NCBI RefSeq assembly: GCF_000022145.1
Contig: NC_011891.1
Span: 2,554,001 to 2,618,000 of the forward strand
DNA from: Anaeromyxobacter dehalogenans 2CP-1
GTDB lineage: Bacteria; Myxococcota; Myxococcia; Myxococcales; Anaeromyxobacteraceae
Direction: 5' to 3'
DNA length: 64,000 bases
Shown here: positions 1-64,000 of the stretch, one piece after another
How positions within the stretch are numbered: position 1 is the first letter of the stretch
How the letters are laid out: every line of letters starts with the position of its first letter
Notes under the pieces: generated by a model
The model's input: only the letters and a program-made list of their open reading frames with translations
Database searches by the model: none
What the model was told of the DNA's origin: nothing
Position numbers and translations under genes: made by a program

Positions 1-2673
<2,673 letters not shown>

Positions 2674-2796
2674 TCGGTTTTACCGGCGCTCGGGCGCGCG
2701 TGCGGCCGAGAAAACGACGGGCGCGAGACCGGCCGGTCCGCGCCCTCTCGGTCGAGCGCTTCGCCCCTGGCGAACGCCCGGCTCGTCCGGATCATC

Positions 2797-2982
2797 TCAC
2801 CCGGAGTAGTCGATGATCACCACGCCGCGGTCGCGGTCGCCAGGGTCACGGTCGCGGTCGTCGTGACCGCGCGGCCCCTCGTCCGGATAGGAGGGCACCG
2901 GGAGCTCGATCGACGGGCGGTCCTCGCGGCGCTGCTCGCGCTCACGCCGCTTGATCTCCTCGATGACGTAGGCGTCCAGCAT
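2797..2982 (-). CDS. Small charged hypothetical protein (61 aa)
   Basis: I do not recognise a family. From ATG at 2982 the product begins MLDAYVIEEIKRREREQRRE, a likely amphipathic helix rich in Arg/Glu, then a Pro-containing segment (SIELPVPSYPDEGP), an Asp/Arg-rich low-complexity stretch, and a hydrophobic end VVIIDYSG. GGAG lies 8 nt before this ATG, which favours it over ATG at 3000 or the longer frame from 3069. There is no signal peptide or membrane segment. It stands alone with long flanking gaps and a possible promoter at 3134-3162. The helix-plus-acidic-tail pattern looks like a real small gene rather than a chance frame, but function is unknown. Confidence 0.65.
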   Translation of the reverse strand: MLDAYVIEEIKRREREQRREDRPSIELPVPSYPDEGPRGHDDRDRDPGDRDRGVVIIDYSG

Positions 2983-3133
2983 GGCGGGTCTCCGGGCCAT
3001 CGTCCTCGCTGCAGCTGCAAGTCGCGTTCCTCGCGACCTCGTTCCCCTCCTCCGCGGCGCGGTTCGCACATCTCTAATGACGCATGGGCCCTTCGCGCCA
3101 ATTCACTTCGCCCCGGGAGGGCCCGGTTCAGTA

Positions 3134-3162
3134 AAGCATCCGTCGTCCCATCCGGGGGTCAA
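3134..3162 (-). promoter_or_regulatory. Possible promoter of small gene
   Basis: Minus strand TTGACC (3157-3162), 17-nt spacer, ATGCTT (3134-3139). It would give a leader of about 145 nt for the 61-aa gene. Weak -10. Confidence 0.3.
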
Positions 3163-3247
3163 CTGCGCGCGGCAGGATGTGCGCGCGGCGGCGCAGGCTG
3201 CGCCTCCCGGTGCAAACGTTGCCGCGGCGACACCACCCTGCCGGATC

Positions 3248-3691
3248 TCAGCGCAGCGACTCCGCCCGTGCCTTGAAGGCGTGCAGGTTGCGGGGGAGGT
3301 TCACCTTGGTGAGCTCGTCGCTGATCCGGTCGATCACGGCCTGCGGGACGAGGGGCGGCTTGGAGATGAGGATCTCGACGGAGTAGTGCGCGCGGGTGCG
3401 ATCGCCCTCGGGGTGGAGCTCCCAGGAGCCGTTCGAGACCTTCATGAGCTCGCCGGATTGGAGGGACCAGGTCACCTTGCGCGGGCGCTCCTCCTCGTGC
3501 CGGAGCACGTACTTGAAGCGCTTGATGCCGAGATCGAGCTCGTACTCCACCCGCTTGCCGGGCCCGCCGGCGAGCACGCGGCAGCCCTTGATGCCGGGCA
3601 CGAACTCGGGGTAGCGCGCGTAGTCCACGATCACGTCGTAGACGCGGTCGATGGGCGCGTCGATGACGACCTCCTGCGTGACGACCGACAT
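3248..3691 (-). CDS. SRPBCC (polyketide cyclase/COQ10-like) protein
   Basis: A 147-aa single-domain START-like fold protein that would hold a hydrophobic ligand in a helix-grip pocket. Family features are the opening strand QEVVIDAPIDRVYDVIVDY, RYPEFVPGIKGCRVL, and a C-terminal amphipathic helix (VIDRISDELTKVNLPRNLHAF). Members near the COQ10/polyketide-cyclase group often bind lipids or quinones; the substrate cannot be told here. AGGAGG sits 8 nt before the ATG. It follows glpX by 16 nt, so it is probably translated from the same message. No signal peptide. Confidence 0.8.
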   Translation of the reverse strand: MSVVTQEVVIDAPIDRVYDVIVDYARYPEFVPGIKGCRVLAGGPGKRVEYELDLGIKRFKYVLRHEEERPRKVTWSLQSGELMKVSNGSWELHPEGDRTRAHYSVEILISKPPLVPQAVIDRISDELTKVNLPRNLHAFKARAESLR

Positions 3692-3707
3692 CGGGGCCTC
3701 CTGAGGG

Positions 3708-4673
<966 letters not shown>

Positions 4674-4675
4674 GG

Positions 4676-5098
4676 TCAGGCTCCCTTCCCCGGGCCGGCG
4701 GGCGCCTCGCCGACCGAGAGCCGCGACAGCAGCTCCGGCGGCATGCGGCGCACGCGCCCCTCCAGGTCCACGCAGGCGTGGACGGTGGAGCCGGTGGCGA
4801 GCAGCTCGCCGCCCCGGACGATGCGGTACTCGAAGCGGGCCGAGGCGCGGCGCACCTCGGCGAGCGAGGTCTCCACCGCGACGAGGTCGTCGTAGCGGGC
4901 CGGACTGCGGTAGCTCACCTGCGCGTCCACCACCGGCAGCCGCAGCGCGTACGCCTCCTCGAAGTCCCGGTAGCGCAGCCCCTTGGCGCGGATGAACTCG
5001 TTCCGCCCCGCCTCGAAGAAGCGCAGGTAGTTGCCGTAATAGACGACGCCCATCTGGTCGGTGTCGCCGTAGATGACTCGGAGCTCCGTCTTCACCAT
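4676..5098 (-). CDS. YbgC-like acyl-CoA thioesterase
   Basis: A hotdog-fold 4HBT-family enzyme of 140 aa that would hydrolyse acyl-CoA thioesters in the cytoplasm. The active-site region VIYGDTDQMGVVYYGNYLRF matches the family motif; D14 corresponds to the catalytic Asp. Many relatives sit beside Tol-Pal genes, but here the neighbours are homoserine dehydrogenase (69-nt gap) and glpX (2-nt gap), so context does not settle the substrate. No membrane segment. The C-terminal tail after the domain is Gly/Pro/Ala-rich and short. Confidence 0.85.
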   Translation of the reverse strand: MVKTELRVIYGDTDQMGVVYYGNYLRFFEAGRNEFIRAKGLRYRDFEEAYALRLPVVDAQVSYRSPARYDDLVAVETSLAEVRRASARFEYRIVRGGELLATGSTVHACVDLEGRVRRMPPELLSRLSVGEAPAGPGKGA

Positions 5099-5167
5099 GC
5101 GTTCACCCTGGGCGCGGCGCGGCGCGGCGGCCGGCGCGGGGCCGGTCGCGGCGGGCGCGCGGCGCGG

Positions 5168-6493
5168 TCAGACGCTCTCGATGCGGATGAGGCGCGTCGG
5201 CGCGAGCGTGGTCGGGTCGCGGTCGATGTCGGCGATGGCGGCGCGCAGGTCCGCCTCGCGGGCCACGTGCGTCACGATCACGAGCGGCACCGGCTGGCCC
5301 TGGTCGTTCTGCTCCCGCTGCTGCACCGCCGCGATGGAGATGTGGCGGGCGGCGAGCTGCGAGGCGATGCGGGCGAGCACGCCGGGCGCGTCCTGCACCG
5401 AGAAGTTCAGGTAGTACGCGCAGCGCACCTCGGCGTGCGGCCGCACCGAGACGAGCGGCTCGGCCGGCGGCAGCGGCACGCGCCCGGGGCTCCCGGCCAG
5501 GATGTTGCGGGTGAGATCGATGATGTCCGACACCACCGCGCTCCCGGTGGGCATCGCGCCGGCGCCCTGCCCGTACAGCATGGACGCGCCCAGCGCCTCC
5601 GAGTGCAGCACCACCGCGTTCATGGCCCCGCGCACGCCGGCGAGCAGCGAGCCTGCCGGGATGAAGGCGGGGTGCACGCGGGCCTCGAGCTGGTCCTGCG
5701 CGCCGGGCGCGGCGCCCTCGGCCGGGCCGCAGCGCCGGGCCACCGCCAGCAGCTTCAGCGCGTAGCCGAACTCGCGCGCCCACCGGAAGTCCTCCGGCTT
5801 CAGCGCCATGATGCCCTCGGTGAGCACGTCCGCGGGCAGGAGCGCCGCCCCGAACGCGAGCTGCGCGAGGACGCAGAGCTTCTGCGCCGCGTCGCCGCCC
5901 GACACGTCGAGCGTGGGGTCCGCCTCGGCGTACCCGAGCCGCTGCGCCTCGGCCAGCGCCCGCTCGATGGGCTCGCCCTTCTCGGCCATGGCGGTGAGGA
6001 TGAAGTTGGTGGTGCCGTTGACGATGCCGTGCAGCGCGGTGATCCGGTCGGAGGCGAGCGCCTCGCGGAGCGTGCGGATGATGGGCACGCCGCCGCAGAC
6101 CGCGGCCTCGTAGTAGACGTCCACGCCGCGGGCGCGGGCGAGCCGGAAGATCTCGTCGCCGCGCGCGGCCAGCAGCGCCTTGTTGGCGGTGACCACGTGC
6201 TTGCCGCGCTGCAGCGCCCCGCACACCAGCTCGAACGCCTGGTCCACGCCGCCGATGAGCTCGACCACCACCTGGATGCCGGGGTCCTCGAGCAGGTCCT
6301 CGAGCCGCGTGGTGAGCAGCGCCGGATCGACGTCGATCGAGCGCTCCTTCTCCAGGTCGCGCAGCGCCACGCGCCGGACCACGATCCGCCCGCCCAGCCG
6401 CGCCTCGATGTCCCCAGCGTGCTGCCGCAGGATGGACAGCACCCCGCCGCCGACCACGCCGAACCCGGCGATCCCGATCCCGACCTCGCGCAT
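5168..6493 (-). CDS. hom: Homoserine dehydrogenase
   Basis: NAD(P)-dependent reduction of aspartate semialdehyde to homoserine, at the branch to threonine and methionine. From ATG 6493 the 441-aa protein has an N-terminal Rossmann motif (GIAGFGVVGGGVL), the catalytic-region segment GGVPIIRTLREAL then NGTTNFILTAM, substrate loop YAEADPTLDVSGGDAAQKL, and a C-terminal ACT domain (LNFSVQDAPGVLARIASQLA) for allosteric control by threonine. The frame is open much further upstream but that would overlap the lipoprotein gene entirely; the TGATG junction, sharing one base with the upstream stop, indicates translational coupling and fixes the start. Confidence 0.95.
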   Translation of the reverse strand: MREVGIGIAGFGVVGGGVLSILRQHAGDIEARLGGRIVVRRVALRDLEKERSIDVDPALLTTRLEDLLEDPGIQVVVELIGGVDQAFELVCGALQRGKHVVTANKALLAARGDEIFRLARARGVDVYYEAAVCGGVPIIRTLREALASDRITALHGIVNGTTNFILTAMAEKGEPIERALAEAQRLGYAEADPTLDVSGGDAAQKLCVLAQLAFGAALLPADVLTEGIMALKPEDFRWAREFGYALKLLAVARRCGPAEGAAPGAQDQLEARVHPAFIPAGSLLAGVRGAMNAVVLHSEALGASMLYGQGAGAMPTGSAVVSDIIDLTRNILAGSPGRVPLPPAEPLVSVRPHAEVRCAYYLNFSVQDAPGVLARIASQLAARHISIAAVQQREQNDQGQPVPLVIVTHVAREADLRAAIADIDRDPTTLAPTRLIRIESV

Positions 6494-7074
6494 CACTTGC
6501 CTCCGACCCGGTACGAGCCGAGCACCGCCCGCACCTGCGGCGCCACGTTCCCCTCCACCACCGCCCACGTCTCGATCCGCACCGGCCCGACGCCCGGCGC
6601 GTAGGTGATCTCGAGGACGTTGTCGGTGGTCGGCCCGGCCCGGTTGTGCGCCCGCACGCGCACGCAGCCCTCGAAGCGGCCCGCCGGCGTCTCCGCCGTC
6701 TCGCCCACGGCGGCGATCTCGTAGCGCTCGGTGGAGCTGGCCGAGACGACCGAGGTCCACTGCTGGCCCTGCGCCAGCGGCGCGCAGAGCAGCCGGCGCA
6801 GCCGGTCGTGCACGCAGGCGCCGTCCGCGCGCAGCTCGCCGCGATCGCTGTCGCGGAAGTAGCCGTCGGCGGTCCGCTCCAGGATCCGCACGGTGCGGAG
6901 GGCGCCGCGGCGCTCGGGCGGCAGCGCCGGCGACTCGTCCACGTACGTCCAGCTGTTCCCGACCGCGAGCGGGAAGTACTCGGCCGGCGCGGCGGCGCGG
7001 GGCGCGGCCGGCGCCGGGGCGCGCGCGCAGGCGAGCGCGAGCGCGAGGATCGGGACCAGGGTGCGGAGCGTCAT
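6493..7074 (-). CDS. Hypothetical lipoprotein
   Basis: A 193-aa predicted lipoprotein: a short positively charged start, then a hydrophobic segment ending in LALAC, with Cys16 as the lipidated residue. The mature part opens with a Pro/Ala linker and then EYFPLAVGNSWTYV, a motif seen at the start of many secreted proteins of unknown role; the rest looks beta-rich, with two Cys (ACVHD and LLCAPL) that could pair, plus a third in EGCVRV. Function unknown. It precedes hom with a one-base overlap. A good -10 box (TAAGAT) lies only 9 nt upstream of the ATG. Confidence 0.75.
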   Translation of the reverse strand: MTLRTLVPILALALACARAPAPAAPRAAAPAEYFPLAVGNSWTYVDESPALPPERRGALRTVRILERTADGYFRDSDRGELRADGACVHDRLRRLLCAPLAQGQQWTSVVSASSTERYEIAAVGETAETPAGRFEGCVRVRAHNRAGPTTDNVLEITYAPGVGPVRIETWAVVEGNVAPQVRAVLGSYRVGGK

Positions 7075-7083
7075 GAGGGTCGC

Positions 7084-7089
7084 ATCTTA
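7084..7089 (-). promoter_or_regulatory. -10 box close to lipoprotein start
   Basis: Minus strand TAAGAT (7084-7089) ends 9 nt before the ATG at 7074. No convincing -35 is seen. If used, the mRNA would have a leader of only a few nucleotides. Confidence 0.4.
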
Positions 7090-7126
7090 GCGGAAAGCCG
7101 GCGCGAGGTGGCCCCCGCGGCCGCGC

Positions 7127-8017
7127 CTACTTGCCGGCCACGCGGCCGGCCTCGGCGTCGCGGGCGCGCAGCTCGGCGAGCGCGTCGCGCGCCGCGGCGC
7201 GGACCCGCGGCTCGGGGTGGCCGGCCTCGAGCGTGAGCAGGTACCCCTTCGCCTCGGGCCCGCCGATGTCGCCGATGATGCGCACCAGCGCCAGCGCCAT
7301 GCCGCCGTCGCCGCGCTGCGAGAGGTCGATGAGCGGTCCCACCGCCCGCGGGTCGCGGATCTGGCCGAGCGCGCCCACCGCGAGGTGCGCCACCTCCGGC
7401 TCCGGATCGCGCAGCCGCTCCACGAGCGCCGGCACCGCCTCGCGGGCGCGCCGCTCGCCGGCCACCCGCACGGCGTGCCGCCGCACCCGCGCGTCGTCGG
7501 CGCCGAGATCGCGCACCACGGCGCCGGTGGGCTTCGCGTCCTCCGCCGTCGCCAGCGCGAGCGCCTCGGCCGCGCCGCGCGCCCCGAGGGCCAGCGCGGA
7601 CCGCCACGCCTCGGCGGGACCGGCCGCGAGCGTGGCGGCGCCGGCGGCGGTCTCGCGCACGGCGGTGCCGTCGACCCCGTCGGCCGGGACGAGCTCCAGC
7701 AGCACCGCGGTCTCCACCCGCGCCACGCCGCCGGGCGGGCCGGGCACGAACCGGATGCCCACCACGTCCACGCGCGCCTGGTGCGGGCGCTTCCCCTCGC
7801 CGAGGCGAAACCCGGCGCCGGCGAGCGCGTCGCGCGCGGCGGACTCGAGGGCGGCGGCGTCCAGGCCGGCCTCCACGAGCGGTCCGGCCAGCGCCCCGGG
7901 CTCGGCGCGGATCGACACCACGTGCACCGGCGGTGTCCCCGGCCGGCAGGCCGAGGCGAGGAGGAGCGCGCCCGCCGCGATCCCCACCCCCCTCCGCCAT
8001 CGCGCCGGTCCGGGCAT
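7127..8017 (-). CDS. HEAT-repeat lipoprotein
   Basis: From ATG 8017 the 296-aa protein has a basic N-terminus, a hydrophobic stretch and the lipobox LASAC (Cys24), so it should be lipid-anchored. The middle is an unassigned alpha/beta region; residues from about 180 on are HEAT-like repeats, e.g. DDARVRRHAVRVAGERRA, DPEPEVAHLAVGALGQIRD, and HPEPRVRAAARDALAELRA, each a helix pair typical of protein-binding scaffolds. It follows the HARE-HTH gene by 16 nt and may share its message. The longer frame upstream is composed only of Arg/Pro/Ala low complexity in the shadow of that gene and was not used. Confidence 0.8.
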   Translation of the reverse strand: MPGPARWRRGVGIAAGALLLASACRPGTPPVHVVSIRAEPGALAGPLVEAGLDAAALESAARDALAGAGFRLGEGKRPHQARVDVVGIRFVPGPPGGVARVETAVLLELVPADGVDGTAVRETAAGAATLAAGPAEAWRSALALGARGAAEALALATAEDAKPTGAVVRDLGADDARVRRHAVRVAGERRAREAVPALVERLRDPEPEVAHLAVGALGQIRDPRAVGPLIDLSQRGDGGMALALVRIIGDIGGPEAKGYLLTLEAGHPEPRVRAAARDALAELRARDAEAGRVAGK

Positions 8018-8033
8018 CGCGTTCGGCCGTGCG

Positions 8034-9908
8034 TCAGGCCTCGGGATCGCCGCGCCCGGGCTCCGGCGGCGGCGGCTCGGGAGCGCGCTCGCGCTCGGGC
8101 TCGGCCACCGGGGCCGCGGCCGGAGGCGGCGGCTCAGCGCGCTCCCGCGGCTCGGAAGGCAGAGGCGGAGGCGACGCCTGCGGCGCGGACTCCGGCACCG
8201 CGACCGGCCAGGCCGGCTCGCCGGAGGCGGCGGCCCCGGCGGCGGGCGCAGCGCCCTCGACCGGTGCGCCCGCGGGCTGCGGGCCGGCGCCCTCGCGGTT
8301 GCGCCCGCGGCCGCCGCGGCGGCGGCGGCGGCGACGACGGCGGCGGCGCTCGCCGGTGCCGGGCTCGCCCGCGGCGCCGTTCGCGGCGACCTCCGCCGGC
8401 TCGTCCTCGCCCTCGGGGCCCTCGGCACCCTCCGGCCCCTCGTCCTCGCCGCCCTCCTCGTCGTCCTCGAGCGGTCCGGCGCCGGGCGGGAGCGCGGCGG
8501 GGAGCTCCTCCACCGCCAGCTCCGCCGGGACCTCGACCACGCGCGCGGCGGCGGCGCCCGCGAGCTCGGCCACCTCGGGCGCCTCGGGCGACGACGCCTC
8601 GACGGCGATGCCCCCCGCCGCGGGGCGCGGACGCTCGTCGCGCCGCGGCTCGCGCCGCTCCTCCCGCCGGCGGTCGCGATCGCCGCGATCCTCGCGCCGG
8701 TCGCGCTCCTCGCGCCGCGCCAGGCGGGCGGACTCCTCCGCCGCGGCGGCCGCGGCGGCGGCCTGGAAGAACGCGTCGTCCACCTCCGGCACCACCACCG
8801 GCACGCAGCCGACGCCGGCCTCGACCAGGGCCTCGGCGAAGCCCTCGCCGCAGAGCAGGATGACCGGGAGCTGGCCGGCGGCGGACGCCTCGCCGCGCGC
8901 GTCGCGCGCCGCGTCGCCCGCGGTGACCACGACGCCGATCTGCGCGCCGTAGTGGACGAGGTCGCGGCGCAGGTCCGTCACGTCGCGGCGGGACGCCTCG
9001 GTGCCGGTGCGAACGATCCGGACCGCGTGGCGCAGGTCCGCGAGCCCCATGCGCTTCCGCGCCGTGCAGACCACGTGCTCGCGGCCGCGCTTGGCGACCT
9101 TCACCTCGCGGTAGCCGAGCTTCTCGAGCATCCGGATGGCGACGTGCTCGACCGTGGGCGGCTCGCACTCGCGCAGGCGGCGCCGCAGGGCGGCCAGCGC
9201 GGCGCGGCGCAGGTCGCCGGGGGCGGCGGCCGCGGGGCGCGGGGCCGGCGCGGCGGGACGCTCGCCGGGCTCGGGCTGGGCGATGAGCGTGACGGCCTCG
9301 CCCTCGACCTGGAAGAGCGGGTGGCGGCCGGCCGCCTCGCGCCGGCGGTTGTCCTCGGCGAGCGCGGCGGACAGCGACGCCGTGTCGCGGACGAACGCGT
9401 CCGGCATGAGCATCCGCTCGGCGCCCTGCAGCGCGATCTCCGCCAGCGTGAGCGCGCGGCCGGCGCCGGCCAGGATCTCGTAGGCGACCTCGGCGGGCGG
9501 CGGGAAGCGCCGCGCGCGGCGATCCTCCTCCTCGCGGCGTCGGCCGCGGCCGGCCTCGCCGCGTCCGGTCGCCCGCGCCATCTCGCGCGAGGGCGCCGGG
9601 TGTCGCTCCCGCCCGCGGTAGGGCAGCTCGTTCTCGGGCGGCGGCTCGATCAGGTTGTCGAGGCCGTGGGGATCCTCGTCCAGGGCCCACTCCGACAGGG
9701 CGAACGTGCCGGGTTGCACCGGCAGCATGCGGCGATCGGCGTGGGGGAGCCGGCAGTGCGCGGCGAGCTGATCCGCCAGGGTTTCCTCCGGGATCTTGCC
9801 GACATGGTCGAGCAGGTTCTCCCGGATGGCGATCTCGGCGATCTTCCTGAAGTGGAGAGGCTTCCCCTCGCGCCGCAGCACCTCGATGGCGGCTTCGGTG
9901 AAGGTCAT
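8034..9908 (-). CDS. HARE-HTH protein with Mrr-like domain and disordered tail
   Basis: A 624-aa fusion. Residues 1-75 (MTFTEAAIEVLRREGKPLHF, then KIAEIAIRENLL) match the HARE-HTH winged helix found in ASXL, RpoE-delta and restriction systems. A second, more divergent winged-helix-like unit lies around 135-210 (VAYEILAGAGRALTLAEIAL). Residues 230-375 resemble the Mrr restriction-endonuclease fold (MLEKLGYREVKVAKRG, then GAQIGVVVTAGDAARDAR, then VILLCGEGFAEAL), but the acidic residues and QxK expected of an active Mrr site are not evident, so it may be a degenerate nuclease used for DNA binding. From 385 the tail is charged low complexity: Arg/Asp/Glu-rich, acidic 480-505, then eleven consecutive Arg (521-531), then Pro-rich. 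Start chosen at ATG 9908, where the HARE domain begins. Confidence 0.75.
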   Translation of the reverse strand: MTFTEAAIEVLRREGKPLHFRKIAEIAIRENLLDHVGKIPEETLADQLAAHCRLPHADRRMLPVQPGTFALSEWALDEDPHGLDNLIEPPPENELPYRGRERHPAPSREMARATGRGEAGRGRRREEEDRRARRFPPPAEVAYEILAGAGRALTLAEIALQGAERMLMPDAFVRDTASLSAALAEDNRRREAAGRHPLFQVEGEAVTLIAQPEPGERPAAPAPRPAAAAPGDLRRAALAALRRRLRECEPPTVEHVAIRMLEKLGYREVKVAKRGREHVVCTARKRMGLADLRHAVRIVRTGTEASRRDVTDLRRDLVHYGAQIGVVVTAGDAARDARGEASAAGQLPVILLCGEGFAEALVEAGVGCVPVVVPEVDDAFFQAAAAAAAAEESARLARREERDRREDRGDRDRRREERREPRRDERPRPAAGGIAVEASSPEAPEVAELAGAAAARVVEVPAELAVEELPAALPPGAGPLEDDEEGGEDEGPEGAEGPEGEDEPAEVAANGAAGEPGTGERRRRRRRRRRRGGRGRNREGAGPQPAGAPVEGAAPAAGAAASGEPAWPVAVPESAPQASPPPLPSEPRERAEPPPPAAAPVAEPERERAPEPPPPEPGRGDPEA

Positions 9909-9977
9909 GTACGTCCTTGGACGGAGGTCACGAGCTGTCGGGGCCGCCAGCAGGCGGGCGGCCGCATCGGTACCCTC

Positions 9978-10006
9978 ATCTTCGTGCCGTGGACCGGGCC
10001 TGTCAA
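9978..10006 (-). promoter_or_regulatory. Candidate promoter of HARE-HTH gene
   Basis: Minus strand TTGACA (10001-10006), 17-nt spacer, GAAGAT (9978-9983). The -35 shares the palindrome TCAACGTTGA (10003-10012) with a TTGAAA on the plus strand (10009-10014) that could serve the divergent propeller gene. Confidence 0.45.
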
Positions 10007-10046
10007 CGTTGAAAGTGCCTGATTCCGCGATGATTCTTCCGGTTCG

Positions 10047-12281
10047 ATGATCCGGATCCGCACGGGTACCAGCTGGCGCCTCGACCCCGACCTGAGCGCC
10101 GCGCTTCGCCGCGCCGCCGGGCCGGCGCGGACCGCCGCCACCCGCGCCATCGTGGACGCCCTGGCCATCGAGGTGGACGGCATCGACATCGCCGGGGGCC
10201 GGGCCGAGGGCCCGCTCCTCCCCTCCCTGGAGGCGCTGCTGCGCGCGGTGGCGCGGGTGGTCGGGGGCGCCCCGCACGCCGCGGTGGCCTTCCACGAGGG
10301 CGCCCTGGAGCTGGTGCTGCGGCGGCGTGGCGCGAGCGCGCTCCTCACGCTCGTCTCGCTGGCCCGGCCGTCCGGTGTCCTCGCGCGGGACGTCGAGGTC
10401 GACCTCGATGCGCTCGCCGCCGCGGCCCTCGAGGCCGCCGCCGAGCTGTGCCGGGAGCTGGCCGAGGCCGCCCCCTCGGCTGCCCGGGACGCGAGCCGCC
10501 TGCGCGCCGCCGCGCGGGACCTGCGCCGGACCGAGGCGGCGCCGGCCCCCGGGCCGCGGCCGCCGGTGCGTGCCCGCCGGCCGGGTCCCACCCCGCGCCC
10601 GGGGCGCGTCGCCTGCACGGTGGAGCTCGCCGACGACGAGGGCGTCCTCCTCGCCTACCCCGGTGGCCGGCCCGACCTCGGCTCGCTGCTCGCGCCGGGG
10701 ACGGTGCGGGTGCTGGCCGAGGACGGCGCCGAGCTGCTCGCGCTGCACGGATTCCCGTTCCTCGCGCTGCGCGACCTGGTCGCGGCCGCGGGCGCGATCG
10801 TGGGGGCGGTCCGGCGCCGCGAGGCCGCGCTCGAGGTCCCGCTCTCCCGGGCCGGCCGCGCGCCGGCGCGCACCCTGGAGCTGGACCTCGCCGGCGGGCG
10901 GGTGCGCGCCGGCGGCGTGGCGCGGCCGGCGCCGCCGCTGGCGCTGGCGAGGGCGGTGGCCGAGGCCGCGCTCGACCTCTGCCGCCTGGCGCGCGCGCGC
11001 AACCCGCGCCAGTCGGAGAACGCGTACCTGGCCGAGCTGGAGGCGGCCGCGGCGGAGCGGCTGGCGCAGGTGGAGGAGCTGGCCGGCGGCGATCTCTCCG
11101 CCGGCGCCTCCGCCGGCGAGGCCCGAGCGCGCGGCCCCGCCGGCGCCGCCGGCGCACCGCTCGGCCCCGGGCGCCTGCGGCGGCTCTCCTTCCGCCGCGC
11201 CTGGTCGGTGGACGTGGGCGCGCCGGCCGGCCCCGGTCTGTGGAACGCCGGGGCGCTCACGGTCGCCGCCGGTGCCGAGGCGGTGGTCGCGGTGGACCGC
11301 GCCCGCGGCGAGGTGGCGTGGCGCGCCGCCGGCGGCCTCCGGGTGGCGCCGCTGCCCGGCGCGGCGCTGGTGTTCCGGCCCGGGAGGCTGGAGGCGCTCG
11401 CGCTCCGCACCGGGCGGCTGCGCTGGGGCCGGACGCCGCCGGGGGCGGATCCGGACGGCGCGGTCGCGCTCGCCGGCGGGCCGGTGGTGCTGGTGGAGCC
11501 GGGGGCGCTCACCGGGCTCGAGGCCGCCACCGGGCGCACGCTGTGGCGCCTGGAGCTCCCCGGGCGTCCGCGCCTGCGGGCGGCTGCGTTCGGCGGCGTC
11601 GCCGTGGCCGCCTCGGACGCCGGCTTCGTCTACGCGGTGGACGCGGCCGGACGGCTGGCCTGGCGCGTGCGCGCGCCCGGCGCGCCCTGCTGCGCGCCCT
11701 CCTCCGGCGCCGGCGCCTGCCTGGTGCTGGCCGAGGCCGGCGCCGGGACGGCGCTCCTCGCGCTCGACCCGTCCACCGGCGCGCGCCGCTGGGAGGCGCC
11801 GCTCGACCTCGTCCCCGCCGGCCCGCCCATCGCGTGGGGCCCGCGCCTCGCGGTGGTCGGGACCGTGGGCGGCGATCCGGCCGTCACCGCGCTGCGCGGC
11901 GACGGCAGCGCGGACTGGACCGACGCCCCGCCGCTCGCCGGCGCGCCCGCGGCGGCCGCCGCCGGGCCGCTGCTCGCGCTCCGCGACGCCGCCGGCGCGC
12001 TGGTGGCGCTCGGGCGCGACGGCGCGGTGCGCTGGAGCCGGGCCGCGCCGCCCGGCCACCTGCCGCCCGGGGCGGCCGCGCCGGCGGTGGCGCGCGGGAC
12101 GCTGCTCGTGCCGGGCGAGGGGATCGCCTGCCTGTCGCTGCGCAGCGGGGAGCCGGTGGGCGCGATCGCGGCGGTGGCCCCCGCCCGGCTGACGGTGGAC
12201 GGCGCCCTTCGCGTCGCCGCGATGGACCTCGACGGCCTGACCACCGGGTTCCGGCTCGCCACCCACCTCAGCGTGGTGTGA
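10047..12281 (+). CDS. PQQ-repeat-like beta-propeller protein
   Basis: A 744-aa protein without a signal peptide. Residues 1 to about 390 are Ala/Arg/Leu-rich, mostly helical and unassigned, including a likely coiled segment around 330-360 (QSENAYLAELEAAAAERLAQ). The C-terminal half is a beta-propeller of PQQ-enzyme/WD-like repeats, each ending in a Trp-containing strand: VDRARGEVAWRA, LRTGRLRWGR, LEAATGRTLWRLEL, VDAAGRLAWRVRA, LDPSTGARRWEAPL, LGRDGAVRWSRAA. There are no dehydrogenase-specific residues, so an enzymatic PQQ role is unlikely; it is probably a protein-interaction propeller. It is divergent from the HARE-HTH gene across 138 bp and convergent with the phosphoesterase gene (12-bp gap). 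Confidence 0.75.
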   Translation: MIRIRTGTSWRLDPDLSAALRRAAGPARTAATRAIVDALAIEVDGIDIAGGRAEGPLLPSLEALLRAVARVVGGAPHAAVAFHEGALELVLRRRGASALLTLVSLARPSGVLARDVEVDLDALAAAALEAAAELCRELAEAAPSAARDASRLRAAARDLRRTEAAPAPGPRPPVRARRPGPTPRPGRVACTVELADDEGVLLAYPGGRPDLGSLLAPGTVRVLAEDGAELLALHGFPFLALRDLVAAAGAIVGAVRRREAALEVPLSRAGRAPARTLELDLAGGRVRAGGVARPAPPLALARAVAEAALDLCRLARARNPRQSENAYLAELEAAAAERLAQVEELAGGDLSAGASAGEARARGPAGAAGAPLGPGRLRRLSFRRAWSVDVGAPAGPGLWNAGALTVAAGAEAVVAVDRARGEVAWRAAGGLRVAPLPGAALVFRPGRLEALALRTGRLRWGRTPPGADPDGAVALAGGPVVLVEPGALTGLEAATGRTLWRLELPGRPRLRAAAFGGVAVAASDAGFVYAVDAAGRLAWRVRAPGAPCCAPSSGAGACLVLAEAGAGTALLALDPSTGARRWEAPLDLVPAGPPIAWGPRLAVVGTVGGDPAVTALRGDGSADWTDAPPLAGAPAAAAAGPLLALRDAAGALVALGRDGAVRWSRAAPPGHLPPGAAAPAVARGTLLVPGEGIACLSLRSGEPVGAIAAVAPARLTVDGALRVAAMDLDGLTTGFRLATHLSVV

Positions 12282-12293
12282 GCCGCGGTCGGT

Positions 12294-13028
12294 TCAGACG
12301 CCCAGGAACAGCCGCTTACCGAAGTTCAGCGCCAGGTCGGCGTCGAAGACCTTCTGCGCCGAGGTCTCGATGTCGTAGGGCACGCGGTGGAACTCCACCA
12401 CGCGCTCCTCGGTGTCGTAGGTGACGAAGCAGGCGCGGTTGTCGCAGTCGCGCGGCTGCCCCACCGAGCCCACCGAGATCACGTACTTGTAGCCGCGGCG
12501 AAGCCCGAACCGCGTCGCCACCACCTCGTTGACGTCGCCGGAGGGGTGGATCGCGAACGACTTGCACAGGTGGGAGTGGCCCACGAAGTTCACGTCCTCG
12601 AGCGCGTCGAGGTGCGGGACGAGGTCCTTCGCCTGCTCCTTCGCGAACACGTACTCGTAGGCCTGCGGCGCGGCCGGGTTGCCGTGGCTCAGCCCGACGC
12701 CCGGGAGCCGGTGCGTGTACGGCAGCGCGCGCAGCCACTCGAGGTGGTCCGGGTCGATGCGCGCCGCGGTCCAGTCCAGCGCGTGGCGGGCGGCGTCGTA
12801 GTAGAAGCTGTAGTCCATCCGCCCGGCCACCGCGGCGTCGTGGTTGCCGAGCAGCGTCACCTCGGCCACCTTGCGCACCAGCGCGCAGCACTCGTTCACG
12901 CTCGCGCCGTAGCCGACCACGTCGCCCAGGCAGTAGATGCGATCCGGGCGCAGGCGCTCCAGCGCGGCCAGCGACTCGGTCAAGGCCTCGAGGTTCGAGT
13001 GGATGTCGGAGATGATCCCGATGCGCAT
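12294..13028 (-). CDS. Calcineurin-like metallophosphoesterase
   Basis: A 244-aa cytoplasmic phosphodiesterase/phosphatase of the YfcE/MJ0936-like group. All five metal-binding blocks are present: SDIHSN (D8, H10), CLGDVVGYG, LLGNHDAAV, LSHGNP, and FVGHSHL. The C-terminal half is the typical two-layer beta extension (VISVGSVGQPRD). The physiological substrate is unknown. A strong promoter just upstream has its -35 box inside the stop region of the kinase gene, so it can be transcribed separately from that gene. Confidence 0.88.
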   Translation of the reverse strand: MRIGIISDIHSNLEALTESLAALERLRPDRIYCLGDVVGYGASVNECCALVRKVAEVTLLGNHDAAVAGRMDYSFYYDAARHALDWTAARIDPDHLEWLRALPYTHRLPGVGLSHGNPAAPQAYEYVFAKEQAKDLVPHLDALEDVNFVGHSHLCKSFAIHPSGDVNEVVATRFGLRRGYKYVISVGSVGQPRDCDNRACFVTYDTEERVVEFHRVPYDIETSAQKVFDADLALNFGKRLFLGV

Positions 13029-13051
13029 GCTCGACCCGTGCCGGGCGGCGC

Positions 13052-13077
13052 ATGGTAGCCGCCACGCGGATCGGAGG

Positions 13078-13081
<4 letters not shown>
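13052..13081 (-). promoter_or_regulatory. Promoter of metallophosphoesterase gene
   Basis: Minus strand TTGACC (13076-13081), 18-nt spacer, TACCAT (13052-13057), giving a start near 13045 and a leader of about 17 nt. The -35 overlaps the TGA stop of the upstream kinase gene (13078-13080). Confidence 0.55.
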
Positions 13082-14022
<941 letters not shown>

Positions 14023-14069
14023 CCGGGATCGAGCCTTTCCGCCCGCCGGGAGCGGCGGGCGACCCGTAC

Positions 14070-15188
14070 CTAGCCCGCCGCGGGCGTCCCGGTCAACGGC
14101 GCAGCGGCCCGCCGGCGCGGATCGCCCGGTCCACCCTCCGCGGCGAGCTGGCCGCAGGCGGCGGCGATGTCGGTGCCGCGGTTCTTGCGGACCACCGCGG
14201 TCACGTTCCGGGCGACGAGCAGGTCGCGGAACCGCTCCACCGCGGACGGCGCGGGGGCGGCGAACCCGAGGCCCGGGTTCTCGTTGTACGGGATGAGGTT
14301 CACCTTGGCCGGGATGCCGCGCAGCAGCCGCGCCAGGCGCTCGGCGTCCTCCGGCGCGTCGTTCACGCCGCCCAGCATCACGTACTCGAACGTGATCCGC
14401 CGCCCCTGCTTCATCGGGAACTCGCGGCAGGCGCGGAGCAGCTCGGCGAGCGGGTAGCGCCGGTTGATGGGCATGATCGCGTCGCGCTGCGCGTCGGTGG
14501 TGGCGTTCAGCGACACGGCCAGCTTCACCTGCGTCTCCTCGCCCAGCCGGCGCATCACCGGCACCAGCCCGGACGTCGAGACCGTCACGTGGCGGTGCGA
14601 GAAGTTGGGACCGTCCTCGGACAGGAGCAGGTCGAGCGCGACCTTCAGGCTGCGGTAGTTCGCGAGCGGCTCGCCCATGCCCATGAACACGAGGTTGGTG
14701 AGCGGCCGGGGCCCCTCCCCCTCCCCCAGCTCGATCAGCCGGCGGTTGGCGCGGTGGACCTGATCCACGATCTCGCCCGGCGTGAGGTTGCGCGCGAGGC
14801 CCATGGTGCCGGTCATGCAGAAGGTGCAGCCCACCGCGCAGCCCACCTGCGTCGAGACGCACAGCGTCTTGCGATCGGTCTCGGGCATGTAGACGGACTC
14901 GATCAGCTTCCCGTCGCCCGTGCGCCAGGTCCACTTGATGGTGCCGTCGGCCGAGCGCTGCTCGGTGGCGCGCTCGAGCGTGGTGAGGCGGGTGCCCTCC
15001 GCCAGCCGCTCGCGCAGCGCGCGCGGTACGTCGGTCAGCTCCTCGAGCGAGGCGGCGCCGCGCAGGTGCAGCCAGCGGTAGACCTGGCGGGCGCGGAACG
15101 GCTTCTCGCCCAGGCCGGCGATCAGGGCGGCGAGCCGCTCCTGCGGGAGCGACCGGAGGTCGGGCGTGTCGTCGTGCAGGACGTCCAT
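14070..15188 (-). CDS. rlmN: RlmN, 23S rRNA (adenine2503-C2)/tRNA A37 methyltransferase
   Basis: Radical-SAM enzyme that methylates C2 of A2503 in 23S rRNA and A37 in some tRNAs. The 372-aa protein has the cluster motif C117-AVG-C121-TF-C124, the SAM-binding GMGEPLANY, the HVTVSTSGLVP segment, LAVSLNATTD, and a C-terminal Cys (AAACGQL, about residue 346) that forms the methylene-bridge intermediate. The N-terminal accessory domain (EKPFRARQVYRWLHLRG) is present. The start is ATG 15188, 12 nt after the stop of the CNNM/CorC gene, suggesting one transcript. The last about 25 residues are a Pro/Ala/Arg tail. Confidence 0.96.
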   Translation of the reverse strand: MDVLHDDTPDLRSLPQERLAALIAGLGEKPFRARQVYRWLHLRGAASLEELTDVPRALRERLAEGTRLTTLERATEQRSADGTIKWTWRTGDGKLIESVYMPETDRKTLCVSTQVGCAVGCTFCMTGTMGLARNLTPGEIVDQVHRANRRLIELGEGEGPRPLTNLVFMGMGEPLANYRSLKVALDLLLSEDGPNFSHRHVTVSTSGLVPVMRRLGEETQVKLAVSLNATTDAQRDAIMPINRRYPLAELLRACREFPMKQGRRITFEYVMLGGVNDAPEDAERLARLLRGIPAKVNLIPYNENPGLGFAAPAPSAVERFRDLLVARNVTAVVRKNRGTDIAAACGQLAAEGGPGDPRRRAAAPLTGTPAAG

Positions 15189-15200
15189 GCGCGCCTGTTC

Positions 15201-16595
15201 CTAAGACCGGGCCGCGGCCGGCGCGACCTCGGGTGCGGCCACCTCGCCCCGCCGCGCGATCTCGACCCGGGTGACGCGCCGCTCGTCGCCGGCGCGCACG
15301 GTGAACGTGAGGCCGTCCCACGCCAGCGTGGCGCCCACCGGCGGGACCCGGCCTGCGGTCGCGGTCACGAAGCCGCCCAGCGTCTCGTAGTCCCCCTGCT
15401 CGGGGAAGCGGATCTCGGGCGGCGGCTCGCCGTCCTCGGGCTCGGGCGCGTCGTCGCCGGCGGGACGCGGCGCGGGCTCCTCGCGCTGCTCGTTCAGGAA
15501 GGACTGCAGGTCGTGGAGCGGGATGGCAGCGTCGGCCAGCCACACGCCCGGCGCGACCGCCTTCACCGGCGCGGACTCCACGTCGGCCTCGTCCTGGATC
15601 TCGCCGACGATCTCCTCGATGACGTCCTCCATGGTGACGAGGCCGCTCGTGCCGCCGAACTCGTCCACCACCACCGCGAGGTGCGTCCGTCGCCGCTGCA
15701 TCTCCTTCAGCAGCCGCGAGATCTTCATCTGCTCGGGGACGAAGAAGGCCGGCTTCAGGTACCGGTCCAGCGCGATGCGCCGCAGCGGCCCGTGCCGGAG
15801 CTCCTGGATGATGTCGCGGACCAGCAGGATGCCCACCACGTTGTCGATCGAGCCCTCGTACACCGGCATGCGGCTGTACGGGTTCTCGGTGACGATCCGC
15901 ACCAGCTCGTCCGGCTCCACCGCGCGGTCCACGGCGACCATGCGCGTGCGCGGGATCATGACCTCCTTCGCCACGCGGTCGGCGAACTCGAGCACGCTGT
16001 TGAGCAGCTCCTCCTTCACCTCGTCGAGCACGCCCTCGCGCGTGCCCATCTCGATGAGGTACTCGATCTCCTCGCTCGTCACCGCGGGCGTGGGCGCCCT
16101 GCCGCCGCCGAGCCGCCCCACCACCCACCCGGTGAGCCGGGTCACCGCCGCGGAGAGCGGCCACATCGCCAGGCAGAGGGCCTGGACCATGGGCATGGCC
16201 CAGAGCGCGACCGGCGCCGGGTGCCGCTTGCCGATGGTCTTCGGGACGATCTCGCCCGCGAACAGGATCACCACGGTGGTGACGCCGGTGGCGATGGCGA
16301 CCAGCGTCCCGGGGGCCCAGCCGCCCCCGCCGGCGAGGTCCGCGCCCACCGAGCCGGCCAGCGCGCCCGCGCCCACGTTCACGAGCGTGTTGCCGATGAG
16401 CAGCGTCGAGAGGACGCGCTCCGGGTGATCGATCCACAGGCCCAGCAGGCGGGCCCGCCGGCCGCCCGTCTCGCGGAGCTGCCGGGCGCGGGGCTCGCCC
16501 AGCGCGGTCAGCGCGGTCTCGGTCCCCGAGCAGAAGGCGGAGGCGGCGAGGAACGCCACCCCCAGCAACCATTTCCATGTCGGTACTGCGTCCAA
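15201..16595 (-). CDS. CNNM/CorC-family (DUF21-CBS) membrane protein
   Basis: A 464-aa inner-membrane protein of the CNNM/HlyC-CorC group, implicated in divalent-cation (Mg2+/Co2+) export or homeostasis. The N-terminal DUF21 part has about four hydrophobic segments (first WLLGVAFLAASAFCSGTETA with the family motif SGTETALTAL; also ILFAGEIVPKTIGK). Two CBS domains follow (VMIPRTRMVAVDRAVEPDEL to about residue 345, with THLAVVVDEFGGTSGLVTME), then a CorC domain at the C-terminus (FPEQGDYETLGGFVTATAGR). The frame begins with TTG at 16595, preceded by AGGAGAG at a rather long distance; no in-frame ATG exists before the DUF21 domain. Confidence 0.88.
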   Translation of the reverse strand: MDAVPTWKWLLGVAFLAASAFCSGTETALTALGEPRARQLRETGGRRARLLGLWIDHPERVLSTLLIGNTLVNVGAGALAGSVGADLAGGGGWAPGTLVAIATGVTTVVILFAGEIVPKTIGKRHPAPVALWAMPMVQALCLAMWPLSAAVTRLTGWVVGRLGGGRAPTPAVTSEEIEYLIEMGTREGVLDEVKEELLNSVLEFADRVAKEVMIPRTRMVAVDRAVEPDELVRIVTENPYSRMPVYEGSIDNVVGILLVRDIIQELRHGPLRRIALDRYLKPAFFVPEQMKISRLLKEMQRRRTHLAVVVDEFGGTSGLVTMEDVIEEIVGEIQDEADVESAPVKAVAPGVWLADAAIPLHDLQSFLNEQREEPAPRPAGDDAPEPEDGEPPPEIRFPEQGDYETLGGFVTATAGRVPPVGATLAWDGLTFTVRAGDERRVTRVEIARRGEVAAPEVAPAAARS

Positions 16596-16630
16596 ACTGC
16601 GGCTCTCCTCGCCTTCCCCTGAAACGACGA

Positions 16631-16656
16631 AACCCGTCCCTGGGGCGGGACGGGTT
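16631..16656 (-). terminator. ndk terminator
   Basis: A perfect 10-bp stem (AACCCGTCCC / GGGACGGGTT) with a 6-nt loop lies 80 nt beyond the ndk stop; on the minus strand it is followed by TTTCGTCGTTTC. It separates the TCA/ndk run from the CNNM/CorC-rlmN group. Confidence 0.7.
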
Positions 16657-16736
16657 CGTGCATTGTAGCCCGAACCGGGCGCGGCGCGCCCGGCCGAGCG
16701 GGGGAACGCCCCCAGGAGTGCAAGGAGATCGGTCGG

Positions 16737-17180
16737 TTAAGCGAGCTTCTTCCACTCGTAGGCGTGGACCTGCACCTCGGGGAAGAAGTACGAGACCTCG
16801 ATCTTCGCGTTCTCCACGCTGTCCGAGCCGTGGACGGTGTTCTTCTCGATGTCGGTCGCGAAGTCCTTGCGGATCGTGCCCGCGTCGGCCTTCTTCGGGT
16901 CGGTGGCGCCCATGATCTCGCGGTTCCGGGCGACCGCGTTCTCGCCCTCGAGGACCATCAGGACCACCGGGCCGCTGGTCATGAACTTCACCAGATCGCC
17001 GAAGAACGGCCGGGCCTTGTGCACCGCGTAGAAGCCCTCGGCCTCCGCCTTCGACAGCTGCGTCAGCCGGATGGCCACCGGCTTCAGGCCCTTCTCCTCG
17101 AAGCGGCCGATGATCTTCCCGATGATGCCCTTCTCGACGCCGTCGGGCTTGATGATGGACAGCGTGCGCTCGATCGCCAT
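16737..17180 (-). CDS. ndk: Nucleoside diphosphate kinase
   Basis: Transfers the gamma-phosphate of a nucleoside triphosphate to nucleoside diphosphates through a phosphohistidine. The 147-aa length is typical. The active-site His is H117 in [12 protein letters not shown]; other conserved parts are [15 protein letters not shown] at the start and [24 protein letters not shown] precedes ATG. It follows sucD by 106 nt that hold a hairpin, so it is at the end of the TCA gene run; pairing with succinyl-CoA synthetase, which makes GTP or ATP, makes metabolic sense. Confidence 0.97.
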
Positions 17181-17226
17181 GTGATGCTCTCCGTTCGTCC
17201 GGTGTTCCGGGTGGTTGCGGGAAAGC

Positions 17227-17260
17227 CGCGCCCCCGGCTCACCGTGAGCACGGGGGCGCG
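17227..17260 (-). terminator. Hairpin after sucD
   Basis: A perfect 10-bp stem (CGCGCCCCCG / CGGGGGCGCG) encloses a second small stem (GCTCA / TGAGC). On the minus strand it is followed by GCTTTCCC, a weak T-tract. It may attenuate transcription into ndk. Confidence 0.55.
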
Positions 17261-17286
17261 AGCGTCCCTGGATCCTCGGGGGCGCG

Positions 17287-18312
17287 CTAGTCGCGCTCCC
17301 CCTTGGCAGCCTTCTTCAGCGCCTTGCCGCCGCGCTGCGAGGGTGCGGCGCTGCGCGAGGCGGCGCCCTTCTTGCCGGGCGCGGCGGCCGCGGGCCGCTT
17401 GCCGGCCGGCGCCTTGGCGGGCTTGGGGCGGGCGCGCCGCGACAGCGCGTCCTTCATCGCCCGGCCGAGCAGGTGGGGACCGTCCACCACCACGATGCCG
17501 GCCTCGCGCATGGCCGCCATCTTCGCGTCGGCGGTGCCGGCGCCGCCCGAGATCACCGCGCCGGCGTGGCCCATGCGCTTGCCCGGGGGCGCGGTGCGGC
17601 CGGCGATGAACCCGACCACCGGCTTCGTCATGTGGTCGCGGACGAACTCGGCGCCCTTCTCCTCCTCGCCGCCGCCGATCTCGCCGATCATGATGACGGC
17701 GTCGGTCTCCGGGTCGTCCTCGAACAGCTGCAGCGCCTGCACGAAGTCCGTGCCGTGGACCGGGTCGCCGCCGATGCCCACCGAGGTGGACTGGCCGAGG
17801 CCCAGGTCGCTGAGCTGCTTCACCGCCTCGTAGTTGAGCGTGCCCGAGCGCGAGACCACGCCGATGCGGCCGGGCCGGTGCACGTGCCCGGGCATGATCC
17901 CGATCTTGCACTGGCCGGGCGTGATCACGCCGGGGCAGTTCGGCCCGACCAGCCGCGTCTTCGGGCGGCTCTCCACGTAGCGGCGCACGCGGACCATGTC
18001 GAGCACCGGGATGCCCTCGGTGATCGCCACGATGAGCTCGATGTCGGACTCGGCCGCCTCGATGATCGCGTCGGCCGCGAACGGGGGCGGCACGAAGATC
18101 GCGGCCGCGTTCGCGCCGGTCTCCTTCACCGCCGCCGCGACCGTGTGGAAGATGGGCACCGTCCCCTGGAAGCGGGTGCCGCCGCGGTTGGGCGTCACGC
18201 CCGCCACCACGTTCGTGCCGTAGGCGAGCATCTGCTCGGCGTGGAAGCTGCCCGCCGAGCCGGTGATGCCCTGGACGAGGACCCGGGTGTTGCGATCTAC
18301 GAGGATGCTCAA
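17287..18312 (-). CDS. sucD: Succinyl-CoA synthetase alpha subunit
   Basis: With SucC it converts succinyl-CoA to succinate with formation of ATP or GTP. The CoA-binding domain is at the N-terminus ([30 protein letters not shown]) and the phosphohistidine region is [18 protein letters not shown] near the end of the domain; [20 protein letters not shown] is also canonical. The protein is 341 aa, about 45 longer than usual: from about residue 296 it carries a Lys/Ala/Pro/Arg-rich tail ([12 protein letters not shown] and on) absent in typical SucD. The start codon is TTG at 18312 with GGGAGG upstream. It lies 42 nt after sucC. Confidence 0.95.
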
Positions 18313-18354
18313 GGCGTGTGCCTCCCGCCGCTCGTGCGACGAATGGACCTGGAT

Positions 18355-19521
<1,167 letters not shown>

Positions 19522-19550
19522 GCCGAGCTCGCTCTCGTTGGGACGACGAA

Positions 19551-19585
19551 GGCCGGTCGCCCCCGGATGGGGTGGACGACCGGCC
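19551..19585 (-). terminator. Hairpin between mdh and sucC
   Basis: A perfect 9-bp stem (GGCCGGTCG / CGACCGGCC) with further inner pairing (CCCC/GGGG) lies 12 nt after the mdh stop. No T-tract follows, so it may be an mRNA stabiliser or a partial terminator that sets the mdh:sucCD ratio. Confidence 0.5.
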
Positions 19586-19596
19586 CGAGAAACCTA

Positions 19597-21880
<2,284 letters not shown>

Positions 21881-21917
21881 GACGAGCGTCCTCGCGTTGG
21901 GGAGAGGTGGAGCCGGG

Positions 21918-21947
21918 GTCTTAGCATCGCGCCGCGTGGGGTGTAAA
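21918..21947 (-). promoter_or_regulatory. icd promoter
   Basis: Minus strand TTTACA (21942-21947), 18-nt spacer, TAAGAC (21918-21923), 38 nt before the icd ATG. The -35 lies inside one arm of an inverted repeat (GTGTAAAG 21941-21948 / CTTTACAC 21983-21990). Confidence 0.6.
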
Positions 21948-22023
21948 GGCGCCGACCGCTCCAACATTTGGAATTCGCGGCACTTTACACGACTGTCGCG
22001 GTCGATGTTGGCCCGTCCACGGG

Positions 22024-22698
22024 TCACCCCTGAGAAGGGCGTCCCACGGCCGACCAGCCGCAGAGACGGAGGTTTCGCGCCTCCACGCGCGCGCGTGCGC
22101 GGGGGCTGCAGAGGGCTGCGAGCTCGATCTCGCGCTCGGCCCCGAATGAGGTGCGGGCGTGGCTCGGGGCGTGACCCGGGTGCGCCATCAGCTCGGTCAC
22201 GCCCTCCCCCACCGCGTCCAGGGCGGCGAGGAGCGCGTCCTCGGTCCAGGCTGGGCGCCGCGCCGCGTCCCCCAGGAACGCGTCGGCGGTCGCCACCCCC
22301 GCCGCGCGGAGCGCCGCGCGCAGGGCGGGGTCGATGGATCGCACCGGCAGCGCTCGAGCGGCCGCCACCGCGCAGAACGCCTCCCGCACCGCCGGCGCGG
22401 CGTGCGCGTGCTTGTGGCTGTCGAGGTGCGTCGGTGGAGCGCCGCGCAGCGCCTCGAACCGGTCGAGCTGCCGCCGCAGCGCCGCCTCCGCCCCGGCCCG
22501 CCCGGCGCCCGGGTCGACGACGGCGTGCAGCCCGAGCTCGAGCGAGCGCGGCGCGCGGGCGAGCGCCGCGGCCGCGAACGGCGTCTCGACCATGGCGGTG
22601 GCGCTCGTGACCAGCCCGCGCGCGTGCGCCTCGAGGATGCCCCGGTCGATCTCCGGGTCGTAGCCGAGGTCGTCGGCGTTCACGATCAGCCAGCGCAT
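22024..22698 (-). CDS. YdjC/ChbG-like carbohydrate deacetylase
   Basis: A 224-aa protein of the YdjC/ChbG family, which removes acetyl groups from oligosaccharides such as chitobiose. The metal-binding and catalytic segments are present: [19 protein letters not shown] at the start (Asp pair), [12 protein letters not shown] (family LGLHL motif), [19 protein letters not shown] (two His ligands), and LMAHPGHAP near the end. At 224 aa it is somewhat shorter than E. coli ChbG. No signal peptide. It lies 65 nt after the PAS histidine kinase gene; no functional link is evident. Confidence 0.8.
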
Positions 22699-22763
22699 GG
22701 CGACGCCCGCGACCGTCGCGCGCCCGGTCCAAGGAGTCAAGCGCGGCGCCGCCGCGATCGCGC

Positions 22764-23909
22764 TCAATGGAGGTCGCCGGGCTGCGGCTCCTTCGCGCCG
22801 GCGTCCGGGCGGGCCTCGGGACCGGGCGCCGGCGGCTGGCGCGGCAGGTCCACGGTGAACGTCGCGCCGGCGCCGGGCTCGCTCGTCACGTCGATGGTGC
22901 CGCCGTGCGCCTCCACGATCTGCCGCGCGATGTAGAGCCCCAGCCCGAGCCCGCCGAAGTTCTGGGCCGGCACGCCGCGCGCGAAGCGGTCGAACACCCG
23001 CGCCTGCTGGTCCTGCGCGATGCCGATGCCCTGGTCGCTGACGCGCAGCCGCGCGGTGCCGTCGTCGCCGGCGACGTGCAGCGCGATGGGCCGCCCCTGC
23101 CCGAACTTGGCGGCGTTCACCAGCAGGTTCGCGATCACCTGCTCGAGCCGGGTGCGGTCCCAGGCGCCGGTCACCGGCTGCAGGTCGAGCGCGAGCTTCG
23201 ACCCGGAGCGCTCCAGATCGCCCACCGCGTGGCCCGCCGCCTCGCGCGCCACCTCGGCCAGATCGAGCGGCTCGCGCCGGAGCTCGATCTTGCCGAGGCG
23301 CATGCGCGAGACGTCGAGCAGCTCTCCGACCAGCGCGCCCAGGCGGCGCGTCTGCCGCTCGAGCGTCTCCAGCCGCTCCACCACCACCGCCGGCAGGCCC
23401 TCGCCCGAGCGGAGCGCGGCGCGGTGGAGCAGCTGGAGCTGGAGCTGGAGCGCGGTCACCGGGGTGCGCAGCTCGTGCGAGGCCACCGACAGGAACTCGT
23501 CGCGCTCGCGCACCTCCTCCTGCGCCCGCCGCCACAGCCGCGCGCGCTCCTCGATCTTCCGCCGCTCGGTCGCGTCGCGCACGGCCGCGATCACGCAGGG
23601 GCGCCCGTCCACCAGGATCGGCGACAGGCTGATCTCGGCCGGGAACTCGGCCCCGTCGTGACGCAGCCCGGAGAGATCGAGGCCGAGCCCCATGGGGCGC
23701 GTGCGCGGCGCCGCCTGGTACGCCGTCCGGTGCACCTGGTGCATGGTCCGGTAGCGCGCCGGGAGCAGCAGCTCCACCGGCCTGCCCACCAGGTCCTGGC
23801 ACCGGTAGCCGAAGAGGCGCTCGGCGTGCGCGTTCACGAAGACGATCGCGCCGGCGTCGTCGGCGATGACCATGGCGTCCGGCACCGAGTCGAGCAGGGA
23901 GAAGTCCAC
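22764..23909 (-). CDS. PAS-domain sensor histidine kinase (orphan)
   Basis: A 381-aa soluble histidine kinase. Residues 5-115 are a PAS sensor ([20 protein letters not shown], with [13 protein letters not shown]), followed by a short coiled linker, a HisKA dimerisation domain with the phosphoacceptor H145 ([15 protein letters not shown]), and a HATPase domain with N-box [11 protein letters not shown]1 [12 protein letters not shown] and G2 [19 protein letters not shown]. No membrane segment, so it senses a cytoplasmic signal. No response regulator adjoins it. The first codon is GTG at 23909 with AGAGGG upstream. Confidence 0.9.
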
Positions 23910-24014
23910 GCCGCCCTCTGAGATGCGGCGTCCGGCGCGCTCCGTGAAGTCCCGCGCCCTCCCGGTGCGAGCCCTCGCTCGCCCGCCCGCCCCGCCCCCG
24001 CGGGCCGGCGGAGC

Positions 24015-24029
24015 CCACCTTCAAGGTGG
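24015..24029. repeat. 15-bp palindrome before BFN gene
   Basis: CCACCTT-C-AAGGTGG, a perfect inverted repeat centred 32 nt upstream of the BFN-domain ATG and between it and the divergent kinase gene. Could be an operator. Confidence 0.4.
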
Positions 24030-24053
24030 TCCCGCGGTGGACCCGGAGCGTCC

Positions 24054-24590
24054 ATGCGAGTCAGCGCCTCCCTCTCCATCCCGTGGTTCGTGCTCATGAC
24101 GGGCCTGGCCGGGATCTCCGCGCACGCGGCCCCGCCGCCCGCGGCGCGCGTCGAGCTGGAGGTCGCCGGGGTGCTGCCCATGCCGGAGGGCGCCGCGTCG
24201 ATCCTGGTGCTCCGGGAGAAGGGCGCGAAGAACCTGCTGCCGCTGGTGGTGCCGGGCGCGCAGGAGCACGACCTCGGCCGCCGGGTGCGCAGGGATGCGG
24301 CCCCGGGCCTGCTCGCCGAGACCATCCGCGCGCTGGGCGGGCGCGTGCGAGAGGTGGAGATCGCGTCCGCGGACGAGGGCCCGGGCGGCGCGCGGGTGCG
24401 GCTGGTGCAGGGGGCGCGGCGGCTCGAGCTCCCGGGCGCGGCCTCCGAGTCGGTCGCGCTCGCGGTCGCGGCGGGGGCGCCGATCTTCACCAGCCGCCGG
24501 GTGATGGACGAGTCGGGCCTGTCGCCGGACGAGGTGGACCGGGCGCGCGAGCGGGCCGCGCGGGACGCCCGGGAGCCGCAGCGGATGTAG
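24054..24590 (+). CDS. Exported bifunctional-nuclease (BFN/DUF151) domain protein
   Basis: A 178-aa protein with an apparent signal peptide (short basic start, hydrophobic core WFVLMTGLAGISAHA, likely cleavage after AHA). The mature part matches the BFN/DUF151 fold: VELEVAGVLPMPEGAASILV, LREKGAKNLLPLVVPGAQEH, GLLAETIRALGGRVREVEI, and a closing ESVALAVAAGAPIFTSRRVM. BFN proteins bind or cut nucleic acid in plants, while many bacterial members have no assigned role. Export of this domain is unusual. GGAG precedes the ATG. It is convergent with the 233-aa gene (5-bp gap). Confidence 0.75.
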   Translation: MRVSASLSIPWFVLMTGLAGISAHAAPPPAARVELEVAGVLPMPEGAASILVLREKGAKNLLPLVVPGAQEHDLGRRVRRDAAPGLLAETIRALGGRVREVEIASADEGPGGARVRLVQGARRLELPGAASESVALAVAAGAPIFTSRRVMDESGLSPDEVDRARERAARDAREPQRM

Positions 24591-24595
24591 CGAGG

Positions 24596-25293
24596 CTACT
24601 GCGCGCTCGGCTCGCCGGGCGGTCGCGCCGGGCGCGGAGTCGGCAGGCGCGACTCCGCGGCGAAGTCGTAGATCGACTCGAGCCGGACGTTCCGGTAGCG
24701 CTCCAGCTTGAACGCCATCCGCGAGAGCGTCGCCAGGAACTCCTTCACGTCCACCGTGCCGCCCTTGCCCGCCGCCTTGCGCAGGCGCTTCACCTCGGCG
24801 TGGATGGCCTTGTGCGCCTCGCGCGGGTGATACAGGAACGCGCCGGAGAAGTAGAGCGCGCCCTGGAACGGGAGCAGCCGCGCCTCCAGCACGTCGCCCT
24901 TGTCGAGCCCGGCCACGTGGCGCCGCTCGGTGACGTCGTAGTCACCTGCGGTGAACACGTCCCGGAGCCGAAGCAGGCCGTCGCGGATCTTGCGGACCTC
25001 GAACAGCCCGTGGACGTTGCGCGCCAGGTCCTGGTACGCGGCCAGCTCCTCGGGCGAGAGCGACGGCCCCTCCGCCTCGATGAACCGCTCGATGGTGGTG
25101 CCGGTGCCGCCCGCGGGGCGGTAGTCGTACAGGTAGAAGTCGAGCATCCCGTTCAGCCGGGGCTCGTAGGTGCGATCCTCCTCGTGCGGCTCGCCGTAGC
25201 GGTCGAAGTGGAACCGGCGCGCGGCGAGGAGCTCCTCCTTGCGCGCGCCGTCGGTGGCCCAGGCGAGCAGGCGCTCGTGCAGCAGCTGCAGCG

Positions 25294-25297
<4 letters not shown>
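24596..25297 (-). CDS. Conserved-looking hypothetical protein (233 aa)
   Basis: I do not recognise the family. From ATG 25297 the protein is soluble and mixed alpha/beta: [60 protein letters not shown], then [20 protein letters not shown] near the end, followed by a Pro/Arg-rich tail. No signal peptide or metal motif is obvious. Its ATG overlaps the carA stop by 4 nt (ATGA), so it is translated from the pyrimidine operon message. Codon use is like its neighbours. Confidence 0.7.
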
Positions 25298-26411
<1,114 letters not shown>

Positions 26412-26415
<4 letters not shown>

Positions 26416-27713
26416 CGGTCTGCCTTGTCCTCCTCGTGGACGATCCGGCCACCCACGATCGTGTGCGTGCAACGCCCGGCGAGCCGCCTTCCCTTCCACG
26501 GCGTGTTGCGGCCCTTGGAGTGGAGCCGGGCCGGGTCCACCGTCCACTCCGCGGCGGCGTCGAGCACCGCCACGTCCGCGGCCGCGCCGCGCGCCAGCGT
26601 GCCGGCGGGCAGCCCGAACACCCTGGCCGGCCCCACGGTGAGCGCCTCGACGAGCCGACGCTCGGTCAGCGCGCCCTCCCGTACCAGGCCCAGGCAGACC
26701 GAGAACGCGGTCTCCAGCCCGACGATGCCGTTCGCGGCGGCGTCGAACTCCACGTCCTTCTCGACCGCGGAGTGCGGCGCGTGGTCGGTGGCGATCGCGT
26801 CGAGCGTGCCGTCCGCGAGCGCCTCGCGGCAGGCGCGGACGTCCTCCGCCGAGCGCAGCGGGGGGTTCATCTTGAAGTCGGTCGAGTAGCCCGAGGCGCC
26901 CACGTCGTCGTCGGTGAGCGCGAGGTGGTGCGGGGTGACCTCGCCGGTGACCGGCAGGCCGCGGCGCTTCGCCTCGCGGATGGCGCGGACCGCGCCGGCG
27001 GTGCTGACGTGCGCCACGTGCAGCCGCCCGCCGGTGAGCTCCACCAGCGCGATGTCGCGCAGCACCATCACGTCCTCGGCCTGCGACGGGATGCCCTTCA
27101 GGCCGAGCCGCGTTGCGGCGGCGCCCTCGTGCATCACGCCCTTGCCCACCAGGTGCAGGTCCTCCTCGTGCACCGTGAGCGGCAGGCCGAACGCGCGCGC
27201 GTACTCCAGCGCGCGGCGCATCAGCGCCGACGACATCACCGGCCGCCCGTCGTCGGAGAGCGCCACGCAGCCCGAGGCCTTCAGCTCGCCGTACTCGGCC
27301 AGCTCCTCGCCGTTCGAGCCGCGGGAGATGGCGCCCACCGGGTAGACGCGGGCCAGGCCGGCCGCCGCCGCGCGCGCCAGCACGAGCTCGGTCACCGCGG
27401 CGCAGTCGTTCACCGGCTTCGTGTTCGGCATGGCGCACACGGCCGTGAAGCCGCCCGCCACCGCCGCCCGCGCGCCGGTCGCGACCGTCTCCTTGTACTC
27501 CTGCCCCGGCTCGCGCAGGTGCACGTGCAGGTCCACGAACCCCGGCGTCACCCACCGGTTCCGCGCGTCGACCGCGCGGGCGTCGCGCGGGCGCTCCACC
27601 CGCTCGGCCACCTCCGCCACCTTGCCGTCGCGGATCACCACGGTGCGGACGCCGTCCACGCCGCTCGCCGGGTCGATGACCCGGCCGCCCTCGATGAAGA
27701 GCACGTCAGACAT
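26412..27713 (-). CDS. pyrC: Dihydroorotase (class I)
   Basis: Zinc amidohydrolase that closes carbamoyl aspartate to dihydroorotate. The 433-aa length fits class I enzymes. Metal ligands are visible: H63 and H65 ([13 protein letters not shown]), His in [10 protein letters not shown], and Asp in [15 protein letters not shown] and [10 protein letters not shown] are family typical. It is 30 nt after pyrB and overlaps carA by 4 nt. Some class I forms are inactive partners of PyrB, but here the metal residues look complete. Confidence 0.95.
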
Positions 27714-27743
27714 CGCGCCTGCCTCCCGTCCCGAGCCGCGCCG

Positions 27744-28685
27744 TCACGCCCTGGCCTCCTCGCCCGCGCCGCCCGCGAGCAGGTACAGGATCGCCATCCG
27801 GACCGCCACCCCGTTCTGCACCTGGTCCAGGATCACCGAGCGGGGCCCGTCCGCCACCTCGGGCGACAGCTCCACGCCGCGGTTGATGGGGCCGGGGTGC
27901 AGGATCACGCAGGAGGGCTTCAGCCAGTCCGCCGCCTTCTTCGCGTTCAGGCCCCAGACCTTCGAGTACTCGCGCGTGCCGGGGATGAGCGGGTCGCCGA
28001 TGCGCTCGTGCTGGATGCGCAGCATGATGACCGCGTCCGCGCCGTCCACCGCCTCGCGCAGATCGGTGTGGACCGTGGCGCCGAGCCGCTCCACCCCGGC
28101 CGGCATCATGGTGGGCGGCCCGCACAGCCGGACCTTCGCCCCCAGCTTCGGGAACGCGTGCAGGTCGGAGCGGGCCACGCGCGAGTGGCTGACGTCGCCC
28201 ACGATGGCGACGGTCTTGCCCTCGAGCGTGCCGAGCTTCTCCCGCAGCGTGAAGCAGTCGAGGAGCCCCTGGCTCGGGTGCTCGTGCGCGCCGTCGCCGG
28301 CGGAGACCACCGAGCAGCCCACGTGCTCCGCGACCAGCCGCGGCGCGCCGCCGGCCGAGTGCCGGATCACCAGCACGTCCGGGCGCATCGCCTCGAGGTT
28401 CTTCGCCGTGTCCACCAGCGTCTCGCCCTTGGTGACCGACGAGGAGGAGGACGTCCAGTTGAGCGCGTCGGCGGACAGGATCTTGGCGGCGGTCTCGAAC
28501 GAGCTGCGGGTGCGGGTGGAGGCCTCGAAGAAGAGGTTCACCACCATCTTGCCGCGCAGGCTCGGGACCTTCTTGATCGGCCGCTGCAGGACCTCCTTCA
28601 TGGAGGCGGCGAGGTCGATGACCTCGAGGATCTCCTCGCGGGAGAAGTCCTCCAGCGCGATGCAGTGCTTGTGTCGACCGATCAC
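27744..28685 (-). CDS. pyrB: Aspartate carbamoyltransferase catalytic chain
   Basis: Condenses carbamoyl phosphate with aspartate. The 313-aa protein has the carbamoyl-phosphate loop FFEASTRTRSSFE, the SSSSVTKGETL loop, DGAHEHPSQGLLDCFTLRE, and HPGPINRGVELSPEVAD. It starts with GTG at 28685, overlapping the pyrR stop by 4 nt (GTGA). No pyrI regulatory chain is present; the PyrR-PyrB-PyrC order resembles the form lacking PyrI. Confidence 0.96.
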   Translation of the reverse strand: MIGRHKHCIALEDFSREEILEVIDLAASMKEVLQRPIKKVPSLRGKMVVNLFFEASTRTRSSFETAAKILSADALNWTSSSSSVTKGETLVDTAKNLEAMRPDVLVIRHSAGGAPRLVAEHVGCSVVSAGDGAHEHPSQGLLDCFTLREKLGTLEGKTVAIVGDVSHSRVARSDLHAFPKLGAKVRLCGPPTMMPAGVERLGATVHTDLREAVDGADAVIMLRIQHERIGDPLIPGTREYSKVWGLNAKKAADWLKPSCVILHPGPINRGVELSPEVADGPRSVILDQVQNGVAVRMAILYLLAGGAGEEARA

Positions 28686-29218
28686 GGCGCCCTCCTCGGC
28701 TTGACCACCACCGCGTCCTCGGGCGCGCCCGACTCCACCAGGCGCACCTGCACGTCGTCCCGGTCCGAGACCTCCAGCCGCGCGCCGGCGAAGTCGGCGG
28801 CGATGGGCAGCTCGCGCCCGCCGCGGTCCACCAGCACCGCCAGCCAGACGCGGCGGGGGCGGCCGAAGTCGACGATCTCGTCGAGCGCCGCGCGCACCGT
28901 GCGGCCGGTGTAGAGCACGTCGTCCACCAGCACCAGGGTCTTGCCCTGCACCGGGAAGCGCACGTCGGTCGGGCCGATCACCGGGGCCGCGCCCTGCTCG
29001 GCGAGGTCGTCGCGGTAGAGCGCGATGTCCAGCGTCCCGAGCGGCGGCTCGGCGCCGAGCTCCCGGGCCAGCTCGCGGCGGAGCCGCTGGGCGAGGTGCA
29101 CCCCGCCCCGTCGGATGCCCACGATGGCGACGTCGCCGGCCGCGCCCGCCGCGCGGGCACGCTCCGCGATGTCGCGGCCCAGGCGTCGTACCGCTCGTTC
29201 GATCTCCGCAGCGTTCAT
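28682..29218 (-). CDS. pyrR: PyrR, uracil phosphoribosyltransferase/regulator
   Basis: A 178-aa phosphoribosyltransferase-fold protein. The PRPP loop is LVLVDDVLYTGRTVRAALDE; the opening AIVGIRRGGVHLAQRL and the end VDRGGRELPIAADFAG match PyrR. In Gram-positive bacteria PyrR binds pyr mRNA and attenuates it; in many proteobacteria it may act only as a UPRTase. Here it sits inside an operon with 8 nt between its ATG and the preceding gene, so no attenuator leader precedes it. Overlaps pyrB by 4 nt. Confidence 0.93.
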   Translation of the reverse strand: MNAAEIERAVRRLGRDIAERARAAGAAGDVAIVGIRRGGVHLAQRLRRELARELGAEPPLGTLDIALYRDDLAEQGAAPVIGPTDVRFPVQGKTLVLVDDVLYTGRTVRAALDEIVDFGRPRRVWLAVLVDRGGRELPIAADFAGARLEVSDRDDVQVRLVESGAPEDAVVVKPRRAP

Positions 29219-29226
29219 GCGCCCCC

Positions 29227-29700
29227 CTACCGCGATGGACCCCAGTCCGGGATGGAGATGTCCTGCGTGAAGTCCACCGTGAACGACTTCTCCACGGTTC
29301 GATCCAGGTACGGCAGCTCCACCACGCGAACGTACTCGAAGGCCACGTGGAGCGTGGGCGCCGCGCCGCTCGTGTCGCGCTCCCAGACCAGGTCGCCGGG
29401 CGCGAGCGCCACGGCCGGCACCGTGGCCGGCGCGCCGCGCTCGTCCACGATCTGGTCGGTGGCGAGCATCTCCAGGCGGCGGATCATCTCCGTGCGCAGC
29501 CGCTCGTCGTCGCGGTCCTTCACGGCGCGGTTCATGAAGTCCCGCACCACCTGCCGCGCCTCGAAGTCCACGACGTAGACGGGGACCCAGACCCAGGCCA
29601 GGTAGCCGCCGCCCAGCAGCGCAGCGAGGATCGCGGCCGTGACCCACGTGATCTGCCCGCGCGCGGAGCGCGGCAGGGAGGACGGGGAGAGGCTGGGCAT
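29227..29700 (-). CDS. Single-pass membrane protein of unknown function
   Basis: A 157-aa protein. After a Ser/Arg-rich start, residues 18-44 form one membrane helix (WVTAAILAALLGGGYLAWVW), with a hydrophilic domain on the far side: QVVRDFMNRAVKDRDDERLR then a beta-rich end (SFTVDFTQDISIPDWGPSR). I recognise no family. It lies 18 nt after lepB and 8 nt before pyrR, so it should be co-expressed with both; the position after signal peptidase suggests a periplasmic role only by context. Confidence 0.7.
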   Translation of the reverse strand: MPSLSPSSLPRSARGQITWVTAAILAALLGGGYLAWVWVPVYVVDFEARQVVRDFMNRAVKDRDDERLRTEMIRRLEMLATDQIVDERGAPATVPAVALAPGDLVWERDTSGAAPTLHVAFEYVRVVELPYLDRTVEKSFTVDFTQDISIPDWGPSR

Positions 29701-29718
29701 CAGGGGGTGTTTCTAGCG

Positions 29719-30738
29719 CTAGTCGATGGGTTTGAAAAGCCGGTCGAGCCGGAGGCCTCCTGCGCCCCGCGGCCACAGGCCCCCGTCCCCCCAGCTCCAG
29801 AAGACCAGCGCGGCGCGGCCGCGGATGTGGCCCACGGGGACCTGCCACCCGCCCATCCCCCGGCTGTCGGCCGAGAGATCGCGGTTGTCGCCCATCACGA
29901 ACACGTGCCCGGGGCGGACCACCTCGAACGGCCCCTCGCGCGAGGCGAGGCGCGCCCGCCGGCACTGGAGCACGTCGTAGCTCGCCACCCCGTCGGCGGC
30001 GGCCGCCTGCCAGCTCGACTCGGCGTCGCCGGGGAGATCGCCCCGGGGCGGGAGGATGGGCCCCTTGGCGAGCGCCTCGCGGTAGCGGCGGCAGCGCTCC
30101 GCCAGCGGCTCCCCGGTGGATGGGCTCCGCTCGGCGTAGGCGTACTCGCCGGCGGCCGCGCGCGGCTGCGGCACGCCGTTGACGTAGAGCACCTGCTCGC
30201 GGATCTCGATGACGTCGCCGGCGACGCCCACCACCCGCTTCACGTAGTCGCTGCTCGGGTCGCGCGGGTTCTCGAACACGATGACGTCGCCGCGCCGCGG
30301 CGCGCCGGTCTCGACCAGGCGGAGGTGCGTGAACGGGAGCCGCACCGCGTAGGCGACCTTGGAGACGAAGATGTAGTCGCCCACCACCAGCGTCGGGACC
30401 ATCGAGCCGGACGGGATCCGGAACGCGTCGAGCACGAACGCGCGGACCAGGAGCGCCAGCACCACCGCGAGCGCGATGGACTCCGCGTACTCGCGCCACC
30501 AGGGCTTGACCCGCGCCGCGAGGTGCTCCTCCCAGAGCGCGTCCAGCCTGCGGAGCGCGGCGGAGAGCGCGTCCGGCTCCCCGCCCCGCGCCGCGGCGGT
30601 CACCTCGGCGGCGGCCGCGTCCACCGCGCCGCGCGCGTCGCCCAGGGCGCGGCGGTGCCGGGCGGCCAGCCGGCGGGCGTCGCGCGCGAAGCGGAGCGCG
30701 TCGCGGCGCGCGCGCGCCAGGCGGGCGGCGTCCGCCAC
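29719..30738 (-). CDS. lepB: Signal peptidase I
   Basis: Membrane serine protease that removes signal peptides. The 339-aa protein shows the catalytic Ser S112 in RIPSGSMVPTL, the general-base Lys K167 in DYVKRVVGVAGD, and box E GDNRDLSADSR. One membrane helix at about 86-104 (SIALAVVLALLVRAFVLDAF) precedes the catalytic domain. The first 80 residues are a helical Ala/Arg-rich extension on the cytoplasmic side. The start is GTG at 30738, 7 nt after the lepA stop. Confidence 0.94.
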   Translation of the reverse strand: MADAARLARARRDALRFARDARRLAARHRRALGDARGAVDAAAAEVTAAARGGEPDALSAALRRLDALWEEHLAARVKPWWREYAESIALAVVLALLVRAFVLDAFRIPSGSMVPTLVVGDYIFVSKVAYAVRLPFTHLRLVETGAPRRGDVIVFENPRDPSSDYVKRVVGVAGDVIEIREQVLYVNGVPQPRAAAGEYAYAERSPSTGEPLAERCRRYREALAKGPILPPRGDLPGDAESSWQAAAADGVASYDVLQCRRARLASREGPFEVVRPGHVFVMGDNRDLSADSRGMGGWQVPVGHIRGRAALVFWSWGDGGLWPRGAGGLRLDRLFKPID

Positions 30739-30745
30739 GGCGGCG

Positions 30746-32551
<1,806 letters not shown>

Positions 32552-32690
32552 CGGGGCGGCAGGCTTTTAACACGGCGGCGGCGGGGGGACCACGGCGCCG
32601 GTCCCCGCGCCGGAGGCTCCCGCTTCCGGACGATATCGGCGCGCCCCTTCACCCAACGTTCGACACCCTACTGGGACTACGGCTCAGAAA

Positions 32691-32706
32691 TATCCGTATC
32701 TTGTGT
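32691..32706. promoter_or_regulatory. NrdR box 1
   Basis: TATCCGTATCTTGTGT fits the 16-bp NrdR box pattern (acaCwAtATaTwGtgt) best in its right half. It lies exactly 31 bp upstream of the second box. Confidence 0.6.
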
Positions 32707-32721
32707 TGATATACATGTACC

Positions 32722-32737
32722 CCACCATATGTTGTGG
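32722..32737. promoter_or_regulatory. NrdR box 2
   Basis: CCACCATATGTTGTGG matches the NrdR box core (C.ATAT.T.G) and is near-palindromic (12 of 16 positions). It lies 7 nt upstream of the nrdJ -35 box. With box 1 it forms the usual pair about three helical turns apart. Confidence 0.65.
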
Positions 32738-32744
32738 TCAGGCG

Positions 32745-32772
32745 TTGACTCTCGGCGGGCGCTTGCTAGCAT
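32745..32772 (+). promoter_or_regulatory. nrdJ promoter
   Basis: TTGACT (32745-32750), 16-nt spacer, TAGCAT (32767-32772). Start expected near 32779, leaving a leader of about 250 nt before nrdJ. Confidence 0.65.
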
Positions 32773-32950
32773 GTCTTCTGGTTCCGCGGGGGCGCGGGAC
32801 GGGGAGGACGGGCGGGATGGCGGCGGGGTGGGTGCGACGAATGAGTAGTCCTTCTGCCGGCTTGGGGGCGATGCCGGCGTTCATGTCAGACCATCGCGAT
32901 TAGGTAGACCTCCGGTTCACTGACGCGGGCCGGCCGGAGGAAGAGGGCTG

Positions 32951-32976
32951 AACGGGTGCCGATATCGGCACCCGTT
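32951..32976. repeat. 26-bp perfect palindrome in nrdJ leader
   Basis: Arms AACGGGTGCCGAT and ATCGGCACCCGTT meet with no spacer, 55 nt upstream of the nrdJ ATG. As RNA it would fold into a stem of about 11 bp; as DNA it is a perfect dyad. No T-run follows. Confidence 0.7.
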
Positions 32977-33031
32977 AGGGGATGCTGTTTGCCTCGGACC
33001 GGGGGACGGTCTCGAGCGGAGGTGGAAAGCG

Positions 33032-35818
<2,787 letters not shown>

Positions 35819-35831
35819 GCCCCACTCCACC

Positions 35832-35968
35832 GCGCTCATCCCGAGCGTAGCGCCGCGAAGCGGCGCGGAGTCGAGGGACGCTCATTCCGACCCTTCGACT
35901 CCGGACGGACCTTCGGTCCGTCCTACGCTCAGGGTGAGCGGCGCGGCCCCAGCCGCGCGGAGTCGAGG
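35832..35968. repeat. Mosaic palindromic repeat (two inverted copies plus a fragment)
   Basis: Copy 1 reads CTCATCCCGAGCGTAG, a hairpin (GCGCCGC/GCGGCGC, 35850-35866), then CGGAGTCGAGGG. Copy 2 is inverted: its other strand reads GCTCACCCTGAGCGTAG, a different hairpin (GGACGGAC/GTCCGTCC), then CGGAGTCGAAGGG. A third piece holds another hairpin (GCGCGGC/GCCGCGC, 35941-35958) followed by CGGAGTCGAGGG. It lies between the nrdJ stop and its terminator. Confidence 0.7.
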
Positions 35969-35969
35969 G

Positions 35970-36006
35970 GCGCCCGGGACCTCAGGGTCCCGGGCGCTGC
36001 TTTTTT
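35970..36006 (+). terminator. nrdJ intrinsic terminator
   Basis: A perfect 12-bp stem (GCGCCCGGGACC / GGTCCCGGGCGC) with a TCAG loop, followed by TGC and six T. A textbook rho-independent terminator for the plus strand, about 150 nt after nrdJ. Confidence 0.92.
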
Positions 36007-36028
36007 GCGCGTGGCTCGGGACGCGTCG

Positions 36029-39000
36029 TCAGTGGAAGTCCCGGGCGCGCGCGCCCATGGAGGGGGCGAGCGCGAGCGGGGCCACCGAGTCCACCCGCAC
36101 GTTCACCACCTTCCCGCTCCGCTCCACCCGCCCGCGCGCCAGCAGGAACGGCGCCCCGCGGACCACCGGCCGGAAGCGCTCGTACACGTCGGGCATCACC
36201 ACCAGGTTCGCGATCCCGGTCTCGTCCTCCAGGCTCACGAAGACGATGCCGCGGGCCGTCTCCGGCCGCTGCCGGACGATGACCAGCCCCGCCACCTCGA
36301 CCGGCGCGCGATCCGGGAGCCGCCCCAGCTCGCGGGCGGTGCGGATCCGGTCGCCGCCCAGCCCGGGCCGCACCAGCGCCATGGGGTGGCCGCGCACCGA
36401 CAGGCCCGTGGTGGCGAAGTCGGCCGAGACCTCGTCGGCGGCCGAGGCCGCGGGGAGCGCCACCTCGGGCTCCGGCGGCGCCAGGCCCGCGAACAGGTCG
36501 CCGCCGTCGGCCTCCACCGCCAGGCTGCGCCACACCGCGTCCCGCCGATCGGGCGCGAGCGCGCCGAGCGCGCCCGCCTCCGCCAGCCGCACCAGCCAGG
36601 CGCGGGAGAGCCGGGCGCGGCGGACCAGCTCCGCCACCGAGCCGAACGGCCCGGCTGCCCGCGCCTCGAGGATGGCCTCGCCCACCGCGCGCGGGAGGCC
36701 GCGGACGGCGTGCAGCCCCACGCGCAGCACCGCCGTCTCCCCCGGCGCGGCCGGCCGCCCGGGCGCCGCGCCCTCCAGGCTGCTCTCCCAGCCGCTGCAG
36801 CCGACGTCCACCCCGCGCACCTCCACGCCGTGCCGCTTCGCGTCCTCCACCAGCGTGTGCGGCGCGTAGAACCCCATGGGCTGGCTGTTCAGGAGCGCGC
36901 AGGCGAACGCGGCCGGGTGGTAGCGCTTCAGCCAGGCCGAGGCGTAGACCAGCAGCGCGAACGAGGCCGCGTGCGACTCCGGGAAGCCGTACCCGGCGAA
37001 CCCGAGCAGCTGCTTGAAGATCTCCTCCGCGTCCGCGCCGGAGATGCCCCGCTCCGCCATCCCGGCCACGAGGCGCGCCTTCATGGCGGCGAGCTTCTCG
37101 TGCGAGCGGCGGTGCGTCATCACCCGCCGCAGCTCGTCCGCCTCGCCGGGCGTGAACCCCGCCGCGATCACCGCGAGGCGCATGGCCTGCTCCTGGAACA
37201 GCGGGACGCCGAGGGTGCGGGCCAGCACCGGCTCGAGCGGCGCGTACGGGTAGCGGACCTGCTCCTTGCCGTCGCGGCGGCGCAGGTAGGGGTGGATCAT
37301 GCCGCCCTGGATCGGCCCGGGCCGGATGATCGCGACCGAGATGACGAGGTCGTAGAAGTTGCGCGGGCGCAGGCGGGGGGCGAGCGACATCTGCGCCCGC
37401 GACTCGACCTGGAACACGCCGATGGAGTCGGCGCGCCCGAGCATCTCGTACACCTCGGGGTCCTCTGCCGGGATGGTGGCGAGCGCGTCGGGGTGCGGCA
37501 CCGCGGTGGGCGAGGCCGGTGCCGGCCGGTGGCGCGCGAGCAGCGCCAGCGCCCGGGAGAGCGCGGTGAGCATGCCCAGGCCGAGCAGGTCCACCTTGAG
37601 CAGGTCCAGCTCGGAGAGGTCGTCCTTGTCCCACTGGACGATGGTGCGGCCGGGCATGGCGGCGGGCTCGATGGGCACCGTCTCGCAGAGCGGCCGCCGC
37701 GTGATGACGAAGCCGCCCACGTGGATGGAGAGGTGGCGCGGGAAGCCCTGCAGCTCGCGCGCGAGCGCGAGCGTCATCCGCACCCGCTCCGAGTCCGCCG
37801 CGTCGAGGCCGGCCTGGGCGAGGAGCTCGGGCCCCACCTGCCCCAGGTCCTCGTAGGTGCCGATGAGCTTCGCGAGCCGGTCCACCTGGCCGAGCGAGAG
37901 CCCGAGCGCCTTCCCCACGTCGCGGAGCGCCGACTTGCCGCGGTAGGTGATCACCTCGCAGACCATGCCGGCGCGGTCGCGGCCGTACCGCTGGTACACG
38001 TACTGGAGCACCTCCTCGCGCCGCTCGTGCTCGAAGTCCACGTCGATGTCGGGCGGCTCGCCGCGCTCGGCGGAGATGAACCGCTCGAACAGGAGCCCCA
38101 TGCGCACCGGATCGATCGAGGTGATGCCGAGCACGTAGCAAACCGCGGAGTTGGCCGCGCTGCCGCGCCCCTGGCAGAGGATGCCGCGCGAGCGAGCGAA
38201 CCGGACCACGTCCCACACCGTGAGGAAGTAGCTCGCGTACCCGAGCGACTCGACGAGGTCGAGCTCGCGGGCGAGCTGCCGGGCCACGTCCTCCGGCGGC
38301 TCGCCGCCGTAGCGCCAGCGCGCGCCCTCGCGCACCAGCTCGCGCAGCAGCGACATCCCGGCGAGCGCGCCGTCCCGGTCCGTGCCCGCGGCAGCGCCCG
38401 TGCCACCGCCCGCGCCCGCGAGGCCGGGCTCGCCGGGCTCGGAGCTGGCGGGGCCCTCGGGCGCGGAGGCGGCGGGGCCCTCGGGCTCGGGTGCGGCCGG
38501 GCGCTCCGCCGGGAGCGAGGCCCGGAGCGAGAGGCTCGGCGTGGCGGTCCGCGCGCCCTCCCGCGCCGCCTGCGCCGGGCTGGAGGTCGCGACCTCGACG
38601 CCGCCGGCGAGCGCGCCGCGCTCCACCACCACCGGCGGCAGCGGGTGCTCGCCGCGGATCTCCTCCATGCGGAAGCGGCACTGGTCGGCGATGTCGGCCG
38701 CGGCCGCGAGCCCCTCGGGGAAGTCGCTCCACAGCCGCGCCAGCTCCTCGGGACCCTTCAGCGTCCGCTCGGCGTTCGGGAACAGCCGCCGCCCGGCCCG
38801 GTCCACGGTGGTGCCGTGGCGCACGCAGGTGAGCACGTCCTGCAGGACCTGCCGGGCGCGCGCGTGGGTGTGGACGTCGTTCGTCACCGCCACCGGCACC
38901 CCGAGCCGCCGCCCCGCGGACCGGGCGGCGAGCACGCGCGCCTCCTCCCCGGCCACCCGGTGCCGCGTCACCGCGAGCGCCGCCCGGCGGCCGAACGCGT

Positions 39001-39457
39001 CCTTCAGCCGCGCGACCGCGTCGCCGTCGGCGCCCGGGTACAGCGCGAACAGCCCTCGCGCGCCGGCCGCGACCGCCTCGAAGGGCACCGCGACCGCGTC
39101 CCGCTCGCGGCGCTCCGGCGCGCCGGTCCAGCCCTCGCCGCAGTGCGCCCGCGTCACCAGCCGGCACAGCCCCGCGTAGCCCTCGCGATCCTGGGCGAGC
39201 AGCACCAGCCGCGCCGGCCGCCCCGGCGCGAGGCCGGCGACCACCAGCTCCGCGCCCACGATGAGCGGGAGCCCCTGGCGCTTCGCCTCGGCGTGCGCCC
39301 GGACGATGCCGTACAGCCCGTTCACGTCGGCGAGCGCGAGGGCCGACAGCCCGAGCTCGGCCGCGCGCCCCACCAGCTCCTCGGGGTGGCTCGCGCCCTC
39401 CAGGAAGGAGAAGCAGGACTTGCAGCGGAGCTCGGCGTAGCGGGGAGCGTGGGACAT
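36029..39457 (-). CDS. dnaE2: Error-prone DNA polymerase DnaE2 (ImuC)
   Basis: Translesion C-family polymerase of the ImuABC mutasome. The 1142-aa protein has an N-terminal PHP domain (FSFLEGASHPEELVGRAAEL), the polymerase palm with PPDIDVDFEHERREEVLQY (catalytic Asp residues), GRGSAANSAVCYVLGI, VESRAQMSLAPRLRPRNFYD, FQEQAMRLAVIAAGFTPGEA and a C-terminal OB region (VEVAGLVIVRQRPETARGIV). Between PHP and polymerase parts (about residues 295-375) lies a Pro/Ala/Glu/Gly-rich low-complexity stretch. It is 15 nt after imuB and ends the cassette. Confidence 0.95.
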   Translation of the reverse strand: MSHAPRYAELRCKSCFSFLEGASHPEELVGRAAELGLSALALADVNGLYGIVRAHAEAKRQGLPLIVGAELVVAGLAPGRPARLVLLAQDREGYAGLCRLVTRAHCGEGWTGAPERRERDAVAVPFEAVAAGARGLFALYPGADGDAVARLKDAFGRRAALAVTRHRVAGEEARVLAARSAGRRLGVPVAVTNDVHTHARARQVLQDVLTCVRHGTTVDRAGRRLFPNAERTLKGPEELARLWSDFPEGLAAAADIADQCRFRMEEIRGEHPLPPVVVERGALAGGVEVATSSPAQAAREGARTATPSLSLRASLPAERPAAPEPEGPAASAPEGPASSEPGEPGLAGAGGGTGAAAGTDRDGALAGMSLLRELVREGARWRYGGEPPEDVARQLARELDLVESLGYASYFLTVWDVVRFARSRGILCQGRGSAANSAVCYVLGITSIDPVRMGLLFERFISAERGEPPDIDVDFEHERREEVLQYVYQRYGRDRAGMVCEVITYRGKSALRDVGKALGLSLGQVDRLAKLIGTYEDLGQVGPELLAQAGLDAADSERVRMTLALARELQGFPRHLSIHVGGFVITRRPLCETVPIEPAAMPGRTIVQWDKDDLSELDLLKVDLLGLGMLTALSRALALLARHRPAPASPTAVPHPDALATIPAEDPEVYEMLGRADSIGVFQVESRAQMSLAPRLRPRNFYDLVISVAIIRPGPIQGGMIHPYLRRRDGKEQVRYPYAPLEPVLARTLGVPLFQEQAMRLAVIAAGFTPGEADELRRVMTHRRSHEKLAAMKARLVAGMAERGISGADAEEIFKQLLGFAGYGFPESHAASFALLVYASAWLKRYHPAAFACALLNSQPMGFYAPHTLVEDAKRHGVEVRGVDVGCSGWESSLEGAAPGRPAAPGETAVLRVGLHAVRGLPRAVGEAILEARAAGPFGSVAELVRRARLSRAWLVRLAEAGALGALAPDRRDAVWRSLAVEADGGDLFAGLAPPEPEVALPAASAADEVSADFATTGLSVRGHPMALVRPGLGGDRIRTARELGRLPDRAPVEVAGLVIVRQRPETARGIVFVSLEDETGIANLVVMPDVYERFRPVVRGAPFLLARGRVERSGKVVNVRVDSVAPLALAPSMGARARDFH

Positions 39458-39472
39458 GGCGCGCCTCGGCGA

Positions 39473-41092
39473 TCAGTCGAAGAACCCGTGCAGCCACAGC
39501 CGCCCGTCGGCGCCGTCGCGGTACACCCAGCAGTCGCCGAGCCCGTCCAGCCGGACGCGGTAGTAGTCGCGGTCGAACCCGCCGGCCCACCACTCGCCGC
39601 GGAGCCGCTCCGGGCCCTCCAGCGCGAGCACCGCGCGGTCGCGCCCACCCACCCGCAGCGCGGTGAGCCGGCCGCCCTCGCCCTCGGCGACCACCTGCTC
39701 CGGCGCGGCGAGCAGCCGGGTGGGCCGGAACGCGGCCTCGCCGTCCTGCCCAGCCCCGCGCGCCTCCGCGCCTGCGGACGGCGCCGCCCGCCCCGGGCCC
39801 GCCGGAGGGCGAGCGGGCGCGCGACCGGGGCCGCTCGGCGCCCTGGGCCGGAACGGCACCGGCCGGTAGGCGCCCTCCGGGCGGTAGCGCGCCACCGGCT
39901 CGGCCGCGAACAGCGCGCCGTCCCCGAGCCGCACCGCGAGGCGCGCCAGCACGCCCTCCAGCGCGGCGACCGCCTCCGGCCGGTCGCCGAACGCGAGCTG
40001 CTCGGCGGCCACCGGCGCCACCTCGGCGGCCACGAGCCGCAGCGCCGTCACGGCGCCGGGCAGCCGGAGCGCGAACAGGTGCTCCTTCACCGGGACGAGC
40101 CAGCGCGCCGCAGACGCGCTGGGCTGCGAGAGCGGCACCTGGATCCGCTCTTCGCCGCGCGGGTCGAGCGCGAGCACGAGGCGCAGGCGGGTCGCCCCGA
40201 GCCCACGCCCGGCCAGCCGCGCCGCCACCCGATCCGCGAGCCGCTTCAGCCCGAACAGCAGCGGCTCGGCGCTCTCCGCCGGCGCCTCCAGCTCCAGCGA
40301 CTCCTGGGGGAGCGTCTCCGGCACGTGCGGCACGAGCGGCGACACGTCCTCGCCGCGGGCCAGCCGCGCCGCGCGCACGCCCTCCGGCCCGAACCGGTGC
40401 GCGAGCGTGCCCTCCGGCAGCCGCGCCAGCGCGCCCGCGTCCCCCACCCCCACCGCCGCCAGCCGGCCGGCGACCGCCGGCGCCAGCCCGAGCGCCGCGA
40501 GCGGGAGGCCCGCCAGCGCGGCCGCCGCCGCGGCGCCCCCGGGCGCGACCCCGTGGACCGCGCCGTCGAAGCGCCCGTGCCGCGCCAGGGCCGTCGCCGG
40601 CCCTCGCCCGGTCGCCACCACGGCGCGCGCGGCGTAGCCCATGTCCACGGCGGCCTGCACCGCCCGGCGCGCCAGCCGCTCCTCGCCCGGCCCGAACGCC
40701 GCCGACGCTGCGCCCGTGCCGGGGCCGGCCGCGAGCAGGCGCGCGGCGCCCGCATCCAGCAGCAGCGCGTCGGGCGCCGCCACCTCGACGGCGGGGGCGA
40801 TCCCGAGCAGGACCTCGGCGAGCGCGCGCAGCGCGGCGAGGTCCGCGGCGGCATCCCGCACCACCGTCTCGAGCCGTCCGCAGGCGGCGAGCGCCTCGGC
40901 CGCGGACTGGCCGGGACGCACGCCGGCGGCGCGTGCGGCCGGGGTACAGCACACCACCCGCCCTTCCTCGAGGACTGCGACGAGCGCCGCGAGCCCGCGG
41001 GCGGCGCGCTCGCGCCCGCGCAGGACGCGCTGGAGCGGGAGATCGGGGAGCTGCAGCGCCACCACCCGCGGGGCGACCGGCTCACGCGGCAT
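39473..41092 (-). CDS. imuB: ImuB, inactive Y-family polymerase subunit
   Basis: Adaptor of the ImuA-ImuB-DnaE2 translesion complex, related to DinB polymerases but catalytically dead. From ATG 41092 the 539-aa protein begins RVVALQLPDLPLQRVL where active Y-family enzymes carry their first catalytic Asp residues, then RPGQSAAEALAACGRLETVV, a helix-hairpin region (LPLAALGLAPAVAGRLAAVG), and a little-finger-like domain. After a Pro/Arg/Gly linker the C-terminus ends in RGEWWAGGFDRDYYRVRLDG and WLHGFFD, typical of actinobacterial and myxobacterial ImuB. The gene overlaps imuA by 11 nt. Confidence 0.9.
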   Translation of the reverse strand: MPREPVAPRVVALQLPDLPLQRVLRGRERAARGLAALVAVLEEGRVVCCTPAARAAGVRPGQSAAEALAACGRLETVVRDAAADLAALRALAEVLLGIAPAVEVAAPDALLLDAGAARLLAAGPGTGAASAAFGPGEERLARRAVQAAVDMGYAARAVVATGRGPATALARHGRFDGAVHGVAPGGAAAAAALAGLPLAALGLAPAVAGRLAAVGVGDAGALARLPEGTLAHRFGPEGVRAARLARGEDVSPLVPHVPETLPQESLELEAPAESAEPLLFGLKRLADRVAARLAGRGLGATRLRLVLALDPRGEERIQVPLSQPSASAARWLVPVKEHLFALRLPGAVTALRLVAAEVAPVAAEQLAFGDRPEAVAALEGVLARLAVRLGDGALFAAEPVARYRPEGAYRPVPFRPRAPSGPGRAPARPPAGPGRAAPSAGAEARGAGQDGEAAFRPTRLLAAPEQVVAEGEGGRLTALRVGGRDRAVLALEGPERLRGEWWAGGFDRDYYRVRLDGLGDCWVYRDGADGRLWLHGFFD

Positions 41093-41768
41093 GGCCCGCC
41101 CTCCCCGCCACCGCGCCGCCCATCGCCCGGCGGGCCACCAGGCGCCCGCCCTCGCACGAGAGCTCGAGCCGGAGCGCCGCGGGCACCCGCAGGGCGGCAC
41201 GGCGCGGCGCGAGCCACAGCCCCACCGATCCGCCCTTCTCCGCCGCGGCCTGGAGCCGCCGCGCCATCGCGTCCGCGCCGTGCGCCAGCCGCGCCGCCGG
41301 CACGTCCACCACCACCGCCGCGAACGCGCCCGAGGCGAGCAGCGCCTCGGCGGCCCACAGCGCCGTGACCGCCGGCGCGCGCGCCGCGTCGCCGTCGCGC
41401 GCCTGCGACGGCCCTGCGCCCGGCGCCGAGCCGGTCGCGGGCCGCACCACGAGCAGCCGCGCGAGATCCACCCCGCGCGCCGCCGCGGCGGGCGGGTAGA
41501 GGTCCCCCCGGACGTCCACCCACGCGGACAGGTCTTCCGGGCCGAGCCCGGCGACCAGCGAGAGGGCGACCGCCGTCTTGCCGCTGGCCGGCCCGCCCGC
41601 GAGCTCGCACAGCGCGCCGCGCGGGAACCCACCGCCCGGCAGCGCCGCGTCCACCTCCGGCAGTCCGCTCGGGACGCAGCCCTCCCGACGCGCCGGGCGG
41701 CGCTCGATGCGGCGGATCTCATCGCGCAGGTGCGCGAGGACGAGGTGACGTTCCCTGGGCTGCGACAT
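41082..41768 (-). CDS. imuA: ImuA, RecA-like mutasome subunit
   Basis: A 228-aa RecA-superfamily protein that opens the imuA-imuB-dnaE2 cassette. The Walker A motif is GGPASGKT (58-65), preceded by GLPEVDAALPGGGFPRGALC, typical of the ImuA/SulA-like family; the Walker B-like strand is AFAAVVVDVPAARL. ImuA modulates RecA and supports DnaE2/ImuB mutagenesis after DNA damage. ATG 41768. Just upstream is a promoter whose spacer is a LexA-type motif, so damage induction is expected. Confidence 0.85.
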   Translation of the reverse strand: MSQPRERHLVLAHLRDEIRRIERRPARREGCVPSGLPEVDAALPGGGFPRGALCELAGGPASGKTAVALSLVAGLGPEDLSAWVDVRGDLYPPAAAARGVDLARLLVVRPATGSAPGAGPSQARDGDAARAPAVTALWAAEALLASGAFAAVVVDVPAARLAHGADAMARRLQAAAEKGGSVGLWLAPRRAALRVPAALRLELSCEGGRLVARRAMGGAVAGRAGHAA

Positions 41769-41789
41769 GGCCGGCGGCTCCTGCCCGCA

Positions 41790-41818
41790 ACTTAGCTGCT
41801 CGCGCGTTCAGGTAGCAA
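41790..41818 (-). promoter_or_regulatory. imuA promoter
   Basis: Minus strand TTGCTA (41813-41818), 17-nt spacer, CTAAGT (41790-41795), giving a start about 15 nt before the imuA ATG. Confidence 0.65.
41796..41812. promoter_or_regulatory. LexA-type SOS box in imuA promoter
   Basis: CTGCTCGCGCGTTCAGG matches 16 of 17 positions of the LexA motif I recall for Myxococcus xanthus (CTRHAMRYBYGTTCAGS). It exactly fills the spacer between the -35 and -10 boxes, a position where a bound repressor would exclude RNA polymerase. Confidence 0.65.
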
Positions 41819-42028
41819 GACGGTCTGACACGGGGCCGCGGGCGGCCTGCGGCGCGGGCGAGCGAGGGCCTCCACCCTGCGCAACTGCCCGTGCGCACGG
41901 CACTTCCTGCGCCTTTCTCCCCGGGGCGGAACCCTTCCGCACAGGTGCCCCGGCACTACCCTATCGAAAGCCAACACGAGAGCCACGGCAGACGCCGGGC
42001 TCCGAACCAGAGCAGAGAGGGAGATCCA

Positions 42029-42802
42029 ATGAGGTATTTCGGATGGGGTACGGTGGCCGGCCTGGGCATGGCCGGGCTGCTCGTCGCGGCGCAGCCGGCG
42101 AGCGCGCAGGGAGCCACGGGCGGCTCGACGACGTCGGGCTCGTCGACGACGGATCGGGACGATCGGACCGGCACGAGGACCGGCAGCGGCAGCATGGGGA
42201 CGGGCAGCTCGAGCACCACCGGCAGCGGCTCGAGCGACACCTCCACCTCGGGCAGCACCGGCTCGGGCAGCACCGGCAGCTCGAGCTACGGCACCGGGTC
42301 CTCGAGCGACATGGGCACCGGCTCGTCGGCGTCGAGCACGGGCAGCACGATGCGCACCCACCAGCTCACCGGGACGGTCCAGAAGTTCGACAAGGACACC
42401 AAGGAGCTGACGCTCGCGAACTCCGACAGGAAGCTCCGGATCAGCGACGACACCACGGTCACGAAGGACGGCCAGATGGCCACGCTGACCGACATCCAGG
42501 AGGGCGATCAGGTCCGCGCCAGCTTCTCGGGATCGGGTGACACCGTCACCGTAAAGACGCTCGAGGTGATGAGCGCCGGGTCATCGGGCCGCAGCGGCTC
42601 GGGCAGCACGAGCGGCTCCGGCAGCAGCAGCGGGTCGGGCAGCATGGGCGGATCCGGCTCGAGCACGGACACGGGCAGCACGAGCGGCTCCGGCAGCTCG
42701 ACCGGCTCGGGCTCGTCGACCGACACCTCCGGCACCGGCGCGGCCGGCTCCGGCGGCGGGACCTCGGGCACCAGCACTCCGAGCACCGGCGGGACGAAGT
42801 AG
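42029..42802 (+). CDS. Secreted Ser/Gly/Thr-rich protein with DUF5666-like core
   Basis: A 257-aa protein with a signal peptide (GTVAGLGMAGLLVAAQPASA, cleavage after ASA likely). Residues about 28-105 and 185-257 are low-complexity Ser/Gly/Thr repeats (e.g. TSGSGSSSGSGSMGGSGSST, TDTGSTSGSGSST). Between them is a compact beta domain: LTGTVQKFDKDTKELTLANS, LRISDDTTVTKDGQMATLTD, IQEGDQVRASFSGSGDTVTV, resembling DUF5666-type OB/beta-barrel domains. GGGAG precedes ATG 42029. Function unknown; it may be a cell-surface or matrix protein. A strong hairpin terminator follows. Confidence 0.75.
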   Translation: MRYFGWGTVAGLGMAGLLVAAQPASAQGATGGSTTSGSSTTDRDDRTGTRTGSGSMGTGSSSTTGSGSSDTSTSGSTGSGSTGSSSYGTGSSSDMGTGSSASSTGSTMRTHQLTGTVQKFDKDTKELTLANSDRKLRISDDTTVTKDGQMATLTDIQEGDQVRASFSGSGDTVTVKTLEVMSAGSSGRSGSGSTSGSGSSSGSGSMGGSGSSTDTGSTSGSGSSTGSGSSTDTSGTGAAGSGGGTSGTSTPSTGGTK

Positions 42803-42824
42803 CCCCGCGAGGCCCGGAGACTCG

Positions 42825-42863
42825 AAGGGCGGGTGGCCTCGCGGCCATCCGCCCTTCCTCTTT
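42825..42863. terminator. Bidirectional terminator
   Basis: A 14-bp stem with one G-T pair (AAGGGCGGGTGGCC / GGCCATCCGCCCTT, TCGC loop) lies between the convergent Ser/Gly-rich gene and trxA; on the plus strand it is followed by CCTCTTT. Confidence 0.8.
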
Positions 42864-42885
42864 GCGCCGGCCGCGGGGGACGGGA

Positions 42886-43284
42886 TCAGGCCGAGGCGCT
42901 GCTGCGCTTCGCCGCCTCCGCCTCCTGCGCGGCGACGTCGGCGCGGACCTTGTCCATGTCGAGCGCGCGCACCTGGCGGATGAGGTCCTCCAGCGCGGCC
43001 TCGGGCAGCGCGCCGGCCTGCGAGAAGAGCAGCACCTTGTCGCGCAGGATCATCAGCGTGGGGATCGACCGGATGTCGAACGCCGCCGCGAGCTCCTGCT
43101 GCTCCTCGGTGTTCACCTTCCCGAAGGTGAGGTCCGGGTGCTTGCCCGCGACCTTCTCGTACGTGGGGCCGAACGACCGGCACGGGCCGCACCAGGTGGC
43201 CCACCAGTCGATGAGGACGATGCCGTCCTTCTCGACGACGTCCTTGAAGTTCTGCGAGGTGATCTCGACCGTCGCGTGCGCCAT
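42886..43284 (-). CDS. trxA: Thioredoxin
   Basis: A 132-aa cytoplasmic thioredoxin: WWATWCGPCRSFGP holds the redox pair C32/C35, and SIPTLMILRDKVLLF holds the cis-Pro. The last about 25 residues are an Ala/Glu-rich helical extension beyond the usual 108 aa. GGAGAC precedes the ATG at 43284. It may help provide electrons to NrdJ, though they are not linked. Convergent with the Ser/Gly-rich gene and separated from the response regulator gene by 145 nt with a hairpin. Confidence 0.92.
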   Translation of the reverse strand: MAHATVEITSQNFKDVVEKDGIVLIDWWATWCGPCRSFGPTYEKVAGKHPDLTFGKVNTEEQQELAAAFDIRSIPTLMILRDKVLLFSQAGALPEAALEDLIRQVRALDMDKVRADVAAQEAEAAKRSSASA

Positions 43285-43369
43285 GTCTCCGTGCCTCTCC
43301 GCGCCCGCCGTCCATCGGCCTCCGGGGCGCTGACACGGAGTTCGACCCCGCCGCGGGGAAAAGGGTTCG

Positions 43370-43403
43370 CCGCGCGCCCCCGCCCTGACGGGAGGGCGCG
43401 CGG
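43370..43403 (-). terminator. Hairpin after RegA-like gene
   Basis: A perfect 10-bp stem (CCGCGCGCCC / GGGCGCGCGG) with a 14-nt loop lies 26 nt beyond the response regulator stop; on the minus strand CTTTTC follows a few bases later. Confidence 0.5.
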
Positions 43404-43429
43404 TGGGCCGGCGTCGGCGGGGCGGGGCG

Positions 43430-43987
43430 CTACCTCGCCGGCGGGTACTTGTGCAGCTTCCGCTGCAGCGAGCGGCGGTGGATGCCGAGCCGCCGCGCCG
43501 CCTCGGAGATGTTGCCGCCGCAGTCGGTGAGCACGCGCTGGATGTGCTCCCACTCCGCCCGGGCGAGCGAGGGCGTCTCGATGCCCTTCTCCTTGGCGGT
43601 GTTGGTGCCGTTCAGCGCGGCCAGGATCTCGTCCGCGTCGGCGGGCTTGGGCAGGTAGCCCACCGCGCCCTCGCGCACCGCCTCGACCGCCGTCGCGATG
43701 CTCCCGTAGCCGGTGAGCATGAGCACGCGGGTGGAGGGATCCTGGCGGCGCAGCTCGCGCAGGATCTCCAGGCCCGAGCCGCCGGGCATGCGCAGGTCGA
43801 GCACCGCCATCTCCGGCGAGTCGCGGGTCGCCTCGCGCATCGCCTCCTCGGCGGAGCCGGCGGTCCGGACCTCGTACCCGCGGGCGCGGATGGCGGTGGC
43901 GAGCCGCTCGCGCAGCACCTCGTCGTCGTCCACCAGCAGGATGCTCGGCAACGACTCGCGGGTCACTTCGGGCGTCATCGTGTTCAT
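43430..43987 (-). CDS. RegA/PrrA/ActR-type response regulator
   Basis: A 185-aa regulator with a receiver domain (phosphoacceptor D64 in MAVLDLRMPGGSGLEIL, acidic D20-D22, Lys in VGYLPKPADAD) joined by a short linker (LNGTNTAKEKGIETPSLARA) to a Fis-type HTH (GGNISEAARRLGIHRRSLQR). This order and the HTH sequence match RegA/PrrA, the global redox regulators of photosynthetic proteobacteria. Its ATG overlaps the kinase stop by 4 nt (ATGA), confirming the pair. Confidence 0.88.
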   Translation of the reverse strand: MNTMTPEVTRESLPSILLVDDDEVLRERLATAIRARGYEVRTAGSAEEAMREATRDSPEMAVLDLRMPGGSGLEILRELRRQDPSTRVLMLTGYGSIATAVEAVREGAVGYLPKPADADEILAALNGTNTAKEKGIETPSLARAEWEHIQRVLTDCGGNISEAARRLGIHRRSLQRKLHKYPPAR

Positions 43988-45357
43988 GGACTGCTCCTCT
44001 CGCCGGCGGTCGACACCGGCAGCTCGAAACGCGCCTCCGTCCCGTCCCCCGGGGTGGAGGTGATGTTGAACTCGCCGCCGAGCTGCTCGGCGAGCGCCCG
44101 GGTGAGGAAGAGGCCCAGCCCCATCCCCTCCCCGGGGACCTTCGTCGTGAAGAACGGCTCACCCACGCGCGACAGCACCTCGGGCGTCATGCCGCGGCCC
44201 CGGTCGCGCACCGTGATCTGGATCCGGCCGGGCGGCGCGGTGACGAGCAGCGTGACCTGCGCCTCGGCGGGCGACGCCTGGACCGCGTTCTTGAGCAGGC
44301 CCCGCAGCGCCTCGGCGAGCCCGCGCTGAGGCCCCACCAGCGAGGCGGCCTCGGCGCTCGGGTCGATCCGCACCTCCACGCGCTGCGGCCACCGGAACCC
44401 GTCCAGCGCGGCGTCCACCCAGTCGCGCGCGCGCATCTGCGCGAACGGCTCGCCCACGTTCTCGCCGGCGTGCGCCGCCATGCGGTCGAGGATCTCGCGG
44501 CAGCGCGCCACCTGGTCGCGCACGAGCTGCAGGTCGTCGTGGAGCTCGCTCGAGGCGTCGGCCGGGATGGCGCGCTGCAGCTCCTTCGCGACCACCGCGA
44601 TGGTGGAGAGCGGGGTGGAGAGCTCGTGCGCCGCACCCGCGGCGAGCGTCGCCAGGGAGGCGAGCTTCTCGCGCCGCTGCGCCTGGGAGCGCGCGGCCTG
44701 GAGCTCACCCTCGCGTGCGGAGAGCGCGCGCGTGACCCGCTGGACGAAGAACACCACGAACACCGCGGCCAGCGCGAACGCGACCCACATGCCGCGCAGG
44801 TGCGCGGCCATGGTCTGCGCGTGGTCCATGTGGGTGCGGATGTGGTGGCTCACGCCGGCGAAGTGCTCGTGCACGAACAGCGACGCGAAGCCCGCCAGGC
44901 TGGCCGCCATGAGCAGCCACGACCAGGCGGACGGCAGCAGCACCGCGGCCAGCGCCACGTTGACGAGGTAGAGCGTGGAGAACGGGTTGGACGCGCCCCC
45001 GGTCAGGTCGAGCAGCACCGTCAGGACCGCCGCGTCGATCAGCATCACCAGCGCGATGTCCCGGTCGGTCACCTGCGCGCGGCGCGCCCAGGCGCCCAGC
45101 ACGACGTTCCCGATGACCTCCAGGACCATCACCGCCACCAGCGTGCCCATGGGCAGGCCGATGTGCGTCCACGACTGCGCGCCCACCACGATGGTGGCCT
45201 GGCCGAGGATCGCCCACCAGTGAAGCTGGACGAGCCACGACAGGTTCAGGCGGCCGCGCTCGTCGCCGGCGGCGCTGCGCGCAGGGGACCGGTTCGGGTG
45301 CGGCGCCGTCCCGGCCGCCGCCGCCAGGTCCCCCGCTGCCATCTCTCCTTGCGCCAC
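43984..45357 (-). CDS. RegB/PrrB-like redox sensor histidine kinase
   Basis: A 457-aa membrane kinase. Six hydrophobic segments lie within residues 40-210. The segment LTGGASNPFSTLYLV contains the GGxxNPF heptapeptide that binds quinone in RegB. The H-box AAGAAHELSTPLSTIAVVAK (phospho-His about residue 244) and VARCREIL (Cys near residue 286, where RegB has its redox-active Cys) follow, then HATPase motifs LKNAVQASPAEA and GEGMGLGLFLTRALAEQLGG. I chose GTG 45357 because GGGGGA precedes it; GTG 45411 and 45390 or ATG 45342 are alternatives. Redox sensing is inferred from the motifs. Confidence 0.85.
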   Translation of the reverse strand: MAQGEMAAGDLAAAAGTAPHPNRSPARSAAGDERGRLNLSWLVQLHWWAILGQATIVVGAQSWTHIGLPMGTLVAVMVLEVIGNVVLGAWARRAQVTDRDIALVMLIDAAVLTVLLDLTGGASNPFSTLYLVNVALAAVLLPSAWSWLLMAASLAGFASLFVHEHFAGVSHHIRTHMDHAQTMAAHLRGMWVAFALAAVFVVFFVQRVTRALSAREGELQAARSQAQRREKLASLATLAAGAAHELSTPLSTIAVVAKELQRAIPADASSELHDDLQLVRDQVARCREILDRMAAHAGENVGEPFAQMRARDWVDAALDGFRWPQRVEVRIDPSAEAASLVGPQRGLAEALRGLLKNAVQASPAEAQVTLLVTAPPGRIQITVRDRGRGMTPEVLSRVGEPFFTTKVPGEGMGLGLFLTRALAEQLGGEFNITSTPGDGTEARFELPVSTAGERSSP

Positions 45358-45437
45358 GGCAATCCCCCGAGAACGACGAGAGGTTAGCACAGGGGGGCCC
45401 CGCCGGAGCACGGCGCGGCCCGGTGTCGCACCACGGC

Positions 45438-45466
45438 TTGACGGCGCCCAAGCATCCCCCTAACGT
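45438..45466 (+). promoter_or_regulatory. Promoter of DciA-like gene
   Basis: TTGACG (45438-45443), 17-nt spacer, TAACGT (45461-45466). The ATG at 45474 is 7 nt after the -10, so the transcript should be leaderless or nearly so. Confidence 0.65.
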
Positions 45467-45473
45467 CGCGGCG

Positions 45474-45770
45474 ATGCGTGGCCGCCGCCGCACCGTCGCC
45501 GCCGCCCTGGCCGAAGCGCTCGCGCGGCGCCCGGAGGCGCAGTCCGCCGCGCTCGCGGCGGCCTTCGCCGAGGCCTGCGGCCCGCGGCTCTCCCGCGAGG
45601 TCTCCATGCGCGGACGTCTCCGCGACGGCCGGCTCCTGGTGCTGGTAAGCTCCCCCGAATGGGCGACCCAGGTGACCGAGCTGGCCCACATGCTGTGCGA
45701 GCGCGTGAACGCGCGCATGGGGCGGGCGGTGGCGCTCGGCCTCGAGATCCGGATCGGGCCGGAGCGCTGA
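45474..45770 (+). CDS. DUF721/DciA-like protein
   Basis: A 98-aa protein with the DUF721 pattern: a helical start (TVAAALAEALARRPEAQSAA), ACGPRLSREVSMRGRLRDGR, the strand LLVLVSSPEWATQVTELAHM, and LCERVNARMGRAVALGLEIR. DUF721 includes DciA, which loads replicative helicase in many bacteria, but short members like this one have no tested role. ATG 45474 begins right after the promoter; a longer frame upstream would span the promoter. It is 5 nt before the CAP lipoprotein gene. Confidence 0.75.
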   Translation: MRGRRRTVAAALAEALARRPEAQSAALAAAFAEACGPRLSREVSMRGRLRDGRLLVLVSSPEWATQVTELAHMLCERVNARMGRAVALGLEIRIGPER

Positions 45771-45775
45771 TCGGG

Positions 45776-47440
45776 ATGCGGCGATCCCGAACCGCCCGCC
45801 GGTCCGCCGCGCGTACCGCGATCGCGGCCGCGCTGGCGGCGTTGGTCGGCGCCTGCGCGGGGCCGGCGCGCGCGCCCTCCCCCGGCGCCATGCCGCCGGC
45901 CGCGGCGACGAGCGGGTCCCCCCACCCTGCCCCGTCGTCGGCCGCGCCCGCGCCCTCCGCGGCCGAGCCGCCCGGCACGGCCTACGGCCGCGAGCCCGCG
46001 GTCCAGGCCACCCGGATCGAGACCGAGGCGCTCGGCGCCGCCGCGGGCCGCCTCTCCGCGCGCGGCGCCCCGCGCACCTCGTCGGTCCTCTCGCTCGCCG
46101 CGCGCGAGCTCGCCGCCCTCGCCGCGACCGGCGCGGAGGAGCCGCTCGCCCGCGAGCACCTCCGCGGCGCGCTGGCGCACGCGGGCGCCTACGACCCCGC
46201 GCCGGCGGCCTACCTGGTGCGCACCGCGCCAGACCGCGCGGCCGCGGCCCTCGCCGACGTCATCCCGCGCGGCACCGCCACGCACGTGGGCGCCGGCGCG
46301 GCGCAGGCGGACGGGTCGGCGTTCGTGGTGATCCTGGCGTCGGACCGCAAGGTCCGCCTCGAGCCGGTCCCCCGCCGCGTGGCCGAGGGCGCCTCGGCGA
46401 CGATCGCCGGCGCGCTGCTCGGCGGCCTCACGCGCCCGCGCGTCTTCGTCACCTCGCCCGCGGGCGCCGTCCACGAGGAGGCGGTCACGGGCGGCCCGGA
46501 CGGCTTCCGGGCGCGCGTCGCGTTCGCCGCCGCCGGGCGGCACGTGGTCGAGGTGCTCGCGCACGGCCGCGGCGGGCCCGAGGTCGCGGCCCTGCTCGAG
46601 GTGCAGTCCGGCGCGCCCGCGGCCCCCGCGGCGCAGCCGGTGCCCGCGCGGCGGCCCGCGCCGGAGCCCGGGGACGCCTCGGCCGCGGAGGCCGGCGTGG
46701 TGCGCGCCATCAACGCGCTCCGCGCCGCGCGCGGGCTCCAGGCCGTGACGGCCGCGCCCCGGCTCACCGAGGCCGCCCGCGCGCACAGCGCGAACATGCT
46801 CGCGCAGGGCAAGGTGGCGCACGTGCTCCCGGGCACGGGCGAGCTGGTCGAGCGCCTCGCCCGCGCCCGCATCGCCTACCGGCGCGCCTACGAGAACGTG
46901 GCCCGCGCCTCGACCGCGCTCGAGGCGCACCGGGCCGCGGAGGAGAGCCCGGCGCACCTCGGCAACCTGCTCCAGCCCGGCGTGTCGAGCGTGGGCGTCG
47001 GGATCGCGCGGGGCCGGCTGTCGTCCGGCGACCCCACCGTCTACCTGACCGAGATCCTGATCGAGCCGCCGGACGACGGCGCCGGCTCGCGGCTCACGCC
47101 CGACGCGCGGGTGCGGGAGGCGATCTGGGCCCAGCGCGCGCGCCTGGGGCGGGCGCCGCTCACCGCCGACCTGCGCCTCGACGCGCTCGCGCGCGAGGCC
47201 GCGGTGGGCATGCGGGCCCGCGACGAGACCGACCCGGGCGACGTCGAGGTGCGCGCGCTGAAGCTCCGGCGCCGGATCGCCGCGGTGGACGTGTTCGTGG
47301 TGAGCGGTCCGGGCGAGGCGGCCCGGTCCGCGAACGTCGGCGACGGACGCTTCGCCCGGGTGGGCGTGGGCGCGGTGCAGGGGGACAGCCGCCGGTTCGG
47401 GCCGGGGCGGCTGTTCGTCGCGGTGATCTACACGGACTGA
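45776..47440 (+). CDS. CAP-superfamily lipoprotein (tandem CAP-like domains)
   Basis: A 554-aa predicted lipoprotein (basic start, then ALAALVGAC; lipid Cys27). After a Pro/Ser linker, residues 70-295 form an alpha/beta region without assignment (FVVILASDRKVRLEPVPRRV). A CAP (SCP/PR1) domain follows at about 305-440: VVRAINALRAARGLQAVTAA, LTEAARAHSANMLAQGKVAH, AYENVARASTALEAH, VGVGIARGRLSSGDPTVYLT. A second, shorter CAP-like unit follows (VREAIWAQRARLGRAPLTAD, RFARVGVGAVQGDSR, RLFVAVIYTD). Signature His/Glu residues look only partly kept in unit two. Role unknown; surface or periplasmic. Confidence 0.8.
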   Translation: MRRSRTARRSAARTAIAAALAALVGACAGPARAPSPGAMPPAAATSGSPHPAPSSAAPAPSAAEPPGTAYGREPAVQATRIETEALGAAAGRLSARGAPRTSSVLSLAARELAALAATGAEEPLAREHLRGALAHAGAYDPAPAAYLVRTAPDRAAAALADVIPRGTATHVGAGAAQADGSAFVVILASDRKVRLEPVPRRVAEGASATIAGALLGGLTRPRVFVTSPAGAVHEEAVTGGPDGFRARVAFAAAGRHVVEVLAHGRGGPEVAALLEVQSGAPAAPAAQPVPARRPAPEPGDASAAEAGVVRAINALRAARGLQAVTAAPRLTEAARAHSANMLAQGKVAHVLPGTGELVERLARARIAYRRAYENVARASTALEAHRAAEESPAHLGNLLQPGVSSVGVGIARGRLSSGDPTVYLTEILIEPPDDGAGSRLTPDARVREAIWAQRARLGRAPLTADLRLDALAREAAVGMRARDETDPGDVEVRALKLRRRIAAVDVFVVSGPGEAARSANVGDGRFARVGVGAVQGDSRRFGPGRLFVAVIYTD

Positions 47441-47444
47441 CGGA

Positions 47445-47669
47445 TCAGACGAGGCGACGCTGGGTGGCGTAGCTCTCGATGCCGCCCTCGACCTCCGGCT
47501 CGGCGGCGTGGAGCTGGCAGCGCGTGCAGGTCCAGCTGTTCCAGCCGCGCTTCACCGCCTCGTCGAGGCAGCTGTCGTAGAAGTTGCAGAACAGGTTCCG
47601 GTGGCCTTCGACGCCGCGATCGGGGTTGATGGGTGTGGTGAGCTCGGTGGGACAAGGCTTGGCGAGCAC
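47445..47669 (-). CDS. Small Cys-rich protein (74 aa)
   Basis: From GTG 47669 the protein reads MLAKPCPTELTTPINPDRGV, then LFCNFYDSCLDEAVKRGWNS and WTCTRCQLHAAEPE. Five Cys, three of them as CxxxxxC-like and one CxxC pair, suggest zinc binding. AGAGGAG precedes this GTG at good spacing. No family recognised. It is convergent with the CAP lipoprotein gene (4-bp gap) and divergent from the transglycosylase gene. Confidence 0.65.
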   Translation of the reverse strand: MLAKPCPTELTTPINPDRGVEGHRNLFCNFYDSCLDEAVKRGWNSWTCTRCQLHAAEPEVEGGIESYATQRRLV

Positions 47670-47836
47670 GTGGACTCCTCTGACCGGCCCGGCGGCCGGC
47701 CCTCGGCGGCGCGACGGGGCGCCGACGCCGCCGCCCGTCCAGCGCCACGACCCCTCCCCGAGGCATGGCGCGCCGCGTTCCGAAGTTGAAAGACTCGAAG
47801 CTCTCGCCCGGCCGACAGGCGGCCAGGCTGCGCGCG

Positions 47837-47843
47837 CTATATC
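47837..47843 (+). promoter_or_regulatory. -10 box close to transglycosylase start
   Basis: CTATATC within GCGCGCTATATCGCG ends 10 nt before the ATG at 47854. No good -35 is visible. Confidence 0.35.
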
Positions 47844-47853
47844 GCGCTCCCGC

Positions 47854-50145
47854 ATGCAGCCCGTCAAGGCCCCCACATCCCCCCTAGGGGTCCCCCTTCC
47901 CACCTGGGCGGAAAGCATCCGTAGGCCCTGGGCTTACCTCGCTCGCGGGCGCGGTCGCCGCGCGCTCCTCGCCTGCACCCTGCTGCTGGCGGCCCGGCCC
48001 GCGTGCGCGGCCCGGTCCGTCCCCGAGCCGCTCACCGACTGGCTCGCCGGCCTCGGTGACGCGGCCCAGGCCCTGGCCGGCGGGCAGGCGGACGCGTCCG
48101 CCGCGGCGGCGCGCCGCGCGTTCTCCGCGCGGCCGCGGGGGGCGGCAGGCGCGCGCGCGCAGGCGGCGCTGGGCCTCGCGCTCGCGGAGGCCGGCCGGCC
48201 CTCGGAGGCGGCCGAGGCGCTGGAGGTGGCGCTCGCCCCGGCGATCGCGCCGGCGCGGCCGCACCTCGCGTTCCTGCGCGGCCAGGCGCTGCTCGCGTCG
48301 GGCGAGCCGCACGCGGCGGCGCGGCTGCTGGAGCAGGCGGGCGCCGACCTGCGCCTCGCGGTCGCGCGGCGCGCCCGCTTCCTCGCCGGCGAGGCGCTGG
48401 TCGAGGCGGGGCTCCCCGCCGAGGCGGTGGCCACGCTCGACGCGGCGCTGCGCGCCTGGCCCACCGATCCCGCCGCGGCGGCGGCGCGGCTCGCCCTCGG
48501 CCGCGCGCTGCGCGCCGCCGGCGACGAGGCGCGGGCGGCGGAGACCTGGCGCGCGCTCTGGCTCGAGGCGGACCTGCCGGAGGCGCGGGGCGCGGGCGAG
48601 CTGCTCGCGGCCTGGCGCGCCGCGGGCGGCCCGGTGCCGCTCGCCACCGCCGACGATCACCTGGCGCGGGCCGAGCGGCTGGTCGCGACCGCCCGGCCCG
48701 ACGACGCGCTCCAGGAGCTCGCCGCGGCGCGCGAGGCCGACCCCGAGGTGCCGGCGGGCCGCGTCGAGGTGCTGCGCGCCGCGGCGCTGGTCGGCCTCGG
48801 GCGGCACGCCGAGGCGGCGAGGGTCGCGGCGCCGTTCGCGGACGATCCCGACCCGCGGGTGCAGCGCTCGGCGCGCCTCGCGCTGGCGCGGGCCGCGGCG
48901 CGGGCCGGCCGCGTCGACGAGGCCAGCCGGCGCTACCGAGAGGTGGCCGCCTCCGACGCGCCCATCGCCGGGCTGCCCGAGTGGCGCCAGCGCGACCTGG
49001 GCGACGAGGCGGCGTACCTCGCGGCCTGGCTCCACTACGACGCGGGCGACTACCGCCGCGCGGCGGCGGAGCTGGACGCGTTCGCGCGCGCCTACCGCCG
49101 CACCTCGCGGCGCGTGGACGAGGCGCTCTGGTTCGCGGCCTGGTCGCGCTACCGGCTCGGCCGCACCGCCGACGCCGCGCGCGCCTTCGCCCGCCTGTCG
49201 CGCGGGCCGTTCGCAGACGCCGCCGCCTACTGGCAGGGCCGCCTGGCGAAGGACGCGCGCCGCGGCGCCAGGCTCCTGCGCGCCGCCGCGGCCGGCGCCG
49301 ACCCCTGGTACGCGCTGCTCGCCCGCGCCCGGCTCGAGGCGGCCGGGATCGCCGCGGCGCCGCCTGCGGCGTCGCCCGCGCGGCCGCTGCCCGACGCCGC
49401 GCCGGCCGCCGCCGCCGGGCAGCTCGCCGTCGCGGTCGAGCTGATGGGGCTCGGGCTCGAGGACGAGGGGCTGGACGAGCTCCGGCAGCTCGCCCGCGGC
49501 GGCGCCGCCCGCGCGGCCGCGCCGCTCGTGGCGCAGCTCGCGGCCCACGCCGGCGACGCGGAGCTGCCCTTCCGCATGGCGCGCGACTTCCTCGGGCAGA
49601 GCGCGCGCACGCTGCGCTGGTCCCACCCCGAGCCGTACCCGGAGCTGCTCCCGGCCCGCGCGCGCGCGTTCGGCGTGGACCCGGCGCTGGTGCTGGCGGT
49701 GATGCGGCGCGAGTCGAGCTTCCGCCGCGCGGTGCGGAGCGGCGCCGGGGCCGAGGGGCTGCTGCAGCTCCGGCCGGTCACCGCCGAGCGGCTGGCGGCG
49801 CTGCTGGGCGTCCCCGGCGGCGTCGGCGACCGGCTCGACCGGCCCGAGGTGAACGTGGCGCTCGGGGCGCACTACCTCGCCCTGCTCGGCGCGCGCTTCG
49901 CGGACCCGGCGGTGGTGCTGGCCGCCTACAACGCCGGCCCGGGGCCGGCCTCGGACTGGGCCCGGTCTCGGGCCGGCATGCCGCTCGACGCGTGGGTGGA
50001 GTGCATCCCGTACCGCGAGACGCGCCAGTACGTGAAGGTCGTGCTGTCGGACTGGGACGTCTACCGCCGGCTCTCCGGCGGCCCGGCGGCGCCCATCGAC
50101 CCCGCGCGGCCGGTGGCGGCGCCGGCCCCCGGCGTCGGGTTCTAG
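47854..50145 (+). CDS. Soluble lytic transglycosylase (Slt-like, TPR-rich)
   Basis: Cleaves peptidoglycan between MurNAc and GlcNAc, forming anhydro-MurNAc. The 763-aa protein has a signal-like N-terminus with a hydrophobic core (ALLACTLLLAARPACA), a long alpha-superhelical region of TPR-like repeats (about 50-560; e.g. ARFLAGEALVEAGLPAEAVA, YDAGDYRRAAAELDAFARAY) and a C-terminal SLT domain: AFGVDPALVLAVMRRESSFR with catalytic E620, GAEGLLQLRPVTA, ALGAHYLALLGARF, and VLAAYNAGPGPASDW. The usual Gln-rich LMQLxP is LLQLRP. A wholly helical Slt70-like layout. Convergent with the RNase D-like gene (9-bp gap). Confidence 0.9.
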   Translation: MQPVKAPTSPLGVPLPTWAESIRRPWAYLARGRGRRALLACTLLLAARPACAARSVPEPLTDWLAGLGDAAQALAGGQADASAAAARRAFSARPRGAAGARAQAALGLALAEAGRPSEAAEALEVALAPAIAPARPHLAFLRGQALLASGEPHAAARLLEQAGADLRLAVARRARFLAGEALVEAGLPAEAVATLDAALRAWPTDPAAAAARLALGRALRAAGDEARAAETWRALWLEADLPEARGAGELLAAWRAAGGPVPLATADDHLARAERLVATARPDDALQELAAAREADPEVPAGRVEVLRAAALVGLGRHAEAARVAAPFADDPDPRVQRSARLALARAAARAGRVDEASRRYREVAASDAPIAGLPEWRQRDLGDEAAYLAAWLHYDAGDYRRAAAELDAFARAYRRTSRRVDEALWFAAWSRYRLGRTADAARAFARLSRGPFADAAAYWQGRLAKDARRGARLLRAAAAGADPWYALLARARLEAAGIAAAPPAASPARPLPDAAPAAAAGQLAVAVELMGLGLEDEGLDELRQLARGGAARAAAPLVAQLAAHAGDAELPFRMARDFLGQSARTLRWSHPEPYPELLPARARAFGVDPALVLAVMRRESSFRRAVRSGAGAEGLLQLRPVTAERLAALLGVPGGVGDRLDRPEVNVALGAHYLALLGARFADPAVVLAAYNAGPGPASDWARSRAGMPLDAWVECIPYRETRQYVKVVLSDWDVYRRLSGGPAAPIDPARPVAAPAPGVGF

Positions 50146-50154
50146 GCGACCGAC

Positions 50155-51021
50155 CTACCCGGCCGCCTTCAGGGCGGCGGCGATCGTCTCCCCCATGCGC
50201 CCGAGCACCGACGGCGTGACGCCCGGGATGGCGGCGAGCGCCTCGCGCGTGGCCGGGCGCCGGCGCGCGATCTCGAGCATCGCCGGCTCGCCCAGCACCT
50301 TGAACGGCGGCCGGTCCGACGCGCGGGCCCGGTCCTCGCGGGCGATCCACAGCGCGCGCAGCACCGCCTTGCCGGGCGCGTCGAGCTCGCGGGACCCCTT
50401 GATGCGCCGCCAGCCCTCCGGGTCGAACACGCGCTCGCGCGCCACGACCGAGGCGATGCGCTGCGACTCCTTCCACGCCTCCTCGAGCGCGCCGCGGGTG
50501 GCCAGCTCGCCGGTGAGCAGGTCGAACAGCGGCAGCAGGAAGTGCGTGTCGAGCGAGGCGTAGGCGAGCTGATCGGGGGTGAGCGGCCGCCGGCCCCAGT
50601 CGGATCGCTGGAACGCCTTCGAGAGCCGCACGCCGAAGTGCGCCTCCACCAGCGCCGAGAGGCCGAGGCCGGGCCGCCCCAGCCGCCGCGCCGCGATCAT
50701 CGTGTCGAACAGGCGGGGGATGCGCCAGCCGTACTCGCGGTGCAGGCAGCGGACGTCGTAGTCCGCGCCGTGCAGCACCACCTCGCGCCCGTCGCACAGG
50801 ATCTCCCCGAGCGGGCGGACGTCCACCGAGATGGGGTCCACCACGAAGTCCTGCGCCCGCGTGGAGAGCTGCAGCAGGCACACCCGCTCGCGGTAGACGT
50901 GGAAGCTGTTGGACTCGGTGTCGAGCGCGAGCACGCGCTCGCCCGCCAGCGCGTCGAGCAGCCGGGAGAGCGCGTCGGGATCGGAGACGAAGACGGGGCT
51001 GGGGCGCGGAGCGGCGGACAT
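50155..51021 (-). CDS. Ribonuclease D-like 3'-5' exonuclease
   Basis: A 288-aa DEDD exonuclease for RNA processing. Exo motifs: LALDTESNSFHVYRERVCLL (D34, E36), HGADYDVRCLHREYGW, and YASLDTHFLLPLFDLL. A C-terminal HRDC-like domain follows (GAVLRALWIAREDRAR region, PPFKVLGEPAMLEIARRRPA). One HRDC rather than the two of E. coli Rnd. The start may be ATG 51021 or 51033 (12 nt upstream); neither has a good ribosome-binding site. TAGAAT at 51032-51037 could be a -10. Confidence 0.85.
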   Translation of the reverse strand: MSAAPRPSPVFVSDPDALSRLLDALAGERVLALDTESNSFHVYRERVCLLQLSTRAQDFVVDPISVDVRPLGEILCDGREVVLHGADYDVRCLHREYGWRIPRLFDTMIAARRLGRPGLGLSALVEAHFGVRLSKAFQRSDWGRRPLTPDQLAYASLDTHFLLPLFDLLTGELATRGALEEAWKESQRIASVVARERVFDPEGWRRIKGSRELDAPGKAVLRALWIAREDRARASDRPPFKVLGEPAMLEIARRRPATREALAAIPGVTPSVLGRMGETIAAALKAAG

Positions 51022-51101
51022 CGGACGCGGCATTCTAGAGGAGACCGCGCCGCGCGGCTCGCGATTCGCCCCGGAATCCGCGGCGACGTCGCCCCCGGGG
51101 C

Positions 51102-52034
<933 letters not shown>

Positions 52035-52040
52035 CGGAAC

Positions 52041-52046
52041 AGTCTA
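52041..52046 (-). promoter_or_regulatory. -10 box directly before psuG
   Basis: Minus strand TAGACT (52041-52046), 6 nt before the GTG start. No clear -35. Confidence 0.35.
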
Positions 52047-52050
52047 GCGC

Positions 52051-52067
52051 CCCGGGCGCCGCCCGGG
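52051..52067. repeat. Palindrome between psuG and plsC
   Basis: CCCGGGC-GCC-GCCCGGG, a 7-bp inverted repeat with 3-nt centre, between the two divergent -10 boxes. Confidence 0.45.
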
Positions 52068-52070
52068 CGC

Positions 52071-52080
52071 GTGCTATATA
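52071..52080 (+). promoter_or_regulatory. Extended -10 before plsC
   Basis: GTGCTATATA (TG then TATATA at 52075-52080) resembles an extended -10; start near 52087, leader about 45 nt. Confidence 0.4.
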
Positions 52081-52130
52081 CGCCCCGCCCCGGGCCGCCC
52101 TGCCCGGCCGGCCCGGTCCGAGAGGCACTC

Positions 52131-52895
52131 ATGCTGGCGCGCGCCCGCGGCTTCGTCGTCCTCGTCTACTGCGCCATCTCGATGGCGTTCTTCTTCTTCG
52201 TGAGCCTGCCGGTGATGCTCCTCACCGGCTCGGGCGACCTGCCGATCTGGTTCGCGCGGTTCGCCTGGTCGCCCTCGAGCCTGTGGCTCGCCGGCTCCCG
52301 CGTGCACCTCGAGCCCATGCCGTCGCTGCCGGACGGGCCGCTCATCTTCGCGTCGAACCACGAGAGCGCGCTCGACATCTGGGTGCTGTTCAAGGTCCTG
52401 CCGCGCAGCGTGCGGTTCATCGCCAAGGCCGAGCTGTTCCGCCTCCCGGTGTTCGGCGCGTACATGCGGCTCGGCGGCCACGTGCCGGTGGACCGCAGCA
52501 ACCACGTCCAGGCGGTCCAGTCGCTGCGGCAGGCCGGCCAGGTGGTGCGCGCCGGGACGTCGCTCATCGTCTTCCCCGAGGGCACGCGCTCGATGGACTG
52601 CCGCGTCCACCCGTTCAAGAAGGGCCCGTTCGTGGTCGCGATGGAGGCGGGCGTGCCGGTGGTGCCGGTCGCCATCTCCGGCAGCGGGAAGGTGACGCCC
52701 AAGCGGATCATCGCCATCTGGCCCGGCCCGATCCGCGTGGCGGTGGGCGAGCCGGTGAGCCCGGCCGACTTCCCCGACAAGACCGCGCTGCTCACCGAGG
52801 TGCGCCGGCGGGTGATCGCGCTGCACCGGCGGATCGGCGGCGCGGGCGGCGACGAGGCCTCGGCGGTCGCCACGGTGGGCATGGAGGGCGTGTGA
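52131..52895 (+). CDS. plsC: 1-acyl-sn-glycerol-3-phosphate acyltransferase
   Basis: Adds the second acyl chain to lysophosphatidic acid in phospholipid synthesis. The 254-aa protein has an N-terminal membrane helix (VYCAISMAFFFFVSLPVMLL), block I NHESALD (76-82, catalytic His/Asp), block II around HVPVDRSN, block III FPEGTRS and block IV VVPVAISG. ATG 52131. Divergent from psuG. Confidence 0.9.
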   Translation: MLARARGFVVLVYCAISMAFFFFVSLPVMLLTGSGDLPIWFARFAWSPSSLWLAGSRVHLEPMPSLPDGPLIFASNHESALDIWVLFKVLPRSVRFIAKAELFRLPVFGAYMRLGGHVPVDRSNHVQAVQSLRQAGQVVRAGTSLIVFPEGTRSMDCRVHPFKKGPFVVAMEAGVPVVPVAISGSGKVTPKRIIAIWPGPIRVAVGEPVSPADFPDKTALLTEVRRRVIALHRRIGGAGGDEASAVATVGMEGV

Positions 52896-52921
52896 GACAG
52901 GGCGGACGCGGGCCTACCCGC

Positions 52922-52951
52922 TTGTCCCGCCGCGCCGGCGGGCGGTAGGCT
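52922..52951 (+). promoter_or_regulatory. Promoter of membrane protein gene
   Basis: TTGTCC (52922-52927), 18-nt spacer, TAGGCT (52946-52951). The ATG at 52960 follows the -10 by 8 nt, so the mRNA would be almost leaderless. Confidence 0.5.
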
Positions 52952-52959
52952 CGGCCGCC

Positions 52960-53433
52960 ATGAAGGAGACGCTCCGTCCCGACGCGGTGGCCGCCGCGCA
53001 GCGGGTGACGCACCTCGCGCGCGACCTGGCCCAGGACGTCGCCGACGGCTACCGGAAGTCCACGCGCGGCTTCAGGCTGCGCGCCGCGGTGGTCGGTTCC
53101 TGGGCGCTCCTGTCGCTCGGCACGGTGTGGGTGGCGTGCCCGTCCTCCGGCCCGCGGAACGCGCTCGGCGCCGAGGTGCGGATGAGCGACGAGGTCATCG
53201 GCACGCAGATCATGGTGTGGAACGCGTCGGACCGGATCTGGACCGACGTGGTGCTCACGCTGGACGGCGGCTGGAGCTTCCGCACGCCGACGGTGCGCGA
53301 CGGGCAGAAGCTGGTCCTCGCCACCAGCCGGTTCGAGAAGGACGGCGCGCCCGCCCCGGCGCACCTGAAGCCGCGCTCGCTCCGGGTGGAGTGCAGCGAG
53401 GGCAGGCTGGACGCCCCGCTGGCGCAGAGGTGA
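52960..53433 (+). CDS. Single-pass membrane protein of unknown function (157 aa)
   Basis: An N-terminal helical segment (AAAQRVTHLARDLAQDVADG), one membrane helix at about 42-61 (AAVVGSWALLSLGTVWVACP), and a beta-rich outer domain: IMVWNASDRIWTDVVLTLDG, SFRTPTVRDGQKLVLATSRF. I recognise no family. The stop overlaps GTG codons of the receiver-domain gene, so both are probably translated together. Function unknown. Confidence 0.7.
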   Translation: MKETLRPDAVAAAQRVTHLARDLAQDVADGYRKSTRGFRLRAAVVGSWALLSLGTVWVACPSSGPRNALGAEVRMSDEVIGTQIMVWNASDRIWTDVVLTLDGGWSFRTPTVRDGQKLVLATSRFEKDGAPAPAHLKPRSLRVECSEGRLDAPLAQR

Positions 53434-53438
53434 CGCGC

Positions 53439-53801
53439 GTGCCCACGCCCCGCGTCCTGCTCGTCGACGACGACGCCGCCATCTGCGAGTTCCTCGCCAC
53501 GCTGCTCGACCTGGAGGGGCTCGCGCCGCGCGTCGCGCCGGGTGCGCAGGAGGCGCTCGGCGCGCTGGCCGACGCGGACGCGGTGCTCCTCGACGTGGCC
53601 ATGCCGGGGATGGACGGGCTGGAGCTGTGTCGGCGCATGCGCGCGGCCGGCTTCGGCGGGCCGATCCTGGTCGTCTCGGCGCGGCCCGGCCCGGACCTGC
53701 CGCGCAAGGCGGTCGAGGCGGGCGCGAGCGGCTTCGTCCGCAAGCCGTTCGACAACGCCGAGCTGATCGCCTGCCTGCGCGGCCTGCTCGCCGCCGCCTG
53801 A
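53439..53801 (+). CDS. Single-domain response regulator
   Basis: A 120-aa receiver-only protein: VLLVDDDAAICEFLATLLDL, phospho-Asp in AVLLDVAMPGMDGLELC, Ser in ILVVSARPG, Lys in GFVRKPFDNAE. No output domain. AGAGGTGA, a very good ribosome-binding site, lies 5 nt before GTG 53439; a GTG at 53430 overlapping the preceding stop by 4 nt is possible but lacks such a site. No kinase is adjacent. Confidence 0.82.
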   Translation: MPTPRVLLVDDDAAICEFLATLLDLEGLAPRVAPGAQEALGALADADAVLLDVAMPGMDGLELCRRMRAAGFGGPILVVSARPGPDLPRKAVEAGASGFVRKPFDNAELIACLRGLLAAA

Positions 53802-53811
53802 GCCGCGCGCG

Positions 53812-54288
53812 TCACGGCTCGCGGTCGGGCGGCCCTGCGCGACCGCGGTCGTCCTGCTCCGCCTCCGCGGCCCGGTCCGCCCGGTGCCGGCGCTCGGACT
53901 CCCACTCGGCGCGGCGCCGCCCGAGCACCTCGCGCGCGCGCGACGCCGCCCTCAGCGCGGCGAGCGCGCCGTCGAGCGCCTCGCCCCGGGCGGCCACCTC
54001 CACCTCCGCCCCGCGGAGCGCGGCCGCGAGCGCCTCCGCCTCGTCCCGCAGCCGCGCGGCGTGGCGGACCGTGGCGGCGAGCGCCGCCGCGGAGGCGCGG
54101 GCCGGCAGCTCCCGCCCGCGCGCCGCCGCCTCACCTCGCGCCGCCTGGAGCGCGGCCGCGCGCCGCGCGCGCTCCGCCTGCGCCGCGTCGAGCTCCCGCC
54201 GCGCCGCGGCGACCGCCGCGCCCGCCGCGTCCTCCTCGCGGCGGCGCAGCGCCTCCAGCGCGGCGAGCGGGAACGCGTCGCCGCTCAC
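53812..54288 (-). CDS. SctO/FliJ-like secretion stalk protein
   Basis: A 158-aa, almost entirely helical, Arg/Ala/Glu-rich coiled-coil protein: LAALEALRRREEDAAGAAVA, ARRELDAAQAERARRAAALQ, AREVLGRRRAEWESERRHRA. Sequence identity to known SctO/FliJ cannot be claimed from composition alone, but position directly after an SctN-type ATPase gene, with a GTGA 4-nt overlap, is the place of this stalk in type III systems. Start GTG 54288. Confidence 0.7.
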   Translation of the reverse strand: MSGDAFPLAALEALRRREEDAAGAAVAAARRELDAAQAERARRAAALQAARGEAAARGRELPARASAAALAATVRHAARLRDEAEALAAALRGAEVEVAARGEALDGALAALRAASRAREVLGRRRAEWESERRHRADRAAEAEQDDRGRAGPPDREP

Positions 54289-55592
54289 CCAGCCAGCGCC
54301 TCGAGCCGCCGGAGCGTCTCCTCGAACGGCGCCGCCTCGCCGAGCGGCTGCCGGAGGAACGCCTCGATCGCCGGCAGCCGGGCCAGGGCCAGGTCCGCCT
54401 CGGGATCCGCGCCGGCCCGGTAGGCGCCGAGCGCCACCAGGTCGCGCACCCGGGCGTGCGCCGCGAGCAGCGCCCGCACCCGGCCCGCCGCCGCCAGGTG
54501 CGCCGGGGCCGCCACCGCCGGCATGACGCGCGAAAGGCTCTGCAGCGGGTCCACCGCGGGGAAGCGGCCGCCGGACGCCACGGCGCGGTCGAGCACCACG
54601 TGGCCGTCGAGGATGCCGCGGACCTCGTCGGCGATCGGCTCCTCGAGGTCGCCGCCCGCCACGAGCACCGTGTACACGGCGGTGATCCCGCCGCGGGCGC
54701 GGTTGCCGGCCCGCTCCAGCAACCGCGGGAGCGCCGCGAACACCGAGGGCGGGTAGCCCTGGCGCGCCGGCGGCTCGCCCGCCGCGAGCCCGACCTCGCG
54801 GAGCGCGCGGGCGTAGCGGGTCACCGAGTCCACCAGGAGCAGCACCCGGTCGCCGCGCTCCGCGAACCACTCCGCCACCGCGGTGGCCACGTGCGCCGCC
54901 TTCAGGCGCACCAGCGCCGGCGCGTCGCTGGTGGCCGCCACCACCACGCTGCGGGCCAGGCCCTCCGCGCCCAGCGGGCCCTCCAGGAACTCGCGCACCT
55001 CGCGCCCGCGCTCGCCCACCAGGCACACCACGCACAGGTCGGCGCGCGCGCCGCGGGCGAGCTGGCCGAGGAGCGTGGACTTCCCCACGCCGGAGCCGGC
55101 GAACAGCCCGATCCGCTGCCCCTCGCCGGCGGTGAGGAACCCGTCCAGCACCCGGACGCCGAGCGGGAGCGGCGCCGCCACCGGGCGGCGCGCGAGCGGG
55201 TTCGGCGCGGGCCGATCCACCGCCCACTCCTCCAGCCCGGCCGGCAGCGGCGCGCCGTCGAGCGGCCGGCCCAGGCCGTCCAGCACCCGCCCCAGCAGCC
55301 CAGGCCCGGCGCGGATGGTGTGCGCGCGGCCGGTCGGGACGACCTCCGCGTCGAGGCCGACGCCGCCGAGGTCGCCGAACGGCACCAGCACCGCCCGGTC
55401 GTCGCGCAGGCCGACCACCTCCGCCTGCAGCGGCTCGCGCCCGGGCGCGCGGATCTCCACCGCCTCGCCCTGCCGCACGCCGCCCACCGCCGCCTCCAGC
55501 ACCAGGCCGGTCAGGCGGGTCACCCGCCCGCGCAGCGGCAGCGGCGCGGCCTCCCCGAGCGCGGCGCGCACCCGCCCCAGGTCCACGGTCAC
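54285..55592 (-). CDS. Type III secretion ATPase (SctN/FliI family)
   Basis: A 435-aa F1-like ATPase that unfolds and detaches substrates for export. Walker A GSGVGKST (166-173) in RIGLFAGSGVGKSTLLGQLA, LVGERGREVREFLE, Walker B region VLLLVDSVTRYARALRE, the export motif GEPPARQGYPPSVFAALPRL and EPIADEVRGILDGHVVLDRA. The EPIADEVR wording is closer to non-flagellar SctN than to FliI (PIADAxR), but this is not decisive. GTG 55592 overlaps sctL by 4 nt with GGAGGAGG upstream. Secretion-specific partners other than the flanking two are absent here. Confidence 0.88.
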   Translation of the reverse strand: MTVDLGRVRAALGEAAPLPLRGRVTRLTGLVLEAAVGGVRQGEAVEIRAPGREPLQAEVVGLRDDRAVLVPFGDLGGVGLDAEVVPTGRAHTIRAGPGLLGRVLDGLGRPLDGAPLPAGLEEWAVDRPAPNPLARRPVAAPLPLGVRVLDGFLTAGEGQRIGLFAGSGVGKSTLLGQLARGARADLCVVCLVGERGREVREFLEGPLGAEGLARSVVVAATSDAPALVRLKAAHVATAVAEWFAERGDRVLLLVDSVTRYARALREVGLAAGEPPARQGYPPSVFAALPRLLERAGNRARGGITAVYTVLVAGGDLEEPIADEVRGILDGHVVLDRAVASGGRFPAVDPLQSLSRVMPAVAAPAHLAAAGRVRALLAAHARVRDLVALGAYRAGADPEADLALARLPAIEAFLRQPLGEAAPFEETLRRLEALAG

Positions 55593-56191
55593 GGCGCCTC
55601 CTCCAGCGCGCGCTCCAGGGCGGCGAGCTGGGCCTCCACGCGCGCGTCGATGCGCCCGCCCTCGGTCTCGACCACCACCGCGCCGCGCGGGAGCGCCGGG
55701 TCCTCGCGCAGCGCCGGCCCCTCCGGGCGCGCCAGGAGCGCGGCGAGCCGCGAGCGGGCCGGCTCGGCGCGCAGCAGCGCCGCGTCCGCCGGGCTCGCCC
55801 GCAGGATCACCTCGCGGCGATCCCGCGCGCGCGCCAGCGCCTGCGCCGCGAGGTCGGCCACCGCCTCCGGGGCCGCCGCCAGCTCGCGCCCGAGCAGCTG
55901 GCGGGCCACGTCGAGCGCCAGGCGCGCCACCTCGCGCTCCAGCCCGGCGAGCCGCGCGGCGCGGGCCTCCCCCGCGGTCGCGAGCGCCGCCGCGGCCCGG
56001 GCCAGCCCCTCCTCGCGGCCGTCCCGAGCCGCCGCGGCGTGGATCGCCTCCCGCTCCGCGGCGGCCGACTCGAGCAGGCGCGCGGCCTCGGCGCGCGCGG
56101 CCTCCAGGAGCGCGCGCGCCCGGGCGCCCGCCTCGTAGACCGCGCCCTCGATGCGACGGCTCCCCGGCCCGTCCTTCAGCACCCTGGACAT
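55589..56191 (-). CDS. SctL/FliH-like secretion stator
   Basis: A 200-aa Ala/Arg/Glu-rich protein with a long helical N-terminal half (ALLEAARAEAARLLESAAAE) and a C-terminal region resembling the FliH/SctL/V-ATPase E-subunit fold (EVARLALDVARQLLGRELAA, EVILRASPADAALLRAEPAR, GAVVVETEGGRIDARVEAQL). This last motif (GG-ID-ARVE-QL) is typical. It controls the SctN ATPase. GGAGG precedes ATG 56191. A TAGAAT box (56213-56218) is just upstream. Confidence 0.82.
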   Translation of the reverse strand: MSRVLKDGPGSRRIEGAVYEAGARARALLEAARAEAARLLESAAAEREAIHAAAARDGREEGLARAAAALATAGEARAARLAGLEREVARLALDVARQLLGRELAAAPEAVADLAAQALARARDRREVILRASPADAALLRAEPARSRLAALLARPEGPALREDPALPRGAVVVETEGGRIDARVEAQLAALERALEEAP

Positions 56192-56212
56192 GCGCCCTCC
56201 GCGCCGGGCGCG

Positions 56213-56218
56213 ATTCTA
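56213..56218 (-). promoter_or_regulatory. -10 box before sctL
   Basis: Minus strand TAGAAT, 22 nt before the sctL ATG with a Shine-Dalgarno between. No clear -35. Confidence 0.35.
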
Positions 56219-56307
56219 CTACGGGTAAGGTCCGAACCCGCACGCTCCGCGAAGAGGCTCGGTCGCCCGCGCCATACGGCAGGGCCGCCGCCCCACCCGG
56301 ATGCGAC

Positions 56308-56338
56308 GAGGCCCGCCTCCGGTGCGGGGGCGGGCCTC
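56308..56338 (-). terminator. Hairpin after sigma factor gene
   Basis: Perfect 10-bp stem (GAGGCCCGCC / GGCGGGCCTC) with an 11-nt loop, 44 nt beyond the stop. No T-tract. Confidence 0.5.
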
Positions 56339-56382
56339 GAGGTGCGCCGACCGAGGCGGCGCGGTGCGATGCGTTCGCGCGG

Positions 56383-57108
56383 CTATGCGGCGTCGCGCTC
56401 GACCGGCTGGAGGTACCGGTGCAGGAACTGCTTGGTCTTCAGCTCGACCTGGCGGACGCGCTCGCGCGACACGCCCCAGCGCTTGCCGATCTCCTCCAGC
56501 GTGCGCGGCTGGTCCTGCTCGAGCCGGTTGTGGACGATGTCCCAGCCCAGCTCGCCGATCCGCTTGCGCACCTTGCCGAGCGCGTCGCGGACCTCGCGGT
56601 CGCCCTCGCCGGAGAGGTAGGTGTCCTCCGGCCCGGGACCGTCGTCCTCGATGCGCTCGAGGTGGGTGGCGTCCCCCTCCTCGTCGATGGCGCTGTCGAG
56701 CGACAGGTCCGGCTGCGCGACGGTGCCGCTCTGCGGCCGCACCGTGGAGCGCGCCTCCTTGAGGTACTTCCCGATGTAGGCGCGGATCCACCACACCGCG
56801 TACGTCGAGAAGCGCGTCCCGGCGTGCGGGTCGAACTTCTCGACGGCGCGCATCAGGCCGACGTTGCCCTCCTGGATCAGATCGTCGAGCCGGACCGTGC
56901 CGCGGCGCTGCTTGCGCGCGATGGCGACCACGAACGCGAGGTTGTGGCGAACCAGTTTCTGCTTCGCCGACACCTCGCCCTTGCGTGCCCGGATGGCCAG
57001 CGCGTGCTCATCCTCGCGGGTGAGCGGCGGGAAGTCGCGGACCGCCTTGAGGTAGGGGGCCAGCTCATCGAACTCCTTGCTGCCTCTCTGCGTGCTCGCC
57101 GTCCTCAT
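56383..57108 (-). CDS. Alternative sigma-70 family factor (RpoH-like size)
   Basis: A 241-aa sigma factor. Region 1.2/2: ELAPYLKAVRDFPPLTREDE, VRHNLAFVVAIARKQR, LIQEGNVGLMRAVEKFDPHA and RFSTYAVWWIRAYIGKYLKE. A short region 3 with acidic insert (SAIDEEGDATHLERIEDDGP), then region 4 HTH: RTLEEIGKRWGVSRERVRQV, ELKTKQFLHRYL. Size and regions resemble the RpoH-like sigma factors of myxobacteria, but the RpoH box is not evident, so the regulon is unknown. A strong promoter lies upstream. Confidence 0.85.
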   Translation of the reverse strand: MRTASTQRGSKEFDELAPYLKAVRDFPPLTREDEHALAIRARKGEVSAKQKLVRHNLAFVVAIARKQRRGTVRLDDLIQEGNVGLMRAVEKFDPHAGTRFSTYAVWWIRAYIGKYLKEARSTVRPQSGTVAQPDLSLDSAIDEEGDATHLERIEDDGPGPEDTYLSGEGDREVRDALGKVRKRIGELGWDIVHNRLEQDQPRTLEEIGKRWGVSRERVRQVELKTKQFLHRYLQPVERDAA

Positions 57109-57157
57109 TCCGTTGCCTCTCTACCTGTCCTGTCCTGCGTCAATCCATCTCGGGGAG

Positions 57158-57167
57158 GTTACGTAAC
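57158..57167. repeat. Palindrome at the sigma gene start site
   Basis: GTTACGTAAC, a perfect 10-bp palindrome, sits where transcription should begin; AGGTTA occurs twice 15 nt apart (57156 and 57171). Confidence 0.5.
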
Positions 57168-57170
57168 GTC

Positions 57171-57199
57171 AGGTTAAAATAATGGACCGAACCAGTCAA
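57171..57199 (-). promoter_or_regulatory. Promoter of sigma factor gene
   Basis: Minus strand TTGACT (57194-57199), 17-nt spacer, TAACCT (57171-57176); start near 57165, leader about 57 nt. Confidence 0.7.
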
Positions 57200-57467
57200 G
57201 TAGCCCGGAACCGACCGACAGGACGGACTTCTTCGCCGTCCACTCCTCTGCCGACCCGCCACCGCCTCCGGACTCCGCCAATATGAACATGAGCCCGGCA
57301 TCCGCATTCCGGTCCCATGCGAGCGCCCGCCTGCTCCCACGTCAAACCACTGGACTTGCGGTAGATCAAGTCGAAACCGAACTCCGATCGGGGCGGCCGA
57401 GGCGCGACACCCCACCACAGCCGATAAGCGGGTGCTTACCGGTCCGGACAACTTCATGCGCCCGATC
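57200..57467. other. Intergenic stretch without recognised content
   Basis: About 270 nt between the sigma gene promoter and the rpoC terminator. It is less GC-rich than the coding neighbours. A short inverted repeat GACTT/AAGTC occurs around 57354-57373. No gene, RNA or promoter can be supported. Confidence 0.5.
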
Positions 57468-57507
57468 AAAAAGGAAAGGGCCCGGCCCCTTCTGGGACCG
57501 GACCCTT
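57468..57507 (-). terminator. rpoC terminator
   Basis: On the minus strand a 14-bp stem with two G-T pairs (AAGGGTCCGGTCCC / GGGGCCGGGCCCTT, AGAA loop), followed by TCCTTTTT, 32 nt after the rpoC stop. Confidence 0.88.
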
Positions 57508-57538
57508 GGTCGCGGCGAGGCGTTCGCCGGGCGGCTCG

Positions 57539-61723
<4,185 letters not shown>

Positions 61724-61757
61724 GTCGACTCCCTGGAAAGCTGGGAAACCTGATCAG

Positions 61758-61815
61758 CACCCTCGCGCCGGCCCCCTCCCCGCCCTGGCGGGGAGAGGGA
61801 GGGCGCGGCCCCGGA
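61758..61815. repeat. rpoB-rpoC spacer hairpin
   Basis: CTCCCCGC/GCGGGGAG stem with CCTG loop, flanked by Pur/Pyr-biased GGGAGAGGGAGGGCGCGGCC, fills the 100-nt spacer. It may be an attenuator, a processing site or a dispersed repeat. Confidence 0.45.
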
Positions 61816-61823
61816 CGCGCGCG

Positions 61824-64000
<2,177 letters not shown>

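What the first reader, a model, noticed from the sequence alone, without database searches (positions are those of the whole stretch)
8034..9908. HARE-HTH joined to a degenerate Mrr-like nuclease fold and an eleven-Arg tail
Seen: a HARE-HTH at 1-75, a second winged-helix-like unit at about 135-210, an Mrr-like region at 230-375 lacking an obvious D...QxK site, and about 240 residues of charged disorder with eleven Arg in a row. Known: HARE-HTH domains link to restriction and chromatin factors. Inference: a DNA-binding, perhaps nucleoid-type, protein built from a dead nuclease, or a defence component.
Basis: partly seen in the sequence, partly recalled or inferred. Interest (0 to 1): 0.66.

Follow-up and report, generated by a model that had tools for sequence, protein, structure and literature searches.

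The report
Cutting-dead restriction enzyme turned core protein
This gene makes a DNA-binding-type protein built from a restriction enzyme that has lost its cutting residues; almost all surveyed relatives in this bacterium's order (Myxococcales, by inference) keep it next to housekeeping genes, which suggests a defence enzyme recycled for an everyday chromosomal job that is still unknown.

Summary
ORF 8034-9908(-) encodes 624 aa: HARE-HTH at 1-74 (Pfam E 7.8e-26), a second winged helix at about 135-210 that profile comparison identifies as a divergent second HARE, an Mrr_cat domain at 245-360 (E 3.8e-14), and a 239-aa disordered tail with R11. The Mrr domain is homologous to active Mrr enzymes (hhalign E 3.6e-14; best solved folds AspBHI and MspJI), but the catalytic Lys is lost in all 48 family members aligned, Gln is replaced by Arg/Lys, and the Asp site is hydrophobic in the best alignment. 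A match occurs in 95 of 97 genomes of the order, including genomes of 2-3 Mb, beside HEAT/lipoprotein, hom, glpX, birA and coaX genes. HARE-Mrr relatives with an intact D..QxK site exist in other classes of the phylum, one inside a defence-like operon. Best reading: a type IV-like HARE-Mrr restriction enzyme lineage that lost catalysis and was retained as a core, non-cutting nucleic-acid-binding protein. The defence reading is not supported; a nucleoid or RNA polymerase role remains untested. The poly-Arg run is a sub-lineage feature, not part of the conserved core.

The parts
8034..9908 (-). CDS, 624 aa, tandem HARE - degenerate Mrr - disordered tail protein
9687..9908 (-). HARE-HTH domain 1 (aa 1-74)
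   Evidence: Pfam PF05066 E 7.8e-26; 28/28 orthologues
9597..9617 (-). linker motif RxxERxP (aa 98-104)
   Evidence: R98, E101, R102, P104 identical in all 47 orthologues with sequence there
9279..9506 (-). second winged-helix unit (aa 135-210), a divergent second HARE
   Evidence: model pLDDT about 75-90; hhalign to HARE 1 E 3.4e-6; weak Pfam HARE hits in orthologues, below cut-off
8754..9221 (-). degenerate Mrr_cat / PD-(D/E)xK-fold domain (aa 230-385)
   Evidence: Pfam E 3.8e-14; hhalign to five Mrr enzymes E 3.6e-14; AspBHI/MspJI best solved folds
9066..9080 (-). site of the lost catalytic Asp (aa 277-281, EHVVC)
   Evidence: alignment with intact homologues; column counts
9009..9020 (-). 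degenerate QxKR site (aa 297-300, RIVR)
   Evidence: Q to R/K in 48/48; K to L/V/I (rarely F/A/D) in 48/48
8037..8753 (-). disordered charged tail (aa 386-624)
   Evidence: composition
8316..8348 (-). run of eleven Arg (aa 521-531), followed by GGRGR
   Evidence: an R8-GGRGR-coding pattern occurs once in the whole genome
7127..8017 (-). downstream neighbour: HEAT-repeat lipoprotein-like gene
   Evidence: PF13646 E 3.5e-16; HEAT gene in the same position in other families
10047..12281 (+). divergent upstream neighbour: PQQ-type beta-propeller gene
   Evidence: PF13360 E 1.4e-33; conserved upstream in most loci examined

Best explanation
A HARE-Mrr modification-dependent restriction enzyme lineage lost its catalytic residues and was retained as a single core protein. 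Shown: tandem HARE plus Mrr fold; loss of the catalytic Lys and Gln in all members aligned; strict retention of other, mostly Arg, residues; near-universal presence in the order; stable housekeeping neighbourhood; intact HARE-Mrr homologues elsewhere, one in a defence-like operon. Inferred: the two HARE winged helices and the Arg-rich dead Mrr domain bind DNA without cutting it, possibly reading a base modification or DNA structure, while the charged tail adds loose contacts with nucleic acid or partner proteins. It would act as a constitutive chromosome-associated or transcription-linked factor.
For: HARE 28/28 and Mrr_cat 28/28. Profile-profile match to Mrr enzymes, E 3.6e-14 over 152 columns, running to the C-terminal D-x-[YF]F motif. 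Fold: AspBHI Z 10.3, MspJI Z 9.6; the same two lead with the domain folded alone, Z 7.5-7.6. Catalytic columns over 48 sequences: QxK becomes [RK]-x-[mostly LVI]; Asp site hydrophobic. R274, G288 and R293 48/48; R284, R307, R314 46/48. Distribution: every genome of the order except two, including 2.1-2.7 Mb genomes. Neighbours hom, glpX, HEAT, birA, coaX. Intact HARE-Mrr in G002 and G004; the G002 gene is flanked by DUF1156 methyltransferase, PLD-helicase and QatA-like genes. The tree puts the dead family together (95/77).
Against: No DNA-binding or localisation data. Conserved Arg may be structural. An acidic residue at 277 is kept in 48/48 and one simple alignment places it on the catalytic Asp, so the active-site loss rests most firmly on the missing Lys. 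The clade support is only moderate and the direction (active to dead) is inferred, not rooted. Structure models are of middling confidence (mean pLDDT 58 and 62) and HARE 1 was poorly modelled.
Confidence: 0.6

Rival explanations
1. It is an RNA polymerase-associated factor that works like the Firmicutes delta subunit: the HARE domain docks on the polymerase and the charged disordered tail displaces nucleic acid.
For: Same layout of folded N-terminal domain plus charged disordered C-terminal region as delta (delta description: PMC7749165). Pfam HARE-HTH also hits the Bacillus subtilis control genome. Core, near-universal gene.
Against: The tail is mixed-charge (about -16 net over the last 244 residues), not strongly acidic like the delta tail (-47 over 83 residues, PMC7749165). 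The extra HARE and Mrr domains have no counterpart in delta. No rpo genes seen nearby.
Confidence: 0.12
2. It is an RNA-binding protein: winged helices plus an Arg-rich GGRGR tail act on ribosomes or RNA turnover.
For: Arg run followed by GGRGR in this genus and relatives; the second winged helix resembles RNA-binding Egalitarian and Z-nucleic-acid domains at middling Z of about 7.
Against: The Arg run is missing from several families that keep the folded core; nearest folds of the Mrr domain are DNA endonucleases; winged-helix matches at Z 7 are not specific.
Confidence: 0.1
3. It is an active or partner-dependent type IV restriction / defence protein.
For: PADLOC candidate family PDC-S02 matches the Mrr part, E 1.6e-16; active relatives are defence genes.
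Against: Catalytic Lys absent in 48/48; present in nearly every genome of the order and next to metabolic genes; no match in the plasmid or phage collections searched.
Confidence: 0.05
4. It serves the neighbouring envelope-type genes (HEAT lipoprotein, PQQ propeller), for example as their regulator.
For: HEAT gene and divergent PQQ gene stay adjacent in most loci examined.
Against: In the G058 genome and a 2.3-Mb genome (L043, L046) the PQQ gene was not found beside it; a local regulator would not obviously need tandem HARE plus a dead nuclease domain.
Confidence: 0.08

Closest known systems
HARE-Mrr (PDC-S02-like) modification-dependent restriction enzymes
   Same: HARE-HTH plus Mrr_cat in one protein; the G002 protein aligns through the whole Mrr domain
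   Different: Those keep D..QxK and the G002 gene sits among defence genes; this family has lost the site, has a second HARE, a conserved RxxERxP linker and a charged tail, and sits among housekeeping genes
E. coli Mrr (EcoKMrr) type IV restriction enzyme
   Same: Homologous nuclease-fold domain and C-terminal motif
   Different: Mrr_N domain absent, HARE instead; QAK replaced by R-x-hydrophobic
AspBHI / MspJI (modification-dependent endonucleases)
   Same: Closest solved folds of the domain
   Different: Active enzymes with SRA-like N-terminal readers (from general knowledge), not HARE
NA-iREase1 (NACHT-associated inactive REase)
   Same: Inactive Mrr-like domain; weak sub-threshold hit (20.5 bits against cut-off 27)
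   Different: No NACHT ATPase here
RNA polymerase delta subunit (RpoE, Firmicutes)
   Same: Folded N-terminal domain (HARE) plus disordered charged C-terminal region (PMC7749165; control genome hit)
   Different: delta has no second HARE or Mrr domain; its tail is strongly acidic

Membership tests
HARE-HTH domain proteins (PF05066) | HARE-HTH domain above the curated cut-off | tested here: met
   90.7 bits against 25.9; 28/28 orthologues
Mrr-type restriction endonucleases | Mrr_cat nuclease-fold domain | tested here: met
   53.2 bits against 21; hhalign E 3.6e-14
Mrr-type restriction endonucleases | catalytic D...QxK | tested here: not met
   Lys replaced in 48/48 and Gln replaced by R/K in 48/48; Asp site hydrophobic in the alignment with intact homologues
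Mrr-type restriction endonucleases | Mrr N-terminal domain (PF14338) | tested here: not met
   no Pfam hit; winged helix 2 does not match the Mrr N-terminal profile
HARE-Mrr type IV-like defence systems | defence-gene neighbourhood and patchy distribution | tested here: not met
   housekeeping neighbours; match in 95 of 97 genomes of the order
RNA polymerase delta subunit | HARE-type N-terminal domain | tested here: met
RNA polymerase delta subunit | strongly acidic disordered C-terminal region | tested here: not met
   mixed-charge tail, net about -16 over the last 244 aa, against -47 over 83 aa (PMC7749165)
RNA polymerase delta subunit | binds RNA polymerase | not testable with these tools
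   needs pull-down or structure
Nucleoid-associated proteins | abundant, genome-wide DNA binding | not testable with these tools
   needs ChIP-seq and proteomics

The most novel reading that the evidence does not exclude
A whole bacterial order or class has domesticated a modification-dependent restriction enzyme as a non-cutting reader of its own DNA: tandem HARE domains plus a dead Mrr domain recognise an endogenous modification or DNA structure and organise the chromosome or transcription, a bacterial parallel to the HARE-containing chromatin factors of eukaryotes.
Probability: 0.2. Interest if true: 0.78.

Novelty: new variant of a known kind. Interest (0 to 1): 0.52.

Why it matters
Restriction enzymes are usually mobile, patchy and expendable. 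A restriction-enzyme relative that has lost its active site yet is kept in nearly every genome of a bacterial order, even in small ones, points to exaptation of a defence protein into a basic cellular job. It also gives a single-copy bacterial HARE protein (the only HARE-HTH in this genome) in which the proposed modification-reading role of HARE domains could be tested without the complication of DNA cutting.

Tried and rejected
Defence-system reading: tested by neighbourhood, distribution and catalytic residues, rejected. Second unit as an Mrr N-terminal domain: profile comparison gave no match. Relatives in phages, plasmids and viral contigs: none. Sequence search of solved structures, single and profile: nothing significant. 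RPB5 (a eukaryotic RNA polymerase subunit) appears in the fold lists at Z of about 5-6; below the level that means anything, so not used. Literature: the paper that defined HARE-HTH (PMC3272235) is not held, so I could not check whether its authors already listed this myxobacterial family.

Full report
What is there. The ORF at 8034-9908 on the minus strand codes for 624 residues from an ATG. Pfam gives HARE-HTH at 1-74 (E 7.8e-26) and Mrr_cat at 245-360 (E 3.8e-14), with a sub-threshold hit to the inactive family NA-iREase1. The tail from about 386 on is low in hydrophobic residues, with an acidic stretch followed by eleven Arg at 521-531 and GGRGR.

The second winged helix. AlphaFold on residues 1-400 with three close orthologues gave its best confidence at 140-210 (block means 76-90). 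A profile of this segment from 28 orthologues matches the profile of the first HARE (probability 87.7, E 3.4e-6) and not the Mrr N-terminal domain. Pfam itself scores it only weakly.

The Mrr domain is homologous but dead. Twenty-six orthologues compared by profile with E. coli Mrr and four plasmid Mrr enzymes give E 3.6e-14 over 152 columns (reference alignment). Foldseek and VIA-align put the modification-dependent endonucleases AspBHI and MspJI first, also when the domain is folded alone, at lower Z. In the Mrr references D203, Q219 and K221 are invariant. In 48 family sequences the Gln column is Arg (43) or Lys (5) and the Lys column is Leu, Val or Ile with rare Phe, Ala, Asp; never Lys. 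The Asp column depends on the alignment: aligned directly to Mrr, the acidic residue E277 (Glu 34, Asp 14) falls on D203; with intact HARE-Mrr relatives added it falls on D199 and the D203 site is deleted or hydrophobic. The missing Lys is enough to call the canonical site lost. Meanwhile R274, G288 and R293 are identical in 48/48 and R284, R307 and R314 in 46/48, so the domain is under constraint for something else.

Distribution. A profile search of 146 genomes of the phylum found the family in 100. Counting the rows, 95 of 97 genomes of the order carry a match; the two misses are draft assemblies of the same genus and family, and no genome of the same order outside the family is listed without a match. 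Genomes of only 2.1-2.7 Mb keep it. Double matches per genome in the large family are, where I extracted the ORF, two segments of one ORF. A full-length relative occurs in another order of the class (G058, E 3.5e-107). G007, from another part of the phylum, has an unmistakable HARE and a highly diverged C-terminal part without a visible QxK.

Neighbourhood. In this window the gene is followed by a HEAT-repeat lipoprotein-like gene, a second lipoprotein-like gene, homoserine dehydrogenase, a thioesterase and glpX, and preceded by a divergent PQQ propeller gene. In the Myxococcaceae-type genomes the HEAT gene stays and birA and type III pantothenate kinase follow; in G058 homoserine dehydrogenase and glpX are there. 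No defence genes were seen beside it.

Intact relatives. G002 has a 521-aa-frame HARE-Mrr protein with GDGGVD and QAK, next to a DUF1156 methyltransferase, a PLD-helicase and a QatA-like KAP ATPase; G004 has a HARE-Mrr protein (439-aa frame) whose sequence reads DGGID and QVK. The tree places the dead family on one branch with moderate support (95/77). The simplest history, not proven by rooting, is loss of activity once, early in the class.

Conserved extras. The linker motif RxxERxP is identical in all 47 sequences that cover it, unusual for a disordered linker, and may be a docking site (inference). The poly-Arg run is kept mainly in two families and absent in most others, and an R8-GGRGR-coding stretch occurs nowhere else in this genome; it is an accessory.

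How it most likely works. Two HARE domains and an Arg-rich dead nuclease domain suggest a protein that binds nucleic acid, probably DNA, without cutting it. HARE domains have been proposed to read modified bases (PMC11037411; PMC10853773), and HARE-REase fusions in phosphorothioate loci were proposed to discriminate modified DNA. Binding, target and cellular role are all inferred here. The delta-subunit comparison is an analogy of layout only; the charge of the tail differs.

Verdict. The dead-nuclease reading is well supported, the defence reading is not, and the nucleoid idea is open. What the tools add is the scale: a near-universal, catalytically dead relative of a restriction enzyme across an order, with its active cousins elsewhere in the phylum.

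Noticed in passing
L072:5565-8381(-) (G007): The G007 HARE protein's open frame runs on in frame into a lipoyl-ligase (LplA/B) domain, 939 aa in all; fusion or two adjacent genes without a stop between is not settled.
   Followed up: partly
L066 (G070:C341:66909-67322): A same-genus draft genome lacks a match to the orthologue but carries a different, apparently intact Mrr protein with GDGGID and QVK.
   Followed up: partly
window 9597-9617: Strictly conserved RxxERxP motif in the linker between the two HARE units, 47/47 orthologues; role unknown.
   Followed up: partly
window 12294-13028(-): Calcineurin-like phosphoesterase gene; a similar gene lies next to the HARE gene in G007 and near it in G058, hinting at old synteny.
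   Followed up: partly
L070:243-9615(+) (G002): Operon-like row of DUF1156 methyltransferase, PLD-helicase, HARE-Mrr nuclease and QatA-like ATPase, a candidate defence system.
   Followed up: no
window 7131-10022(+), 8034-12266(-): Very long open frames on both strands are by-products of about 80% GC; the minus-strand ORF upstream of the ATG is not part of the gene.
   Followed up: yes

Follow-up and report, generated by a model that had tools for sequence, protein, structure and literature searches.

The window, a 64,000-nucleotide stretch of a 5,029,329-base single-contig Anaeromyxobacter genome, carries imuA, imuB and dnaE2 in cassette gene order, all on the minus strand, from which an operon is predicted (Table 1). 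Read on the minus strand, the promoter upstream of imuA is TGTCAGACCGTC-TTGCTA-CCTGAACGCGCGAGCAG-CTAAGT-TGCGGG. A first-pass annotation of this DNA described a LexA-type box that exactly fills the 17 nt between a −35 hexamer, TTGCTA, and a −10 hexamer, CTAAGT, and proposed that LexA bound there makes the operon inducible by DNA damage. The layout is real, with the three parts following one another from 41818 down to 41790, upstream of imuA-imuB-dnaE2. The box does not stand alone in this promoter; a second conserved element, directly upstream, had been missed.

Table 1. Genes and promoter features at the imuA-imuB-dnaE2 locus (positions in the window)
Feature	Position	Strand	Remarks
PafBC-type (RecA-NDp-like) element P1, TGTCAG-ACCGTCTTGC-TA	41813..41830	-	Last six bases, TTGCTA, are the P2 −35 hexamer
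−35 hexamer of LexA-type promoter P2, TTGCTA	41813..41818	-	TTG invariant in 19 aligned family promoters
LexA-type box, 17-mer	41796-41812	-	16-mer core CTGAACGCGCGAGCAG at 41811-41796
Predicted P1 transcription start	41802	-	28 nt after the T of TGTCAG; a prediction
−10 hexamer of P2, TAAGTT	41789..41794	-	CTAAGT of the first-pass annotation is 41790-41795
imuA, 228 aa	41082..41768	-	NCBIfam ImuA, 76.5 bits, below the cut-off of 150
imuB, 539 aa	39473..41092	-	ATG at 41092, overlapping imuA at its end; named from its position and from weak, sub-cut-off DNA polymerase IV-like matches
dnaE2, error-prone DNA polymerase	36029..39457	-	NF004225, 1288.8 bits (cut-off 939)

Conservation was assessed in a class sample of 147 genomes. 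Twenty-four of these belong to the family of Anaeromyxobacter, and all but G007 and G012 yielded an imuA locus (22 of 24). The remaining 123 genomes contributed 90 imuA stretches, of which 85 were counted; four were dropped for doubtful orthology (L145, L146, L147 and L148) and a fifth as a second copy in G109 (L150). Among those of doubtful orthology, L145 has GTCGG...TA with an 11/12 box, L146 has TGTCAG-N10-TA, and L147 and L148 have neither. Two genomes (G066 and G088) were left out because their contigs held too little upstream DNA, and nearly all other genomes left out had matches of RecA level alone. The second copy in G109, on a 147-kb contig (C2), is an ImuA-like gene without a TGTCRG/LexA promoter.

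A conserved element upstream of the LexA-type box

A promoter of the form TTG-17/18-TA, called P2 here, is found at imuA in 19 of the 22 family genomes. TANNNT occurs in 18 of these 19, and in 9 of the 10 with a spacer of 18 nt. The −10 hexamer that had been annotated is present in the window; moved downstream by one base, to TAAGTT and a spacer of 18 nt, it fits better than as CTAAGT with a spacer of 17 nt. In an information profile of the 19 aligned family promoters, weighted by genus and excluding L036-L038 because of an insertion, the mean information is 0.52 bits upstream, 1.64 bits in TGTCAGAC, 1.79 bits in TTGNTA and 0.54 bits downstream. The conserved block begins at 41830, which is 12 nt further upstream than had been annotated.

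The upstream part of this block holds the PafBC-type element P1, and TGTCRG-N10-TA is found at this single site in the window when both strands are searched. The M. tuberculosis PafBC motif has been described as TGTCGG/TGTCAG-10xN-TA-3xN-T (PMC8151990), and a mycobacterial variant as tTGTCRgtg-8-TannnT (PMC5656591). The imuA element agrees with the mycobacterial motif save for the final T, since it reads TACCTG, with G in that place, and the final T is also missing at several other sites of the host genome. Because of the missing T, the imuA element is graded as one of PafBC type that would work like the motif, and not as a member of it. The two bases that follow TGTCAG are AC, not tg as in tTGTCRgtg.

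Within the family, TGTC[AG]G-N10/11-TA is found at imuA in 17 of 22 genomes under the strict pattern and in 20 of 22 if the first base is left free; L042 is without TGTCAG, and L043 has CA instead of TA. Across the other Myxococcia, the module stands upstream of imuA in 66 of 85 stretches (strict) or 81 of 85 (first base free), and is absent in 4 of 85. Shuffled versions of the 85 stretches averaged 0.33 (maximum 2) and 1.57 (maximum 5), respectively, and their reverse strands gave 0 and 1.

Conservation and strength of the LexA box

The 17-mer between the hexamers agrees with the motif CTRHAMRYBYGTTCAGS at 16 of 17 positions, as first annotated, with a single mismatch at position 5 (A to T), and the motif is the one published for M. 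xanthus (PMC9705874, section 15). At no more than one mismatch, the imuA 17-mer is the sole match in the 64-kb window; at up to three mismatches, the window has 8 matches, against 15.95 expected from shuffles. A genome-wide scan with the same motif, at up to two mismatches, returned 67 matches against 40 in a backwards-read control, and matches with one mismatch number six, at five places. Because these counts lie near those of the control, the match to the box is not significant in itself, and its position and conservation are; for the same reason, motif counting was rejected as proof of a LexA site.

The expectation that the box would be conserved upstream of imuA is borne out by comparison. 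CTGAAC-N7-CAG is present in all 22 family genomes that have the imuA locus (24 searched), and the box, weak by match alone, is strong because of this conservation. In the 19 aligned promoters, every base of CTGAAC carries 2.0 bits and the right half-site a mean of 1.75 bits; the middle four bases are unconstrained (0.56 bits), which is what a site for a dimer should show. Farther afield, a LexA-like box (at least 10/12) abuts the TGTCRG module in 58 of the 85 imuA stretches of other Myxococcia.

The strength of the box bears on a reading in which it is a low-affinity relic, with the PafBC-type element alone working in the family, as it may in M. xanthus. The M. xanthus pafBC and recN boxes share the departure seen at imuA (CTGCT for CTRHA), and in our reading each of them departs from the motif in one further place; in gel shifts, M. 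xanthus LexA bound the pafBC box weakly and did not bind the recN box (PMC9705874). A left half of this kind, together with erosion of the imuA box in two lineages elsewhere, is consistent with a relic. A relic would drift, however, and the invariance of CTGAAC and the high information of the right half-site across 19 promoters argue against this reading, which we regard as highly improbable.

LexA is encoded in the host genome (P0001; TIGR00498, 227 bits, cut-off 111), and half-sites, CTGAAC/GTTCAG, occur at the host lexA and recA1 genes, those at lexA having been found by reading. The strict M. xanthus motif is absent from the host lexA promoter within three mismatches, where there are half-sites alone, and the 230 bases read before host pafB contain no GTTCAG. 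The arrangement TTGNNN-[LexA half-site, 16-18 nt spacer]-TANNNN is found at lexA in 14 of 21 family promoters, including that of the window's genome, and at recA in 16 of 22, with recA1 of the window's genome among the six misses. Outside the family, the −35/−10 layout occurs in just 4 of 63 imuA stretches that have a LexA-like box, and this layout around the box is a feature of the family of Anaeromyxobacter. Elsewhere in the host genome, LexA-like boxes begin 29 nt upstream of a radical SAM gene of the PA0069 family (L004, G000:C1:3111533) and 35-41 nt upstream of ruvC (L021, G000:C1:1136078).

The TGTCRG element at other genes and in other lineages

A scan of the host genome with TGTCRGANNNNNNTGNNA gave 9 sites against 0 in a reversed control, a ratio that is flattered because the pattern was refined after the hits of an earlier scan (10 against 2 in the control) had been seen. 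These sites precede imuA, radA (TIGR00416), genes for a DNA_pol_B_exo2 protein and a DUF2188 protein, and others, including genes for two long proteins that have no Pfam match. In five of the nine TGTCRGA sites, the T is followed at 28-30 nt by a potential start codon, and two of these five (L087 and L090) also have an earlier candidate start codon; to judge from the sequence, this spacing is what would be expected if such a promoter gave leaderless transcripts. At recA1, TGTCRG-N10-TA is present in 21 of 22 family promoters, or 22 if GA is allowed, against a shuffle mean of 0.02 (for L261, 93 bases upstream of recA were used). Most of these elements have GTTCAG half-sites beside them, and the module stands clear of these LexA half-sites. 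Thus, the PafBC-type element is common to repair genes of the host, namely radA, recA1, imuA and an exonuclease-like gene.

Two further composites occur in the host genome. In one, noted by eye on the minus strand at G000:C1:1846641-1846657 and just upstream (L030), TGTCAG-N10-TA overlaps a LexA-like box, CTGTACATCCGTTCCG, that begins 39 nt upstream of a gene resembling SbcD/Mre11 (sub-cut-off matches). The other, TGTCAGACCATCCTGATATTGCGTTCAGG (L084/L011, G000:C1:552617-552645, minus strand), precedes a 63-aa open frame that has no Pfam match.

The host encodes candidates for a protein that reads the element. L093 is PafB-like (6sj9_A PafBC, 1.2e-25; 7p5x_AY, 1.8e-16), and the adjoining gene, L094, is PafC-like (6sj9_A, 2.1e-40; 7p5x_AX PafC, 3.1e-26). 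Two more PafBC-like WYL proteins, encoded in tandem as L096 and L095 (G000:C1, around 4544041-4545239), also match a solved PafBC chain (6sj9_A, 1.4e-20 and 2e-17), which leaves room for a reading in which the upstream element is real and is read by this pair, or by an unrelated regulator, instead of L093-L094. The AC that follows TGTCAG, where the mycobacterial variant has tg (PMC5656591), and the missing final T at imuA are consistent with such a reader. Nevertheless, L093-L094 match the solved PafBC chains better than L096/L095, both TGTCRG and its N10 spacing conform to the PafBC motif (PMC8151990), and the sites stand before repair genes such as radA and recA. Taken together, these data make a different reader quite unlikely. 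A side observation concerns the second recA of the host (L207, G000:C1:4175331-4176320), whose alignment runs across a single in-frame TAG; no stop is seen in the other rows of this kind that were listed.

Additional evidence came from lineages in which the two elements come apart. Within the family, L036-L038 have an insertion of about 10 nt between TGTCAG-TTGCTA and the LexA box, which has its own TTG, so the tight overlap is not required everywhere. In two groups from another family of the order, the module is kept as TGTCAG-N11-TA with the LexA box at imuA eroded: in the genus g19, all 12 genomes examined (of 16) show this state, and in g33, 9 of 27 do. One of these genomes, G117, has TGTCAG-N11-TA at imuA, and its LexA positions agree at 7/12 at most. 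This genome holds the published M. xanthus pafBC gel-shift oligo without a mismatch, upstream of a PafB-like frame, and four sister genomes match the oligo with 1-3 mismatches; G117 is therefore taken for M. xanthus.

These data bear on the first interpretation of the promoter, in which the operon would answer to LexA alone, bound at the 41796-41812 box of an ordinary −35/−10 promoter, and TGTCAG would be an extension of the core promoter. The box is universal among the family imuA loci, TTG-17/18-TA is present in most of them, and the same layout recurs at lexA and recA, all of which this reading would explain. However, TGTCAG-N10/11-TA outlives the box (g19 and g33), the module also stands before radA and other genes and is separate from the LexA half-sites at recA, and the −35/−10 layout is rare among box-bearing imuA stretches outside the family, all of which speaks against this reading. 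LexA control of imuA, as first proposed, is well supported by comparison, given the conserved box, the encoded LexA and a layout that recurs at most family lexA and recA promoters; control by LexA alone is incomplete as an account, since a PafBC-type element overlaps the −35 hexamer and persists where the box has been lost, and we consider it unlikely.

In M. xanthus, the regulation of ImuB has been taken to imply further regulators, independent of LexA and of DdiA and so far unidentified (PMC12288472), and a PafBC-type element without a LexA box at G117 imuA fits such an induction. DdiA itself was thought an unlikely reader of TGTCAG because ImuB induction is reported to be DdiA-independent (PMC12288472). 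The same source states that ImuB is lower, not higher, in a delta-lexA strain, though the PafBC homologues are LexA-regulated; neither element explains this lower level, which counts against a composite of PafBC-type activation and LexA repression. Also counting against it, a scan of G117 with TGTCRGACN{7,9}TA was only weakly enriched (43 sites against 33 in the control). The stricter TGTCRGAC-N5-TG-N-TA gave 7 sites, 4 with an open frame by the filter used, and recX is the sole recognized repair gene at these sites; surroundings were read for these 7 of the 43 sites and for imuA. The recX site (L216), TGTCGGAC-N8-TA, lies 29-32 nt before the gene, and RecX is raised by mitomycin in M. xanthus (PMC12288472, table). 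Two other G117 sites, L220 and L245, lie in near-identical stretches with TGTCAGACTYGGCTGGTA, hinting at a repeated gene family that carries the element. PafBC-binding sequences have been reported at 24 of 51 M. xanthus genes (PMC9705874), and the pafBC genes of that study are taken to be MXAN_1359/1360.

A proposed composite promoter and known systems

The two elements are present and jointly conserved at imuA, the host encodes LexA and PafB- and PafC-like proteins, and TGTCRG stands before other repair genes. The imuA-imuB-dnaE2 promoter is probably a composite, in which PafBC-type activation is combined with repression by LexA. We infer that LexA and PafBC both bind here, that both promoters fire and that the resulting logic is AND-like. 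Upon DNA damage, single-stranded DNA would activate a PafB/PafC pair at P1. In mycobacteria, single-stranded DNA is bound by PafBC, which steers the housekeeping polymerase towards promoters that have a −26 motif (PMC11804915), and by analogy the pair would help housekeeping RNA polymerase to initiate near 41802, some 28 nt downstream and beneath the LexA box. For P2 (TTGCTA-18-TAAGTT), the predicted start is near 41783. The LexA operator at 41796-41812 would cover the −10 region and start of P1 and fill the spacer of P2, such that bound LexA may block both starts until RecA-driven cleavage of LexA frees the promoter.

A broader proposal, to which we give about even odds, is that a PafBC-type, LexA-independent damage regulon exists throughout Myxococcia, with a mutasome promoter that ancestrally fused a PafBC-type promoter to a LexA operator. 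Two lineages, that of M. xanthus and one other genus, would have lost LexA from imuA, and in M. xanthus LexA would have moved to pafBC. If so, this hand-over to pafBC would supply the ImuB regulator that PMC12288472 leaves unnamed. What has made stress-induced mutagenesis in myxobacteria a puzzle is that few M. xanthus genes are under direct LexA control (PMC9705874), and that the regulation of ImuB points to regulators so far unnamed (PMC12288472). A PafBC-type element at imuA, at recA of the family and at host radA would name a candidate for such a regulator, and would extend to a further phylum a damage pathway known from Actinobacteria. It would also show an activator that senses single-stranded DNA and a repressor that senses RecA meeting on about 40 bases. 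No description of a PafBC-type and LexA composite at myxobacterial imuA was found in the literature searched, mostly open-access main texts.

Each half of the proposed arrangement has parallels in known systems. The imuA-imuB-dnaE2 operons of Caulobacter are controlled by LexA. The promoter described here resembles them as that of a putatively SOS-controlled mutasome operon, and differs in that a PafBC-type element abuts the LexA box. The mycobacterial imuA'-imuB/dnaE2 genes are reported to respond to SOS as well as to PafBC (Adefisayo et al. 2021, per PMC10421592), a likeness in that mutasome genes are joined to LexA/RecA and PafBC, which at the myxobacterial locus is read from sequence elements. 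The difference is that the mycobacterial cassette is split, whereas here the operon is contiguous, with both elements in one promoter that is widely conserved in the class. Mycobacterial recA has a LexA-regulated promoter and a second damage-inducible promoter (PMC8151990, PMC8223512), and recA1 of the Anaeromyxobacter family likewise has LexA half-sites and TGTCRG-N10-TA, although it belongs to another phylum and the final T of TANNNT is often missing. The RecA-NDp promoter type has been described as reaching other Actinobacteria (PMC8223512). The LexA box is also close to the M. xanthus SOS box CTRHAMRYBYGTTCAGS at lexA and recA2 (PMC9705874), with which it shares the GTTCAG half-site and a length of 16-17 nt; in contrast, G117 has no such box left at imuA, and M. 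xanthus LexA binds the pafBC box weakly.
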